Notes under the pieces: generated by a model
The model's database searches: none
What the model saw: only the letters and a program-made list of their open reading frames with translations
Told to the model about the DNA's origin: nothing
In this document: positions 1-64,000 of the stretch, piece by piece
Numbering within the stretch: position 1 is the first letter of the stretch
Layout: the number at the start of each line of letters is the position of its first letter
From: Gamarada debralockiae
Taxonomy: Eukaryota; Ascomycota; Leotiomycetes; Helotiales; Hyphodiscaceae
Direction of reading: 5' to 3'
Assembly: GCA_002803225.1 (NCBI GenBank)
Contig: NXFV01002036.1
Location: forward strand, 26,122 to 90,121
Length of the DNA stretch: 64,000 nt
Made by a program: the position numbers and the translations under genes

Positions 1-1
1 T

Positions 2-1563
2 GTGGATGCCGACGATCCTCAAGCTCAGTATCTCATGCACTGCTGGGGACGAATGTGCCGAGTCTTGGGTGCCGATTTCTTACCGTTCTTGCCAAGTGTG
101 ATGCCTCCGTTGATGGAATTGGCTAGCGCAAAGGCTGATATCCAGCTCTTAGATGATGAGGAGCAGGTTGAGCAGGTGCAGCAGGAGGAAGGCTGGGAAC
201 TTGTTCCTCTCAAGGGCAAGGTCATTGGCATCAAGACCAGCACTCTCGACGATAAGCACATGGCTATAGAGCTCCTGGTTGTGTACGCACAAGTTCTCGA
301 AGGCGCCTTTTCACCTTATGTCGAAGAGGTCATGGGAAAGATCGCGTTGCCTGGTCTAGCCTTCTTCTTCCACGACCCTGTCCGCGTTGTTTCGGCCAAG
401 TGCGTTCCACAACTCCTCAACTCCTATAAGAAAGCATTTGGAGTCGGATCAGGACAACTGCAAAATCTCTGGAATGGAACGATCGAAAAGCTATTGGAAG
501 TCCTCAGCGCTGAGCCTGCAGTCGACACTCTTGCGGAAATGTACCAGTGCTTCTACGAATCAATCGAAGTCATGGGCAAGGACTGTCTTACTCAACAACA
601 CATGCAAACCTTTATGGACTCAGCAACCTCAGCCTTGGAAGACTACAAGGACCGTGTTGCTGCCAGAGCGGAAGAAAAAGCCGAAGGCAACCTGGAGGAG
701 GGTGAGGAGGAGACTGAAGATATGCTGTTCGCTATTGAGGACGACCAAACGCTTCTCTCAGACATGAACAAGGCCTTCCACTGCATTTTCAAGAACCACG
801 GTGTCGCTTTTCTTCCTGCGTGGGAACGCCTCCACGGTACATATGAAGCTTTCCTCAAGAGCCAAGATCCAACACAAAGACAATGGGGCCTCTGCATTAT
901 GGACGATGTACTTGAGTTCTGTGGTGAGCGAAGTTGGGCCTATAGCCCCCACATCATCGAACCTCTCATTGCTGGTTGCAGAGATCCAGCGCCCGCCAAT
1001 CGCCAGGCAGCTGCGTATGGTATTGGTGTCGCTGCGCATAAGGGTGGATCACAATGGTCGCAGTTCTTGGGAGCTGCAATTGAGGTTCTTTTCCAAGTCA
1101 CTCAATTTCCGAATGCTCGAGGAGATGACGATGTCTATGCAACAGAAAACGCTTGTGCAGCCATCGCCAAAGTCATGCATTACAATGCCTCGGCTGTTCA
1201 GAACCCGCAACAAGTCGTTACTCAATGGATCGATACTCTACCCGTTGTCAATGATGAGGAAGCTGCGCCGTATGCTTACGCCTACCTTTCTCAGCTTATC
1301 GACCAGTAAGTTTATACTCTCAATGACTGTATTTCGTGTATTAATTATTTTGTAGACAAAACCCTGCCGTGATCACACAAGCTGCTAAAGTGTTCGTCTT
1401 TATCGCCCAAGCTTTAGAAGCAGAGACGCTTCAAGGCCAAACAGCCACGCGAATTGTCACATCGGCGAAGCAGTTAATTGGGATAGCCGGCTTGGATGCA
1501 GCACAGCTCTTGCAACAGCTTTCGCCAGAAACTCAACAAACTGTCCGAGCTTATTTTGGTTGA
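2..1563 (+). CDS. PSE1: importin beta karyopherin (Pse1/Kap121/importin-5 type), 3' part
   Basis: C-terminal 503 or so residues of a nuclear import receptor made of HEAT repeats; the 5' end lies outside the window. Coding segments are 2-1305 and 1356-1563, joined across a 50-nt intron (GTAAGT...TTGTAG) that keeps the frame through SQLIDQQNPAVI. An acidic stretch (EEGEEETEDMLFAIEDD) sits between helical repeats, as in the Kap121/IPO5 subfamily, and the last helices end in VRAYFG. Karyopherins of this group bind Ran-GTP and carry ribosomal proteins and other cargo through the nuclear pore. The subfamily call rests on overall similarity recalled from Kap121 and could be another large importin, but the karyopherin fold itself is clear. 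Confidence 0.8.
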
Positions 1564-2678
1564 TTAATAATGGAAGCTGGGGCTTGGCTATTGGAGAGGG
1601 ATCTGGAGATACCTCCGGCGAGATTGACGATTAGAATGATACCACATGAGCACAGCTTCTTTTTCATTTGTCTTGGGAAGGGATGAAATGTCTGGGTTTG
1701 GCTTGGGTGGCCACATTTAGCATAGCGAGAGGCTTTGATGACTGGAGAGAAATGGAAAAAGACCTCGGGCACTATAGCGGCATTTGTAACCCCGATTTAC
1801 AACGTAATTCGGGTCTATTTCCTCGCACGGAGTCAATAATACAATTCGACTGTATAGAAATCCAACCAGCATTACTGTGATAGATGTTTTGTGCTTGATT
1901 GTATATAATTTCATCTCGTGGTCTCTCATGGCATTCTGAAAATCGATGTTGAAAATGCCCGGTTACGAAAAAGTGGGTCAATCAGCCACCCCCGGTTTGG
2001 CAACGATTCTCCATTGAACTACTGACTGGCAAACGAAGATCAACAAACCGTCCTCCAAGACTCCAACCTCCGCGCTGTTCTTGTTACCGTCGTACGATAC
2101 CACGAAAGTCTGCCATATCTTTGGGTACATGCGGTCATACCACGGAAGCGTATCACTCCACCCCCAGCGCCACGGCTTCTGCAGGGCGTCCACATTGTCC
2201 TATCAATGAGGAGAAAGCCTTCGACGACGCGGCCGCCTTCCTCTGGTTGTACGGAACCCCAAAACATAAATCCGACTACATCTCTTGTCGACATATCATA
2301 ATTCCATCCCCTGCCCATCGTGTTTGAGTCACAGACCGAGAATCAGCCCAGACTCGTGGCCTTCGATACAGACTGCTCGTCCATCCTTTTGACACACGGA
2401 AATTGGTGCGATAGTGGCGAGATTATATTGAAACGAATATTTCACGACACTAGCCTTGCAGGCTTTACTTGCGCGAGCGGACGCTACTCGAAGCCTGTAC
2501 TTCTGGGACAGACACAGCGGCTGTGTGCATGACCTAGAGGATCACGATTTCGACCTACACTTGGGTTCACGAATAGATACCACAACGATCTTGAGACTGA
2601 GTTTGAGACTCATGAATTTGCCAGAAGCCTCCTATATACCCGCGACCGAGGAAGAGCCCCAGGGCAGATGTTGGGACC
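1564..2678. other. intergenic region and probable long wc-1 leader
   Basis: About 1.1 kb without a convincing gene. The left part should hold the importin 3' UTR. The right part leads into wc-1 and contains several short out-of-frame ATGs, which would act as upstream ORFs if transcribed. Small open frames here have no recognisable domain and no fungal start context. Confidence 0.5.
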
Positions 2679-5630
2679 ATGAATCAGTTCTTTGGCACGC
2701 AATTCTCCCAACAGGATTTACAGGCGCGGCTGCAACAGAGGAGACGCAATGGATCTCTACAGACCATGTCGCTGGGACTACCAGTGCCGCAAGATAATGC
2801 CAACACGATGGATATGAGCGATATGGGTGGTGGCGATTCGCTGGACGATATTATCATGCAGAACAATAAGGAGTTACAACGGCGGCAGAGTCAACCGAGG
2901 CCATACCCGGGGCAGGAGATTGACCGCCGGTCGTCGATGATGGAGTTTGGTAACAGCAGTAGTAATCTTAATGGGTTTCAGTTCGGGCAACCAACTTCGA
3001 CAGTGGGGGATCCGGTTTTGAGGCGCCAATCGACAGGCGAATTGGATATGGTGACTGGATATGCGGATATGTCATTGGGGATGAATATACAAGGACCGCA
3101 GATGGGATTCTCTTCTGCAATGCAAACCTCCGAGCCGCTGACGATCGATACGAGTGCTTTTCCAGGGATGTCTGCAGATATGGTACAGGGAATGATGGGA
3201 TATGCATCCATGGGGATGGAAAGCATGTCTGAGGACGAGGTAAACATGAACATGTTCTCGCCGACCCATTTCTCGCAGGGCTTTGTAAATTCAATGGAGC
3301 CGATTCCAGACTTCATGATGCCGGGCAACCAACAAGATCCAATGCCCTCACATCGTGGGAGCATACATGAAGAGCCGGAAGAAATGATGCCTCCTATGTC
3401 TGGCATTGCAGCTTCTGGCATTGCAGCTTCTGGCATTGCAGCTTCTGGCATTGCAGCTTCTGGCATTGCAGCTTCCGGCAACAGCATCGTCAGTTCACCT
3501 GCAAACATGAAGCTGGCTCAGAGTATGGTGGACTACAGCTCTCCAGTAACGGCCAATATGCCACCGCCTCTTCCAAGTCAAGAGCCATCATACAGCATAC
3601 CAGCAGTTACCCTCGCAGCATCAGCACCAGAGATAGAAGTCACAACTAAGCCGGAGCCGAAGTCACCTGTTTACAAAAACATCTACTCGTCCAGTGGTTT
3701 CGACATGTTGGGAGCTTTGATGAAAGTTGCGACGAGGAAGAATCCCGAGATCAACATCGGAAAGGTCGACATGTCTTGCGCCTTCGTCGTTTGTGACATA
3801 ACCCAAGCCGACGTGCCTATTATCTACGTATCCGACATCTTCGAGCGACTTACAGGCTATACCAAGCATGAGGTGCTGGGTCGAAATTGTCGATTTCTGC
3901 AATCACCGGAAGGGAAGGTTCAAGCTGGTATACGAAGAGAATTTGTTGACAACGACTCGGTGTGGTATCTGAAGCAGAGGTTAAATCAAAAGAGAGAAGC
4001 TCAACGAAGTTTGATCAATTACCGCAAAGGGGGACAACCTTTCATGAATCTTTTGACTATGATACCCATCACCGGAGAGGATGGCGACGAGATCAAGTAT
4101 TATGTTGGATTCCAGGTCGATTTGGTAGAGAAGCCAACTTCCGTTGAGGGCAAGAACGCGAGTGGTTTGTATACCGTCGATTATTCACAAGGCATGTTAC
4201 CGCAATATGTTTGGCAACCACCAGACGGAACACGGCGTGCGGATAATGGGCAGACGATAAGCCGAGATGATGTTTCAACCGTGTTGAGTTCCATCAATAG
4301 CAGTACCGAGTCAGAGCTGATGAAGCGGATGTGGGATAAGGTACTTTTGGAGAACACGGATGATGTCGTTCATGTCCTTTCTCTCAAAGGCCTCTTTCTC
4401 TACCTATCACCATCTGCTCGGAAAGTCCTGGAATACGATGCTTCAGAGCTCGTCGGTACAGCACTATCCTCTGTTTGCCACCCCAGTGATATTGTCCCGG
4501 TCACTCGAGAGTTGAAGGACACTTCGACTGGAGCTCCAGTGAATGTGGTTTTCCGAATACGAAGGAAGAAGAGCGGATACACTTGGTTTGAAAGTCATGG
4601 CTCATTATGCGTCGAACAAGGCAAGGGCCGAAAATGCATCATTCTTGTCGGAAGAGAAAGACCTGTCTATGCCCTCGCTCGACACGACATTGATGCGGCT
4701 GGAGGAATTGGTGAGAATGAAATGTGGACTAAACTGTCAACTTCTGGGATGTTCCTGTTCGTCTCATCAAACGTACGGACGCTCCTTGATCGGTCGCCTG
4801 AAGACTTGGTTGGTACCAGTATTCAAGCCCTCATGCGATCGGAGTCGAGAGTTGAGTTCGGTCGCTCCCTTGAGAAGGCAAGAACTGGGAAGCGAGTAAC
4901 ATACAAGCACGAAGTCCTGAACAAGAGGGGCCTTGTACTTCAAGCGCAAACGACGTTGTACCCGGGTGACGCCACAGAAGGCCAAAAGCCGACCTTCTTG
5001 GTAGCCCAAACACGACTACTCAAGGCTTCGTCTCGATCCGTTCCTACTGGTCTAGGCTCTCACGGAAACAGCTCCAGACCCATCACCTCAATAGGAAACG
5101 TGGATCATCACTCAGAAGACTCAACATCTAGATGCCACCCCTCCGCATTGGCCTCAGTCAAGCAGGAAGAGGAAATGACTCCAAGATCCAGTACTTCACT
5201 ACCAGGTCCAATTACTCAAGCAGGTGGCGGTGGCCTCCAAATTGGAACACAAGATATGGCCCTCGCATCCGAAGACAACATCTTCGACGAACTGAAAACA
5301 ACACGCTGCACGAGTTGGCAATTTGAGCTGCGACAAATGGAGAAGTCGAATCGACTGCTAGCGGAAGAACTAGCATCTCTCTTATCCAACAAGAAGAAGC
5401 GGAAGCGAAGGAAAGGAGCCGGTCATCTGCAGCGCGATTGTGCGAATTGCCATACTCGCGTCACGCCAGAATGGAGAAGAGGCCCGTCCGGACAGAGAGA
5501 TTTGTGCAATAGTTGTGGACTACGATGGGCGAAGCAGGTGAGTAAAAGCAGTCCCGATAATAGCGGGACCATCCGGTATACGCGGGGCTGGTCATCCCAA
5601 CCATCAGATTCAGAGACTAGTCGAAGTTGA
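2679..5630 (+). CDS. wc-1: white collar 1: blue-light receptor and GATA transcription factor
   Basis: 983 aa, apparently intronless. WC-1 binds FAD, forms the white collar complex with WC-2 and drives light-induced and clock-controlled transcription in the nucleus. Order of parts: a Met/Gln/Ser-rich N-terminus with a GIAAS repeat (about 241-265), a LOV domain (about 341-485) with the flavin motif GRNCRFLQ at 401-408, in which Cys404 is the expected photo-adduct residue, a second PAS domain (about 557-660), a third PAS (about 681-790), a basic NLS (KKKRKRRK, 905-912) and one GATA zinc finger with Cys921, Cys924, Cys943 and Cys946 (C-x2-C-x18-C-x2-C). N. crassa WC-1 is longer because of its poly-Gln tracts. 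The start at 2679 is the first ATG of the open frame; an upstream exon cannot be excluded. All key residues are present, so a functional photoreceptor is expected. Confidence 0.96.
3399..3473 (+). repeat. 15-bp coding minisatellite in wc-1, 5 copies
   Basis: Five identical tandem 15-bp units (TCTGGCATTGCAGCT) encode repeated Gly-Ile-Ala-Ala-Ser just upstream of the LOV domain. The identity of the copies points to recent slippage, and copy number is likely to vary between strains. Confidence 0.97.
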
Positions 5631-5836
5631 GACTTTCGTCTCGACCACGCCATCGCGGTTGCTCGTTGTGCTTTCTACTATCGAAGTCCGTTTGAGATGA
5701 TACGATGCGAGATGCCGTACTCCAAGTTCTGCACGACTGCCAGATATCTTTGTTTATATGCGCCCTCAACTTACCATCTACACCACAACCTTTTTTTGAT
5801 TTATTCTATTCTTCGATTTACCTTTTGCGACTATAA

Positions 5837-6277
5837 ATGTCAGCATACCAACACGCACTCAATCGCACCGTCCTCGCTTTCCCAACGCCTCACTAACACC
5901 TCCTCCAGACCGGTCGCGTATCACCCCGCACCTCCACGCGCGGCGGTGACGCCAGCTCCAAAACCAGCCAGCGCTCCACCTCACCCGTGCATTCACTACA
6001 GCTAGCGAACGAAGTCCAGCAAAAACAAAGTTTAACCAATACGCCTAATTTGAATCCAGCCCCGAAGGCTGTGGGTGGGAAGGCAAAGGGGAAAAATGTT
6101 GATGGCATGACGGGAGTGATCGGGACGGGAACAGCGGTGCCGGGGAGTTTGGGGGGGAGGAGTACGGTTGAGAGTATGCCGGTTCATATGCCAAGTCGGG
6201 GATTTAGGGAGGGTGGTGAGAGGGGTATTACAAAGATTGATGAGGAGGTTGGGAGTGGGGGTGGTGATGCGAGCTGA
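5837..6277 (+). CDS. small Gly/Ser-rich protein of unknown function (model with a 39-nt intron)
   Basis: An ATG at 5837 opens MSAYQHALNRT. The same frame meets TAA at 5894, but removing 5870-5908 (GTCCTC...CACTAACACCTCCTCCAG, 39 nt, with an ideal CTAAC branch site) rejoins the frame and gives a 133-aa protein ending at 6277. The product is rich in Ser, Thr and Gly, carries TPNLNPAPK and VIGTGTAVPG segments and has no membrane helix. The open frame after 5909 is long and has coding-like composition, which supports a real gene. The intron is shorter than others in this window, so the alternatives are a nonsense mutation or a start at the GTG region near 5987. No family was recognised. Confidence 0.45.
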
Positions 6278-6644
6278 AGCGGTATCTGCGGAGATATTGT
6301 TATGATTCGATGACGGACAGGATTGAGCACGTCTGAACAGGGTGGGATGGTAAGGAGTACGAGGATAGGTCGTAAGGAGGGGACTTGAGTTGGGAAGGTG
6401 ACGTGACTGGCTGGATAGTTGGACGACGAATTTGCTACAACAAAAAGGAAACAGGCAATAAGGGAAGGGTTCATTTCCAAGCGAAGGCGCTAATGGGGCA
6501 GACATCTTTGGGGTCAGGGGTTCCGGTGGCTTGATTTTGGAGGATTAGCCTTCTTGAGTTCGCGACTTTGCTTCTAGAAATGAGATGAGATGTTTGTGCT
6601 CTGAATTTGTTAATCCTGTGTATCTCAACATTCTGCCGTCGTTT
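6278..6644. other. convergent 3' region
   Basis: G-rich stretch between the small gene ending at 6277 and the convergent HNH gene; it should hold both 3' UTRs. No other feature seen. Confidence 0.5.
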
Positions 6645-7952
6645 TCAGTCTTCAAGCCTCCAAATGTCGTCGTCATCTGAGAAATCCTTCTTCATCAGCT
6701 CTAGAGAGACCTCAGTGGCGACCAATTTTGCATCGTCTTCAAGAGACATTCCACCCAGCATTTCCGTCAAATCCTCGACTTCAACCCCCAAAATCTTCGC
6801 GCTGTCCGCCCCCCAATGCTCCGCCAAGTACTTCAAAGTACTTTTGTTGTACCATGATCCCGTATTTCCCCAGGTTCTACCATCAATGAGTTTCAGAATC
6901 TTCTGCTCAAAACCCTTTCTTTGCAGCTTGTGATTTCGCATCAATGAGGTAATAAAGTGCCAATACACGTTCTTGAGGCCCGGTCGCTCATTGTTTCTGA
7001 ATTGCAAGGTGGTGTTGTTTAATTCGGATAATTTGATACCGTTGGGTTTCTCTCCGAGGACTGAGTCGTCAAGGACGATGAATGTAAACTCAGCTGGCTT
7101 TCCGTCTGGCTTCTCGTGGCCAATCAATGTGACTTGGGCTCTGTCGAACATTCTTTCGAGGGCACGGTGGATGACGAGGCCGTTGTCCAACGACCACATT
7201 AACTCAAATCCTCTGCTAGGCTGCCCGAACATGAACCCCATATTTTTGAAGCCGATTTGGTGCGGGACAATGTGTGCTGCTGTGATGCAACCCGCTGCAC
7301 ACCATTCCTTCGTGATTGGACACCATGACTTATTTTTGTCTGCGGGATCGTAGGTTCCATAGTATGCTTTCAAAGCATTCTTCCATTCGTTGTGGGGGCC
7401 GTCTCGTTTGTCTTCAGGGTGAGATAGGTCGCGGTCTTCCATGAACATTTTGGCGACAGCTTCCGAGTAAGCCGAAGGCCAGTCGATTTCCTTTGTAGCG
7501 TCCAACTTGTGTTGAAGTTTCTTGATGTTGCGGGCCACGAGAATTTGAGTTTGAGCAATTCTGTAGCGGTGCTTCTGCGCAAGATCTTTCTGGTCCTTGA
7601 AATCATCGTCGCTGATCTCGTATTTCTTCTTCAGTTCGATCAGGCCTTCTTCGACATTTCTCCAGGCTTTCTCATCTACGAGTAGGAGCTCGTGCTGGTC
7701 ATTCAAAAAGTCCAGGGACTTTGAAGATGAATTTGAAGAGGTGGTAGATCTGATAGTGTAGCTGGAGACCTTTTCTCTAAGGGACTGGGACTGTACGGAG
7801 AGTGTGTTGGAGACTTGGCGGTTTCGCTGCGGGAGCAAAGATGAAGTTCTCGTAGGCACAACGTGGATTTCATGTTCGAACCGTTTCTCTCGATCACGGA
7901 TGATGCCTTTGTCGAGGTTGCCCATGGCGAAATTGAAGTCTCTCGGAGGCAT
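6645..7952 (-). CDS. HNH_2-type endonuclease-like protein
   Basis: 435 aa, single exon. A Ser-rich N-terminal region (about 35-85) and a helical part (90-200) precede an HNH core: Cys211 and Cys218, then AAHIVPHQIG with His227 and His231, and about 25 residues on the helix LDNGLVIHRALERMFD with Asn257 and His262. This arrangement matches the fungal HNH_2 (HNH endonuclease, PF13391-like) proteins, a large lineage-expanded group in Pezizomycotina with unknown substrate. The C-terminus is acidic (MKKDFSDDDDIW). The ATG at 7952 gives a complete N-terminus; an in-frame MPPRDFNFAM start fits. Nuclease activity is inferred from the residues only. Confidence 0.8.
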   Translation of the reverse strand: MPPRDFNFAMGNLDKGIIRDREKRFEHEIHVVPTRTSSLLPQRNRQVSNTLSVQSQSLREKVSSYTIRSTTSSNSSSKSLDFLNDQHELLLVDEKAWRNVEEGLIELKKKYEISDDDFKDQKDLAQKHRYRIAQTQILVARNIKKLQHKLDATKEIDWPSAYSEAVAKMFMEDRDLSHPEDKRDGPHNEWKNALKAYYGTYDPADKNKSWCPITKEWCAAGCITAAHIVPHQIGFKNMGFMFGQPSRGFELMWSLDNGLVIHRALERMFDRAQVTLIGHEKPDGKPAEFTFIVLDDSVLGEKPNGIKLSELNNTTLQFRNNERPGLKNVYWHFITSLMRNHKLQRKGFEQKILKLIDGRTWGNTGSWYNKSTLKYLAEHWGADSAKILGVEVEDLTEMLGGMSLEDDAKLVATEVSLELMKKDFSDDDDIWRLED

Positions 7953-8435
7953 GATGTTGGTAGAACTTTGATGTTGTTGGTGTTGAAATCAAAATTGAAC
8001 TGATTTGAAGTTGGTTGAATGTTGACAAATATTCAGAAGGTTGTGCGATTTTTATCTCTCCAAGGTGACTCAGTCCAAATAGCAATCGCATAGTTATTTG
8101 GTTGCGACCAGCTCAAATAGGAGGAGCTAGATTAAGCGAAAAACCAAGTTCACGATTCGAGGCTCCGACTCAGAATTACGAGATTACGAAAGGACTTCTG
8201 GCCAGGTCTACCAATCCAGCATGCAGCTGTGCAAATTAAATTGGAGACAGCCATGAGAAGAAACAGACTGCATTTATTCTACACAATGCTGGGTATTCTT
8301 CTAGGTGAAAAACAGGATTGAAATTTATGCCCGTCATCATGAACTGCTTATGCCAATAATGCCACCTCAAATGAGGCCACAGCCAAGTCGTGAAATCACC
8401 TCAAGAAACGCATGAACATACTGACAACACTGAAT
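7953..8435. other. intergenic region
   Basis: Promoter side of the HNH gene and 3' side of the PP28 gene. AT-rich; no gene or RNA feature seen. Confidence 0.5.
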
Positions 8436-9304
8436 TCACTTCTTCGCCTTGCCTTTGCCCTTCGCTGCGCCGCCCAAAGCGGCCTCTCTTCTCCTCGCCT
8501 CACGAGCATCAATCTCTGCCCTCTTGCTCTTCTCAGCCTCCTCGCGTTCTTCTTTCTCGGCCTTATATACTAGTTAGCATCGCCCACGAATACTTGGCAC
8601 AAACACTAACCTGCTTCCTAGCAGCCTCCGCCTCTCTCTTCTCCCGAATCAGCTTCAATCTAGCCAAATCCGCCTTCGCCTCATCCGTCTTTCCAGCCTC
8701 GTGCAACTTCTGATATCTCTCCTTAGCCTGCTGAGCAGCGATCGCCTCCTTCTCTCTACGACTCAACTCCGCAGGTGGCTTTCCCTTGCCCTTGCCCGCA
8801 ACACTCAAATCCTTGACTCCCTCAGCAGCCTCGTCAACACTGACCGGTGCAGCCTTAGCCTGATTTCTCGCAGCCTTGGAATGGTTTGGGTTGGCAGGCA
8901 TGTCCTCATCCTCACTCTCTTCCTCAGAGCTTGATGGCAGATCACCCGGTTGCGCGACGGTATTCTTCTTGCGGGCGATGGCAGCTTCCTTTTTGGCTTT
9001 TGCGGCAGCGCGACGCTGCTCACGGGTCATGGCTGGCTTGTTGGACTCTTCTTCCTCTGATGAACTCTCCTCCTCGGAGTCTTCCTCTTCTTCTGATGTG
9101 CTGGCATTCGGATCTTTCTCGGAGATTTCGTTTCCATCGGCATCGAGAGGTCGGAGGTTGCGTGAGAAGTGCTTGCCACCTAGAGATGTGTTAGAGGATG
9201 TATACGGTGATGTAATATGGTATGGACTACTTACCACCTCGTGTGAACTTCTTGAACTTGCCGCCACGGCCTCGTGCTCCACCCGGTGGTCCTCCTGGCG
9301 CCAT
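8436..9304 (-). CDS. PP28/PDAP1-type casein kinase substrate phosphoprotein
   Basis: Three exons, 9304-9235, 9179-8611 and 8561-8436, give 254 aa with consistent phases. Introns are GTAAGT...CTAG and GTTAGT...CTAAC...AAG (49 nt). The protein starts MAPGGPPGG, continues with a basic Gly-rich [17 protein letters not shown] segment, acidic Ser/Glu tracts ([17 protein letters not shown] and [11 protein letters not shown]) that are classic casein kinase 2 sites, and ends in a highly charged helix ([19 protein letters not shown], then [18 protein letters not shown]) that is the signature of the PP28 domain (heat- and acid-stable 28-kDa phosphoprotein). The C-terminus ends in a Lys/Gly tail (GKGKAKK). 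Its cellular role in fungi is not established. Confidence 0.88.
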
Positions 9305-10140
9305 GATTGCAAGACTTTGTGCGACTAGAGGTTGTACGCAAGACGACGGTATCCTGTATCGAAAGGTATGCGGATTTGTGCGAGACCTTGTTGAAGGTGG
9401 GTACCTATGAATACACGTCCAGTAAGAGGGATTGTACTTGTTCGATCAAATGGAGGGGTCAAATTCAAGACCCCACTGAGTCAACATCTTCGAAGACGCC
9501 AGTCTCCTTTCGCCCAAGCGCGTCGCTTAAGGTTTTACCACGTGACAAATCTAAAATTTCTATTTCAAAATCGCGAAGCTCATCCTCTTCTTCTCTCTTT
9601 ACATAAAACTACAATCCTTCATATTCACTCTGGCTTACGCCTCTTTCAATGGCAGGTCTTGGAGGGGAAAGTGGAGGAGAGAGGAGAATTATAATCGTTG
9701 ACACTTACCCTTCGGCCTGTGGCATGAGAATGCGTTGGGTACGAAGAAATATTAAACAGCGGGACATCTCACTACCACGAAAGAGGCTACTGTGCGGCTT
9801 GCTGGAATATGGGTTCTGAAGACAATGGAAGCGGCACCTACGGTTTGGGCTCTTCGCGCCCCAATTCCACGTCGGGCGGACAAAGGAGAAGTCTTCAACA
9901 AAGAACGCTCCGGAAGGGCCGCGAAGATGGCTTTAGTTTCGCCTGAGATCAATTGTTGTCCCTTGTAACTTTTTGTTTATCTGCTGTGTATTTTAGCAAA
10001 TAGTATTGAATCTTGCCTATGAATCAGCCGATTGTTCATGTTTGCTTCTCTTTGTGAATAATCAATCATGCTTCCAAATAAGAATTTCCTCCACCCTCCT
10101 CTCCAGCATATCCCAAGAACCACCACTACATACAACGAAA
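9305..10140. other. intergenic / divergent promoter region
   Basis: Separates the minus-strand PP28 gene from the plus-strand zinc-ribbon gene. Short frames on both strands lack domains and good start sites. The last 60 bases are CT- and CA-rich, as expected for a fungal 5' leader. Confidence 0.5.
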
Positions 10141-10548
10141 ATGTCAACTTGCCCAAGCTGCGAGCGACCTCTCACCCTCCCACCATCAGTGGCCTACCTC
10201 CTGCAAACCTACCCTAACACCGTGACGCCACGGTATGGCCTCAATCGCCGCATACCACGATGTAAGCACTGCGATCTCGTGGTAGCCAACAAGAGCGCCA
10301 TGGATGCCGAACTCCCACCTCCGGATTATAAGAACCCTGTTATGCAGATCGAGAAACATATGGAGGAGGCGAGGCGGTTCATTGCGCAGGGTGTTAGGAA
10401 GGAGGAGATGGAAGAGGCATTAGTGAGGATGGAGGAGAGGAGGAGACAGGTGATTGTGAAGAGGGATAGGGATATTAGGAAGGCTTGGGAGGAATATTGG
10501 GGGGTTTGGGGCCCGGAGGACAGTGGTATTGGTTCGTTGTATAAATAG
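10141..10548 (+). CDS. small zinc-ribbon-like protein, unknown function
   Basis: 135 aa. Start chosen at 10141 because of the context CGAAAATGTC and because the first residues already carry the conserved element: CPSCERPL near the N-terminus and CKHCD about 40 residues later form a two-CxxC zinc ribbon. The second half is a charged alpha-helix (EKHMEEARRFIAQGVRKEEM and on to RRQVIVKRDRDIRKAWEEYW). The frame is open further upstream to 10006, but those codons look like leader sequence. No named family was recognised. Confidence 0.65.
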   Translation: MSTCPSCERPLTLPPSVAYLLQTYPNTVTPRYGLNRRIPRCKHCDLVVANKSAMDAELPPPDYKNPVMQIEKHMEEARRFIAQGVRKEEMEEALVRMEERRRQVIVKRDRDIRKAWEEYWGVWGPEDSGIGSLYK

Positions 10549-10779
10549 ATCAAGGGAAGGCGGTGGTCTTTGGGTGGAGTTTAGGAAGGTAGCTCTGGGA
10601 TTAGATATCTTGCTGGTCAGGAAAACTCAAATCTTTGAATATATTGTAAATGCACCTGCCTAATCTTCCTATACAATCTGCCAACATGTGTACCTTCAAC
10701 TTCCTCCGATTAAGCTATGTTTAACTTATTCCAAAGTCTATGTTAGACCTCTCTTTGTGAATAACATTGCCATACAAAG
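10549..10779. other. convergent 3' region
   Basis: 3' flanks of the zinc-ribbon gene and of the first Tse2-like gene; nothing else seen. Confidence 0.4.
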
Positions 10780-11547
10780 CTATTTAGCCATCCACTCCAC
10801 CATTGCGTCGTGTGCAACAGCAGATGAAAAGTCGTTTTCCTCCAGCCACTGTTCAGCAGTCTTCATTTCCGCATGTTTCAAATAGAATTCATCTAGGAGG
10901 TTGTTCAAGTCTGCATATGAAATCGTCAGCAGACATTATCAGTCGAAGAGGAGACGCATACCGCTTATCGGCAAAGGCCGTGAAGGCTGGAGAGAAAATC
11001 GGGACATGTGCTCGTGTAGAAGAATAAGGTCTCTGGGTATGGGTGTTCCTGACAACCTTCAGTATAATATTGCAATGAGATCCGACAACCTCAAACCTTT
11101 TGGGATGCGGTAAACAGATGGACTTTCAACGCATTTGCCATCCTCCACGTCGTCTACATACTGATCGAAGAACGTCCGAATAATTTCTTGCATCATGAAG
11201 GTATTGGGCATGAGCGTGGCGCCGTTAGAAACTGTTTATAAATTGTTAACAAACTGTTCCTGGAGTTGTAGCGTATACAGACATGGCATATTCTTTGACA
11301 CAGTCGGGTAAACTAGGCCATCTGACGAAACCTCCACGCCATCATCTGCTGGATCATCGTTTCCCTGTTTCTTGTGATCGAAAAGGTTCGATCTCTGCCG
11401 GGAATTGTAGCGTAGTAAAGAGGCTGGGAACGAAGAATGGATTGAGATCACTGAAAATTGCCGTTGTTCCCTGTTCGTACGGCCAAGATTGCTGCTTGGG
11501 GGGACGAAGCGCCTGACGATAACAAATTGGCAAGTACGACGGAGCAT
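10780..11547 (-). CDS. Tse2-like ADP-ribosyltransferase toxin-domain protein A
   Basis: Four exons (11547-11283, 11231-11097, 11048-10962, 10910-10780) give 205 aa with all three introns in phase 1. Domain landmarks in order: FPASLLRYN, SNGATLMPN, VYRIPKG, PRDLILLHEH...FSLQP and a C-terminal AEQWLEEN helix. This is the layout of fungal proteins assigned to the Tse2 ADP-ribosyltransferase toxin family (PF18648), named after the Pseudomonas type VI effector; the fungal members have unknown targets. The N-terminal 45 residues differ from the neighbour and are Arg/Ser-rich. No signal peptide. The first donor (GTCTGT) is weak, so the join at 11283/11231 is the least certain. Shared intron phases with gene B show common origin by tandem duplication. 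Activity has not been shown and is only inferred from the family. Confidence 0.7.
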
Positions 11548-11916
11548 GGTGGGACAATAAGATTGGGGCCATTGATGGAGGGGTCTTGGGAGAGATGGGC
11601 TTGGGATTTAAGAGGCGGAAATCTAACATGGCAAGTTCCGATAAGATTTACAGTAGAACGGGGCCAATGAGTCATTTGCAATTTGCTATAGCTCCCGCAT
11701 TCATGTGACACTCTTGGGAAACCGTGAGGGGTAACACCATGGTCCAATATATCCTAATAGCTCTAAGTTTGCCAGACCCATTGTTGACCGTCCCAGTACC
11801 TATACTTTTGTATTGTTCGCCCCACACCCATTCTGATGATGAAGACGTCGCTTGTTGATACGTAGAAGATGACGCTGACGATTGTACATACCTTTTTGGT
11901 TATGAGGCAGTGAGGG

Positions 11917-12546
11917 CTACGTCGGGTTAGGGTATCTCTGAAGCCACTGCTCTTTGTTCAAGATTGTCGAGTTCCTTTCCAAGAAATCGGTTATTTTTCC
12001 ATTCAGCTCTAGAAGTATGATGTATGATGGTTTAGCCCACGTGCGTGTTGAGGCGACAGTCGATTATTACCACTGAGAGACATTTCTTTGGCCGCTTGCA
12101 GAGAATAATGATCGGAGCGTTCATGCACAAGTATAAGGTCGTCAGGTAGTGGAGTTCCTATTAGCCTGAGCATTCATTACGAATGAAAGAGTCAGAACCA
12201 GATAACCCACTCACCTGCAGGAACAGAATAAACGATAACGTCGCTGCCTTGGCTAGATACTAATCGTTTTTGAAAATCCGAGTTTGGACGCATCGAGGCG
12301 CCATTTGGGGCTGAATTTTATGGTTATCATATATGAACAAAACTGATATGATTCATACAGGTATGGCTTACCAGCATAAGATGTTGGATCAAGGGCCTTA
12401 GGTTTAACCTTGCCCGCTTCAGTGAGAAGATCGTAACTTCCTTTTCGCTTCGTTGACCATTCTCGAAGCCTTATGAGGCGGCCGTTGTTCACTCGGAACA
12501 ATTCCTTTGGGACGACCTTGAATGAATTGATGAATGAAGACGACAT
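11917..12546 (-). CDS. Tse2-like ADP-ribosyltransferase toxin-domain protein B
   Basis: Four exons (12546-12372, 12310-12215, 12157-12071, 12008-11917) give 149 aa, again with three phase-1 introns. Landmarks: VVPKELFRVN, RLREWSTKRKGS, APNGASMRPN, VIVYSVPAG, LPDDLILVHERSDHYSLQ, ELNGKITDFLE and EQWLQRYP. It is closer to the typical fungal Tse2-like protein than gene A. The frame closes with TAG at 11917-11919 right after PNPT. A duplicate of this exon at 12960-13115 has a sense codon at that point and reads on, so this C-terminus may be shortened. It lies head-to-tail behind gene A on the same strand. No antitoxin-like or immunity gene was identified next to the pair. Confidence 0.78.
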
Positions 12547-12659
12547 TTGCAGTAGCGACGTTCGTCCAGTTCGCTTTGTAGATGGGTCATGAAGAATGGT
12601 GATGAGAATTCTAGTTTTCAGGGAAAGCTGATGTCTTTATAGCGTTTTCTTTTGACTCT

Positions 12660-12930
12660 TTGTGCCATATTTCGTGTGAAATATCATGGAACCATACTAG
12701 TGGAACCATCCTTCCCTGGTTTAAAATGGCAAAGGTTCCATCTGGCTATAAGCTTATGGTTCCATGGTATGTATGCTTGATGGATGCACTATATATGGTC
12801 AGGCATCAACCTCAGACAAGGGCATGTGAGCCTGGCCACGCCGTATATCTATCTGATTGGCTAAAAACCACATGACTGGGTTCCATGGTATCGAATGGTT
12901 CCATCCAGACCTGTATGGAAATGGTATAGT
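12660..12930. repeat. cluster of GGTTCCAT / ATGGAACC motifs
   Basis: At least six copies of GGTTCCA or its complement lie within 270 bp, in both orientations; three share the longer core ATGGTTCCATGRTAT (about 12684, 12757 and 12878). It sits exactly between Tse2-like gene B and the displaced copy of that gene's last exon. It could be a small non-autonomous element or a recombination footprint. Confidence 0.5.
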
Positions 12931-12949
12931 TCCTTCCATTGCCGCCGGA

Positions 12950-13115
12950 TGGCAGGTAACATTGGTATTGTTTGTCCTAAACCCGCTCTGGCGATGAAGA
13001 TGTCATGTGAGGCAGTGGAGGGCTCTGTGGGGTTAGGGTATCTCTGAAGCCACTGCTCTTTGTTCAAGATCATCGAGTTCCTTTCCAAGACATCAGTTAT
13101 TTTTCCATTCAGCTC
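12950..13115 (-). pseudogene. displaced copy of the terminal exon of Tse2-like gene B
   Basis: The stretch matches 11800-12012 of gene B: LNKEQWLQRYPNPT is kept, along with part of the 3' flank (GATGAAGATGTC against GATGAAGACGTC). Similarity stops at the exon 4 splice acceptor, so exons 1-3 are absent. Single-base changes and small indels separate the two copies. It is a partial DNA-level duplication without its own start. Confidence 0.75.
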
Positions 13116-13730
13116 TGCTCATGCGGCCTGTATATTACATTGACCCACTTAGTACAATTCTTTTAGGAGGCAGTCTCTTGGTAAGAACTAGTGGTTTTCA
13201 GCCAATAGTGTTACAGATCTATAATTACAAATACAGTCCCAAAAGCACCAAAAGGTCAAACTCTGAAGTTATTCTTCCCCTTATGAGCTCTGGGTTGGGG
13301 GGGGGGGGGTTCTTCTGGCTGGGGAGTTGTAGGATTTGTCGTTTAGATACCCAATGAAAGCTTTCTCCCGAACTTTGTTGGGTTTTGCTGTGACACGTAA
13401 GACCTGAAATTCATGCTTTGTTTGAATACTAATACTGTATGTACAGTCTTTGCTTGCCTACTATGCTCAGTCATGGAGAAGATGTCACCCGAAGTTTTTA
13501 GAAAGCAGTGCCATTGTATGCAATGAAGGGCGGTGATGAAATGGACGAGAATTCTCACTTAGCCTTAATTGAATGCCATCTCGACAGCAAAATGATGACG
13601 AGTCTGATGCACGTATCAATAACATATTCCAGGTCAACAACGATAGGAGCATGGACAAGGCCAATCATACTACACTCTGAGAGAGAGTCAATATAACCGA
13701 AGCATTTCGGCGACTTCGATATATCTAAGT
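13116..13730. other. intergenic region
   Basis: Beyond the poly-G run no gene, RNA or clear repeat was seen; it includes the 3' flank of the decarboxylase gene. Confidence 0.4.
13297..13309 (+). repeat. poly-G run (13 G)
   Basis: Uninterrupted run of 13 guanines in non-coding DNA; length is prone to slippage and to sequencing error. Confidence 0.9.
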
Positions 13731-15390
13731 CTAAACAGCCTTCCCCGCCTCCTCAATAGCCTTAATCAACCCATCAATCGTCCCCTTCCTCGTCTGGCTA
13801 TTGACCACGACCCTAAAAAAACTCCCTCTGCCGCCTGGCGCATAGTCTACCATAAACCCCACCGAGATCAACTTTTTTACAATGCTACTCGTAATTTTCG
13901 TGTTGTTTTCGTTCTGCGCCTTCAACTTCCCTCCCTTCGCAAAATAAAAGCAAACCTGCAAACAAGGAGGCGGGTTCTCCGAAACTAGCACCAAATCTTC
14001 ATGCTTCTCAACTTCAGAAGCGAAGTATGCTGCGATATCAAAAGCATGGTCGATTTGGGCCTCAAATCCAGAACTGCCATAGTAGATCCAACTTAACGCC
14101 AGCTTGAGACTATCGCCTCGACGCCCACATTGTAATGTCAAGTCTGCGAGATCCCAGATTTCTCCACTGTCATTATCTTCGTGGAAGAGATAACCCGCTG
14201 GCAATGTGTTCGCTTTGTGGAACTTGGTGAGGTTGGGACCAAGAAGGAACGAGCAAGTGACGGGCACACCCATCATCTTGTGAGGATTTACAGCAAGCGA
14301 ATCTGCCAGCTCCACGCCTGCTAATTTGTACTTATGCTTCGTTGAGAAGATGACAGGACCGCCCCAGCTGCCGTCCACATGCATCCAGAGGTTGTACTTT
14401 TTGCAAACCTTGGAGATGGCTTCAAAGGGATCATAAGAACCTAAGACCGTAGTTCCAGCTGTGGCGTTGACGTAAAAAGGAGTCTTGCCTTCGTCTTTGG
14501 ACTTTTGGACGAGCTTCTCGAGTTCGGCAGGAATCATTCGACCTTGGGCGTCAATGGGTACCGGCCAGACGTTGTCAGTGCCGAGGCCGCACATCTGGGC
14601 GGCTTTCTCGAGGGAGTAGTGCCCGTGTTCGCTAGTAAAGAGGACGAATTTGTAGTTTGCATTACCAGTGGTCTTGGATTCGGGGTAAAGGTTATTGCGG
14701 GCGATGATTATTGAAGTTGTATTCGAGGCGCTGCCTCCTTGAGTGGTTATTCCGCCCGCATGAGCTCCATTGAAGCCAAAAAGGTTTGCGAAGGTTTTTG
14801 CCGTGGTCTTTTCGACGATTGTGAGAGCTGGGGAGACTTGAAAAACATGGACCTACAGGTGTAAGCCACACGTATGACTAGGAAGGCAGGAAGGAGTGGA
14901 CTTACATTGGTATTCAAAACGGCAAGAAGAAGCTCTGAAACTACTCCAACCGCATTTGTGCTTGCGTAGAGCTTGTCCAAAAATCCTTGATCCCAGGTAT
15001 TGACACTATACTTGAGCACTTGCTTGACAGTTGAAAGAAGCCCCTCTCTTCCCTTCCCACTATCAGGTAAGTCAAAGTGCATCAACTTCACAAGCCTTTC
15101 AGGTTTGTGATGCTCAACCAGGCTGGTTCTTGGCCCTCCTCCAGGGACTACAAGCTCATGGCCAGTATGCTTGGCAGCAGCATCCTCATCTGCTGATCTG
15201 ATAAAAGGGACGATAAGCGACTGAATAGCTTTGAGTAACTGAGAAGTATTAGTTTGGTCTTACCTTTTGAGATTTCACAGCATAGGAAGGCACGACCACT
15301 CACATCTTCAACTTCATCGGCACGATTCAGAGAGTTCGCTACTCCATTTGCCCCTTTTTGACTCGGCAAAGTCGTTCCATTTGAAGCCAT
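13731..15390 (-). CDS. group II PLP-dependent decarboxylase (glutamate / cysteine sulfinate decarboxylase-like)
   Basis: Exons 15390-15304, 15238-14906 and 14852-13731, all in phase 0, give 513 aa. The enzyme family removes the alpha-carboxyl group of amino acids using pyridoxal phosphate. Visible motifs: NGAHAGGITTQGGSASNT (PLP phosphate and active-site loop), SEHGHYSLEKAAQMCG with the ring-stacking His, HVDGSWGG with Asp300, and NPHKMMGVP in which Lys332 is the Schiff-base lysine. The size and the GSASN signature fit the glutamate, cysteine-sulfinate and aspartate 1-decarboxylase branch; substrate cannot be fixed by eye. An in-frame ATG at 15405 would add five residues; 15390 was chosen as it begins the MASNGTTLP segment. 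Transcribed divergently from NOP9. Confidence 0.9.
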
Positions 15391-15681
15391 GTTAGGAATA
15401 TACAATTTTAATTAAGAAAATACAACAAATCAAAATACCTCCATTGAGCACATTTATAAAGTCCTTATCCACCGTCTTTGTAATAAAATCCCGCTGAAAA
15501 AAATTGTAAGGCATAACGTGACAAGCCAATTGCCCAAAGGGGACAAGCGTCGTCGGAGGTGCGGCCGCATTCACTCCGCGATTCAACTTCAATAAACTTC
15601 AAGAAAAAAGATTGAAACCAAATCAACGCCTTGCAAGATTCGACACAATCGACCACAAAATGACCAGTGAGTCTCATCAGA
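15391..15681. promoter_or_regulatory. divergent promoter of decarboxylase and NOP9, with a NOP9 upstream ORF
   Basis: Only about 290 bp separate the two start codons. An upstream ATG at 15660 opens a 14-codon frame that ends with TAG at 15702-15704, overlapping the NOP9 start at 15682 in another frame. Such an overlapping uORF normally lowers translation of the main frame. Confidence 0.55.
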
Positions 15682-17904
15682 ATGCCCAAAGAAAACAAAC
15701 ATAGCAGAGGACGGAGAGAAGAGAAGAAACTCAAGCGAAAGCGTGACAACGACGAAGAAACGACCCACGAATCCAAACGGCAAAAACCTCAAGACCCTAC
15801 CGCCGAAGTCGAAGATGAGGAAGGCAGCGTCCAATTCTTTGGCACGGACAATGCCGTGACCCCCGAGCAAGCTGAGGGAGTGGACGCTACTGAAAGACCA
15901 TTTTATGGCATGCTGGAGGACGAAGAACAAGAGTATTTCCGAAGAGCAGACGAACTTCTCGAACTCAACGATTTCCCCGGCCAAGAAGAACGGTCCCTCT
16001 TCTTAGCAAACGTATACCGAGAGGCTGATGGAAAGGAGTTGAAGATTGCATGCAGTCAATCATGCTCAAGGCTTATGGAACGGCTCATACTGCTGAGTAC
16101 GGTAGAGCAGAAGAAGAAACTATTTGAGAGATTCGCTGGGAACTTTGCACATTTGGTCCAACATCGGTTTGCGAGCCATTGTTGCGAAACATTATTCATA
16201 CAATCTGCACCCGTTGTTACAGAGGAGCTCACAGCGGACTCGAAGGAGTCAGAAGATGGGGAGAAGGATGTGTCTATGGAGAGTTTGTTCCTCTCAACAT
16301 TGGACGAATTGGAAGGACAAATGACTTTCCTCTTGACGGATCGATTCGCCTCACATACCCTCCGAGTCCTTCTCATTATCCTCTCCGGCCGAGCATTGGA
16401 GCAATCCTCCACTCGAAGTCTTCTGCGGAGCAAGAAAAAAGAGAAAATCTCAATCAACAACCTCGACAACACACCTACCGAATTCTCCCTCAACAAACGC
16501 TCCGTCCCCTCCTCCTTCCAATTCGCCGTCGAGAAGATAATTTCAGATACAATTGCAACAATGGACACATCTTTTATCCGCATCTTAGCAACACACCCTA
16601 CAGGCAATCCCTCAATACAACTCCTCCTCGAACTTGAACTCACAAATCCCAACTCCAAAAAGGGCTCTAATTCCTCCGAGAAGACCATCATATCTGCCCT
16701 ACTGCCAGATGAAATTGCAGCTGAAGGTTCAGAGGCGGCAGTGTTCATAAACGGCATTCTCTACGATGCCATTGGCTCCCGTCTCCTCGAAACGATCTGC
16801 ACGCACGCCCCGGGAAAGATATTCAAGCAAATCTACCGCACCATCTTCAAAGAGCGAATAGCAGCTCTAGCACGCAACGAAATTTCCTCCTACGTTGTAA
16901 TTCGAGTCCTGAATCGTCTCAGCAAAGAGGATCTCGAAGAAGCAGTCGAAAGCATCATGCCGCACATTGACGGCCTAATCCAACGCTCCCGTACAACTGT
17001 GGTCAAGACACTTCTTGAACGCTGCCATGCACGAGGTGCAGATACGTCTGAGCTCACGAAGGCTGTTGCTTCGGCATACGACTCAAATCCCAAGACGCTT
17101 ATCTGCAAGATGGCTTGCATAGAGAACACCAACTACCTCTCTTCACAACTCCTCGCCAACCCACCAGTCATTGACCTCACATCCGAACCCTCAGCAGCAA
17201 CCCCTGTCCCAAAACCCGCACCAAAAGCCACACCCCAGCAACTCCACGGTTCTCTCCTTGCGCAAGCTATGCTCATCATCCCCGGCCCGGCATGCACCCT
17301 GATCCAAGACGGTCTCCTCAATCTCTCCCCGAGAGCACTCCTAACTCTCGCGCTTTGGACCACCACATCGCACATCTTGCAAGCCTCCCTCATACCAATA
17401 GCAAACTCCTTCTCGTCGGTCCCGCCACAGTCATCGAATCTTACTTTCCGCCGCAAGTTACTCAACAGCCTCCTCAGCGCTGAAGACGCAGTCTCCCTAC
17501 TGGCCCAATCGAGTGTCGGCACGCACATCCTCGACTCAATCCTCCTCTCCGCCCCCACACTCCTGTCCATAATCGAACGCATCGCCCTCACGCTCTCAAC
17601 CCTCGAATCCGAGCTGCGTGAAAGTTTCGCAGGTCGCATCGTCTGGCGGAACTGGAGCATGGATCTGTTTGGACGGAAACGCGGGGATTGGGTGAAGAAG
17701 GTTCAAGGCACTCCTCCTCAAACAGGGAAAGGCTACGTCAACAATTTGGTTAGTGAGAGCAAGGAAGTAAGTGGCAAGGGAGGTGCTAAGGGGAAGGGCA
17801 AGGCGGACGAAGGAAGGAAGAAAACTGGAATCGAGTTAGCGAGGGAGAAGTTCGCCCAGAACAAGGCGAAGAAGGGAACGGGTGTCAACAAGATCGCGGT
17901 TTAG
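15682..17904 (+). CDS. NOP9: Nop9, pumilio-repeat pre-rRNA binding protein
   Basis: 740 aa, single exon. Nop9 is a nucleolar protein of the 90S/pre-40S particles needed for 18S rRNA maturation. The N-terminus is strongly basic (MPKENKHSRGRREEKKLKRKR) and followed by an acidic linker. Pumilio-like repeats run from about residue 85 to 660: typical helix pairs include ACSQSCSRLMERLI, LVQHRFASHCCETLF, LLTDRFASHTLRVLL, AIGSRLLETIC, ISSYVVIRVLNRL, TVVKTLLERC and SSVGTHILDSILL. The tail is a Lys/Gly nucleolar-type extension (KGKGKADEGRKK). Start at 15682, not the earlier GTG or ATG, because MPKENK begins the conserved basic segment. Confidence 0.93.
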   Translation: MPKENKHSRGRREEKKLKRKRDNDEETTHESKRQKPQDPTAEVEDEEGSVQFFGTDNAVTPEQAEGVDATERPFYGMLEDEEQEYFRRADELLELNDFPGQEERSLFLANVYREADGKELKIACSQSCSRLMERLILLSTVEQKKKLFERFAGNFAHLVQHRFASHCCETLFIQSAPVVTEELTADSKESEDGEKDVSMESLFLSTLDELEGQMTFLLTDRFASHTLRVLLIILSGRALEQSSTRSLLRSKKKEKISINNLDNTPTEFSLNKRSVPSSFQFAVEKIISDTIATMDTSFIRILATHPTGNPSIQLLLELELTNPNSKKGSNSSEKTIISALLPDEIAAEGSEAAVFINGILYDAIGSRLLETICTHAPGKIFKQIYRTIFKERIAALARNEISSYVVIRVLNRLSKEDLEEAVESIMPHIDGLIQRSRTTVVKTLLERCHARGADTSELTKAVASAYDSNPKTLICKMACIENTNYLSSQLLANPPVIDLTSEPSAATPVPKPAPKATPQQLHGSLLAQAMLIIPGPACTLIQDGLLNLSPRALLTLALWTTTSHILQASLIPIANSFSSVPPQSSNLTFRRKLLNSLLSAEDAVSLLAQSSVGTHILDSILLSAPTLLSIIERIALTLSTLESELRESFAGRIVWRNWSMDLFGRKRGDWVKKVQGTPPQTGKGYVNNLVSESKEVSGKGGAKGKGKADEGRKKTGIELAREKFAQNKAKKGTGVNKIAV

Positions 17905-19270
17905 ATGGATACCAACTAGTCATCAGAAGAAATGAATGATTTGAATGACTCGAACTTGGCTTGCTTGACGAGCCACTTGGTGATTGTTCCGCCAGCAATG
18001 GAGGCTGCGGCTTGGGGCTTGCGTTCCTGGCGTTTCCTTAATGCTGCATGAGCGTCAGGATATTTGCTTGGGGATCAGCTAGCCATTGGAAAGAAATGAA
18101 TGATTTGAATGGCTTATGACTCCTTTGCTCGAAGTGTACTTGGTGATTTCTCCAGCGGTGAGACTTTAAGGTCCTGGTTTTCAGAGGTACCTTGGTATCC
18201 CATGAACACCCTGAAGCCTGGTTGGACACCAGACAGTCGTTGGAAAGAAATGAATGATTTGAATGACTTACAATTCGATCACCGCCATCTGTTGAACTGC
18301 ACTTCGTGACAACTTTACAGCAACGAGACTTGAGGTGTTGGTCAGTGCTCCTTGACCTTGCATGAGCACCCTGAAGCTTGATTGAGATCCAACTAGTACT
18401 CGTTGAAAAGAAATGAACAATTTAAATGACCTCCAACTTAGCGTGCTTGACATGGATTTTGTGACAATTTTATAATTAGGAGGGATGGTGGATTAGAATT
18501 TCCTCGATATGGCATTGCAGCCCATAGGCCAGAAGCCTGGCGACAGGTAGGCAGTGCTCAGTCATACACACGTATTGACGTCGATTGAACTTTCAATTAG
18601 TCAAGGAGGTGCTTTGGTAATTGGTTTTCTTGCACTAGAGTTGGTGATCTCACCGCAGTGGGGACTTGGGAGTTTGCGCTCGAAGTTTCTTAACAACGCC
18701 GATTTGGGACAATATCTCTGATCTCCTCCAGTGCTCTGATTTGACTCTTTTTATGATGACTGCAACAAGATACCCTCGTTTCTGGTTTCTCCAACGGAGT
18801 AAGTACTTTTCACACCAATGAGATTTAGGAAGCCGGAGATACGTGGGTTCTCTGCAATCGCAATTTCCGTAAGGTACCCTCCCTCGAATCTGCAAACTCG
18901 CAATTGAAGTCAAAGTCATTGAAAGATTATTTTGGTGCTCAACGCTTTTGTATTTTTCTATGATCTATCATAAGGAACGCGATGCAGTGCAATCATACCC
19001 TTTTTTTTCCACGACCAGCCCATCAATGGCTATCATCATGAATGCAATGTGAAAGGGGATCAATGATCAACAAAGATCATGCCAACGAATCGAAGAAGTA
19101 GAATGGAAAAAAGCGCCTACGGTTTTCGAACCTCAAGGGAACGAGATTTGCAGTGCAAGCCAGGGATCAAAAGATCGGGACAATGGTGTGGTAATACAGA
19201 GTAAAGAAGTGAAGCATGTGTAACGAACCAAGGCAAGGGCCAAGGAACGGTGATGTGAGTGATGAGGGGA
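17905..19270. repeat. gene-poor region with four diverged tandem repeat units
   Basis: Units of about 155-165 bp recur from about 17920 to 18430; each carries a core close to AAGAAATGAATGATTTGAAT (near 17927, 18091, 18244 and 18408), followed by GCTTGAC or CACTTGGTGA-like and TGAGCACCCTGAAGC-like pieces. Copies are strongly diverged. The rest (18450-19270) has no gene; a short piece near 18713 (CTGATCTCCT...TGCTCTGATTT) recurs near 46840, next to a copy of the Argonaute 3' end. Confidence 0.6.
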
Positions 19271-22200
19271 TTAGATATACCACATTCCTAGACGGATATC
19301 ATCAATCATGTTGACCTCCATCTCATCGTTTCCAAGTCTGTGAAATCTCGGAGTTAGCAAACGTTCAAATGGAATGAATGGTCGAGTACTTACGGGAGAA
19401 GTGGCGCAGCCTCCTGAGGAACCGAGATACCAGTCTGGGAAGAGCCTGCCGCAGTGCCTTGACGAACGCGTGCGTTGGCGGCATCTTGCAGAGCCTCTTC
19501 GAGTTTCTGACCACCGCGTGCACCCTCGGAGCTGGCAACAGACTCGTGAGCACGGGCGCGGTTGGAAGCCAAGTGTGCATAGTAGACAGCGGGGACTTGA
19601 AGATATTAGCATTGTATGAGTTAGTGGGGATTGAGAGAACTTACACAAGGAGACAGGTGTTGTGGAGCGCATGTATTGGTACGAATGATTGTAAATCAAA
19701 CGCTGGAACTCGTTGACGTTGCATTGTGCCTCATCCATGATAACATGATAGTGGACTGGACGAGCAGTACCCTGGATAGCAGAGTGAGCGTTGAGGTAGA
19801 AGTCATACTCAAAAGGATGAGTGACGTCTCGCTCAACGAGGGTGCCAGGAAGAGGGTTGTTGTTCTTGTCAGCGGCAGCTGCATCACCCTCCTTGGGGAA
19901 GAAACGGATGTGGTGACGCTTCGTGCAAATGACGACAGTCCACTTGATCTGCGAAGTTCATTAGTAGACTGGGTCCAAGAATGGGGGTAACCACTTACGC
20001 CTGCAGCTGGAGGGCCAAACTTCTCAACCAACTGCTTCTTCATCACAGCAACCTCTTGCTCCAAGACTTGAGCATACTGGCCTTCAGAGACACCATCACG
20101 GAAGTAGTAGATATGCGCAGGACCGCCGCCGCCACCAACCTTGTTCAACCATTTGCCGAAGAGATAGACAAACATCGACTGGATGTTGGACTCCGACAGC
20201 ATCTCGACACGGTGGCCGTTGGTCTGGACTGCAGCAGCGTATCTGCAAGCATTCTGGTCCCATGACATGGTGAGAGCGGCCATAGAAGCCTGAGGAGAAC
20301 CAGGGCTAGGATGAGACACATCGGCACCTGAAAGTAAGGTTAGATGTACTCACACTTTGGGTTCGAGAAAAGAACTTACCAATGACCATGGTCTTGACTG
20401 GGAAGAATGGCTTGGCGCCAGGCTTATCAGCGATCTTGCAAGTAGTACCGCCGAGCTTGGCGTTCAACTTCATGCAGACGTTACTGCAGTATTGAGGGGC
20501 AGCCTTCTGAACATGAGCGATGTTGAGCATCTGAGAGACCATGGCGAAGCGGCACTCCATGTTCTTCTTAAGGCGCTCATACATGAAAGAGTCGCGGCCG
20601 GGGAGAACGAAAAGGAGGATTTGAGGGAGGGCATTGGCTGGTTTGAATGTTAGAGCAAAATTGCAATGTACAGGAAGGAGTCAACTTACATTGATTTCCA
20701 GCCTTGGATCTGCAGTCAGCGACACCCTTGGCAAGGTCGCCATCATTTCTACCCATGATGTGGATGACGGGGTTCTTGTTCTGTATGGATGTTAGCAGAA
20801 GCTCAGTTGAATTTGATTGAGAAACTTACCTCAACTTTGCCGCCATGACCAATGTAAGTCTGAATGAAGACCGTGAGGAAGTTACGAACAGTAGCTTCAT
20901 TGACACAATCGCCAACCACACAAACACCCCACGACTTGAGAGGCTTGGTGTTCGAAAACAAGAACTTCTTTCCACGAAGATCCCAGCGACCGGATGTACC
21001 AGGGTTCGCCTTAGCACCAGCGTATTGGACTTCAGGGGGTGGGAGAAGGCGGGCTTGAGTCATAGTCATGTTGGGGTCGACCTGCAGGCCGAAGTGGCCA
21101 AGGTAAGGATCAGCGTGCCACTTCAACATACCAACTCCATGCTGGATAGCAGCGAGGCGCTCCTTGGGACGAGTGACTGCAAACTTGATCATAGAGGTGG
21201 TCTGATCAGGCGATAACTTGTATTGGTATCGTTGATTGGGATTGATGACGCAGAGCTCCATGGGGAAGAAGCCGTCGCGAGTGGTTTCAATGAGAGGGAG
21301 ATACCAGAACTCAAGGCGGATGTTGTACTTCTGAACAAAGTAGTCGTAGATGGAGATTTTAACCACATTGACGGTGTTGCCATTGCGTTGCTTCCAATCG
21401 AACATATAGTTCTTGGCATGCATGCCCTCACAAGCGTTCTGAGCATCTCGAGGATCATTAAGGAAGGTAAATCGCTTGATCATGTCTGCAGTATGTTAGT
21501 CGACGCATTTTGGAAGTTGGGGATGTACTCACAGTCCTTCTTGTCTTCTTGCTTTCCACGATGCTTGACACGGAACTTGAGCTTGGCCATCTTGCGCAGT
21601 TCCTTGAAGTCATTAGACTGGGTCCACACACCAGGCTTGTTGGGATCCTTGACAGGAAGAAGTTGGTCGCGGAAAACAGTGTAAGATAGGTTGCGGTTGC
21701 GGGCCTTGCAGAGGTTGCGTGCAGCCTGATGAACATCCTGAGAAGCCCAGAATGTGCCATTGGCAACATCAACATTCAAGGCAAGTCCAGTGGAAGGACC
21801 ACCCAAGGAGGGGTTGAGTTCACAAAGTCTGATGCTGGAGTAGACACCACGCATAGCCTCAATGACGTTGTCAAGAGGATGACGCTGACCACCTTGAGCA
21901 TAGAAGGAGCGCTTGATGCTAGTGTACTGCTCAGAAGGGTGCTGGCGGACAAGATGATCCATGAAGTTGATAGCCTCGAGACAAGAATTGTCAAACGGAG
22001 ATTTGCGGTTCAAGAAAGCATGAAGGACGGCCAAACGGATGACCTTGGCGGGCTTCATGTTGAAGCGAACATGGTTGGGACGATCAGGGTTAGGATTGCG
22101 GCCTCGCTCAACATCCATGTCAAGATTCATGCGGATCTCCTCAACCGGGAAAGCACACCAAGCAATCTTGTCACCGTTCCAAAGCCAAGGGCCCTTGATT

Positions 22201-23495
22201 ACCGAGCGCAGCTTGGTACGAACAGACTTGCACTCCCAAACTGCCTTGACCAAGCCACGCTTCTCAGCACCAGTGCCAATGAGTATCTGTGATCGTGTCA
22301 GTTCAATTCAATGGGAGTCAAGATGAAGTTGAAGACTTACATCATATTGATATATATCTCGATTGGGGACCTGCGCAATCTTGAATTGATTGACGCGGAT
22401 CTGGATAGGCTTGCCAACAGTGTTGAGGCCAGGGCGGGTTGGAAGGTCAGTTGATGGGTGCTGGAATTTGCCTTCGTTAGCATCGTCTCGGAAACCACGA
22501 ACGCTTTGAGGCTCCATGATGAAGGTTGACAAGAAATGTTAAGGTGATGGAATATGAAGACGGAGATGAAATCTAAGAGAATATGGAAGTGAAGGAGAGT
22601 ATGTGAGAAATGATGTGGAATATGAAGATAGCTGAATTTCAAGTCAAACTTGACAGCTGACGAATCAACTGAGTTGCTTGACTTGAAGCGCTTGCAATGA
22701 TGCTTGCAATGATGCTTGCAATGATGCTTGCAATGATGCTTGCAATGATGCTTGCAATGATGCTTGCAATGATGATTGTTGTTTGTATGTATGTATGATT
22801 GTATGTATGTATTAAAGTTGAAGTGAAAGTTGATGTTGATGTTGAAGGGAGTTGAAGAAGTTGTTGTTGTTTAGTGGAGAGAGAGAGGAAGGGGTCTTTT
22901 TATACAACTCTCAAGGGGAGGGTTGGCGCCTGAAAATTGCCGAGTTTCTGCCTGAAACGGGGGTTGGTGCCTGAACTACACTTTCTGCCTGAACTCGCAA
23001 TTTGCTTCAAATCTGGTGAATCGGCGACAGCGACAATATTCAAGAAACCTGGCACTCCTGACTCAGGGTTTGAATATGGAGGAGTTTTATGGCTTGTACT
23101 TCAAGACCTCGATAGGAGATTTGCAAAAGGCTTACTCAAGCATCATGATATCAAGGAAGAAGTCAAGAAACATGTTTACTCACACTGTGATCAAGCTGGT
23201 ATGCAGCCGATGGAAGTTCAACACGAGTGTTGGTGATGAGAGACTCCTTCTTCGGGGCAGGCTTGGCGGGATCGTAACCAAGACCTGGGCCGAAAGGGTT
23301 CTGACCAAGAGGTCCGCCAGGGCGACCACCTTGCTGCTTACCAGGGCTCATCGGGGGACGTGGTGAGCCTGGGCCTTCGCTAGGACCATCGAAACGGCTG
23401 GGTCCACCAGGGTTGCCGAATCGTTGGTTGTGGGAGCCTCCTTGAGGGTATTGACCGTGGGGGGCTGCGCGCTGTTGACCTGCACCGCCTGCCAT
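19271..23495 (-). CDS. qde-2: Argonaute (QDE2-type slicer of RNA silencing)
   Basis: Ten exons (23495-23184, 22511-22341, 22286-21533, 21485-20830, 20780-20690, 20637-20380, 20327-19999, 19948-19645, 19595-19394, 19337-19271) join in consistent phases to 1047 aa. A Gly/Pro/Arg-rich N-terminus leads to the N domain (TDLPTRPGLNTVGKPIQIRV), then linker, PAZ, MID and PIWI. Slicer residues are complete: Asp750 (GADVSHP), Asp825 (YFRDGVSEGQ) and His922 (ARPVHYHVIMDE). The protein binds small RNAs and cuts complementary transcripts (quelling/RNAi in Neurospora). A 672-nt first intron holds a second promoter-like region and an alternative ATG at 22517. Two probable 5'-UTR introns lie upstream (23946-23722 and 23666-23506, both with clean GT-AG ends). 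A displaced piece of the 3' end of this gene lies at 46889-47063. Confidence 0.94.
22691..22774. repeat. 12-bp tandem repeat, 7 copies, in Argonaute intron 1
   Basis: Seven identical tandem units of CTTGCAATGATG. The array lies downstream of the internal TATA-like box on the minus strand, so it would be in the leader of a transcript started there. Confidence 0.95.
22897..22993 (-). promoter_or_regulatory. putative internal Argonaute promoter: TATA-like box and four GCCTGAA elements
   Basis: On the minus strand TATAAAAA (22904-22897) is followed by a CT/CA-rich leader and finally ATGGAGCC at 22517. Just upstream of the TATA-like box, four copies of GCCTGAA (read on the plus strand, starting 22928, 22950, 22969 and 22987) are spaced 18-22 bp, close to two helical turns. 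Function is inferred from layout only. Confidence 0.5.
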
Positions 23496-24800
23496 GATTG
23501 CGATTCTGTGTGGATGAAGTCAGTGAGTCAGTGATGAGTCACGTCACGATGTGCGAATGGCTGCGAGTGAATTGGATGGAAGTTGAGGGAAATTGAAGTT
23601 GAGATGTGATCGCGATGACGTGGAGTTTCGGAAGTGTGCAGATGGAGGGATGGAAGGCAGGCTTACTTTGGATTATTGAGCTTGAGTTGCGATCAGAATG
23701 GGAGAATCGAGGCTGGAGGTCCTGCAGTTAGCAAATTGATTTGAAGAATGGTCAAGGCGTTGAGGAAATGGAGACGCGCAATGGAAGACTCCAATGACGG
23801 GGAGGAAGGGTGGTAGTGGAGATGAATTGATGTTGCGATCAAGGTCAAAGGTGAGGTAAACAAACAACCTCCTTGACCAACGACAACAAACCTCTGACAA
23901 GTCATGCAGAAGATGCAATGTATGATTGAAAGGACTGTTTACTTACTTGGTATCTCTATGATTGCTTGAGGTACGAAGTTGGGACTGCGATGAAGTGGGA
24001 TGGGTTGTGGTAAGAGGTTGGGGAAAAGTTGTGTATGGGAGTGGAAGGTTTGTTTAAGTATGCCTCAAGCGAAGGGAACCGCGCTTGCTGTTGCTTCGAG
24101 ATTCACTCTGTGCAGCGAAGTGGCTTCACTTGGAAGGCCTTCCTGATTAGGCTTACCGAAATTCGAAGGAAGTCATGTGTTAAGGCACGCTGGTTGAAGC
24201 CCGTTTGGAGAACGATTGATCTAGACTTTAGTTTACCCTAAGCAAGCTTCACGTATGTGCCCATCTGTAGCTGCTGGCACTTCCAAAAGGATTGCTGCAT
24301 TTGGATAGCATCGGGAAGCTGCATTGCATGGCATTCCTGACGAAATTGCCAAGGAATTGAGGCTCTTGGGCGCAACCCAGGATCCCAAAATATGGGAGGA
24401 TAGACGTCTACTGGAGATATGCACCCGAGAGCTATTGCCTTAAGGAACTCCTATTCAATCGCCCAATACTGTTCTACGATTGTGGGAGTCCGATTCGGGA
24501 GGCTTAGGTTGGGTTGCAGCTTCCCTTTTACTCTCAAAATGGATGACGCAGCCAAGCAACCAAGGATTCAAAATACTGCAGGCGTGGTTCATCAAAAGTT
24601 GCATTATCCTTATAATACATGCTTTGATTCCCGATTGCCTGTCCAGAAGAGATGCCATCAACTCCAAACCAATGCAAATGCTTAAGAGGGCCGCCAAACT
24701 TTGTGCGGTCTTATCCATGACCATGACCAATGAATTATTAAAGATTGAAATTACCACACTGTATGCTCGTAACACCGCGGCCCATCTCCGCAGGATCCGA
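23496..24800. other. Argonaute upstream region and RNA14 3' flank
   Basis: The part 23496-24000 fits a spliced 5' UTR of the Argonaute gene. The part 24240-24800 is unassigned: open frames there have no domain, and a weak RNase-H-like peptide near 24290-24420 is interrupted by stops. Confidence 0.45.
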
Positions 24801-27800
24801 TTATCGACCGTATGAGTAGCCTTGAAGAAGTTAGCTTGAATCATTCATTCTGTGAAGATTATGAACATACCGTATTGCTGATGTTGAGGTGGCTGCTGTT
24901 GGTGTGTAGCACGCCAGGTTGTAAAATCCGGTACATGCGTCTGGCTCAGAACTCTTACTAAAGCTTCCGGACTGACTATCCCACCGTGATAGAGGTCTGC
25001 TCGTGGGATAATGCTCATGAGGAATGTGATATCTCGAGGGATGACGAAAGGAGCGGCATTGGATTGCCACTGTGGCGTGCTTTGGTTCTGTAATCGTTTC
25101 TGTTGATCCAATCTTCGACCTGCTGCGCCCTTCAATGGAGATTCGCCTCGAACAAGCTTGCGAGGACGATTGAAATCACTGTCGTCTTCCGGTTGGAAGG
25201 GGCGTTTGGGAGAGTTGGTAGCTTGGAGGTATTGCGGTCGAGGGCTTGGTTCTTGGTATTGGGGTCTGGGACTGTCTTGGGCAGAAGGAGGTTGTTCGAT
25301 AGATTGCATGAGCATTCTCTTGGGCTGCATCTGGGCAGCAGGGGAGATGATGGGACGAACAGCTGTCGGATCGAAGCCTTCAGCGCTGTATCTTCTAGAG
25401 AAGTGAAGAAGTTTTGGGTCTTCCGGGTACAGCTCTGCCATTCGCTTCTCCAGCTTTTGAATTTGAGAGAGTTCACCATATTTTGATTCGTAATCGTGGA
25501 AGTAGGAGTAAAGGCGCTTTGCTTTGAAGACATTCTCTGGTTTGGAGGTCAATCGGCTGACGGAGGTTTCGAAGGCAACACGAGCATCTATCAAATATTA
25601 GCAGCTAGCTTATGAGAGCACAGATCTATACTTACTTGTAGTATCGCCAATAGAAAGTAGATGCTTCAAATATTCCAAAATAAAGCCTTCATCTTCCGGA
25701 AACAGCTTAGCACCTCGCTCAAAGATCTTCGTGCCAGCCGGATCCTTGTACACATGATGCTCAATCAAAGCGCTCGCAACATATACATCGCTGGTAAGCT
25801 TGCCCTTGACACGAGCATCAGCGAAGATTTGTCTCGAGCCTCCAATAGGATCCTTGACGGCACCCTTGCCCTGAATTCGGCGCATGGCTCGCATCAAGGC
25901 AATCCAAGCAAAGGAAATTACTCGTTGGAGGAGATGTGACTGAGCGACATAGCCTTGTTGGATAGCTTTGACTTGATTGGCCTTTGCAGCTTCTCGTATC
26001 TTCTTCTCTGCCTCGTTCTCTTCATCGTCATCTTCTGCCTTACTGATGATGGCGCTGATCTTGTCATCAACTTCTGAAGAGGCCTCAAGCTTAGCGAGGT
26101 CTTGAAGTTCTCGGTGCTTCAATTGCTTGTGCAAACCGTACAGCGCTTCGAGAAGCTTATCGTATGGCGCACGAACGATGGCCCCCTTTTCTGCCAGGTC
26201 CTTGTCCGCTTCTTCGGTTGATAAAGTGGTTTCGAGGCGATCAGCTTTCTTGAAGGCGATCAAGCAGCTTTCTGGATTTGCAGCCACGCCATTATTCAAG
26301 AAATCATCTCCATCTTGGGCCAAACCGTTGTCATAGCACCACTCAGCCGCTTCGACCCACATCTCCGGCCAAAATCTAAGAGCAATGACAGCCTGCTTGT
26401 AAACGTACAACACACGTTGTTTCCAGACGTCCTTTTCGGTCTCCATCAATACCAGCGGGTCTTCATCCTTCTCCCATGAGATCCACTTCTTCCAGAGTTC
26501 GACCTGCTGCATGTATTCGTCATCTCCTTGGAAACCGTGCGCTGGGGGGAGTCGAGGCAAAGTTGTTCTGACGAGACCACGGGTGATATTGTCGTAAGCA
26601 CTGTTGGCACTTCGAGCAGTCATGTACGCTGGCGAGTGGTCTTGGACGAATTTGCGGGCCTGTGAAGGGTTAATTGCCTGCACGGAGTTCGCATGGACGT
26701 TACTCACAGTCCCTTTGTTGAGGGTGTTCTCGAATTGATCATAATCCTTCCACAGCTGGTTAACAGTCGTCATAGGAGTAGCGATTGCACGATGATATGC
26801 TCTCCGTAATTGATCCGATTTGTGTTGATCCTGCCAGTTGCTGCCTCCAAGCTGGCCAGGCCAGTTCTTCAGAAACTGGATGTAATCCTGCCATATTCGG
26901 CCAGATTCTCTGTCGATGCCGACATTGTTCAAAACGAAGTCGTATGCCTGCTGCACTAATACACGGTGGTTTCCAGTGGGATCGTTGTTGAGGTCGTTCA
27001 TTCGTCGAATGTAGGTCATGTATGTAGACCAAAGTTCGACATTGGGAACATTCATCAAGGAATTGGTAAAGATGTTTTCCGCAAGACTGAAGTTGTCATG
27101 TTCGAGTTCCATCTGTACGTACGCAACCAATATCTCGGCCTACCACATGTTAGACTAAATTGGTCAAAAGAAGGCTCGTGGAAACTTACTGATTGGGGGA
27201 AGACTTGGAAGAATCGCTGATAAACTATTCGTGCATCGTCCAGCTTGTTGCGACTGCGATGTTCGGCTATCAGTGAAAGCCAAGCGTCTATGTCTCCTCG
27301 AGGATCCTCCCGAATTCGATCTTCCAAGATTCCCACCTTGTCATGCGGCAGACGTGCCTTCGGTACTGATGCGACAGGAGCTGCAGAAGTAAGTACTTGT
27401 GATGAAGCCTGCACTGAAGGAGTCACACCACCAATGCTGGGGTTCACAGGGAGGGTTTTGGAAGTTGATGCGCCCGTAGTGGAATCATCTTGACTCTCTG
27501 TTTTCAAGTCTCCCTGAGAGACAGAGTTCTGCAATGGAGAAGGGGCGACAGCTCGACTAGGGGTGTTAGAGGCGGAGGGATGAAGACTTGTCGTGATGTC
27601 TGGAGTTGCTGCGTCGTACTCTTCGTCGGAATCATCTGCTATGAAACCTCCGACTGTTTTTGGTTTCCGAGTAGATGCTCGCGAACTGGATCTCGACTCC
27701 TCTTGGCCTGAGACTGTGACTGCTGGGACAGAAGAGACAGAAGAAGGATCATCTCCACCACCGGAAACAGCACCAGGAGCTGAAGGGGAAAGAGCACGGA

Positions 27801-27975
27801 GGACTTGATCATCTGCAACAGTTTCTTTCTTTTCTTGCTTGTTGATATTTTCAGTAGTAGAAGGTTGCTCGCCATCTGCGGCACCATTTGCTCCACCGCC
27901 CTCTCCCCACGCCATCTTCTCCTGATCCGCCTGCATCTTATGTAGAAGAGCTATTTCTGCATCTTCCTCTGCCAT
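24801..27975 (-). CDS. RNA14: mRNA 3'-end processing protein Rna14 (CstF-77)
   Basis: Five exons (27975-27190, 27139-26708, 26659-25636, 25587-24871, 24820-24801) give 992 aa in consistent phases; the last exon is only 20 nt and supplies the final YSYGR residues. Rna14 scaffolds cleavage factor IA and polyadenylation through HAT (half-a-TPR) repeats. A long Ser/Thr-rich disordered N-terminus (1-215) precedes HAT repeats from about DAWLSLIAEHRSRNKLDDAR onward (AEILVAYVQMELEHDNFSLA, NVELWSTYMTYIRRM, QLWKDYDQFENTLNKGT and others) and the Suf domain. The tail includes a Pro/Gln-rich segment and LVRGESPLKG, then a short conserved motif (PFVIPRDITFLMSIIP) as in the Rna14 monkeytail. The intron at 26707-26660 is 48 nt and could be missed because it stays in frame. 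Confidence 0.93.
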
Positions 27976-28466
27976 GCTGATGATTGATTGTATTGTAATT
28001 GGGGGTTCGCGGATGTCTGCGCGGATGGGTGCTGGGATGCGCTGATGTCCAGAGTCTATTGTGGAGTCAGTGTTGCGTCGCCGAGATGGAGGTGGAGAGA
28101 GGAAGCAAGCTCTTGACCTTCTATTATAATTAGTGACTGCGAATATTATTCACTGCGCGCGCTGGCAAAAGGAGATTCATGTATTTGGTCGCGTGTGTTC
28201 AAGGAGAGACAGTGACTGACAGAAGGTTGTCAGATTCGCCCTAGACTTATTTTGAACGTACATCGAGCACGTGCCATGAACCCTGCAAATTGAAGTCGCG
28301 GTCAACGCGACCTCAACGCGACCTCCTTTCCAAAGAAACTCCACATCCACCAACCTCCTTCTCCCTTCTCAAACAACTAAACAATCATCGTACATAAATA
28401 TAAGCTTCCCTTCCTCGTTAAATCCATCAAAAGATTCAAACTACAACTCAATAAACCTCCTTCAAG
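27976..28466. promoter_or_regulatory. divergent promoter of RNA14 and ASF1 with two ACGCGA boxes
   Basis: A perfect direct repeat of CAACGCGACCT (28303-28313 and 28314-28324) lies about 145 bp upstream of the ASF1 ATG. ACGCGA resembles the MluI cell-cycle box bound by MBF at S-phase genes. The leader before ASF1 is CT-rich. Confidence 0.5.
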
Positions 28467-29463
28467 ATGTCAGTCGTATCTCTCTTGGGCGTCAACGTCC
28501 TCAACAACCCAGCCAAGTTCGGCGACCCATATGAGTTCGAAATCACCTTCGAATGTCTCGAATCGTTGCAGAAAGGTATGTTGCTGTACTGCATATGTAA
28601 GCTCCTACATATACTGATCCTGTGGTGCAGATCTCGAATGGAAGTTGACTTACGTCGGCTCCGCTACTTCGTTTGTCTCTCCAACTTCGACTCCTCTACA
28701 CAATCTAACAAGAGTTTAGCGATGAGCACGATCAAGAGCTTGACTCCCTCCTCGTCGGCCCCATCCCAGTCGGCGTCAACAAGTTCATCTTCGAAGCCGA
28801 CCCACCGGACACCAAGCGCATCCCAGATGCTGAGATTCTCGGCGTCACCGTCATCCTCCTTACCTGCGCCTATGACAGCAGAGAGTTTGTACGAGTCGGA
28901 TACTACGTCAACAATGAGTATGACTCTGAGGAGCTCAATGCTGATCCGCCAGCCAAGCCCATCCTTGAGAAGGTCCGACGAAACATCCTCGCTGAGAAGC
29001 CAAGAGTCACCCGATTCGCCATCAAATGGTTCGTTGCTACCTGTTTACATATTGCTGAGTCATTGCTAATGTCTACCACAGGGACTCCGATGATTCTGCC
29101 CCTGCCGAATTCCCTCCTGACCAGCCAGAGGCCGACTTGAACGCCGACGGCGAAGAATACGGTGCCGAAGAACTGGAGGAAGAAGAGGAGGCAGAAGCTG
29201 TCGAGGGCGCAGCCGCTGATCCCGATGCCATGGTAGAAGACTCCGAGATGGCCGGTGCCGAGGGCGACCCGGCTGCTGCCGAATCCGATAACGAGGGGAG
29301 TGAGGATCTTGAGGGCGAGAGCAGCGGCTCCGAGGACGAGGACATCGAGGAGGAAGAAGAGGGTGAAGGCGCTGGAGATGATGCTATGGAGATGGATGTT
29401 GAGAAGCCCAACGGCACGAATGGCGTGGAGCACCACCAGGCCGACGAGGTCATGGCTCACTGA
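28467..29463 (+). CDS. ASF1: Asf1 histone H3-H4 chaperone
   Basis: Four exons (28467-28575, 28631-28670, 28720-29028, 29082-29463) give 279 aa. Asf1 holds H3-H4 dimers and hands them to CAF-1 and HIRA for nucleosome assembly. The conserved Ig-like core covers about residues 1-155: [93 protein letters not shown] and [18 protein letters not shown]. The rest is a very acidic tail (Glu/Asp-rich, about 160-279), as usual in fungal Asf1. Exon 2 is only 40 nt. Confidence 0.97.
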
Positions 29464-29907
29464 TTTGAAGATACCCGTACCCGTACACACAGACCTTGTT
29501 TAGATTTCGTTAGGAGGAGTTTTTCATTAGTTATTTGCACACTGGTTAGGTTATGATGATAAATGGTAAATTATGATATAAAACGCTTCATGCTCCATGC
29601 TTGTAATGTACTGAGTGTGTTGAAGTTGCTCTTGCTTTCCACCTAAAGGGCTAAGATCACTCAAACCACGTTGCGGATATAGTCAAGCCAATCCCCAAGG
29701 TAGAGTAGTATATTACTTTCCTTTTGAATGCATAGGTATATTCGCATCCCATCCTTGCCAATCCATAGCAATACCGTGCCTCCGATATAATAATCCCAAC
29801 ACCGGTAATGCCGCTAAATACAAAATCCAAATCCCAAAGAGCCTCCACCTCCCCAAAATATATTTACAGAAAACAGCCTTCCTTCCCAATCCCATTCAAC
29901 CAGAGCA
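29464..29907. other. convergent 3' region
   Basis: 3' flanks of ASF1 and of the Zn2Cys6 gene; AT-rich, no other feature seen. Confidence 0.5.
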
Positions 29908-31730
29908 TCACGAGCTAGGATCAGACCCCAGAGTAACCATCGACCTCGGCGTCCCATCATTCACACTATCGCTCCTCACACTCCCAGCACTGAAATCGAA
30001 TCCCCACCCCCAACTCCCCTCTCTGATCTCACTTCCCTCCCCAACGCCCCTAACACACTTAACAGACACTCGCCTAACTTCTTTCCCCTCGTCAAATATA
30101 ACTTCCACCAGCCTTGCGCGAGCCCATTCTGGAATATATTCTGTTTCCACACCCTCCTCTTCAATCTCCATCAACCACTCGCTGATTTGAGCGGTGGAAG
30201 TTGACCAAAAATTACCCTCCCTCCATGCTTTCGATTTGAGAAGAGCGATGGCTTCGCGTCGCATAGCCCGAACCCGACTCCGATCCGCAACAAGCCGTAA
30301 AGGAAATATTAAACCGGCGTTAGAGGAGTAAGATCCTTCAGGTATGATCTTGTCTGCAAAGGGATGTTGGAAAAATAACTTCGCCAGGGTTAAAATCTCC
30401 TTGAACTCTTCCAAAAAGGCGTCATAGATCATTTCCGTAGCCGAGAGTTCGCCGGCGAGTAGGATGCCAAGGACTCGGCCTCGGATCTTTAGGAGTTGGG
30501 TACTGAGGAAGTCGCGGTGTTGGGGCGTGCGTGAAGCGTAGAGGGATTCGAAAGCGGCATTCCAGCGACGATTCTCCGCTACGTAGCGCTCTTGCTCGAA
30601 TTGGAGGGGTTGGATGGAACCTTCGAAGGTCTTGAATGAGTTGAAGCTTGCGACAAAACTCTGTGTGTCTGGATCCACTTGAGATAGAGATGAGGGACTG
30701 GGTTTTTGGGGGACCACTGTGCCGAGGAAGTGGTGTGAGCGGCGCATTATTAGTTCCAGGAACTGTCTGGCTTCGTGTGTGCTGGTGAAAGTTTTGGGCA
30801 TCTGGTTGACGGTATCGCTTCCATCTCTCTTGAGTCGTTCGTGGTATTCTTGAGGTTTGGGATCGTAGAGAACGGAAGCTTCAAGTTCCAGCATCCGGAA
30901 CTGCTGTACAATTTCGTCTTCCACGACGTCGGGTTGCGGAGAGTTGATGCCGGGTAAGGCCGGGGCTTTTGATTGGCTTGATATCCATTCATCCAGGAGG
31001 TTTATGCCACTTATCAGGTGCTTTAGAGCTGAGCGGTGATGCCATTGAAGTCCTTCGACGCAAATTATGAGAAGGCAGACGATCAATGCCATCCTTCTCC
31101 CTTGATGTCCACTCGTCAAAGCCTTCCTAGAGCCTTGCAGAAACTTGCTGTATTGCTGAAGCACGAAGTCCTCGTCCATCTTAGGATTATCTTGGCATGT
31201 CAGCGCTCCAGGGGACGAGCATTGTGATCCATTCGTGAGCTCCAAACTAGCACTCTTGCTGAGACTCCCAATGGCGATGACAGCATGCCGGATAAACGCT
31301 TGATCGTGACTTGCTTGAAGTATCACCCGGCTCCAGATCGGCAACTCAAAAGCACCAGCAAGATTCGCAGCCGTCTGGTCACAGTAATGTCGAAAGTAAG
31401 AGAACTCCTGCTCATTCTCAAACAACTGTGTTGAAGGCCCTGCATTTACCAATCTCGGAACCAGCGTCCTCTCTGTCGGCGACGCAACAGGTTTGGGCTC
31501 TTCCACCGGCTTGTCACTTTCATAGCCCCCACACTTTCGTCCAAATCGTGCGCATCTCATGCAATTTGGCCGCGTTTCATCGCATTTTATCCTTCGAGCC
31601 CTTCACGTGACTGTTAGCATTCTAACAGAAGAGGAGAGCCGGCAACTCACTTGCAAGTCGAGCACCCAGTTCTGACCTTTGGTTTGCTGGCTCTGAATCC
31701 TTTACTCCTTGACATCTGCTTTGTTGGCAT
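29908..31730 (-). CDS. Zn2Cys6 (Gal4-type) transcription factor with fungal-specific TF domain
   Basis: Two exons (31730-31651 and 31600-29908) give 590 aa. The intron splits the DNA-binding domain inside its first loop: CSTCK at the end of exon 1 and ARRIKCDETRPNCMRCARF in exon 2 rebuild the six-cysteine C-x2-C-x6-C-x5-C-x2-C-x6-C cluster. The basic N-terminus (MPTKQMSRSKGFRASKPKVR) fits a nuclear localisation signal. The long helical C-terminal part (FRHYCDQTAANLAG, ASHDQAFIRHAVIAIGSLS and following) matches the fungal-specific transcription factor domain 2. Target genes are unknown; there is no obvious biosynthetic cluster beside it. Confidence 0.88.
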
Positions 31731-33165
31731 ACCGATAAAGCGAATATGCGATTGAGGATGATGATGAGGATTGCCAGGGTAGGAGTTATTCGAGGGTTCG
31801 GCAAGCCCTACGGGTCGAGGCTTTGGGATCTTTGACGAGACAGGAGCCCGTCATTGCTATCGCCGCCGTAAGAGTTAATATTCTCAAAAGCCGCAAGAGG
31901 GATAATATCGTAGTGAAATATGTAGTTGAAGTGAAGGCTGAAAAGAAAGAAGACGTCGGCAACCGAATCTTTTTGAGGTTGGTCCCTTCCACACTAGCCC
32001 ATCGCGGCCACATAAAAGAATTTCCATCGTAGATCCCTTTCGCTGACAAATTCCGAACGAAATAAACTCATGTCTCTCATTGGGAAAGCCGTATCCAAGG
32101 CCAATCATGTAAAGCGTCAGCCTCAAGAGCCTTGTCCAGTAAAGATTGCCTCTAGCCGCTTCAGTCAATCTCGGCTATTGTTTGAGCCTTTCCGATCCTC
32201 AAGCCTTCATCTCCGAAGCTGTCAACCTTTGAACTTTGAATCATTTAAAAACTCAAAATCTAGATAATTAATAATACATCGTCAAATACTCTCTCGCCGC
32301 TTGAAGCGCTGCTGCTATATCTTAGTGGACGAATATCTTGGAAATTGGCAAGTCGGAGACACGGAAGCGTGCGGCGCAGCAGCATGACAATACCGTTACC
32401 AACAGCTCAACAGCCAGCAATATCAGTGGTTGAGGGGTCAGATAGCATGTCCAGCCGCTGCAAATCCCGCTCTTTGGAATTAGGGTTGAGAAAGGGACCG
32501 AAATTATCTTTTGATAATGCCAAACTTTGGACTTTTCCATTTCAGGGGCTCTCGGCCGATGTCATACCTATATATCACGTGTGCCGACTTCTCCGTTTAG
32601 ATCGTGGTTGGATGTTATCTCGAGTAGCTTTTCTTTGGGAGTATTAGTATGAAAAGTTTGGGATCTAGCCTTCTGGACGTCAGTCAGTCTTTGGCACATG
32701 ACTATCTTTGCAAGATAGTCCAGACCTTCGAACAAAGCCAACGACTGCGGATTACAAATCTGACAACAAGATTTCAAAGATAAGATCCTCCCAGAAGCTA
32801 AGCATCGCCTATCTCTACTTTGTCATTTTCCGGCGAGTCAGCATCTTCATGACTCGCAGATCTCCCCGCTGATTACATAATTTATGTCAAAGATCTGAGG
32901 CATAGTATATGGTGTGGTTTTAACAATCCCATCTTCAGCCATGAGAACTTTTGGGACGGGACTGACTCCAAACTATATTCCCGCTATGGTTTAGACTTAG
33001 TTAGATCGCGGCCTTGGGTTTTCCTTGTCGCTTAGTCTCACCTCGTAGTGCTTCAATGATTCAATCCTGATTACGATCCAAGATATTTCACGCTCCATCT
33101 GTTCCTTATCTCTCAAACTCTACTATCTCCTCGAATCATTCAAAGCAATCTCTCAGCAATTGAAG
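31731..33165. other. 1.4-kb region without a supported gene
   Basis: Promoter side of the Zn2Cys6 gene and upstream region of a decayed gene. Short frames on both strands (for example 31786-32049 on the minus strand) lack domains and reliable starts. Confidence 0.45.
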
Positions 33166-34104
33166 ATGGTCCAGTCCAGCCTCCTCTCGTTGTCCTTCCT
33201 CTTGGGTCTCGTTCGCGAGTGTCACGAATCCAAGCAGCACTTTGCTATGTGCTAGACGAAGTTTCTCTGGCCAGTGATGATTTTCGGACATTTATCAATG
33301 TAGAAGATGAATTCAGCAGTAAGTCTTCCTCATCATCGCTTGCCTCGGACCTTCAATGACACCCAGTCAGTGTGTTGCGGCACCAACAGAACCGACCTAA
33401 CAAACACCGACATCTGCCAACAAAATGGTCTGCAGAACAAACGGCACTCAATCCTACTTCCGAGACTACTGCATCGATCCCACATGGCGAGGTCCGAATT
33501 GCTTAAAGAGCGAGGATAACAAAATCGTTTGCCTGACTGGTATGTTCATCAACTACCAAGATAGATCTTGAGATTATATTACTGATCTGAAATATGATGG
33601 AGGCGCCGACGACAACTGGACACCCGTGACACAATGCACAGACGGCACATTGTGCGGTTACAACAACCTCGCACGTTGCAACCGCTCCCTCGGCGTCAAA
33701 ATCCCACCCACGCTCGTCTCCTTCACATCCCTCAACTCCACCAGCTCCTCCAACTCCTCCCGCACAACTACCACAACTGCCGCCTCATAATCATCCTCGA
33801 ACTCATCAACCACAGCCGTTGGTGTCGGACTGTGCGTTGGGCTCGGAGTTCTGGCGATAGCAGGCAGTTTGAGAGGGTTCTTCGCGGGCATGAGAAGAGG
33901 GAAGAGCATACCAGAACTAGACTTATGGATTGGATCATCACGGGAATAGGTTGGACACGAAACAACCGATGTTGCCGTATAATGACCAAGGACATAGAGG
34001 CGTTTTTCATGAGCAGTTCGAACAGGGGAATGGACAGAAGATTTATGAGGCGCAGGCGCCATTGCGTTGTGAGCCTGCGGAGTTGGGAATTCGCCTGTGC
34101 ATAG
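33166..34104 (+). pseudogene. decayed gene for a Cys-rich single-pass membrane protein
   Basis: Pieces of one protein lie in order but in different frames. ATG 33166 starts a signal-peptide-like MVQSSLLSLSFLLGLV that soon runs into TAG. From about 33375 the Cys-rich ectodomain reads SVCCGTNRTDLTNTDICQQN, then the frame shifts and continues VCRTNGTQSYFRDYC, DPTWRGPNCLKSE. After a GTATGT intron start near 33540 come QCTDGTLCGYNNLARCNRS and a Ser/Thr stalk. TAA at 33788-33790 interrupts just before a clear transmembrane helix (VGVGLCVGLGVLAIAG). A cytoplasmic tail remnant (EQFEQGNGQKIYEAQAPLR) follows near 34010-34070 in another frame. The layout is that of fungal mid2-like membrane proteins. 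At least one frameshift and one nonsense codon make a working product unlikely. Confidence 0.7.
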
Positions 34105-34205
34105 CTGTTGGTAGGTGGAGAGAAAAGTGGTTGTATGGATATTGTATTTTGAAGGTTATGCGCATTAGCGAGTGCATAGATTGGAGTATTTATAAATTTA
34201 TAACA

Positions 34206-36817
34206 TTATACGTGATGTTCAATCTCCGGCTTTTTCCGTCCAATAATCCTTTCCCACCACTTCAACGAGCCATCCTGAACCTGCGCTGCCTCCATTTTGT
34301 CCGTCGAACCAATAACCTCAATTTCATGCGTATCCTCCTTCCCTCGTCCTCGCCCCGAATCGCTGTCCGTAACAGCCACAGCATCAACCACATTTTGCCT
34401 CGCTTGAGCACCCGAACCCGAAGCTTCTTTCCCAGTATGCTCTTGCAAAGTCGAAGCCGACTCGCCCCTAACATGTTTAATTTGCGCCTTTCTGATCGCC
34501 TGCGCTTGTGTAGCCGACAACGATCTCCTCTTATTTCTTGCAATCTCTACTTCTGCTCACCCATCAATACCTAGTTCTCAAAACAGAGAAGATTCCGTAG
34601 CTTACCTTCAGTACTGAGTGTCTTTGGCATTTTGCGTGCTCCAGGGCTTCCAGGTGGTCCGGGTTTTGGTTTCCGAGTTACCCATGCTTGGAGCCGATAC
34701 CATTTATCTCTCCAAAACTCCATACCGGCAGAGGTGTTTAGGAAGCCGATTAGGACGAAGAATGGGACGCAAACGGTAACCATTACGACACCGAAGTTCT
34801 TGAAGTCATGTTCTGAGGGCATATTTGTCATACCAAATACAGAAGTTACGAATGTCAAAGGTAGAAAGAAGATAGAAACCTGGGAGCCGTTAATAGTTGA
34901 CTAGATTTAGGGGACTCAAGATACTTACGAGTGTCAGCAATTTAATATTATGCCCTTGCAAAATCGTCACCGCGGAGAGTTCCACACTCTTCCTACTTTC
35001 CAGAACGCTAGTCCCCGAGAAAAGCTGATCCCTCAGGGTCCTAATTTCCTTCCTTAAATCATCATTCTCATCATACAACTTTTCCAACCCTTTTATCTCT
35101 TTCTCAAAATCCTTTTTCAAAGACGCCATCCTCTTCTTCCAGTAAATGTTGCGGGGGGAGTCGACTTCGAGGATAGGCCAAAGGAATTTGTGTTTTCCTT
35201 CCCAGACTTCTTCGGTGAATGTGTCTTCGTAGGAATCGATTATCGCTTTAATGCCGTTTTTTAACATGCCTAGGGTTTGGTAGGCCCAGAAGTAGCGTCG
35301 GGAGTAGGTGAATTCTTCATCTTCGAAGAGGAGCTTGTCTCGTAGTCTGCCGTTGAACATGAAGTCCGCCTGCCAAGTCAGTTCTGTGAGTGATGTGGGA
35401 GGTTGGGCACTTACTGGAGGTGTGACAAGTTTGCTTATCTTGTTGTAGATGTCCTCAAATCGCTTCTGTGCATCCTTGAACTCCGCAAGAAGGGTTGTCA
35501 AGAACGCTTCTGGACCGTTCACATAATGTTTCGTCGAGTCATGGCTATCCATGCTATGTTTATGATCTGGGTAGCACTGGATGTTGAGAACATGCCACTA
35601 CACAATGCCACAATTAGCCAAATCGTTCTCAAGCAGAAAAGGCGCAGTCATACCGGTGCCCATGGATCATACACATATCCGTATTGAGTCTTAGCTCGTC
35701 GTGCTGCATTCTTCAACTTCTTGATATATCCTCCAGACAAAGACAAAGCCACTACAGAGCTACATCGGGAAATTGGGATGTGCTCGCTGGACTTTTTCGG
35801 GATGATATCTGTAAGCTGCCACGACATAGGAGCACAGTCATCGCCTATGACAGTGTAGTAGTCGAAGTTAAAGATGAAAGAGCGTTGGTGACGAGTGTCA
35901 GCTGAAAACGCACGACCCACGATATTGGCCTAATATTGTCTGTAAGATTGTTCCTCTTGAACGCAGAAACGGATGATTTACGGATGATGTGTCTGAAGAG
36001 ATAAGATGACTAAATATCTCATCCATATCGAATCGTTCATTCATCGTCATGTGGATAGCACCGAAAATGATTGGGGATGGTTCCCGGATAATCCTGTTTG
36101 GAGTCAGTCAAAGTCATGATAGGGCAAAATACGACTTACGATATTCGTCCAACTGCCTTGCGTTGGTCTGCTGGACCAATATTCAAATCCTACTCGGAAT
36201 ATCAGTCATTGAGATGATCTCAGAGATTCAAAGTACCCTACCTGGATGACTTACCAAATGGCAGAATCAATTGAAGTCGTCCCCGGTTTAACAACCTCAT
36301 GCCTCGACAATGGCGCTCCATCAGTCCCAACATCGAAGACAGAATAATGCGAGTTATGAGACCTATCACTCGGCGCATACTCCGGAAATAACTTCGGATC
36401 CAACAACCTCCCATTATCAATCACAGTCTCCAATATTTTCTTTCCCGACGAGTTGAATTTGTGATGTTTCAAATGATGCCGCAGATACTCATGATCAAAC
36501 GCGTAGGAAGGCAAAGGAGCCTGCACATAAAGTTCGTCATCTTCATCCGATTCGTCACTGTCGCCCGTCAGGAGAGAGCTGGGAAATGTCGCAGCCACTG
36601 AACCAGCCTTAGAAGGTTTTCGTCGCTCCGGCCTCTCAGTCTCATTGTCCACAGTTGATCGTCGTCTGCGCTTCGAAGGTCCCGGCGACGCAGGGTTGGA
36701 GTTTGCTTCAACGTTGTGCGACAGAGCCTCATGTACCAATTTGAAGGTCTCGAGGTAAGCCTTATGTTGTTCGTCAAGCTTTTTGAGGAGCTCTTGGGTG
36801 CTTGGTCCGGCCGCCAT
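34206..36817 (-). CDS. fungal CorA-like Mg2+ transporter family protein
   Basis: Seven exons (36817-36255, 36093-35982, 35929-35654, 35597-35415, 35369-34929, 34879-34606, 34552-34206) join in frame to 731 aa. Landmarks: coiled N-terminus with acidic and KRRRRS segments, DSAIW/IIREPSPIIFGAIH at the first join, CSSVVALSLSG, DSTKHYVNGPEAFLTTLL, FSGTSVLESRKSVE, HNIKLLTL, then two membrane helices around VSIFFLPLTFVTSVFGMTNM and VVMVTVCVPFFVLIGFL. GMTNM replaces the GMN loop of true CorA channels, as in the large fungal CorA-like group, so ion transport is not certain. The tail is cytosolic and basic. The first intron contains a 50-nt stretch with good splice sites that would bring a stop if included. 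Confidence 0.82.
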
Positions 36818-37365
36818 GGTGTCCGCGGTTCGTAATGTCGCACGGCGTGAAATGAAGGCAATTTAACCGATTGAGATGCATTATGAAGAGGAAAGTTCAG
36901 CTCGAGACTTCTATTTCAAAGCACTGTCGACACAGTGTTAAGCCGCCGCAAGGCTCGGCGCTTCACAGGTGATCTTTCAGCCCCGCCCGCTGGGCCCCAC
37001 CTCCCATTGCGGGCAAGGCTGTTGCCTGTCACTGTCAGACCTCAAATCGTGAGATGGGCGCTACGTGTCGCAGAGGGAGAAATACTTTTAGGGCTAAATG
37101 CAGCTTCCGTTTCTTGTTTGAAGGTGAATGTGATTGTTAGCTGAGGAATTGCCTGTCGGTGAGTTGCTGGGCCAGTCAACGGATCGAAAAAATACCCCGC
37201 AATTCGCCCATGAGTAGCGTTGGCGGAGGATAGATATTTCAAGCCTCATGAAGCGGGAAATCATCGATTTCATAATTTGCTCGATTTGGATCGTTAGCAT
37301 TCTTTCATCTCATCCCATCCCAATCCCCAGCACCTTAAGACTCCAACGCCGCCACCGTCCCAAGT
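36818..37365. other. intergenic region
   Basis: Promoter side of the CorA-like gene and 3' flank of SRO7. A GC-rich patch at 36950-37080 stands out slightly; no gene seen. Confidence 0.45.
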
Positions 37366-40300
37366 TTAGAACCATTTCCCAGTAATGCCTCCCAGAACTA
37401 TATTCCGTTTTTGCTTTGAGACGAACTTGTTAACATCATCTGCCCATCCCGCACTGTTCTCCTGCACCTTGTCCATGCTATCTCCCATAATATTTAGCTT
37501 CTCCGTCCTCTCGTTCAATTGTCTCGTCATATACTCTCCCCATCCCTCAGTTGACCGCGTACCTGGAGCATGAGATGGTCCAGCACCACCACTCATTCGA
37601 GCAAGGCGATCTTCTTCTGCCGCCGCAGCCAACATACGTTTGCTCGGAGGTCTATCGGGTCCGCCAATGAGCAGATCCAGATCTGTAGGGCTGACATATT
37701 GGGTTCCTGTAAGCCATTGAACGTTTGAAATCGTGGGCCGTGGTGGGATCAGAGCTTGAGGATTGAAGAGCTTGTCTTGAGATTTGGGAAGTGAAAGCCC
37801 CGTACCCCAGACGCTAAGCATGGCAATTTCAGATGGACCAGTCCAACCAAAGAGATCTCCAGAGGCTGTGACAATGGCGCTGTTTATCCTCGTCTTGTCG
37901 AACATATCCAATCTGCTCATTCCGATTTCCTTCAACGCTGGAATGGAGTAGGCTCGTGTCGTGCCATCACCGAAGACGCCGACAAGGGCATGTCCACGAT
38001 CTTCGAACTCTGTCACCGCGGCAGCATCACAGAGGAACTCGTCCCATGTTTTGTGGGCGCCTTTCGCCGTCGCAGGCTTGAAAATACGAACTTCTGATTG
38101 TGTGACTACATCATGTTAGCTATGCTCTAGATTCGAATGAATAGAAACTTACCAACGACGAGTGAACCGTGAGTCTGCTGGCCACTCCTCAGTCCCGCAA
38201 CAGCTGCGCCAGTTGCAGCCGCAAGCTTTCCAGTATCAGATACGATAGGAGTAATCGACATGACTCTATCAGAGCATGACGTCGCGCCAACATATTGAGC
38301 AGTGTATCCCCCATTTTGTTGAGGCAAAATCTTGAAGGTAGCAACTTTGCCCATGTTGGTCCCAACGAAGCACGCAATACTCGAATAATTATCGCCCTCC
38401 AATGTCATAACTCCGAATTCGACCACAACTGGGAAGTCTGCTCTTCCCGATGAGCTGCTACCTCCCTTCTTGATGAAACTACTCCGTTTTTCTGCCTTAA
38501 TAAACTCGCTAATGTTAGATTGGAAGATCACAGCTGGGCCTCGAAGATCGACGATACTGAAAGTTCCGTTCTCCGATCCAACTCCCACGAACCCGACATC
38601 TGACATTTTGAGTGCGCTTATGGGTCCTTGAGCCATATCGTAAAGCACATACGGTTGCAGACCTTCTTTCAGCGAAGGCTCCGCGCGGGTGGTTATGATC
38701 GTAATGCCACCTGCGTGGACCTCGGTAGGTTGTGGTGCTTCTCTTCCGTAGAGTTTGTTTCCACCCCATCGATATATGACGACTTCGCCCGTAGCGATAC
38801 CTACACCCAACTCCCCGGTCTGACCGCCCATACTCATGCCCGTGATACAGACTTCTTCAAATCGATCAAGAGCTCTTGCAATATCTACTTGTAGTGCATT
38901 GCTGTTTTCAAGCTCATCCGCATGACCGGCATCCCAGATTCGGACTGTACCATCGCCATGTGCCATTTGAACGATATTTCTGGCTTCATACCTTCTCAGG
39001 GGCTTGGTGCCTTCAGCACCACCTCGTAACACTTGAGGTCCTTGCTGGCGATTTTCTATCATGCCGAGCCATCGTCCACGGTCAATGGCAGAGACGGTAA
39101 TTGAGGTAACGAAAGGATGCACAAATCCAATCGAAGGATGTAGCTGATTGGTAGGCGAGATGGGATGACCACTGGGGAAGCTCAAAGTAACAAGCTCTCC
39201 AGAAGTGAGTAGAGCAATAATGGCAATTGGATCCTGCGCACCAGCAAAATGAGGCGATATACGGGGCACAAGACAGAAATCAACAATCTCTGCCCCTGGA
39301 GGTGTGGGAAGAAAATGTTGGCGCTTTGCCTCAAAATGACTCGTGAGGATTGGCCACGTTGACGTCGCATAAACAGGAGTGGGGCCTAGCTCCAAAAAGG
39401 TCATGCCTTTCTGTGGGAGAGTTGTTGGAACACCTCCAGCTACGAGGATTCCAGTATCGTCAGGATTCTCTTTACAACACCACGCAATCTTGGCGAATGG
39501 CTCTTTGAGTGCGAAAGTACCTGGGGTATTACCAAAACTATTTGACTGGGTCCCAGGTTTGTCGACATGAGTATCTGTTAATGTCCTTGCCATCACAATA
39601 CGTCCGTCTTTCGGGTCCCAGAAGACAAGACTCGCATCATCGTGAGCTGTTCCAATGAAGGTCCCAGTTGGATGCCAAAAGGCCTGCGTCAGGCGCGGCT
39701 TTCGCGCGGTATCTGCTGACATAGGATCCGAATTTCCTCCAGGAGCTCCAACGGGTACCTCATACTCGAAGTATTTGATGGGCCTATTTTGTTTGAACGA
39801 GTATATAACAGCTCCTTCGGTGTATCCTATCAGCAGCTGGCCAATGTCTCGAGGATGCAATTGCATAGACACAATTGACAGCATCCGAGATCTTGGGTTC
39901 CGTTCTCTCCAGAAGTTCGGTAGTCGTAGCGGTGCCAACTTCTCCCTGTCCAGATCATACGCAATCACATCTCCATTTTGTAACGCGATGAGGGCCCAGT
40001 CGAGCATAGGATCCGTCACCAGAGCCGTCACAACGCCTGGAGGCGCATAGCTCGCAATCTTCTTCGCCAATTGTAGATCCCATATTATAACCTCGTTCTT
40101 CGAATCCAAGCTGATCAGGTGGTTGGCGCAAAATTGCAGCGTCGTCACGGACGCTCGGCGGGGCAGCGGGAAAACAACTTGAACTCGTTTCTGGCCGAAG
40201 ATGTAGATTTGTCCGCTCCCAAAAGTCGTTTCATTCGTTCCGATGGCGAGGAGAGATTGTACTGGATCATATGCTAAAGATCTAGAAGAAAAGGGTTGTC

Positions 40301-40458
40301 AGCGATGAATTCCGAGAATCCCTGGGCCTTTGAACATACCCAATTTGCGAGTTGATTCCATAACGAGCTTGATCGTCGGGAGCGAACAATCCAGGAAGGA
40401 TTCCGGCAGATAGATCATTCTGGATACCAGCTTGCTTTCCCCGAAGAAAGCCTGCCAT
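37366..40458 (-). CDS. SRO7: Sro7/Lgl family SNARE-binding exocytosis regulator
   Basis: Three exons (40458-40340, 40281-38153, 38105-37366) give 995 aa. Family members (Lgl, tomosyn, yeast Sro7/Sro77) bind the Sec9-type SNARE and the Rab Sec4 and control exocytosis at the plasma membrane. The start MAGFLRGKQAGIQNDLSAG is typical of fungal Sro7. Two WD40-type beta-propellers follow, with blades such as LAIGTNETTFGSGQIYIFG, LISLDSKNEVIIWDLQLAKK, TGTFIGTAHDDASLVFWDP and HGDGTVRIWDAGHADELENS. The C-terminus has a SNARE-like amphipathic segment (EKLNIMGDSMDKVQENSAGW) and ends in GGITGKWF. Confidence 0.9.
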
Positions 40459-41572
40459 GTTGAGTTGCGGTATTTAAAACTCGTAAGGAGAGATGGAGGG
40501 GCAGTGCTCCCTGAAATCCGACGCGCCAATTTCGTCACTTTGCAGGCATAGCAAACACACGTGACACCCCCTGACTAACAGGGCGGGGACCCTTCCGCAA
40601 AGACTTGCAAGTTCTATCAATCATCCGTTATCAATATCGAGAGGCCGATCATTGAGACCTATTATAATGAAAGTGCTCAGCCACTTCTGGACAATTCTCA
40701 AGTGAGGACAGCTGTTTACCGAGTTCAAATTCAATCCTCCATTGCCTGAAAATGCGTCCATTCAGGGGAGAGGATTGCACATTTCATGCTATTTAATCGA
40801 TCTGAGAATCTTCCGAAATACTCTATGTTTAATCAGTTAACGGGCTTCCGACTCCTCTATACTCATTATATCCGTACCACACGGACAGAGAAGCAGCGCT
40901 TTAAACCCGCGGCTTTATATCTCAAGGGGAGTGCAGCTCTTTAAAAGAAGACATGGTTAAATAACAAGTCTGTCTTTCATAAACGCTAAACGCAATGGCA
41001 ACATACTCTCACTTCGACATTCTGACGGAAGCCTACAAGGAGTGAACGCCAGATTCTTACAAATATTTTCTTCCAAAATCAGACCCAAGGGGAAGCATCC
41101 CATAATCATCAATTAGCATAGCGGCGCCTTGGTATGACCCCTTTCTCCTCCCTCATGCCGTATGAAGTCATTGCCTTGTTGATTTCTCCGCTCTGGGATG
41201 CTTTGATGCAAACCTCTTGAGGACTCCCTTGAGTTCGAAAATTAATCCTCAATGTTTCACTACAACCCCAAATCGAGTTTTGTATGCACTGTCCAATCTT
41301 CGGAGGTCAATCAAGGATCATGGATGGGTTATATCTAACTTTAGCTAGCTCTCAGTTTGGCCAGTGGAGGCCGCAACTCAATATTTATCCATTATAACCC
41401 CGCCTACTCTCCACTTTCAACCCCTCTTTTTTCATAAAGGCAATCAATCGTGGTGCTCAACAGTTAAGGATTTGAAATGCGTTATCTCGATTGTTCTACA
41501 CGCCTCACGAACCGATATTCATTTCCAGAATCTAGAACATTCAGAAGGATAACAGTAGTGGGCATTGTAACC
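40459..41572. other. 1.1-kb intergenic region
   Basis: Contains the SRO7 promoter and the 3' flank of the 2EXR gene. No gene, repeat or RNA could be supported. Confidence 0.5.
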
Positions 41573-42825
41573 TTAAGGGCAGAGAGTTATGTCCAACTTG
41601 AAGCCTGACTTCAGGTCCAGATCATAGACAGTTGAGCTGCGCTCAAGCTCCTCACCATCGGCCCAAATTGTCGCATGCTCAGGTAGCGCTGAAATATTTC
41701 GTGTGCGAAAGAACTCGTTTATCGCTTGCTCCATAGTCATCATCTCTCCAGCCTTGACCTTCAAACTTTCGTATCCTGGACATCTCAAAGAGAGCCTGGT
41801 CCGATAGCGATCCTTTTTTCTCTTGTACGCCGCCATCAAATTGTCGTATGTTCGTTTCGTTTCGAGCTCTGTGATTGTTGTCCCTTTAATAACTGGAAGT
41901 TCGAAGCGAGGGGGGTCTGTGCCTGACGATCGATATCGCTCAAGATATTCGATGTGAAAAGAGAAACGTCTCTGGTTCTCCCATTCTAGTTCCTGTCCGC
42001 GGATGCGATGCGCGACCCGCTTATCGAACTCTCGGCTGTACTCAGCATCGAGCCCTCTGGAAAACCAAAAAGACCCCTTGATATCCTTGACATCCGTTGC
42101 GACCAGCTCACCATGGTATACAGGCAGATGTTCCGAGTTCACGAGCGTAAGTGTTTTGACTTTGCCAAAATACGCCAATATCTCAGCCATCAATGGGATG
42201 CTAACACCGGAATGGCGTAGAGCAAGGTTCGTCACTTTCTTCACATCGACGCTCAGGTCTGCCAAAACATGGTTGACATCGAGATACAGCACATCGAGAT
42301 ATAGCACATCTCGATTGAAGTCAAACCAAGTCTCTGGAAATGCTGCTTCCGTTCCGAATGCTCTCGTATAGACCGATGAAGCGACGGACCATGACTCTTG
42401 GCAGACATATAAAAGTGGTATGGAGGCTGCTTGTGGTCTGAATCCAAACATTGGAGGACGCAAATTCATCGCCTCTCGTCTGCGACTGTCCTTATGGTCT
42501 GCCATAGCACTAAATTCATCTCGGCCAAAGAATCGCTTTGTGCCAGCAGGATCGGTTGCGCAGTTCGACCAAACTCGGCGGCAGCGGAAGGAGGATAATG
42601 GTCGAAATCGCAAGGAGACGATACGCGGGCCTGGCAGAGCTTCTTTCCACTACAGAAAATCCATGTCAGCTTTTGATACGAGGGATGAGGTTGAATAAAA
42701 CATTCAATTAGAGCTTGACGTACGATCATGATCCGTAGTTCCTGTGGGAGCCGCGAGAATGCCGGGAACGAGGAAGTGCTGACAGCGCCGGAAACAGGAC
42801 GCGCCTTGGGAGATGAGTTGGACAT
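41573..42825 (-). CDS. 2EXR domain protein
   Basis: Two exons (42825-42724 and 42649-41573) give 392 aa. The join across the 74-nt intron (GTACGT...TGTAG) restores the 2EXR signature: FPAFSRLPQELRIMI at the end of exon 1 and WKEALPGPRIVSLRF at the start of exon 2, followed by PLLYVCQESWSVASSVYTRAF. 2EXR proteins form a very large Pezizomycotina family of unknown function. A short in-frame duplication (VLYLD twice, about 42275-42305) suggests local slippage. The C-terminal half is charged and has a ubiquitin-like looking end (DGEELERSSTVYDLDLKSGF), which is only an impression. Confidence 0.85.
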
Positions 42826-42966
42826 CTTGCCGGAGAAATAGCTGTACTTCACAGAAGGTCTCGCAAATAGAGTTATGGGTACAGTAGCGAGAAGCGAGGT
42901 AGAATAAATAGTACCTTGAGGGCGACGCAAATTCACTCTCCAATTCACTTCGCAATTGTCAATGGC

Positions 42967-43155
42967 TCACGTCGCGATGACATAAGTAGAGGAGTTTTGT
43001 CGACAAGGATCGGGAGTCTCTGCCGGCACTGGAGTCTTCGAGGTAAACTTCGCTTTCTTATTCTGTGGACTGAAAGTAATCTCCACAGTTCGTGACTCAG
43101 AGGCCGCAAGATACCAGATTTCTCGGCGTAGTTCTGTCGGAAGTCTTTCGAACAA
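42967..43155 (-). pseudogene. truncated 2EXR gene fragment
   Basis: The 62-aa frame starts MFERLPTELRREIWYLAA and continues SRTVEITFSPQNKK, the first part of a 2EXR domain, then stops. The C-terminal hundreds of residues usual for the family are absent. It lies directly upstream of the intact 2EXR gene on the same strand, so it is probably the remains of a tandem copy. Confidence 0.6.
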
Positions 43156-43427
43156 GGGGATTTCGGATAATTAGTGGCTTTCCTCTTTGACTGGAGGATG
43201 GGAAGGGCTACGGTTGTTGTCTGGGGGAACGTGGTTGATGGGGGGTTGGGGGGTTCTCGTGATGGAGTTGAGGTTGAGATGTAGCAGATTTCGCTTGCTT
43301 GAAAGCTGCCGCCTGGACCAGGCTGACAGTCAGCCTCGCCCTAGCCAGACCCCTGAAGGATATTCACAAGCAAGGAAAAGGGAGAACGGATGGATACTAG
43401 TACCTAATATGATAAAGAAGAAAATTC

Positions 43428-44501
43428 TTAATTTCTCGTGCCTTCATCCTGTGACTTTATCTTCTCTTCCCATGGCGGATATTTACCTGTGATCAATCTC
43501 CGCGTCCATTCTTGTTCCATCTTCTCGACGTTTTTCCAAGCCTTTTGCTTCTCTCCTTCCTGGGTTGTCCCTTCGCGTTGCGTTTCCTTGCTCTCCTTAC
43601 TTTCTTCACTTTCCTCACTTTCCTCAACCCTCCTCTTTCCAAAGCTTGCCGCCAAGCTGGCCATCGATGCAAATCGGGCTTTGATGATGGCCTCTTCTCC
43701 TCTTCCCAGTAGGGCATCGCGGTTTGACTTCCAGGCTTTGTACGCCTTCTTCTCCTTGGCTGAAGACGACTTTGATGCAGCAGATTCATCTGAGAGGTAG
43801 ATATCATATTCACAAAAGTGCCAGACTCGAAGTTGATATTCGAACCCTGGATTTGGGGCAACCAGGGGGCGAGAGTCTCGTGCGAGAGCCAGAGCAGCGG
43901 AGTAATCCAGTGAAAATTTGCGCATTACTTGACAGATAGTGAAGAAAGTAGTTAGCACTGTGTTCTGGACGACTTGAAAGGGTTGTTGTTGTTGTGGAAT
44001 TGGTTTGAAGATACTCACAATATGCTATGATGATCGAGCCAGAACGTGAGATACCCTGCGTGCAGTGTACCAATACGCCAATTATCACCGGATCTCTGCT
44101 TTCAACTTCGGTTGACGTAGGGATCAAGCTAGTTTCAATCCAGTCGCATGAATCCTTCAAATGACAGAGCATGTCTTCTGTCGGATCATCATTGATATCA
44201 ATGTGCTTTATCACTATTTGATCTTTGAATGCCGCTGCATCAGTTTCAGCTTCATCTTGCAAGCTGAATTTCGGCAAGTCTTCTGGGCGGGTGATAGAAA
44301 GAATGCGAACTATGTTGAAAGATTTGAGCAAGGAAACTGAGCGGGCTGCAAAACGACTATGGAGCAGAAGTTAATTAAGTCCCACAGAGCACTCATCTCT
44401 CTAAGTCTTTTCGCAATCATTGAATGAAATACGTACTCTGATATGAACAGTCCCGGCACTGGTTTGATTTGAGAAATGCTTGTTTCTCTGAGAGACTGCA
44501 T
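43428..44501 (-). CDS. dual-specificity protein phosphatase
   Basis: Three exons (44501-44437, 44356-44019, 43927-43428) give 300 aa. The catalytic P-loop is HCTQGISRSG with nucleophile Cys120 and Arg126; the general acid is probably Asp78 or Asp79 (HIDINDDP). The short N-terminal strand (ISQIKPVPGLFISD) and the AYLMRKF helix after the P-loop follow the DSP fold, as does NPGFEYQLRVW. The C-terminal 100 residues are highly charged (EESEESEESKESKE) and lack a second domain. It may act on MAP kinases or other phosphoproteins; the substrate is unknown. An in-frame ATG at 44543 would add 14 hydrophobic residues. Confidence 0.88.
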
Positions 44502-45372
44502 CTTACCAAACTGGCAACAGATGAAATAGAAGTGCAGTAACAATGAACGGAGAGTGGTTTATGAAATGCGTCCTTTTTTTGTTTCATTTCGCCAAAGTAA
44601 TGCCATCCTCGAAGCCTAGAGGCGGTGAGAGTAAGAGGAGCTCGTAGTGTTCGATCGCTTACGCGGCGTGGGGAATTAGGCATCAATGATTTCAAGCCCA
44701 CAGCCTCACAGGATCCTATATTTTCAGCTCGGGCTTGGGGTCATGCTCTGGTAAGATTGAAGGGGGCAGTGAAAATGACGGGGATTTATGTAGAGTGCCA
44801 CCCGTTGATGTGGGCCAAACCGCAAGGGCTCAACCGCGGGGCTGCATCAACTTACGAGAAGTCCAACTTCTCGAAACCTTAGAGTAAATCTTGCATGCCA
44901 ATATCTCTCTCGAGAATTAAAGTGTCTAGCAAACACAACAGACCAACCAACTGATACGCGACTACACTTCCGCATTGCTTCATCTTTGAGGTAGAATACA
45001 AAGCTCAGAATTGCCACGTGCAAAGAGTGAATCCATTCTCTAAAACAAGATCTAGTTCTCTCATTATTGAGGCATCTTCTTTGCCGCCAAACACAAATTT
45101 AGCATGCACAAAACAAGCAACAGCGCAACAACAGTATCAACACCACAACTTGAGCTCCTTTTCACGGACTGTCCTGCCATTAAACACTTCAAATAAAGTC
45201 AAACTTCTCGCCTTGCGGAGAGTTCCCTTACACACCACAGGCTGTCCAGGATCGTCAACTCTACGTTTTTTCAGTTTCAAATCACACTCGAGCTCAACCC
45301 CGAAAAGGTAAACTTCACCATCAAAACCATTCCATCTCACAAGCTTATAGAGATTATTTTACAGCTGATAAG
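44502..45372. other. divergent intergenic region
   Basis: Promoters of the phosphatase (minus) and of the coiled-coil gene (plus). No further feature supported. Confidence 0.5.
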
Positions 45373-46336
45373 ATGCCTCCCATACCTCCACGCAAGCCTC
45401 CTAAGAAGAGAGTCAAGATCGAACGAGCGACTAATCAGCCAATCGATCTCGAAATTAGTGGCTTAATGTCTGCTGAAATCAACAAGGTTCGTAGTCTGCA
45501 GAGATTGTCGGTTCATAGCTGACAAATTTGAAATAGCTCCACCAGGAAATGGCCGAAGAATTCACTAAATTGAAAGTTGCCGCAGATCGAATGAAAAGTT
45601 TGGAGGCTCTGTTGAAGGAGTTAGACCGCCCAATACCCCGGTCGGACAACGAGGAGTTCTATGAATGGCTTGCCAAAAAACAACTGGCTGAAGAAGAACG
45701 TGCACAGAGAGAAATGAAAGAGGTTATGAGGAAAGCGAGGGAAGCCGACCCTGAAACCAGAACGGAAGAGCTCATGGATCAGTGGGAAAGGAGCGAGGCC
45801 AATCTCAGGGATCCAAGCGTCATAGCTGTCCTCATCCCCGCAATCTTTGAGAAGTACAATCTCAGATTGACAGTGAACAATTTGTGTGATTGCACACGTT
45901 CAACTATTGGGCACCCGGAACCTAACCCCACGGAAACCACGATTTGGCGCATATTGATCAGTGGAAGAGATATAGAAGCAAAACATGCATTGATGCAAGC
46001 GGCAGAGGTAATTTCTCCCAACTCCTATGAACGTGCAAGATATACGCGGCTTACAATTATATCAGGCCTCGACAGAAAACAATCTTTCGTCCAGCCCGAA
46101 AGTTAATTGAAAGCTACCACTCTCGAATCGACGGAGCTGATTTCCGACTGTTGGGCGAATTATTAGCCTTGACCCAAATCTTACCGACCGAGGACTCTCC
46201 TCAGGTAAGACGTTCCCTCCATGAATTTATGTATCGGGTGTTAATCATTATCCTCAATCAGAGCAGTTTCTGGCCAGGCGATTTTGAACATGGGTCAACG
46301 AAGCAGGCGTTAGAATTGTTCAGACAACTCTCTTAA
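45373..46336 (+). CDS. hypothetical coiled-coil protein
   Basis: Model of four exons (45373-45486, 45537-46007, 46076-46204, 46262-46336), 262 aa. The start MPPIPPRKPPKKRVKIER is basic and Pro-rich. A long charged helix follows (EEFTKLKVAADRMKSLEALL to EERAQREMKEVMRKAREADP), then a mixed domain (RDPSVIAVLIPAIFEKYN). Exons 1 and 2 are firm; the acceptor at 46075 and the last exon are less certain, because another frame after 46300 (LLMLMNAAKSEGIAEAANIL, ending near 46456) also looks coding. It could therefore be a gene with a different 3' end or a mildly damaged one. No family recognised. Confidence 0.5.
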
Positions 46337-46888
46337 TGCTGATGAATGCGGCAAAATCTGAGGGGATTGCAGAGGCGGCAAACATTTTATTTTTCAATGA
46401 CCACTCCGAGCTCCGAAAGAAGCTACCTAGATATTTCAGTCAGTTAGATGGCTGACAATTACGAAGCATAATTGCGTTGACTTCCACCTACATCATTGCC
46501 AATTGACTATCTCTGTTCGGAGTTGCTGTGATGTAAGTGTTTTCTGGTGGCTTCTCATACGTCCAAGCATTTTAACAGACGCTCAAATCATATCAAAACG
46601 CAAGGCAAGTTTTGCATGCACCGTCTACGCCCATGATTGGGAGGCCAATCACTGACCCCTTGAATTGTTGGGCGTGTAATCAGTTTAACGGGCCCTTTTG
46701 GCAAGTGGAAGATCTAGTTCGATCTTCATGAGTAACCATTTCCAATTTTTTGACATCTACTTTCAGCGCTCGTTCATTCTCAATTAAGACACTTGATCGG
46801 CATTTGACTGACAAGTGATTGAAGGGCGACACTCCCTGATCTCCTGAATTGCTCTGATTTGCAGTCATGAATCATAAGATTAGAAAAT
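46337..46888. other. intergenic region
   Basis: 3' side of the coiled-coil gene. A piece near 46840 resembles DNA at 18713, so the copied block may once have been larger than the Argonaute fragment alone. Confidence 0.4.
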
Positions 46889-47063
46889 GTGTATAACACA
46901 GAGTACAGAAATCAAGCATTTGTAACGAACCAAGGCAAGGGCCAAGGCACGGTGATGGGAGTGATGAGGGGAGGGTGAGATATACCACATTCCGAGACGG
47001 ATCATCAACCATGTTGACCTCCATCTTACCGTTTCCAGGCCTGTGAAATTTCGGAGTTGGTAT
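46889..47063 (-). pseudogene. displaced fragment of the Argonaute gene 3' end
   Basis: This stretch matches 19182-19357 at roughly 85% by eye: the last exon (MEVNM...DD), the 3' end of the last intron and about 85 bp of downstream DNA. A 2-bp loss in the coding part and a changed stop region break the frame. The presence of intron sequence shows a DNA-level copy, not a retrocopy. It lies in the same orientation as the Argonaute gene, 27 kb away. Confidence 0.85.
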
Positions 47064-47492
47064 AAAACGCCCGTCTTTTGTGAGGACCCCTTTTTGGAAG
47101 CGTCGCTTGAAAGTTTAGCGAGTTTTGCTTGAAACCCCTGAAAAACAGCGATCTAGGGGTCTCAACCAGTATTGAATCAACGAGCTTATTCTTCTCGTTA
47201 GGATATAATTATTCTGGAGAAATTTTGAGGATGCTGACTATTTCAGGTCACTATTAACACGGCAGCTCCAGCTTTGTGGAATCAGGACAGGTGACGTGAA
47301 CGGTTTAGAAACCCACGTGAGCGGATGTCAGATTACTGCCTGAGGCTATAAATAGATTTGATTCTGAAACAATCTCTCATCGCGTAAAATATCTTTTGTT
47401 CCTTGTCACCTTCGTTCCTCCACAAAAATATTCTCCACAATATCTCTTCCTCCAGACTTTGCTCTCCACATTTTGGATACACAAACTCGACC

Positions 47493-48669
47493 ATGATAGC
47501 CACGATCAACTCTCCAACGCTCGGCGGCTTACCGGATGAGCTTCTCATTCAGATATTCAGGCTGCTTCCCACATTGCACGACCTGTGGGCTTTGTGCTTG
47601 GTTAGCCGGCGCATAAATTCAGTAGCCGATCCGGTGCTGTACAAGTCCATTTTATTTGACCAGCCAAAGCATCACCTGACATTTTCCGAATCACTTGTTG
47701 CTCGACCGCGACGGGGCTCTGTGATTCAGAATGTACGCCTCGATTATCCAAGCTCAGAATTGTCCGACCTCATGCATCTCAAGGATGGCAGCTATCGAAT
47801 TGACGGCTTCTCGCATGCCATCTCAACCATGTCAAACCTCGAAAATTTGGTTGTTTCGGTTCCTGAATCGCTGTGTCATGGAATTGGAACTTTGTTCAAT
47901 GGTCCGTTTGATCTCGCATGTTTGAAGACATGTAAGTCAAATCTCTCAGTGGTCACGTGCCGTGCTGACTTGAATAGGTTCCTTGTTCTACCAGACTGAA
48001 GATGGGGGGTATTGGGATCTTCAAGAAAACATCCACATTTTTGGTCATCCTACATTAGAAATTCTCACTATTCGGAGGGCAAAACTCGACGAGAGGGGCT
48101 TCGACAGTCTTGAGAAGCCTTCAGAGACCGCTTTGAAGGAACTTCATTTCATTGAATGTGATATCAATGACGACGCATTGGCAGACATTCTCCTCCATCC
48201 GGAAGGACTGAAGGAATTCACGATCACTCAGCTGGAGACTCCATTTCCGGAACTCGAAGAGAGTCCAGAGAACGTGGACGATTACATCGTTGCCTTGAGT
48301 TCAGCTCAGCATTCTTTGGAAACCATCTCCATCGACTTCCCTACTTTGGGTGCGAAGAATCCTTTGAGGTTGAGGGAATTTGAGGTGCTCAAGTCTTTGC
48401 AGCTTCGAGATTATCAGCTTTTTGGACAATCGCCACCTCGACTTCACTCAGTTGGATTACCCCCGAGTCTTGAGTTCTTGGAATTTTTCAACGAGTTTGG
48501 TGTGGATCACGATGAGGATATTGTGGATCTTTTATGCTACTTTTTGGAGAAGGATACGCTGGGGAGACATTCGTGCGATGTCAAAGTGGTGAGTGGTGAG
48601 GGGGGCCTGCCACCAAGGATCATTGAGGCCGTCAACGAGTCTGAGCATTTCCGGCTTATCGTTGGGTGA
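47493..48669 (+). CDS. F-box-like protein
   Basis: Two exons (47493-47931 and 47978-48669) give 376 aa. The N-terminal LGGLPDELLIQIFRLL, followed by LHDLWALCLVSRRINSVADP and VLYKSI, is a clear F-box-like motif (about residues 9-55), which would bind Skp1 in an SCF ubiquitin ligase. The remainder forms weak leucine-rich-like repeats (LENLVVSVPESL, PTLEILTIRRAKL, LKELHFIECDINDDALADIL, LKSLQLRDYQLFG) that would recognise the target. The start at 47493 (CGACCATGATAG) directly precedes the motif. Substrate unknown. Confidence 0.82.
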
Positions 48670-49386
48670 GGGCGGCGACGAAATCAACGTACCAGGGATG
48701 GCCGTGCATCAGGCAGCAAATCTGATAATGCAAAACCAAGGCCAGGGAATGGCAAACTTGGTATGCCAAGGAAGACTTGCTAGGGGGCGATTGCAGTCTT
48801 ATGAGAGGAGTACGAATGCCAGGCGGTAGTTCGAGCGGAGGAGGACGGGATTCGGATGCTGAAGACATATCTCGAAGCCTGAACCACAATTATTCAGATT
48901 ATTTGATTAATTAATGGGCAGTTTGAGGGATGACAGCCGTAGACGAGGATAGTGTTCGAGTTTCGCAACTAGAAAAGCAGCGAAACATGGGCGAGAACGT
49001 TAGAATGAAGATTTTTAGAGATGTAGACAAGGTAGATTAGATTTCATACTGTGCATAGATTTCAATAGAGGTTTAAAGTAGATCTTATCTTGTCCAAGTC
49101 GCTGGCGATGAAAGAAAAGGGGAGAAGCCCATTCGGTAATAAATATGAAGAGAATTTTGGTGCCACGGCTAGCGTCAATATCACGTGCAGTCGCGTGTGT
49201 CGCGATCTCGCGACATTTCCGAACAATCTTTCTCTTCTCGACAACAAATCGCGTATCAACTCCGAAACTCCGCAACGAAACTCTCCAGCGCGTCTAATTT
49301 ACATACCACGACTACTTGATCTTTGGCGAAGGGAAAACCGTAGATCTTGACCGACAGTGCTTCGATCCTATCCGCATCCACCCACC
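48670..49386. other. intergenic region with a palindrome
   Basis: No gene seen. Upstream of the kinase gene there is a perfect inverted repeat, TGTCGCGA-TC-TCGCGACA, at 49198-49215, preceded by CACGTG at 49182-49187. Both could be protein-binding sites. Confidence 0.5.
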
Positions 49387-51948
49387 ATGGCAAGAGGAAG
49401 AAGAGGAGGAGGAGGAGGAGGAGGAGGAGGAGAAGGAAGTGGAGGAGGAGGAGAAGGAAGTGGAGGAGGAGGAGGAGGAAGTGGAGGAGGAAGTGGAGGA
49501 GGAGGAGGAGGAAGTGGAGACTCGACATCGCTGCCGAGGACACCATCGCAGAGTGTTCACGAGGACGCCGAAGTTGGAAACCACGAAAAGCCCACTCCCT
49601 ACAAAATAACCTCGAACCTTGGTTCCGATGCTATCTTGCCAGACAGGGCGATCCGACTGGTAACGGAACTGCACGGCTATACGATGGACTGCCAGGATTC
49701 TCTCTTTGAACAACTCTACAAAGAGCTCATAGAGCAGATTCCTACGTTTATTTCCGTACGCTGGGACGACCTCGCAGAGAGCTTGCAAGCTTGCGAAGAA
49801 TGGCTCACTTGGTTAAACAAGCCCTGTCAAAATAATTTGGATGGACTCTTGCAGAAACTCTGCGATATAATCCACTCTACTGTGGAGGAAGAAGTTCGAG
49901 ATCGTCCTCAGAAGCGAATCTGCTTCCTGGGCAATACAGTGGTGAAACCGTCCGCCCCAGGGAATAGCTCGAAGTATCCTCCGAAGCCTGACTTCGTGAC
50001 CACTGAGTCTGATACCGAAGACAGAGGATGGTCATGTTACGAAACAATATGGGAACATAAGACATCGGGGGGAGACAAAGATCGCGATGGTGATCTCTGT
50101 GACTTCATGGTACGCGCCGTCCTGACCATACGAGATTGCATATTGCGACATTTCATAATCACCGTCTTAGTCCAGGGGACCAAGTTCAGGCCCTTCATTG
50201 TCGACCCCAGTGGTGTTTGCAGGTTTCAGCAGGCAGACATTGTTGATAATACCGCTATATTCATCCGGTTCGTCGCCACTCTCTTATTTTTGAATCGTCG
50301 GAACCTTGGGTATCATTCCAACGATATTCCCGAGAATTCCAACGATACTCCCGAGAATTCCAACGATACTCCCGAGAATTCCAACGATACTCCCGAGGAC
50401 AAGCCTCTTATTCCTCTATCAGTTGGTGATCGCCAGCTGCTCATCAAAACAACTCCCCTCGCACATCCCACACGAGATCATCTGGTTGGCAGAGGAACGT
50501 ATGTCTATTTGGCAAGGGATGCGGATGGGCCAGAAACCGAATTTCCGTTGGTGGTGAAAGCCAGCTGGCAAGAAACATCTCGAGAACGTGAGGTAGACAT
50601 ATTACGTCGTCTACAAGGCGTTGCAGGTGTCCCGAAAGTCTTGTGTGAAGCTACTGAACATCCCTTTGATACCACTTCCAAGATCCGGCGAGGTTTTACC
50701 AACGGCGACCGATACGATTTCACCCAGGGACAGTACGCAGCGAATAGAACCCCCCCTACGTACGGTAGTACTAGCGCACGTAGTGCTAGTGAAGGGACGG
50801 GTGGGCTTTTGAAAGGAAAGAGAGAGCTCAGAGGGGCAAAAAGTTCTTCCCGCAAGAAACAAAAGGGCAACCCCGCACCAGCCGAATTCAAGCCGCGATG
50901 CCGTCGCCTGTTCGTTATGCCTTATTACGGTGCCCCCATCAGCGCGAAGAAGCATCTTGATAATACCGCCATGACGGATGTTGAAAGATTGAGGGCCACG
51001 CGTGATGTTTTAAGAACCATCGGCAATGCGTATGTACATGAGTCACCTGCTATACATAGGGATATATCTCCTGACAATATCGCTGTATGGAGGCAAGGTC
51101 AGAAGCATCCTTATGAGTCCATGGATGGCCAGTGCGGATATCTGCTTGATTGGGATATGGGGAAAACGCTGGGCTTAGACGAGAGGTCATTGCATCCGAG
51201 GTCGGACAATGACCGGACTGGTACCACGTATTACATCGCGGCGAGCATATGTGCAGACGAGTATGAGGGGCCGCATTTGGCGTGGTACGACGCAGAGAGT
51301 GTGTTTTGGGTGTGGCTTCTATTTGTGATGCAGAGGGCGGGAAAAACATGGGATAAATATTTTGACCGCCTTACCAGCGAAAGAGAGCTAAGTTCAATGT
51401 CCGACATTCGGGTTAGCATATTGTCAAAGGATTCCTGGAAAAAATTCACTGCTCATCCTGATATCAACCCATCCCTTATCAGGCTCCTCTCGAAATTACG
51501 ACTTGAATTTTTTTTTGATGAAGAGCAAGGACCGACTTACGAATATGAGGCTCGGAAGTGGGAACATACCAAAGACAAAGTGAAGGTTCGTCTGGACTTC
51601 TTAGCCGGCCTCTTCGAGCAATGCGCGGCCGAGCTCGACGACGAAGGTGGGTCCGGCGGCGGCGGCGGCGGCGGCGGCGCGGCAAATAGCACGAAGAAAG
51701 GACCCGGTGGACCAAAGGGTGGTGCGAAGAAAGGACCCGGTAGACCAAAGGGTGTTGCGAAGAAAGGACCCGGTAGACCAAAGGGTGGTGCGAAGAAAGG
51801 ACCCGGTAGACCAAAGGGAGTTGCGAAGAAAGGACCCGGTAGACCAAAGGGTGGTGCGAAGAAAGAGAAGGCTCCTCCTCGTATTGGAAAGGCGACTCTG
51901 AAGACGAGAAGTCAAGGAGAGGCTGATGAAGTTGAACTATTGGGATGA
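49387..51948 (+). CDS. FunK1-type protein kinase-like protein with AT-hook tail
   Basis: 853 aa, single exon; start at 49387 in a strong context (CCACCATGG). Order of parts: Gly-rich N-terminus (RGRRGGGGG...), N-terminal alpha-helical region (about 75-330), a SNDTPEN repeat (311-338), then the kinase-like fold: LVGRGTYVYLARD (Gly-rich loop), PLVVKASW (Lys), HRDISPDN (His557-Arg-Asp559 ... Asn564), LLDWDMG (Asp588/Asp590 in place of DFG) and RTGTTYYIAASI with a WYDAESVFWV segment. This is the fungal-type FunK1 kinase pattern, a family expanded in many fungi and of unknown role. A Gly run (about 757-765) and five KKGPGRPKG units, which are AT-hook-like, form the C-terminus and suggest DNA contact. 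The key catalytic residues are present. Confidence 0.85.
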   Translation: MARGRRGGGGGGGGGEGSGGGGEGSGGGGGGSGGGSGGGGGGSGDSTSLPRTPSQSVHEDAEVGNHEKPTPYKITSNLGSDAILPDRAIRLVTELHGYTMDCQDSLFEQLYKELIEQIPTFISVRWDDLAESLQACEEWLTWLNKPCQNNLDGLLQKLCDIIHSTVEEEVRDRPQKRICFLGNTVVKPSAPGNSSKYPPKPDFVTTESDTEDRGWSCYETIWEHKTSGGDKDRDGDLCDFMVRAVLTIRDCILRHFIITVLVQGTKFRPFIVDPSGVCRFQQADIVDNTAIFIRFVATLLFLNRRNLGYHSNDIPENSNDTPENSNDTPENSNDTPEDKPLIPLSVGDRQLLIKTTPLAHPTRDHLVGRGTYVYLARDADGPETEFPLVVKASWQETSREREVDILRRLQGVAGVPKVLCEATEHPFDTTSKIRRGFTNGDRYDFTQGQYAANRTPPTYGSTSARSASEGTGGLLKGKRELRGAKSSSRKKQKGNPAPAEFKPRCRRLFVMPYYGAPISAKKHLDNTAMTDVERLRATRDVLRTIGNAYVHESPAIHRDISPDNIAVWRQGQKHPYESMDGQCGYLLDWDMGKTLGLDERSLHPRSDNDRTGTTYYIAASICADEYEGPHLAWYDAESVFWVWLLFVMQRAGKTWDKYFDRLTSERELSSMSDIRVSILSKDSWKKFTAHPDINPSLIRLLSKLRLEFFFDEEQGPTYEYEARKWEHTKDKVKVRLDFLAGLFEQCAAELDDEGGSGGGGGGGGAANSTKKGPGGPKGGAKKGPGRPKGVAKKGPGRPKGGAKKGPGRPKGVAKKGPGRPKGGAKKEKAPPRIGKATLKTRSQGEADEVELLG
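49399..49522 (+). repeat. GGA-type repeat coding poly-glycine at the FunK1 N-terminus
   Basis: Mixture of GGA triplets with GAAGTGGA interruptions, encoding Gly runs separated by EGS or GS. Length likely varies. Confidence 0.9.
50317..50400 (+). repeat. 21-bp coding repeat, 4 copies (SNDTPEN)
   Basis: Four tandem 21-bp units encode SNDIPEN, SNDTPEN, SNDTPEN and SNDTPED inside the FunK1-type gene, just before its kinase-like domain. Confidence 0.95.
51694..51858 (+). repeat. 33-bp coding repeat, 5 copies (AT-hook-like)
   Basis: Five tandem 33-bp units encode KKGPGRPKGGA or KKGPGRPKGVA (the first has GGPKG). GRP flanked by Lys is the core of AT-hooks. Alternating GGA/GVA units suggest a 66-bp higher-order duplication. 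Confidence 0.95.
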
Positions 51949-53485
51949 GTCGTTTTATTACTTTGAATTGGATCGCTGGCATGGTATGAGGATTCGGGAC
52001 TCGGCGTACGGCGGGCATATGCGGTGAGGAGGCTCTCTTGTGCTTTGATGGCTGAAGTACAGTACATACGTATCAGAGGGATGTGGCTTTTGTACATTAG
52101 TATGGGATAGAGGCAACGGCACCAGATGTAGAGCATTGAGCTTTGAGTTGTGGGTTTGAGGTCTGGGGCTTGTATTAGACCACACAGTCTTGCTGTTTCT
52201 GTTACTGGTTGAGCCTCTGGCTTCCTGGGGTATGAAAAGACCCATCATGTTGTTTTTCTTCGCATAGGCTTTAGTTTTTGTTTCTTTGCTTGAAGGATGG
52301 GAAAATCGGTAAATGGCTTGCTTTTCAGGGAACTGACTGTCTGTATTCTCCTATACGTAGCCAAGTTCCTCTGCATTTGATATTGAAATTCATCACAAGC
52401 CGTCTGAACATTTATGGTCTTGGAATCCGTGATTTGCACTGACGCAACAATAATTAAAGGCTTGACTTTTTGATGTGGAATCTTTGAAGTGAAACTTGGC
52501 GCTGTGAGTATGAATCTACAAGCGACAACTAGATCTCAACATTCATCGACAGTTTTCAACTTCGGCCCTCCTAAGTTGCCAATTACTCGACCATCAAACT
52601 GAGAGCTCTCAAGTCAAGATCGTCCAACTTTAAGGTCGTCCAATTTCAAAGGCCATCTGACCTGACAGTTGTCCGACGTCAGGTGAATCTAAAGTCGAGC
52701 TTCATCTTACATCGCTGTTCTTCTCTCCCCCCATCTCCAATCCAACTCTGCCACTGCGAAGTCCGTCGAAAAGAGGGCACTCAGGGTTCAACGGCAGATC
52801 TACAAGTCACAATTCCGACTGTTCTTCGGAACTTCCGTCAAACATCACAGTGTTAGCGCCCTCGGCGGATGAAGGAACGCTGGGTGTACGACAGAATTTA
52901 AGCTTGCCGTTAGTAACTACATGGAGTTAATTTACTCCGTCGTGATGGCCTTCCCCAACCTTGACATCTGTTTTCAGACGTTTGAGTCACGCCAGAGACT
53001 AGTGGGCTAGAATAGGTCTAAATTCTGAATGTATGAAGAGAATAACACTTTTCAGAGTTCAGCCATGTAGCCAAGCCGTTGCATCACTTCTTTTCGATGC
53101 GATCTTGCTTCTCATGAGACAAGATGTGGGGGAGCATCTATGGTTCGGGAGTCGGCGGAAAAGGGGAACGGCTGGAAACGGTCAACCCCGATTCAGCGGC
53201 CCCTCACCTTTGACTGTGTTTTGCTCACCATTGTGTTGAATGAGCACAACAGGCTCCTCTCAGCTAAAGCGTAGGCGTCAGTCACTCTCTTTCGTCAATC
53301 TCACACGACTCAAAATCTCCCGGTCCGTCTTTTGGTTGGTCGAGAGGAGGCTCAAAAAGACACTCCTTTCAGGTATGTTGGAAATCCCCAACCTCAAGTC
53401 TGAACCATGACTCTCAAATTTTGACTTACAAAATCACTCAATCATTTACTTTCCAGTTCAAATTGACCATCCGGAGAGCTTCGCC
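51949..53485. other. 1.5-kb region without a supported gene
   Basis: Follows the FunK1-type gene. Around 52550-52700 there are short repeated phrases (CGTCCAACTTTAAGG, CGTCCAATTTCAAAGG) that look like leader or decayed sequence. No coding region supported. Confidence 0.4.
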
Positions 53486-55240
53486 ATGTCACTAAATAGT
53501 GATCCAGAGCCATTCGTAGCGGATAATTTCAATGGTAGAGAGCAAGACGAGCATGAGGATTATTCACAGAATACCTTTCCTGAATCAGCCCAATACGCTT
53601 CTTCAGAAGAACCCTTGTCTGCGTTTCAACCGACTACGAGCGTACACCTGTTCATTTGCGAGCAGGACCCCAAATCTCTCTGAACGGTCCGTCTTGGAAT
53701 CGACCTGAGAAAGGAAGTTGGGCGAGCAAAAAGGGTCATTTCGTTGGAATCGTCAACTGTTCCACGGACAGTCAAGATGGAGGTCCCTGCCTAGAGTTCC
53801 AGTTTACGGTCAGAGTGTATCCACATCGATTACGTCTAAAGTCAAAAATCCCCGTTATCCCACTTGGCTTCCACTTCAGCGAAGACCCCAGCTGCCAAGA
53901 AGAAGATCTTCGAATTCAGGCGGCTGGATCGAGAGCTAAACACCGTCGCCTGTACTTGAAGGCTCGACAACTGGGGAGGGGTCTACGCCGGCTCTGTTCT
54001 TTTCTACATCGACCGTTTTCGGAACAAGACTCGTATTCTGCCATCATTGTAAGTGACTGATCGAGGACACAAATTCATAGAGCTAATGATTCCTACAGTG
54101 CGGTACGATGCGATTTCCCCGACCTCAAGGAGATCCACATCAACTCATCTTCAAACGTCCGCACCATCCTCCCTCTAACGAAGATACATGAGACATATCA
54201 ATCGACAGGAAGCATCAGACAAGGGTGGAAAGCCGGGGAAAATGAAGCCGCAGCGGAGAATGAACGGTTGATCAAAGGAGACCTACCAGTTCACATCCTT
54301 GCAGAGATCATCATCACAACGAGCTTCATATATGCCAAGGCTGCTTGCAGACACATCATTGCACAACCTTCAAAGAATCAGACCTTCTAAAGGTTCCACT
54401 TTGCCCTCAATGTATTGTATTGGACCAAGGAGAACTCGAATGGCAGTGGATCCACGGCCAGAGCCTTCCAATCCTCCAGCGACAACTTCGTCGGCTGGTC
54501 AAACACGACTCCCTGCAGGAAGGTCTCATAGATAGCCCAGAACTCCGTCGAAGTCTCAAGGAATGCGTTAGGTTGATTCTGGATGGGATCGACCTCCAGA
54601 ATGGTAAACCACGACAACTCGGCTCTGTTATGATGTATAAAGACTCCTATGTGGACCAGACAGTGTTGGACAGAGGTAAATAAAAGAAGCTAGCTCTAAG
54701 TTATGAGCCATATTGATTTGGTTTCTAGATGAGAGGTATATCTCTACTCATGGAACGCGCCACAGTCCCTTTGCCGCCAGCATCGACGGCAGAGAGCCCT
54801 TCCACAAATGGCAGAAGGAGGATGGTACTTGGAGCATTGGTTACCACGTGCCAGACAACTGCGAAGTTACATCTCTGTCGTTGAATATGATGATAGGACG
54901 ATACGGCAAGATTGCTTTAAAGGCCCTTGCTCAGTACAAAAACGCATCGACGCAGAAGGAGCTTGAGAACGCATTCAATGGGCTTGTCAATATCTATTTG
55001 AATGGTTTAGAGGTTGGACACGATGTTAAATATCGACTCCCAGCCGCTCGGAAGATGTCAACTGAGCAGATTGAGAGAATCGCTGAGGCCCAAAAGACTG
55101 GAGAGCTGCTGGAGAACCGTCGAACACCCCAGCGCAAGCTTTTCAAGGTTCTCATCAGTGACTCCCGACGGAACAAGAAAGGCGTCTCTTATTCGTACAA
55201 TCAACGAAGAAGTCCCAGTTCATCAAGCTCATCAATATAA
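53486..55240 (+). pseudogene. decayed unrecognised gene, 3' end replaced by a transposon
   Basis: Coding-like segments follow each other in changing frames: 53486-53640 (MSLNSDPEPFVADNF), 53690-54050 with WGGVYAGSVLFYIDRFRN in one frame, 54100-54390 (RCDFPDLKEIHINSSSNV), 54310-54680 with HICQGCLQTHHC and VPLCPQCIVLDQGELEWQW (a possible zinc-binding Cys/His set), and 54729-55240 (YISTHGTRHSPFAASIDG). Some junctions look like introns (GTAAGTGAC...TACAG at 54051-54099; around 54677-54728), others need frameshifts. The last frame ends in SSSSSSI and a TAA whose bases are the first bases of the transposon at 55238. No family was recognised. Confidence 0.55.
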
Positions 55241-55264
55241 CCGTAGGAATTGGCAGATAAGATA
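55238..55264 (+). repeat. left terminal inverted repeat of the pogo-like element
   Basis: Pairs with 58537-58563 with three mismatches; preceded by target duplication TA. Confidence 0.85.
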
Positions 55265-58200
55265 CTACTCATACAAGATATGGTTCTAATTCAAGGTCTA
55301 TTAAGAAACTGTATAAGATATTATCTTAATTGACAAGATTAACCCCGCATTGAACCTTGTAATATGAAGCTATCTATACTCAAAAAACACTCCTTATTTC
55401 ACCCCCCTGGATATCAAAATACTACTAAATACTATGAAATCAGTCTATATTCATATCCTCTATCTATATGTCTTCGTCCTCGTCGTATTCAAACTCAATA
55501 TCATCATTAGAGTCAAGAAGGTCGTTAGTGTCTTCTCCTGTATCTGTAGTAAACTCCTTCTCTATTTGAAGGTCCTTATTACTAAAGATACTATTCTCAA
55601 TATCCTCTTGTAAAACGTATGTATTGCGTGTCTCCCGTTGAGCGCTTCGTAGAGTAAGTGGCAGGGAGGAAGGCCTAAATTAAAGGGGGAAGATAAAGAG
55701 TAGAATTCAGGAAGTTGGAGAATAGGATCTATGCAAATGCGAATTAGTCTAAGCTCTTTAAATTTAAGCAAAGAAATAGATACTAATCTCCATAGCGTCA
55801 GGCTCAGGTTCCTCTCTCTAATCTCCTACTTGAATATTCAAGAGATCTCGAATCTTAATCTCATGGTCTTTAGAGCTATTTGAGTTAAGAGATAATCCAA
55901 TACGACGAAACGAGTCATTAATCACTTGCTTGTAGTCTTTGTGCAGAATTTCAATAGCATTTCCAATCCAGTGTATCATGAGGACTCGCTGCTGAGGAGA
56001 GATCTTACATGCTTCCTACTTCTTTATATTATCCTTAATCCACTTTCTTCTTGCTCTCGAATCAAGTGTTTAATAAGTCGATTAGGGGCGTTATCAAGTG
56101 GCTAAATGTAGGGGGTTGTGTCTCCAGGGATAATGATTGTAACGTTGAGTTTCTCAAGCTCCTCCTTAGTCTGAAACTTGACTTGAGCGTTAGCTGCGGC
56201 ATTCTCTGCTGCTTTGTCAGTAAGAGGCTTCCGAGGCTTTGTTTGGAGAGTCTTTTTGTGCGCAGCAAAGGAGTCCAGGATAAGAAGGCGGGGCTCTTGA
56301 TTAGATGGGGAATAAAGGCTGCCCCATTTTATATTGACTATATGCAAAGCTTTAGCTTTGGAACTTTAAAGATTGGCAATTCAAGAACTTAATTTACTTG
56401 TGGAGCCAAGACAGCATAACATGTGTATTATACCAAGCCTTCTTATTAAAGATTACAGTAACACCTTCGTGATATTGTTTAACTTCCTCTTAACGAGGTT
56501 TCCGATTAGCTGCAGTAGCTCCTTCTTCACCTAAAAAGATAATTAGAGGTGGAATGTAGGGCTCGCTATCTGCAGAGATTGCAAGCTGAAGGGTGAGCTT
56601 TCTCTTATTAGTCCCACTTGCTCCTTCTCTTACAAAATCTGTCTTGTTGCCTTTTGTATTATATGTCTTCCTACCTCTAAATTCGAATGGCAGAGGCGTT
56701 TAGTCTATATTTACAATATGGCAAAATAAGAATTGTCCGACTCGTGTTGCCTTAACTTCAGATGAGCGTGTAATCCCACAGTCAGAATTAGGCAAGACTA
56801 CAGTATTTCGACGGTTGAACTTAAGTTAATTTTCGACCTTAGGACGAAGATATTCAAGGGCATGTTGGGCGTGTTTCGTTTGACTTTGGAGGGAGATTTT
56901 ATGTCGACGACAAAAGCCTTGGAGCCAACCTACAAAGGAATTAGTAAGTGAAATATAGAAGAGGATAGAGAACTTAGAGCTGACCAAGGGACTACTTAAC
57001 GCGGAGATAAACTGACTTGCTAGTCGTAGGATTTTCTATGTAATACCTAGGGAAGAGCTCACGATATAAAAGCTTTGCATGACGTAAGAGCCAACGAGCA
57101 CTAACTCTTCGACCCTTCGCCTGAGCTTTAAGGAACTGTTAGTTTAATCTTACCTCTAGTTTAGTAAGTCTATGAGAACAGGGATAAGCTCTTTGTCGTA
57201 AGCGTTTTGGTTGATTCAAAATCGTGGATTCTTGGCTAATCTAATTATTTAACATAATTCCAGTAATACCAAGGTTCTTGGCAGCTTGATATCGAGACAA
57301 GGGCTCAAGAATTTTATCTGGGATCTCTATCCATGTGTATTTGGTATATTCAATAGCTTGTAGCTTATACTTGCGGGGGTAAGAGCGACGAGATCGAGAA
57401 GCGTCGTCATCATCGCTATCAACAATTGGACGATTATCTCTATCAGGAGGGTTCCGGAAGCATCAAAAAAGACAGTACAGCAGCTTTATATAAGCCACCA
57501 ACTATACGACGATTGGGAGAAGGGATAGGGAGAGTACGAGCCTTAGGGAGGGGCCCGGACTTGACTGGTCGTACAGCGATACCGCCATTTAGAGCTGTAA
57601 TAAGTGTGGTTTGGCTAGGGGAAAGTGCTGAGTTCTCTAGGTTTTTGCGTCCAGTATACTGAGCTATTCGAGCATTATACTCTAGATGACGACGCTCTAG
57701 ATCAGCGTGTTAGTAGACTTGTCATTAGTGTAGTTGAGGCCGATAGAATGGCATGATTGCAGGGTATAGTGGGATAGATGGATAGAGGACTAGATGATAT
57801 CCGCAAGAGCAAATGGATACGCAAAAGTATAAGATTCTGGTAGAAAAAGAGGTGATTCTGTTGTCCTCTTCGCAAGTGGGAACTTGGCCCTTTATATATC
57901 CCTTCAATCATTTTCTCTCCCATGTTCAAACCGCCTCTTCTTTCTATCCTTTATCTGCCTAGGGCATTGTATTCCAACTGAGCTGACGAGGGTTTCGCAG
58001 GTCCAAAGCAGTTCCGAAATGAAAGGGAGTGTCTCCAAAGATATCGGAAGGAATCCTACAGGTCGAAATCTGTTGGAGGAGAGTTAGCTAATGTTGGTTG
58101 GAATGCCGATCCCTGCCGTATTAAGTATAGCTTGTATTTGCGCCTTACTGTAGTATAAGAGGGGCTGTTCCCCTCCTACTTTTTATTGGAAATTAATCAA

Positions 58201-58536
58201 GTCTTTTCCCGCCCAACTGACAGCTAAGCTCTTAATATCGCTGTGCCACGAGATGGGGGAGAGGAAGGGACTTAGCGTTTACTCTTTTGAGGGTACACAC
58301 GAACGCGGCGGCTTGATTTAATAAAGATTGATATTAATACATATGAGTTCAAGACATGAAAGGGTTTGGGAGAGCTCCGAATGGTCCTAATCGCGAGATT
58401 AGAGCTTGTGAAGGTTGAAAATAGGGAGGCTGGGAGCATGCCAAGACTCACGATATTTGAATATTACATAAGATACTATTCTTAGTTAAGATATGGTCCA
58501 AACCTACGAAAAAACGCAAAAATTTGCATAAGACAT

Positions 58537-58563
58537 TATCTTATCTGCCGATTTCTACGGTAA
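58537..58563 (-). repeat. right terminal inverted repeat of the pogo-like element
   Basis: Reverse complement of the left end; followed by target duplication TA at 58564-58565. Confidence 0.85.
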
Positions 58564-58982
58564 TATCACTACTGTGTACTGTCTATTCCCATAACCGCTC
58601 TGACCTGACAGCGTCGCTAGAGAGCGATATCACGTGAGAGACGACCAACGAAACGTTGGGTCCCAACGTCTTCATCAGACAATGTGCAATGAAACGCCTA
58701 ATAAATAGGAGACGTTCTGGAGCAGCCATTCACTTTGCAAGCGTTCAATTGCAGTGGGGTTCTAGGAAACCATGTTCACCGATCGTTGAATTGACGCTCT
58801 GACAAACCCGTTTTCGACCGAGTTAGCTGTGGAAAAAAGATGGTCGAACCCAAGAACCGTTAGGGGCGGCTAGAGTCGGCTAACATCTGAAGGGGTTATG
58901 GATTTAAATAAGCAACTTCGCTCCAACAAACAAAGTCAAACAGCCAAGTTGGCGAAAACGAGGCTAGACACTATACCCAAAT

Positions 58983-59271
58983 GGCCTGATAGTTCAGTGG
59001 TAGTGAGTTTATCTTGGGATCACGGGACGTCTTCTTAGACTAACACGTGACAAGGAATTCTTGCTTTGGGAGATAATGTGCTGCATATATTCTGCATGAT
59101 TCACATGATCAGATGCACACGTTCTCATATGTAAGAGGTGAGAATATCCTCTCCAACTTCTCGTAACACAAATGCTAACCTTTACGGGCAGGTCTCCGGT
59201 GTAAGTTAAAATAATCAACTAAAATCAAGATTAAATACCTAACATCAATACAGTCGATCCCGGATTAGGCC
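58983..59271 (+). other. tRNA-like relic interrupted by about 230 bp
   Basis: GGCCTGATAGTTCAGTGGTAG at 58983 looks like a tRNA 5' half with acceptor strand and D-arm/A-box. TCGATCCCGGATTAGGCC at 59254-59271 looks like a T-loop/B-box and 3' acceptor strand. GGCCTGA and TTAGGCC pair over seven positions with one G-U, and T-runs follow at 59283. The anticodon arm and half of the T-stem cannot be drawn, so it is at best a broken tRNA or tRNA-derived element. Confidence 0.3.
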
Positions 59272-60329
59272 CCTGTTCAAAATTTTTATTTTATTTTATT
59301 TTTATTTCAGCTGGGCAGCTTAGCGAAACAGGCCGAAAGCCGAACGACATTAGAAAACTCTGGACTCCTGCTCTCTGAGTCTCTCAAACATCCATCGTTC
59401 AGAGTGCCATCTCTGATAAAAGCGTGTTTTGGGACTCGATATAATTTTACATTATCCGAGAGAAAGATTCTGCTTCCAACAGGACCATGATCTTAGCAAC
59501 AGCGAAGTCATTATCTCAAATTAGCCGCTCATTGAATACGGAGCGTTTCAATAAGTCGCTCCTCTAAAATTGACGGATATCTTTCCGGTTAAAGATAATA
59601 ACAGGAGGCTCTATGTAGTGTTTTACATCTCACTAATCTGGACAATTTCAGCGACCGATACTGGGATGTAAATCACGTGATCTATTCAACTACGAGGATA
59701 GGTCTATATCATTGCATTGTTTGGAGGAGCTCTTGTGTTGATGTTTAGATATGTGTCTTAAGCGCACCATCATATGCGTTGAAATTTATCACAGCTGTTA
59801 TCTACTAAGAAATTGAACGGTGTCTTGCTCCCTTTGGCCGGGAAAACATTTTAGATGTCACAATTTCTGCTTTTCAATCGCCTAGGCTGCTTGGGCGATT
59901 TTGAGTTAAGCCATCAAAGTCCATTGCCACCTGTAAGTGGTCACTCACACCGAGAGAGTAGTTGAGGAAGCAACTTCATCGTTTAAGTCAGGGGAGGAGA
60001 GTAATCGTCTAATTGATCGATCAAAGGACTATTTGGTCCTCGTCCAGGGAGGCTCTTTCTCATCATCCCTGTCTCCTTCACCCATTGACCTGTCCGCAGA
60101 GGAGCAAAGTTTTGGCCAACTACCCCACCTCCCACCATTTGTCTACTTTCCTTTGTATCACGTTATCCTCGGTTTCTAGAACTTTCTAAGGTTTTCAAGA
60201 ATGCTTTCAGATCTCGCGGGATATTGAAAGGTGACTAGTATTAGAAATCATCGCTGGTTTCAAGTGTATTCTAAGTCTGAATAGAAAGTGAGTATTCTGG
60301 TAAGAATTCACCGATTCAAAAATACTGCA
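59272..60329. other. intergenic region
   Basis: Starts with a low-complexity TTTTATTTTATTT stretch (59283-59310). No gene supported; a plus-strand frame at 59937-60179 has no ATG start or domain. Confidence 0.4.
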
Positions 60330-61660
60330 TTTGTAGACTAAAGCATCGACGGTCAATCAACGGCCACATCCTGTATGTACGTTGCCATAATATCCAGCAA
60401 ATTACAGTCACCACTGTTACAGGAATTGCTACTACCCAGTAAACCCAAAACTTCTCCGAAACTGTCCAATGTTGCGGCTCAGTACTATTGCCTGGAGAAA
60501 AGTCAAAGAAACTTGTGCTAAACAATGCCTAAAATACAATAGCGAGATTTGGGAGGAGGATAAATGACGAACGCAAATAAAGGTCCCAGGCAAGAAAACA
60601 AGTCCTAGCACAGAGATAGTCTTCATAGCTGCACTATCAATCTGAGTAGCTTTCCCAATATCAACAGTAATACGGCTGTCGTATTGTGCGACGGTGTTAA
60701 ATGCCTGTGTATCGTCAGTATGATCTTCCTTGTCAGCAGTATAAGAGAGAACCAGATTGATCTCATTTCGAAGTCTCTCCTCAAGAACTTATTCGCTTAA
60801 ATGAAGGCACTTAAATAGCTGAATCTGGGAGCGGAAGACCCTCCTGGTCTGTTTTGACAGCGCAATTGACGGTGCAGGAAGTGATGAATTCTCTTCGAAG
60901 AATATCTCATGCTCTTGGATAAGACTCGCCATAGTTTTTATTGCAACCGCCAGCGTCTCTGAAGAATGAATCGTATGCCTTGCAAGCTCATGCATTGTGA
61001 TATAGTCTGGTTGCGGATCCACTGGAGATGTCCGATTCTGCGGAATCAGTGTTTATCTCTTTTCGTTCAATGTCATCATATCTCTTCTAGCTTTCGAATG
61101 AAATCCCGCCAAGACCATAATGACGAGTCATATAGAGCAATAACCTTCTCGGTTAATATGGCGTGAAATGAGAACGGATCCTCAAGTTGCACCTGCTCTA
61201 GATTTGATAGCAAGTGTTTTAGGCCCGGTGCTAAGTCGAAGCAAGGAACGACAAGGCTTTTAAGTGGAGTCCAGGTCGTATAAAATCCTAATTTATGCCA
61301 TGTACAAAAAGTCTTGACATTGTCAGCGTGAATGAGAAACAGAACTTGATTAGGGGGTTCTTTGATCAAGTATCGAAAATATGAATCTATGCATTTAGTA
61401 TGTATCTATATCATGAGGCTACTACTCATCAATGTCTCCAGCCCTTTGTTGTCGTCTTTTGTATCCTCGCAGCCAAAGAATCCGCTCGCATCTTGTGCCA
61501 CAGAGCTCCAGAAAACAGCTGGGATCTTGAATCGATCGGAGAGCTGATTATGTATGTTTGCGCTCGTAAGATCTGCCACTGCTGGCAAGAATCTGGGTTT
61601 GGTCAGCAAGATCAGCTATATATTATCAAGCCTTACTTACACCTACACTACTAGAATCTC
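60330..61660 (-). pseudogene. CorA-like gene relic
   Basis: In order on the minus strand: LSDRFKIPAVFWSSVAQDAS (about 61540), LIKEPPNQVLFLIHAD and WSWRDFIRKLEE (61370-61080), a frame change, then DPQPDYITMHELARHTIHSS to FRSQIQLFKCLHL (61022-60795), an in-frame TAA right after HLSE, and ERLRNEIN, an intron-like gap, AFNTVAQYDSRITVDIG, AAMKTISVLGLVFLPGTFIC, a second intron and a final membrane helix (FWVYWVVAIPVTVVTVICW). The two hydrophobic helices and the MKTISVLGLVFLPGTF signature are those of fungal CorA-like proteins of the incompatibility/effector-linked type. One stop and at least one frameshift indicate loss of function. Confidence 0.7.
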
Positions 61661-62536
61661 GGACTCTAATTCTTGCTATTCAAATGAGTATTGATGTTTA
61701 GTCGGAATTTGGTTCTGCATACTCTAACACACAACTCTTGCAGTGAAATATGGCCAGTGGTCCAGACATCGCTTATCTTGTTGTTAGAACAGTTCCCTGA
61801 TTGGCGCAAACAGTACAGACCTCGGCGGATGAAATCGTAATGTGCGGGGTCGTTCGAATGGGCATTGGGCTTGCCTTAAAGATCTGGGCCGGTTTGCACT
61901 ACTATATGGATCTGACATCATCTTGCTCAGCTTTGACTTAATCTAGTACAAGTTATTTGCAGCTGCTTGTAGAGGACAAACGAGGGTTTGGTGTGTGTTT
62001 CATCCGTTTTTACAGCGGGCAGAGAATACCGTTATTCGGGAAGCCATTGTCCTTATTCGTTACGAACACCACGGGGCCTGAGGACCTAGGCTCATGGGTC
62101 AAATGACTTAAGAGAACCAGCGCACCCGCGTTCAGATTCAGCCTACGAAAAAAAGCATCACTAGGGGTTAGCGTATGAAACGAACGGGCTATCTCGAGCC
62201 CCACACTGGGGCTTTCCCACTTTTGCAGTCAGCTTGGCATTTAAATCCGAGTCAAATTGCGAAGCAGCCATCCTGACAATTTGGAGTTCAAACTTACCTG
62301 TCATATAGATGACCAATGCGGAAATATAGAATTGCGCGCAATCCTCGACCTAATTCTTGACAAATTCCTTAGTGTTAGGCAACAAACGTAAGGGCGACTG
62401 CTGGTAGGACCCATTCAGCCGCAAAAATATTGTGTCTGCTCCAGTTTGACTTTGTGGTATTAAGCTTTGGATCTGCGTGCAAGCTGAACTTGTCGAACAC
62501 ATCTCATCGTCTACATCTCCCTATCTATATCTCACC
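61661..62536. other. region with possible upstream relics
   Basis: On the minus strand a peptide like HYDFIRRGLYCLRQSGNCS (about 61860) may belong to the N-terminal part of the CorA-like relic. Nothing else supported. Confidence 0.35.
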
Positions 62537-63460
62537 ATGCCTCCGCAATTAACTCGAACGACTACACTGTCGGATGGATTTGCGCCTTGCCAGTGGAATT
62601 GGCGGCCGCTACAGAGATGATGGATGAGGAGCACAAAGACCTACCACAAGATTCAACCGACGCCAACTCAGAGCATAATGTGGTAGTCGCATGTCTACCT
62701 GCTGGTCAGCTGGGTACCAGTTCTGCAGCGGCAGTCCCAAGCCAGATGAAGTCCAGATTACCTGCGATTCGATTCGGTTTAATGGTTGGGATTGGCGGTG
62801 GCGTCCCAGGCGCGGAAGCGGTTTCGACTTGGCGATGTCGTGATCAGCCAGCCATACTTACAATAAGGCGGCGTTGTTCAATACGATTTTGGAAAGATTG
62901 GAAAAGAAGGGAACTTCACGAGAACGGGGAGTTTGAACGCACCGCCAACGGTTCTGCTCACTGCTCTTGCCAAGCTTTGATCGAACTGTGTGCGACAACG
63001 TGTTTCGCTTTCAGAGCACCTCTCTACAGTCGTCCCTCTACCGGAATTTGCATATCAAGGGGCAGATCAAGACATTCTATACAAGTCGACATACAATCAC
63101 GCCGGGGGATCTACCTGCGAGGGCTGCAACAAAGATAAAATGGTTGGAAGAAATCCTCGCCAGAGCGCAGATATGGCTCTATACTTCGGGACTATTGCTT
63201 CTGGAAATCAAGTCATGAAGGATGCTGTGACCAGAGATCGGCTGAGTAAGGAGCTTGGTGGCATTCTGTGTTTTGAGATGGAAGCAGCTGGCTTGATGAA
63301 CAACTTTCCATGCCTGGTAATACGAGGAATTTGCGACTACGCAGACTCTCATAAGAACAAAAGGTGGCAACCATATGCTGCTACAACAGCAGCGGCGTGC
63401 GCCAAGGAGCTTCTCAACACGATGCCGGGGGAAGCGGTCGTGCAAGTAGATCATGTTTGA
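62537..63460 (+). pseudogene. nucleoside phosphorylase (PNP_UDP) domain relic of NLR N-terminal type
   Basis: The parts read, in shifting frames: [135 protein letters not shown] and [20 protein letters not shown]. This is the PNP_UDP_1 domain found at the N-terminus of many fungal NLR-like (STAND) proteins. The start codon frame, a frameshift near 62820 and two internal stops make it non-functional. It ends at 63460 after the domain, without the NB-ARC or NACHT part. Confidence 0.82.
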
Positions 63461-63730
63461 AATCGATTTTCTGGAACAACAGATTATCATGTTCACACAA
63501 ATTGAATGTTGCATTTGGATTTGACACTTTTCAAAACAATGCTGGAAGCTGCGGTGCAACAAAATCGTATCAAGTCGCTGAAATAGAGCGACGTCGGAAG
63601 ATTTCCCTAGGCTGCTAATCAGGTAGCGGACGGTAGACTCACAGTGTTACAGCCAACTAAAATATTGTCTTTGATTGTTACCTCTCATTGTTGTAGCTCA
63701 CATTATGTCTTTCACAGACAAAAGAGATAT
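63461..63730. other. convergent 3' region
   Basis: Lies between the plus-strand PNP relic and the end of the minus-strand TPR gene; nothing else seen. Confidence 0.4.
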
Positions 63731-64000
63731 TTATGAAGTACGCATTGTCTCTGTTAACATCTCAAGCTCTTCAGCCTCCTCTAATCGACCCTGCTGGTAG
63801 TACGTCGTTGCGAGATAAGCCATGCTCTCAATCGTGCTGGGGTGCCTCTTGCCAAGCACCTCCTTCCGGAGCTGGAGTACCTCGATATGGATATTCTCAG
63901 CCTCTGTGTATCGACCCTGCTGGTGGTATGTCGTTGCGAGATAAGCCATGCTCTCAATCGTGTCAGGGTGCCTCTCACCGAGCACCTCCTTCCGGAGCTG
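63731..64000 (-). CDS. TPR-repeat protein, C-terminal end (partial)
   Basis: The frame enters from the right edge and ends at 63731 with 89 codons in view. It holds two 42-residue kinesin-light-chain-type tetratricopeptide repeats: GERHPDTIESMAYLATTY, HQQGRYTEAENIHIEVLQLR, then GKRHPSTIESMAYLATTY and YQQGRLEEAEELE, closing in MLTETMRTS. The two 126-bp repeats are nearly identical. Such TPR arrays form the sensor end of fungal NLR-like proteins, often behind NB-ARC. Whether this gene is intact cannot be judged from the window. Confidence 0.82.
   Translation of the reverse strand, partial: QLRKEVLGERHPDTIESMAYLATTYHQQGRYTEAENIHIEVLQLRKEVLGKRHPSTIESMAYLATTYYQQGRLEEAEELEMLTETMRTS

What the first reader, a model, noticed from the sequence alone, without database searches (positions are those of the whole stretch)
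10780..12546. Two tandem, intron-conserved Tse2-like toxin-domain genes in a fungal chromosome
Both genes carry the landmark segments of the Tse2 ADP-ribosyltransferase toxin family (seen in the sequence) and share three phase-1 introns, so they are old nuclear genes and not a recent bacterial insertion. They differ strongly in the N-terminus. Bacterial Tse2 needs an immunity protein; none is recognisable here, which raises the question of how the fungus tolerates the products or whether they act in fungal-fungal conflict, self/non-self recognition or have lost toxicity.
Basis: partly seen in the sequence, partly recalled or inferred. Interest (0 to 1): 0.75.

Follow-up and report, generated by a model that had tools for sequence, protein, structure and literature searches.

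The report
Paired Tse2-fold genes, one mitochondrial
This fungus carries two neighbouring genes that share a fold with a bacterial toxin, but they belong to an old fungal gene family whose second member looks targeted to mitochondria, so they are more likely built-in fungal enzymes than recently captured weapons.

Summary

A and B are two sides of one branch (SH-aLRT 100). Linkage recurs: of 14 genomes where I could read both, 8 have them adjacent, 2 on one contig, 4 apart. B proteins share an Arg-rich N-terminus with R-x-[FYL]-[SAT] (19 of 24), as in cleaved mitochondrial presequences; the window's A has none. B has replaced several polar residues that A keeps. No Tsi2-like gene was found.

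Best reading (0.5): a domesticated pair of ADP-ribosyltransferase-fold proteins acting inside the fungus, A probably an active NAD+ enzyme, B a mitochondrial, shifted paralogue. Activity, target and toxicity are untested.

The parts
11917..12546 (-). Gene A (A-type): four exons 12546-12372, 12310-12215, 12157-12071, 12008-11917; 149 aa; Tse2-family domain over residues 14-141
   Evidence: Gene model; PF18648 132.6 bits; nearest relative the A part of Bachmanniomyces P0001, 78% over 138 columns
12009..12371 (-). Gene A introns lie within this span: 12371-12311 (61 nt), 12214-12158 (57 nt), 12070-12009 (62 nt), all GT..AG phase 1
   Evidence: insertions in gene models of other species at the same sites
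10780..11547 (-). Gene B (B-type): four exons 11547-11283, 11231-11097, 11048-10962, 10910-10780; 205 aa; Tse2-family domain over residues 43-184
   Evidence: Gene model; PF18648 133.8 bits; nearest relative the B part of Bachmanniomyces P0001, 79% over 153 columns
10911..11282 (-). Gene B introns lie within this span: 11282-11232 (51 nt), 11096-11049 (48 nt), 10961-10911 (51 nt), all GT..AG phase 1, at positions homologous to those of A
11455..11547 (-). Codons for the predicted mitochondrial presequence of B (residues 1-31), ending in R-Q-F just before S-V-I-S
   Evidence: R-x-[FYL]-[SAT] in 19 of 24 B rows against a mean of 2.2 in shuffles; targeting itself inferred
11763..11899 (-). Downstream of the stop of A: out-of-frame remnants resembling the Ser-rich, Trp-rich C-terminal tail of some other A-type proteins
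   Evidence: ORF translations compared by eye with P0050, P0069, P0089; not joined or restored
12959..13116 (-). Partial extra copy of the 3' end of A (exon 4 and flank) upstream of A
   Evidence: 13008-13116 against 11903-12010, 92.7% identity, and 12959-13004 against 11804-11849, 76%;
12665..12954 (.). Dispersed repeat (about 290 bp, MITE-like by guess) between gene A and the partial copy
   Evidence: Related stretches on 5 other contigs of the genome, 73-98% identity over the matched pieces; alignment

Best explanation
A and B are a domesticated pair of ADP-ribosyltransferase-fold (Tse2-fold) proteins made by an old duplication in Pezizomycotina. A stays in the cytosol or nucleus and keeps the conserved polar residues of its type, so it probably binds NAD+ and either transfers ADP-ribose to an internal target or splits NAD+. 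B is imported into mitochondria by a cleaved Arg-rich presequence and has several of those residues replaced, so it has a shifted or reduced activity on mitochondrial NAD+ or a mitochondrial target. The two genes tend to stay linked because their functions are coupled. Shown here: the gene models, introns, domain, predicted fold of close homologues, A/B split, residue differences, recurrent linkage. Inferred: localisation, NAD+ use, target, coupling.
Against: No biochemical or expression evidence. The amphipathic-helix test of the B N-terminus is mostly not significant (win_B reached by 10% of shuffles; only 2 of 25 rows at 5% or less), and 5 of 24 B rows lack the cleavage-like motif. In 4 of 14 genomes A and B lie apart, and several genera are listed with A only, so coupling is not strict. 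Three divergent A-like proteins (P0152, P0163, P0170) also have basic N-terminal extensions, so 'A = cytosolic' may not hold for all. Sequence profiles of A or B alone do not find Tse2 in the PDB at E<=10. The B model's Foldseek match is weak and its confidence moderate.
Confidence: 0.5

Rival explanations
1. A conflict or self/non-self module: A is a toxic NAD+ enzyme held in check until cells fuse, die or are invaded, and B (or another factor) modulates it, as in poison-antidote or incompatibility systems.
For: P. aeruginosa Tse2 overexpressed in yeast had antifungal activity (PMC6617251, passage read). Some genomes carry several A copies (Emericellopsis atlantica P0057, P0075, P0118). A and a residue-altered paralogue are often linked.
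Against: A-type proteins are well conserved: median 59% identity to the window's A over 95 listed hits with 120 or more aligned residues, unlike typical fast-evolving conflict genes. Several genera are listed with A only, so B is hardly an obligate antidote; B looks sent to another compartment.
Confidence: 0.2
2. Both are pseudoenzymes: ART-fold proteins that no longer use NAD+ and serve as binding or scaffold proteins.
For: The one Tse2 row aligned does not share identical residues with A or B at T79/S80 and V109/K110, whose mutation reduces Tse2 toxicity (PMC3325213, passages; alignment). B has replaced several residues conserved in A.
Against: A keeps a near-invariant polar set over 45 diverse rows, as expected for a kept active site; the alignment to Tse2 (16-21% identity for A in structural matches) is too weak to place single residues.
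Confidence: 0.2
3. An ordinary secreted toxin or effector acting on other organisms.
For: Toxin-family name; fungi do carry NADases with a TNT toxin-type domain at their surface (PMC7955114, abstract and outline seen).
Against: No signal-peptide-like hydrophobic stretch in A or B: best 11-residue mean hydropathy in the first 45 residues 0.72 and 1.09 (no dedicated predictor was run). B N-terminus reads as mitochondrial.
Confidence: 0.07

Closest known systems
Tse2 of Pseudomonas aeruginosa (PDB 5AKO; PF18648), a T6SS effector with immunity protein Tsi2
   Different: Eukaryotic, intron-bearing, two linked paralogues; no Tsi2-like gene found in the genome; B carries a mitochondrial-type N-terminus; toxicity-linked Tse2 residues not identical in a weak alignment. 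T6SS genes were not searched for and are not expected in a fungus (recalled)
Fungal PF18648 proteins in public databases (for example Byssothecium circinans P0042 and P0002, Bachmanniomyces sp. S44760 P0001)
   Same: Relatives of the same types, 60-81% identical; all three carry PF18648, and P0042 and P0002 are already named Tse2-domain proteins by a source
   Different: I found no study of them in the papers I could search; the A/B distinction, presequence and linkage are read here
Bacterial ART-fold polymorphic toxins with fungal members (Tox-ART families; Biol Direct 2012, PMC3482391, passages read)
   Same: That survey already lists ascomycetes, basidiomycetes or fungi among carriers of some ART-fold toxin families
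   Different: The passages seen concern other ART families and do not name Tse2; whether any equals PF18648 was not tested
Fungal TNT-domain surface NADase (AfNADase, Nat Commun 2021, PMC7955114; abstract and outline seen)
   Same: Fungal enzyme with a domain related to a bacterial NAD-directed toxin
   Different: Surface enzyme with a TNT domain; A and B are PF18648 and look intracellular; no homology tested here

Membership tests
Pfam PF18648 (ADPRTs_Tse2) | Profile score above the curated cut-off (26.6 bits) over most of the model | tested here: met
   132.6 bits (positions 1-137 of 137) and 133.8 bits (2-137)
Pfam PF18648 (ADPRTs_Tse2) | Tse2 fold | tested here: met
Tse2-Tsi2 T6SS effector-immunity pair | Cognate Tsi2-type immunity gene | tested here: not met
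   PF21643 no match at E<=10 in own genome, searched without regard to introns; positive control PA7 149.9 bits
Tse2-Tsi2 T6SS effector-immunity pair | Residues T79/S80 and V109/K110, whose double mutation reduces toxicity | tested here: inconclusive
   Opposite Q/K and L/V in the window's A, M/Q and L/L in its B, in an alignment with a single Tse2 row at very low identity
Tse2-Tsi2 T6SS effector-immunity pair | Delivery by a T6SS | not tested
   No search for T6SS genes; not expected in a fungus (recalled)
Active NAD-dependent ADP-ribosyltransferase | NAD+ binding and ADP-ribose transfer or NAD+ hydrolysis | not testable with these tools
   Needs purified protein
Mitochondrial protein with cleaved presequence (gene B) | Basic N-terminus poor in acidic residues with R-x-[FYL]-[SAT] cleavage-like motif (motif recalled, not from a call) | tested here: met
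   win_B lead 7 R/K, 1 D/E; motif in 19 of 24 B rows, 1000 shuffles mean 2.2, max 8; rows are related and not independent
Mitochondrial protein with cleaved presequence (gene B) | Amphipathic helix near the N-terminus | tested here: inconclusive
   Hydrophobic moment of win_B reached by 10% of shuffles; 2 of 25 rows at 5% or below
Secreted fungal effector | Signal peptide | tested here: inconclusive
   Hydropathy scan only, no signal-peptide predictor: no 11-residue segment above 1.1 in the first 45 residues of A or B

The most novel reading that the evidence does not exclude
Pezizomycotina keep a linked, compartment-split NAD+ module derived from a Tse2-type toxin: a cytosolic enzyme A and a mitochondrial, residue-altered paralogue B. 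Together they act on the fungus itself, for example setting mitochondrial NAD+ or triggering a self-directed death or quiescence programme, without a Tsi2-type immunity protein.
Probability: 0.2. Interest if true: 0.85.

Novelty: new variant of a known kind. Interest (0 to 1): 0.5.

Why it matters
A fold known as an inter-bacterial toxin has been kept for a very long time in fungal nuclear genomes as two often linked paralogues, one of which appears to go to mitochondria. If the proteins use NAD+, this is an apparently unstudied endogenous NAD+-using system in a large part of the Ascomycota, with lichen-forming, insect-associated, saprophytic and pathogenic genera among its carriers. It makes a general question testable: what a toxin domain does once its bearer must live with it and no dedicated immunity protein is present.

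Tried and rejected
Recent bacterial insertion: rejected by shared introns and the family tree. Rooting the fungal tree with PA7 Tse2: rejected, end branch 6.55 changes per column, so the root and a bacterial origin are left open. Prokaryotic relatives of A by fungal peptide patterns in genome contigs: 64 stretches, 0 relatives; viral contigs: 9 stretches with A1 and 31 with A2, 0 relatives; these patterns are fungal, so they say little about distant forms. With PF18648 itself, 11 of 369 sampled genomes of the class of PA7 have a match (all 11 over the cut-off), and 3 of 398 of its phylum (2 over the cut-off); PA7 is counted in both, so bacterial carriers exist but are sparse there. Window proteins and fungal profiles against PDB sequences: only chance-level hits, Tse2 not found. 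C-terminal tail of some A-type proteins as DUF2510: below cut-off (P0053 E 0.0065, P0050 E 0.26). B as obligate antidote of A: disfavoured, because several genera are listed with A only. Papers: I saw no study of fungal Tse2-domain proteins (open-licence PMC only; some searches listed every match, that is 4, 4, 0 and 0 papers; some searches listed 15 of 1515, 20 of 39, 10 of 382 and 12 of 57). PMC7955679 names the Pfam family only as one set used in clustering (passage); PMC10038667 only in a table (passage); PMC7043769 gave nothing on catalysis (passage); PMC10281587 describes Tse2 as NAD-dependent ADP-ribosyltransferase (passages). Robb et al. 2016 (Tse2 structure) not read; known from citing passages.

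Full report
What is there. The region holds two genes on the minus strand. By splicing at GT..AG sites in the frames that keep the domain, gene A is 12546..11917 (149 aa) and gene B 11547..10780 (205 aa), 369 bases apart, A upstream. Each has four exons and three phase-1 introns of 48-62 nt. Both spliced products match PF18648 over the whole model (132.6 and 133.8 bits, cut-off 26.6). A search of the whole genome (54.3 Mb, 1112 contigs) with PF18648 finds only these two places, and a search with the A-type homologue P0042 finds six places, all at this locus: exons of A, part of B, and the partial copy described below.

The introns are old. They split codons 59, 91 and 120 of A and 89, 134 and 163 of B, which are opposite each other in the alignment. 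In gene models of other fungi, 32 of 34 insertions of at least 8 residues in the 120 listed A-type hits (27 proteins), and 12 of 16 in 53 B-type hits (11 proteins), lie within 4 residues of those sites (for B I left out P0001 and P0162, which are A+B models, and A-like rows). I read them as retained introns. P0088 and P0146 show all three at once.

The family. Protein searches gave 41 relatives for B and 134 for A, of which 120 were listed; the first search also contains A+B model P0001. The named ones that I recognise there are Pezizomycotina, and several are already named Tse2-domain proteins by a source. A profile of divergent members added Armillaria, Desarmillaria and Synchytrium (only the 7999 candidates sharing most words were scored). 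Over 95 A-type hits with 120 or more aligned residues, identity to the window's A is 41-71%, median 59%. I built a tree of 84 rows: 80 hits picked by hand from 161, P0001 cut in two, and the two window proteins; type labels came from BLAST scores to A and B. The 56 A and 28 B rows are two sides of one branch with SH-aLRT 100, and both sides hold Sordariomycetes, Dothideomycetes, Eurotiomycetes, Lecanoromycetes and Coniocybomycetes (quick method; class labels mostly recalled, Bachmanniomyces and Chaenotheca checked). The duplication therefore predates those classes, unless both genes moved together between fungi. In a tree of 100 rows with PA7 Tse2 added, the branch to Tse2 is 6.55 and the root cannot be trusted; the basidiomycete and chytrid rows group with divergent A-like rows outside the B clade. 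The window proteins lie nearest to Bachmanniomyces sp. S44760, a lecanoromycete: 78% for A, 79% for B.

Linkage. I looked at genomes whose listing lets me read both an A and a B from one assembly. Gene models run A and B exons together in Bachmanniomyces (P0001, A then B), Xanthocarpia lactea (P0061, A exons then B exon 4), X. ochracea (P0117, A exons then what reads by eye as B exon 2), and Neonectria ditissima (P0162, B then A). Consecutive locus tags on contigs of equal length occur in Purpureocillium takamizusanense, Colletotrichum karsti, Chaenotheca gracillima and Tolypocladium capitatum. Two more (Byssothecium circinans, Lizonia empirigonia) have both on a contig of the same length, distance unknown. 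Four have them on contigs of different length (Trematosphaeria pertusa, Tolypocladium ophioglossoides, Bimuria novae-zelandiae, Trichophyton tonsurans). That is 8 of 14 adjacent, 2 of 14 probably on one contig, 4 of 14 apart, read by hand; the window is not counted. Order is not fixed. Several genera are listed with A but not B (Emericellopsis with three A copies, Coccidioides, Histoplasma, Paracoccidioides, Elsinoe), so A does not seem to depend on B; hit lists are capped and clustered at 90% identity and small genes are often missed, so absence is soft.

N-termini. B proteins share a basic N-terminus with R-x-[FYL]-[SAT] shortly before the domain: 19 of 24 rows of alignment A2, against a mean of 2.2 and maximum of 8 in 1000 shuffles (related rows are not independent). 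In the window the lead has 7 R/K and 1 D/E and ends NREQRQF-SVIS. This is the recalled pattern of a cleaved mitochondrial presequence. Against it, hydrophobic moments are mostly unremarkable (2 of 25 rows at 5% or less). Of 109 A-like hits with a recognisable core, 7 have more than 25 residues before it; three of these (P0152, P0163, P0170, all divergent) have basic extensions too. Neither A nor B of the window has a secretion-like hydrophobic segment.

Immunity and neighbours. The genome has no PF21643 (Tsi2-like) match at E<=10 (positive control; introns not regarded). The flanking genes look ordinary: a PP28-domain gene and a short gene without a Pfam match on one side, a pyridoxal-dependent decarboxylase and a NOP9-like gene on the other. 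The window also holds a PAS-GATA gene.

Local decay. A partial extra copy of the 3' end of A lies upstream (12959-13116), separated from A by a dispersed repeat of about 290 bp (12665-12954). Downstream of the stop of A, in other frames, lie remnants resembling a Ser- and Trp-rich tail that some A-type proteins carry; intact tails exist in other species.

Judgement. The toxin framing rests on the family name and on the fold. The evidence fits better with a domesticated, compartment-split pair acting within the fungus. I hold the overall reading at 0.5: the anatomy and history are well supported, the biochemistry is untested.

Noticed in passing
12665-12954: Dispersed repeat of about 290 bp with internal ATGGAACCAT-type inverted motifs; related stretches on contigs C987, C564, C69, C187 and C544 of the genome.
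   Followed up: partly
12959-13116: Partial extra copy of the 3' end of gene A, 93% identical over its exon-4 part.
   Followed up: yes
2616-5627: Open frame with three PAS-type regions and a GATA zinc finger, resembling the white-collar-1 type of fungal light receptor (recalled).
   Followed up: no
6648-7988: Open frame with an HNH_2 endonuclease domain (29.2 bits, cut-off 21).
   Followed up: no
49351-51945: Open frame with a Pkinase_fungal domain (143.9 bits).
   Followed up: no
P0050, P0053, P0069, P0074, P0077, P0089 (homologues): Some A-type proteins carry a C-terminal Trp-rich tail, single or doubled, faintly like DUF2510 but below its cut-off.
   Followed up: partly
P0001, P0061, P0117, P0162 (homologues): Public gene models that run exons of neighbouring A and B genes into one protein; annotation mergers or true fusions.
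   Followed up: partly
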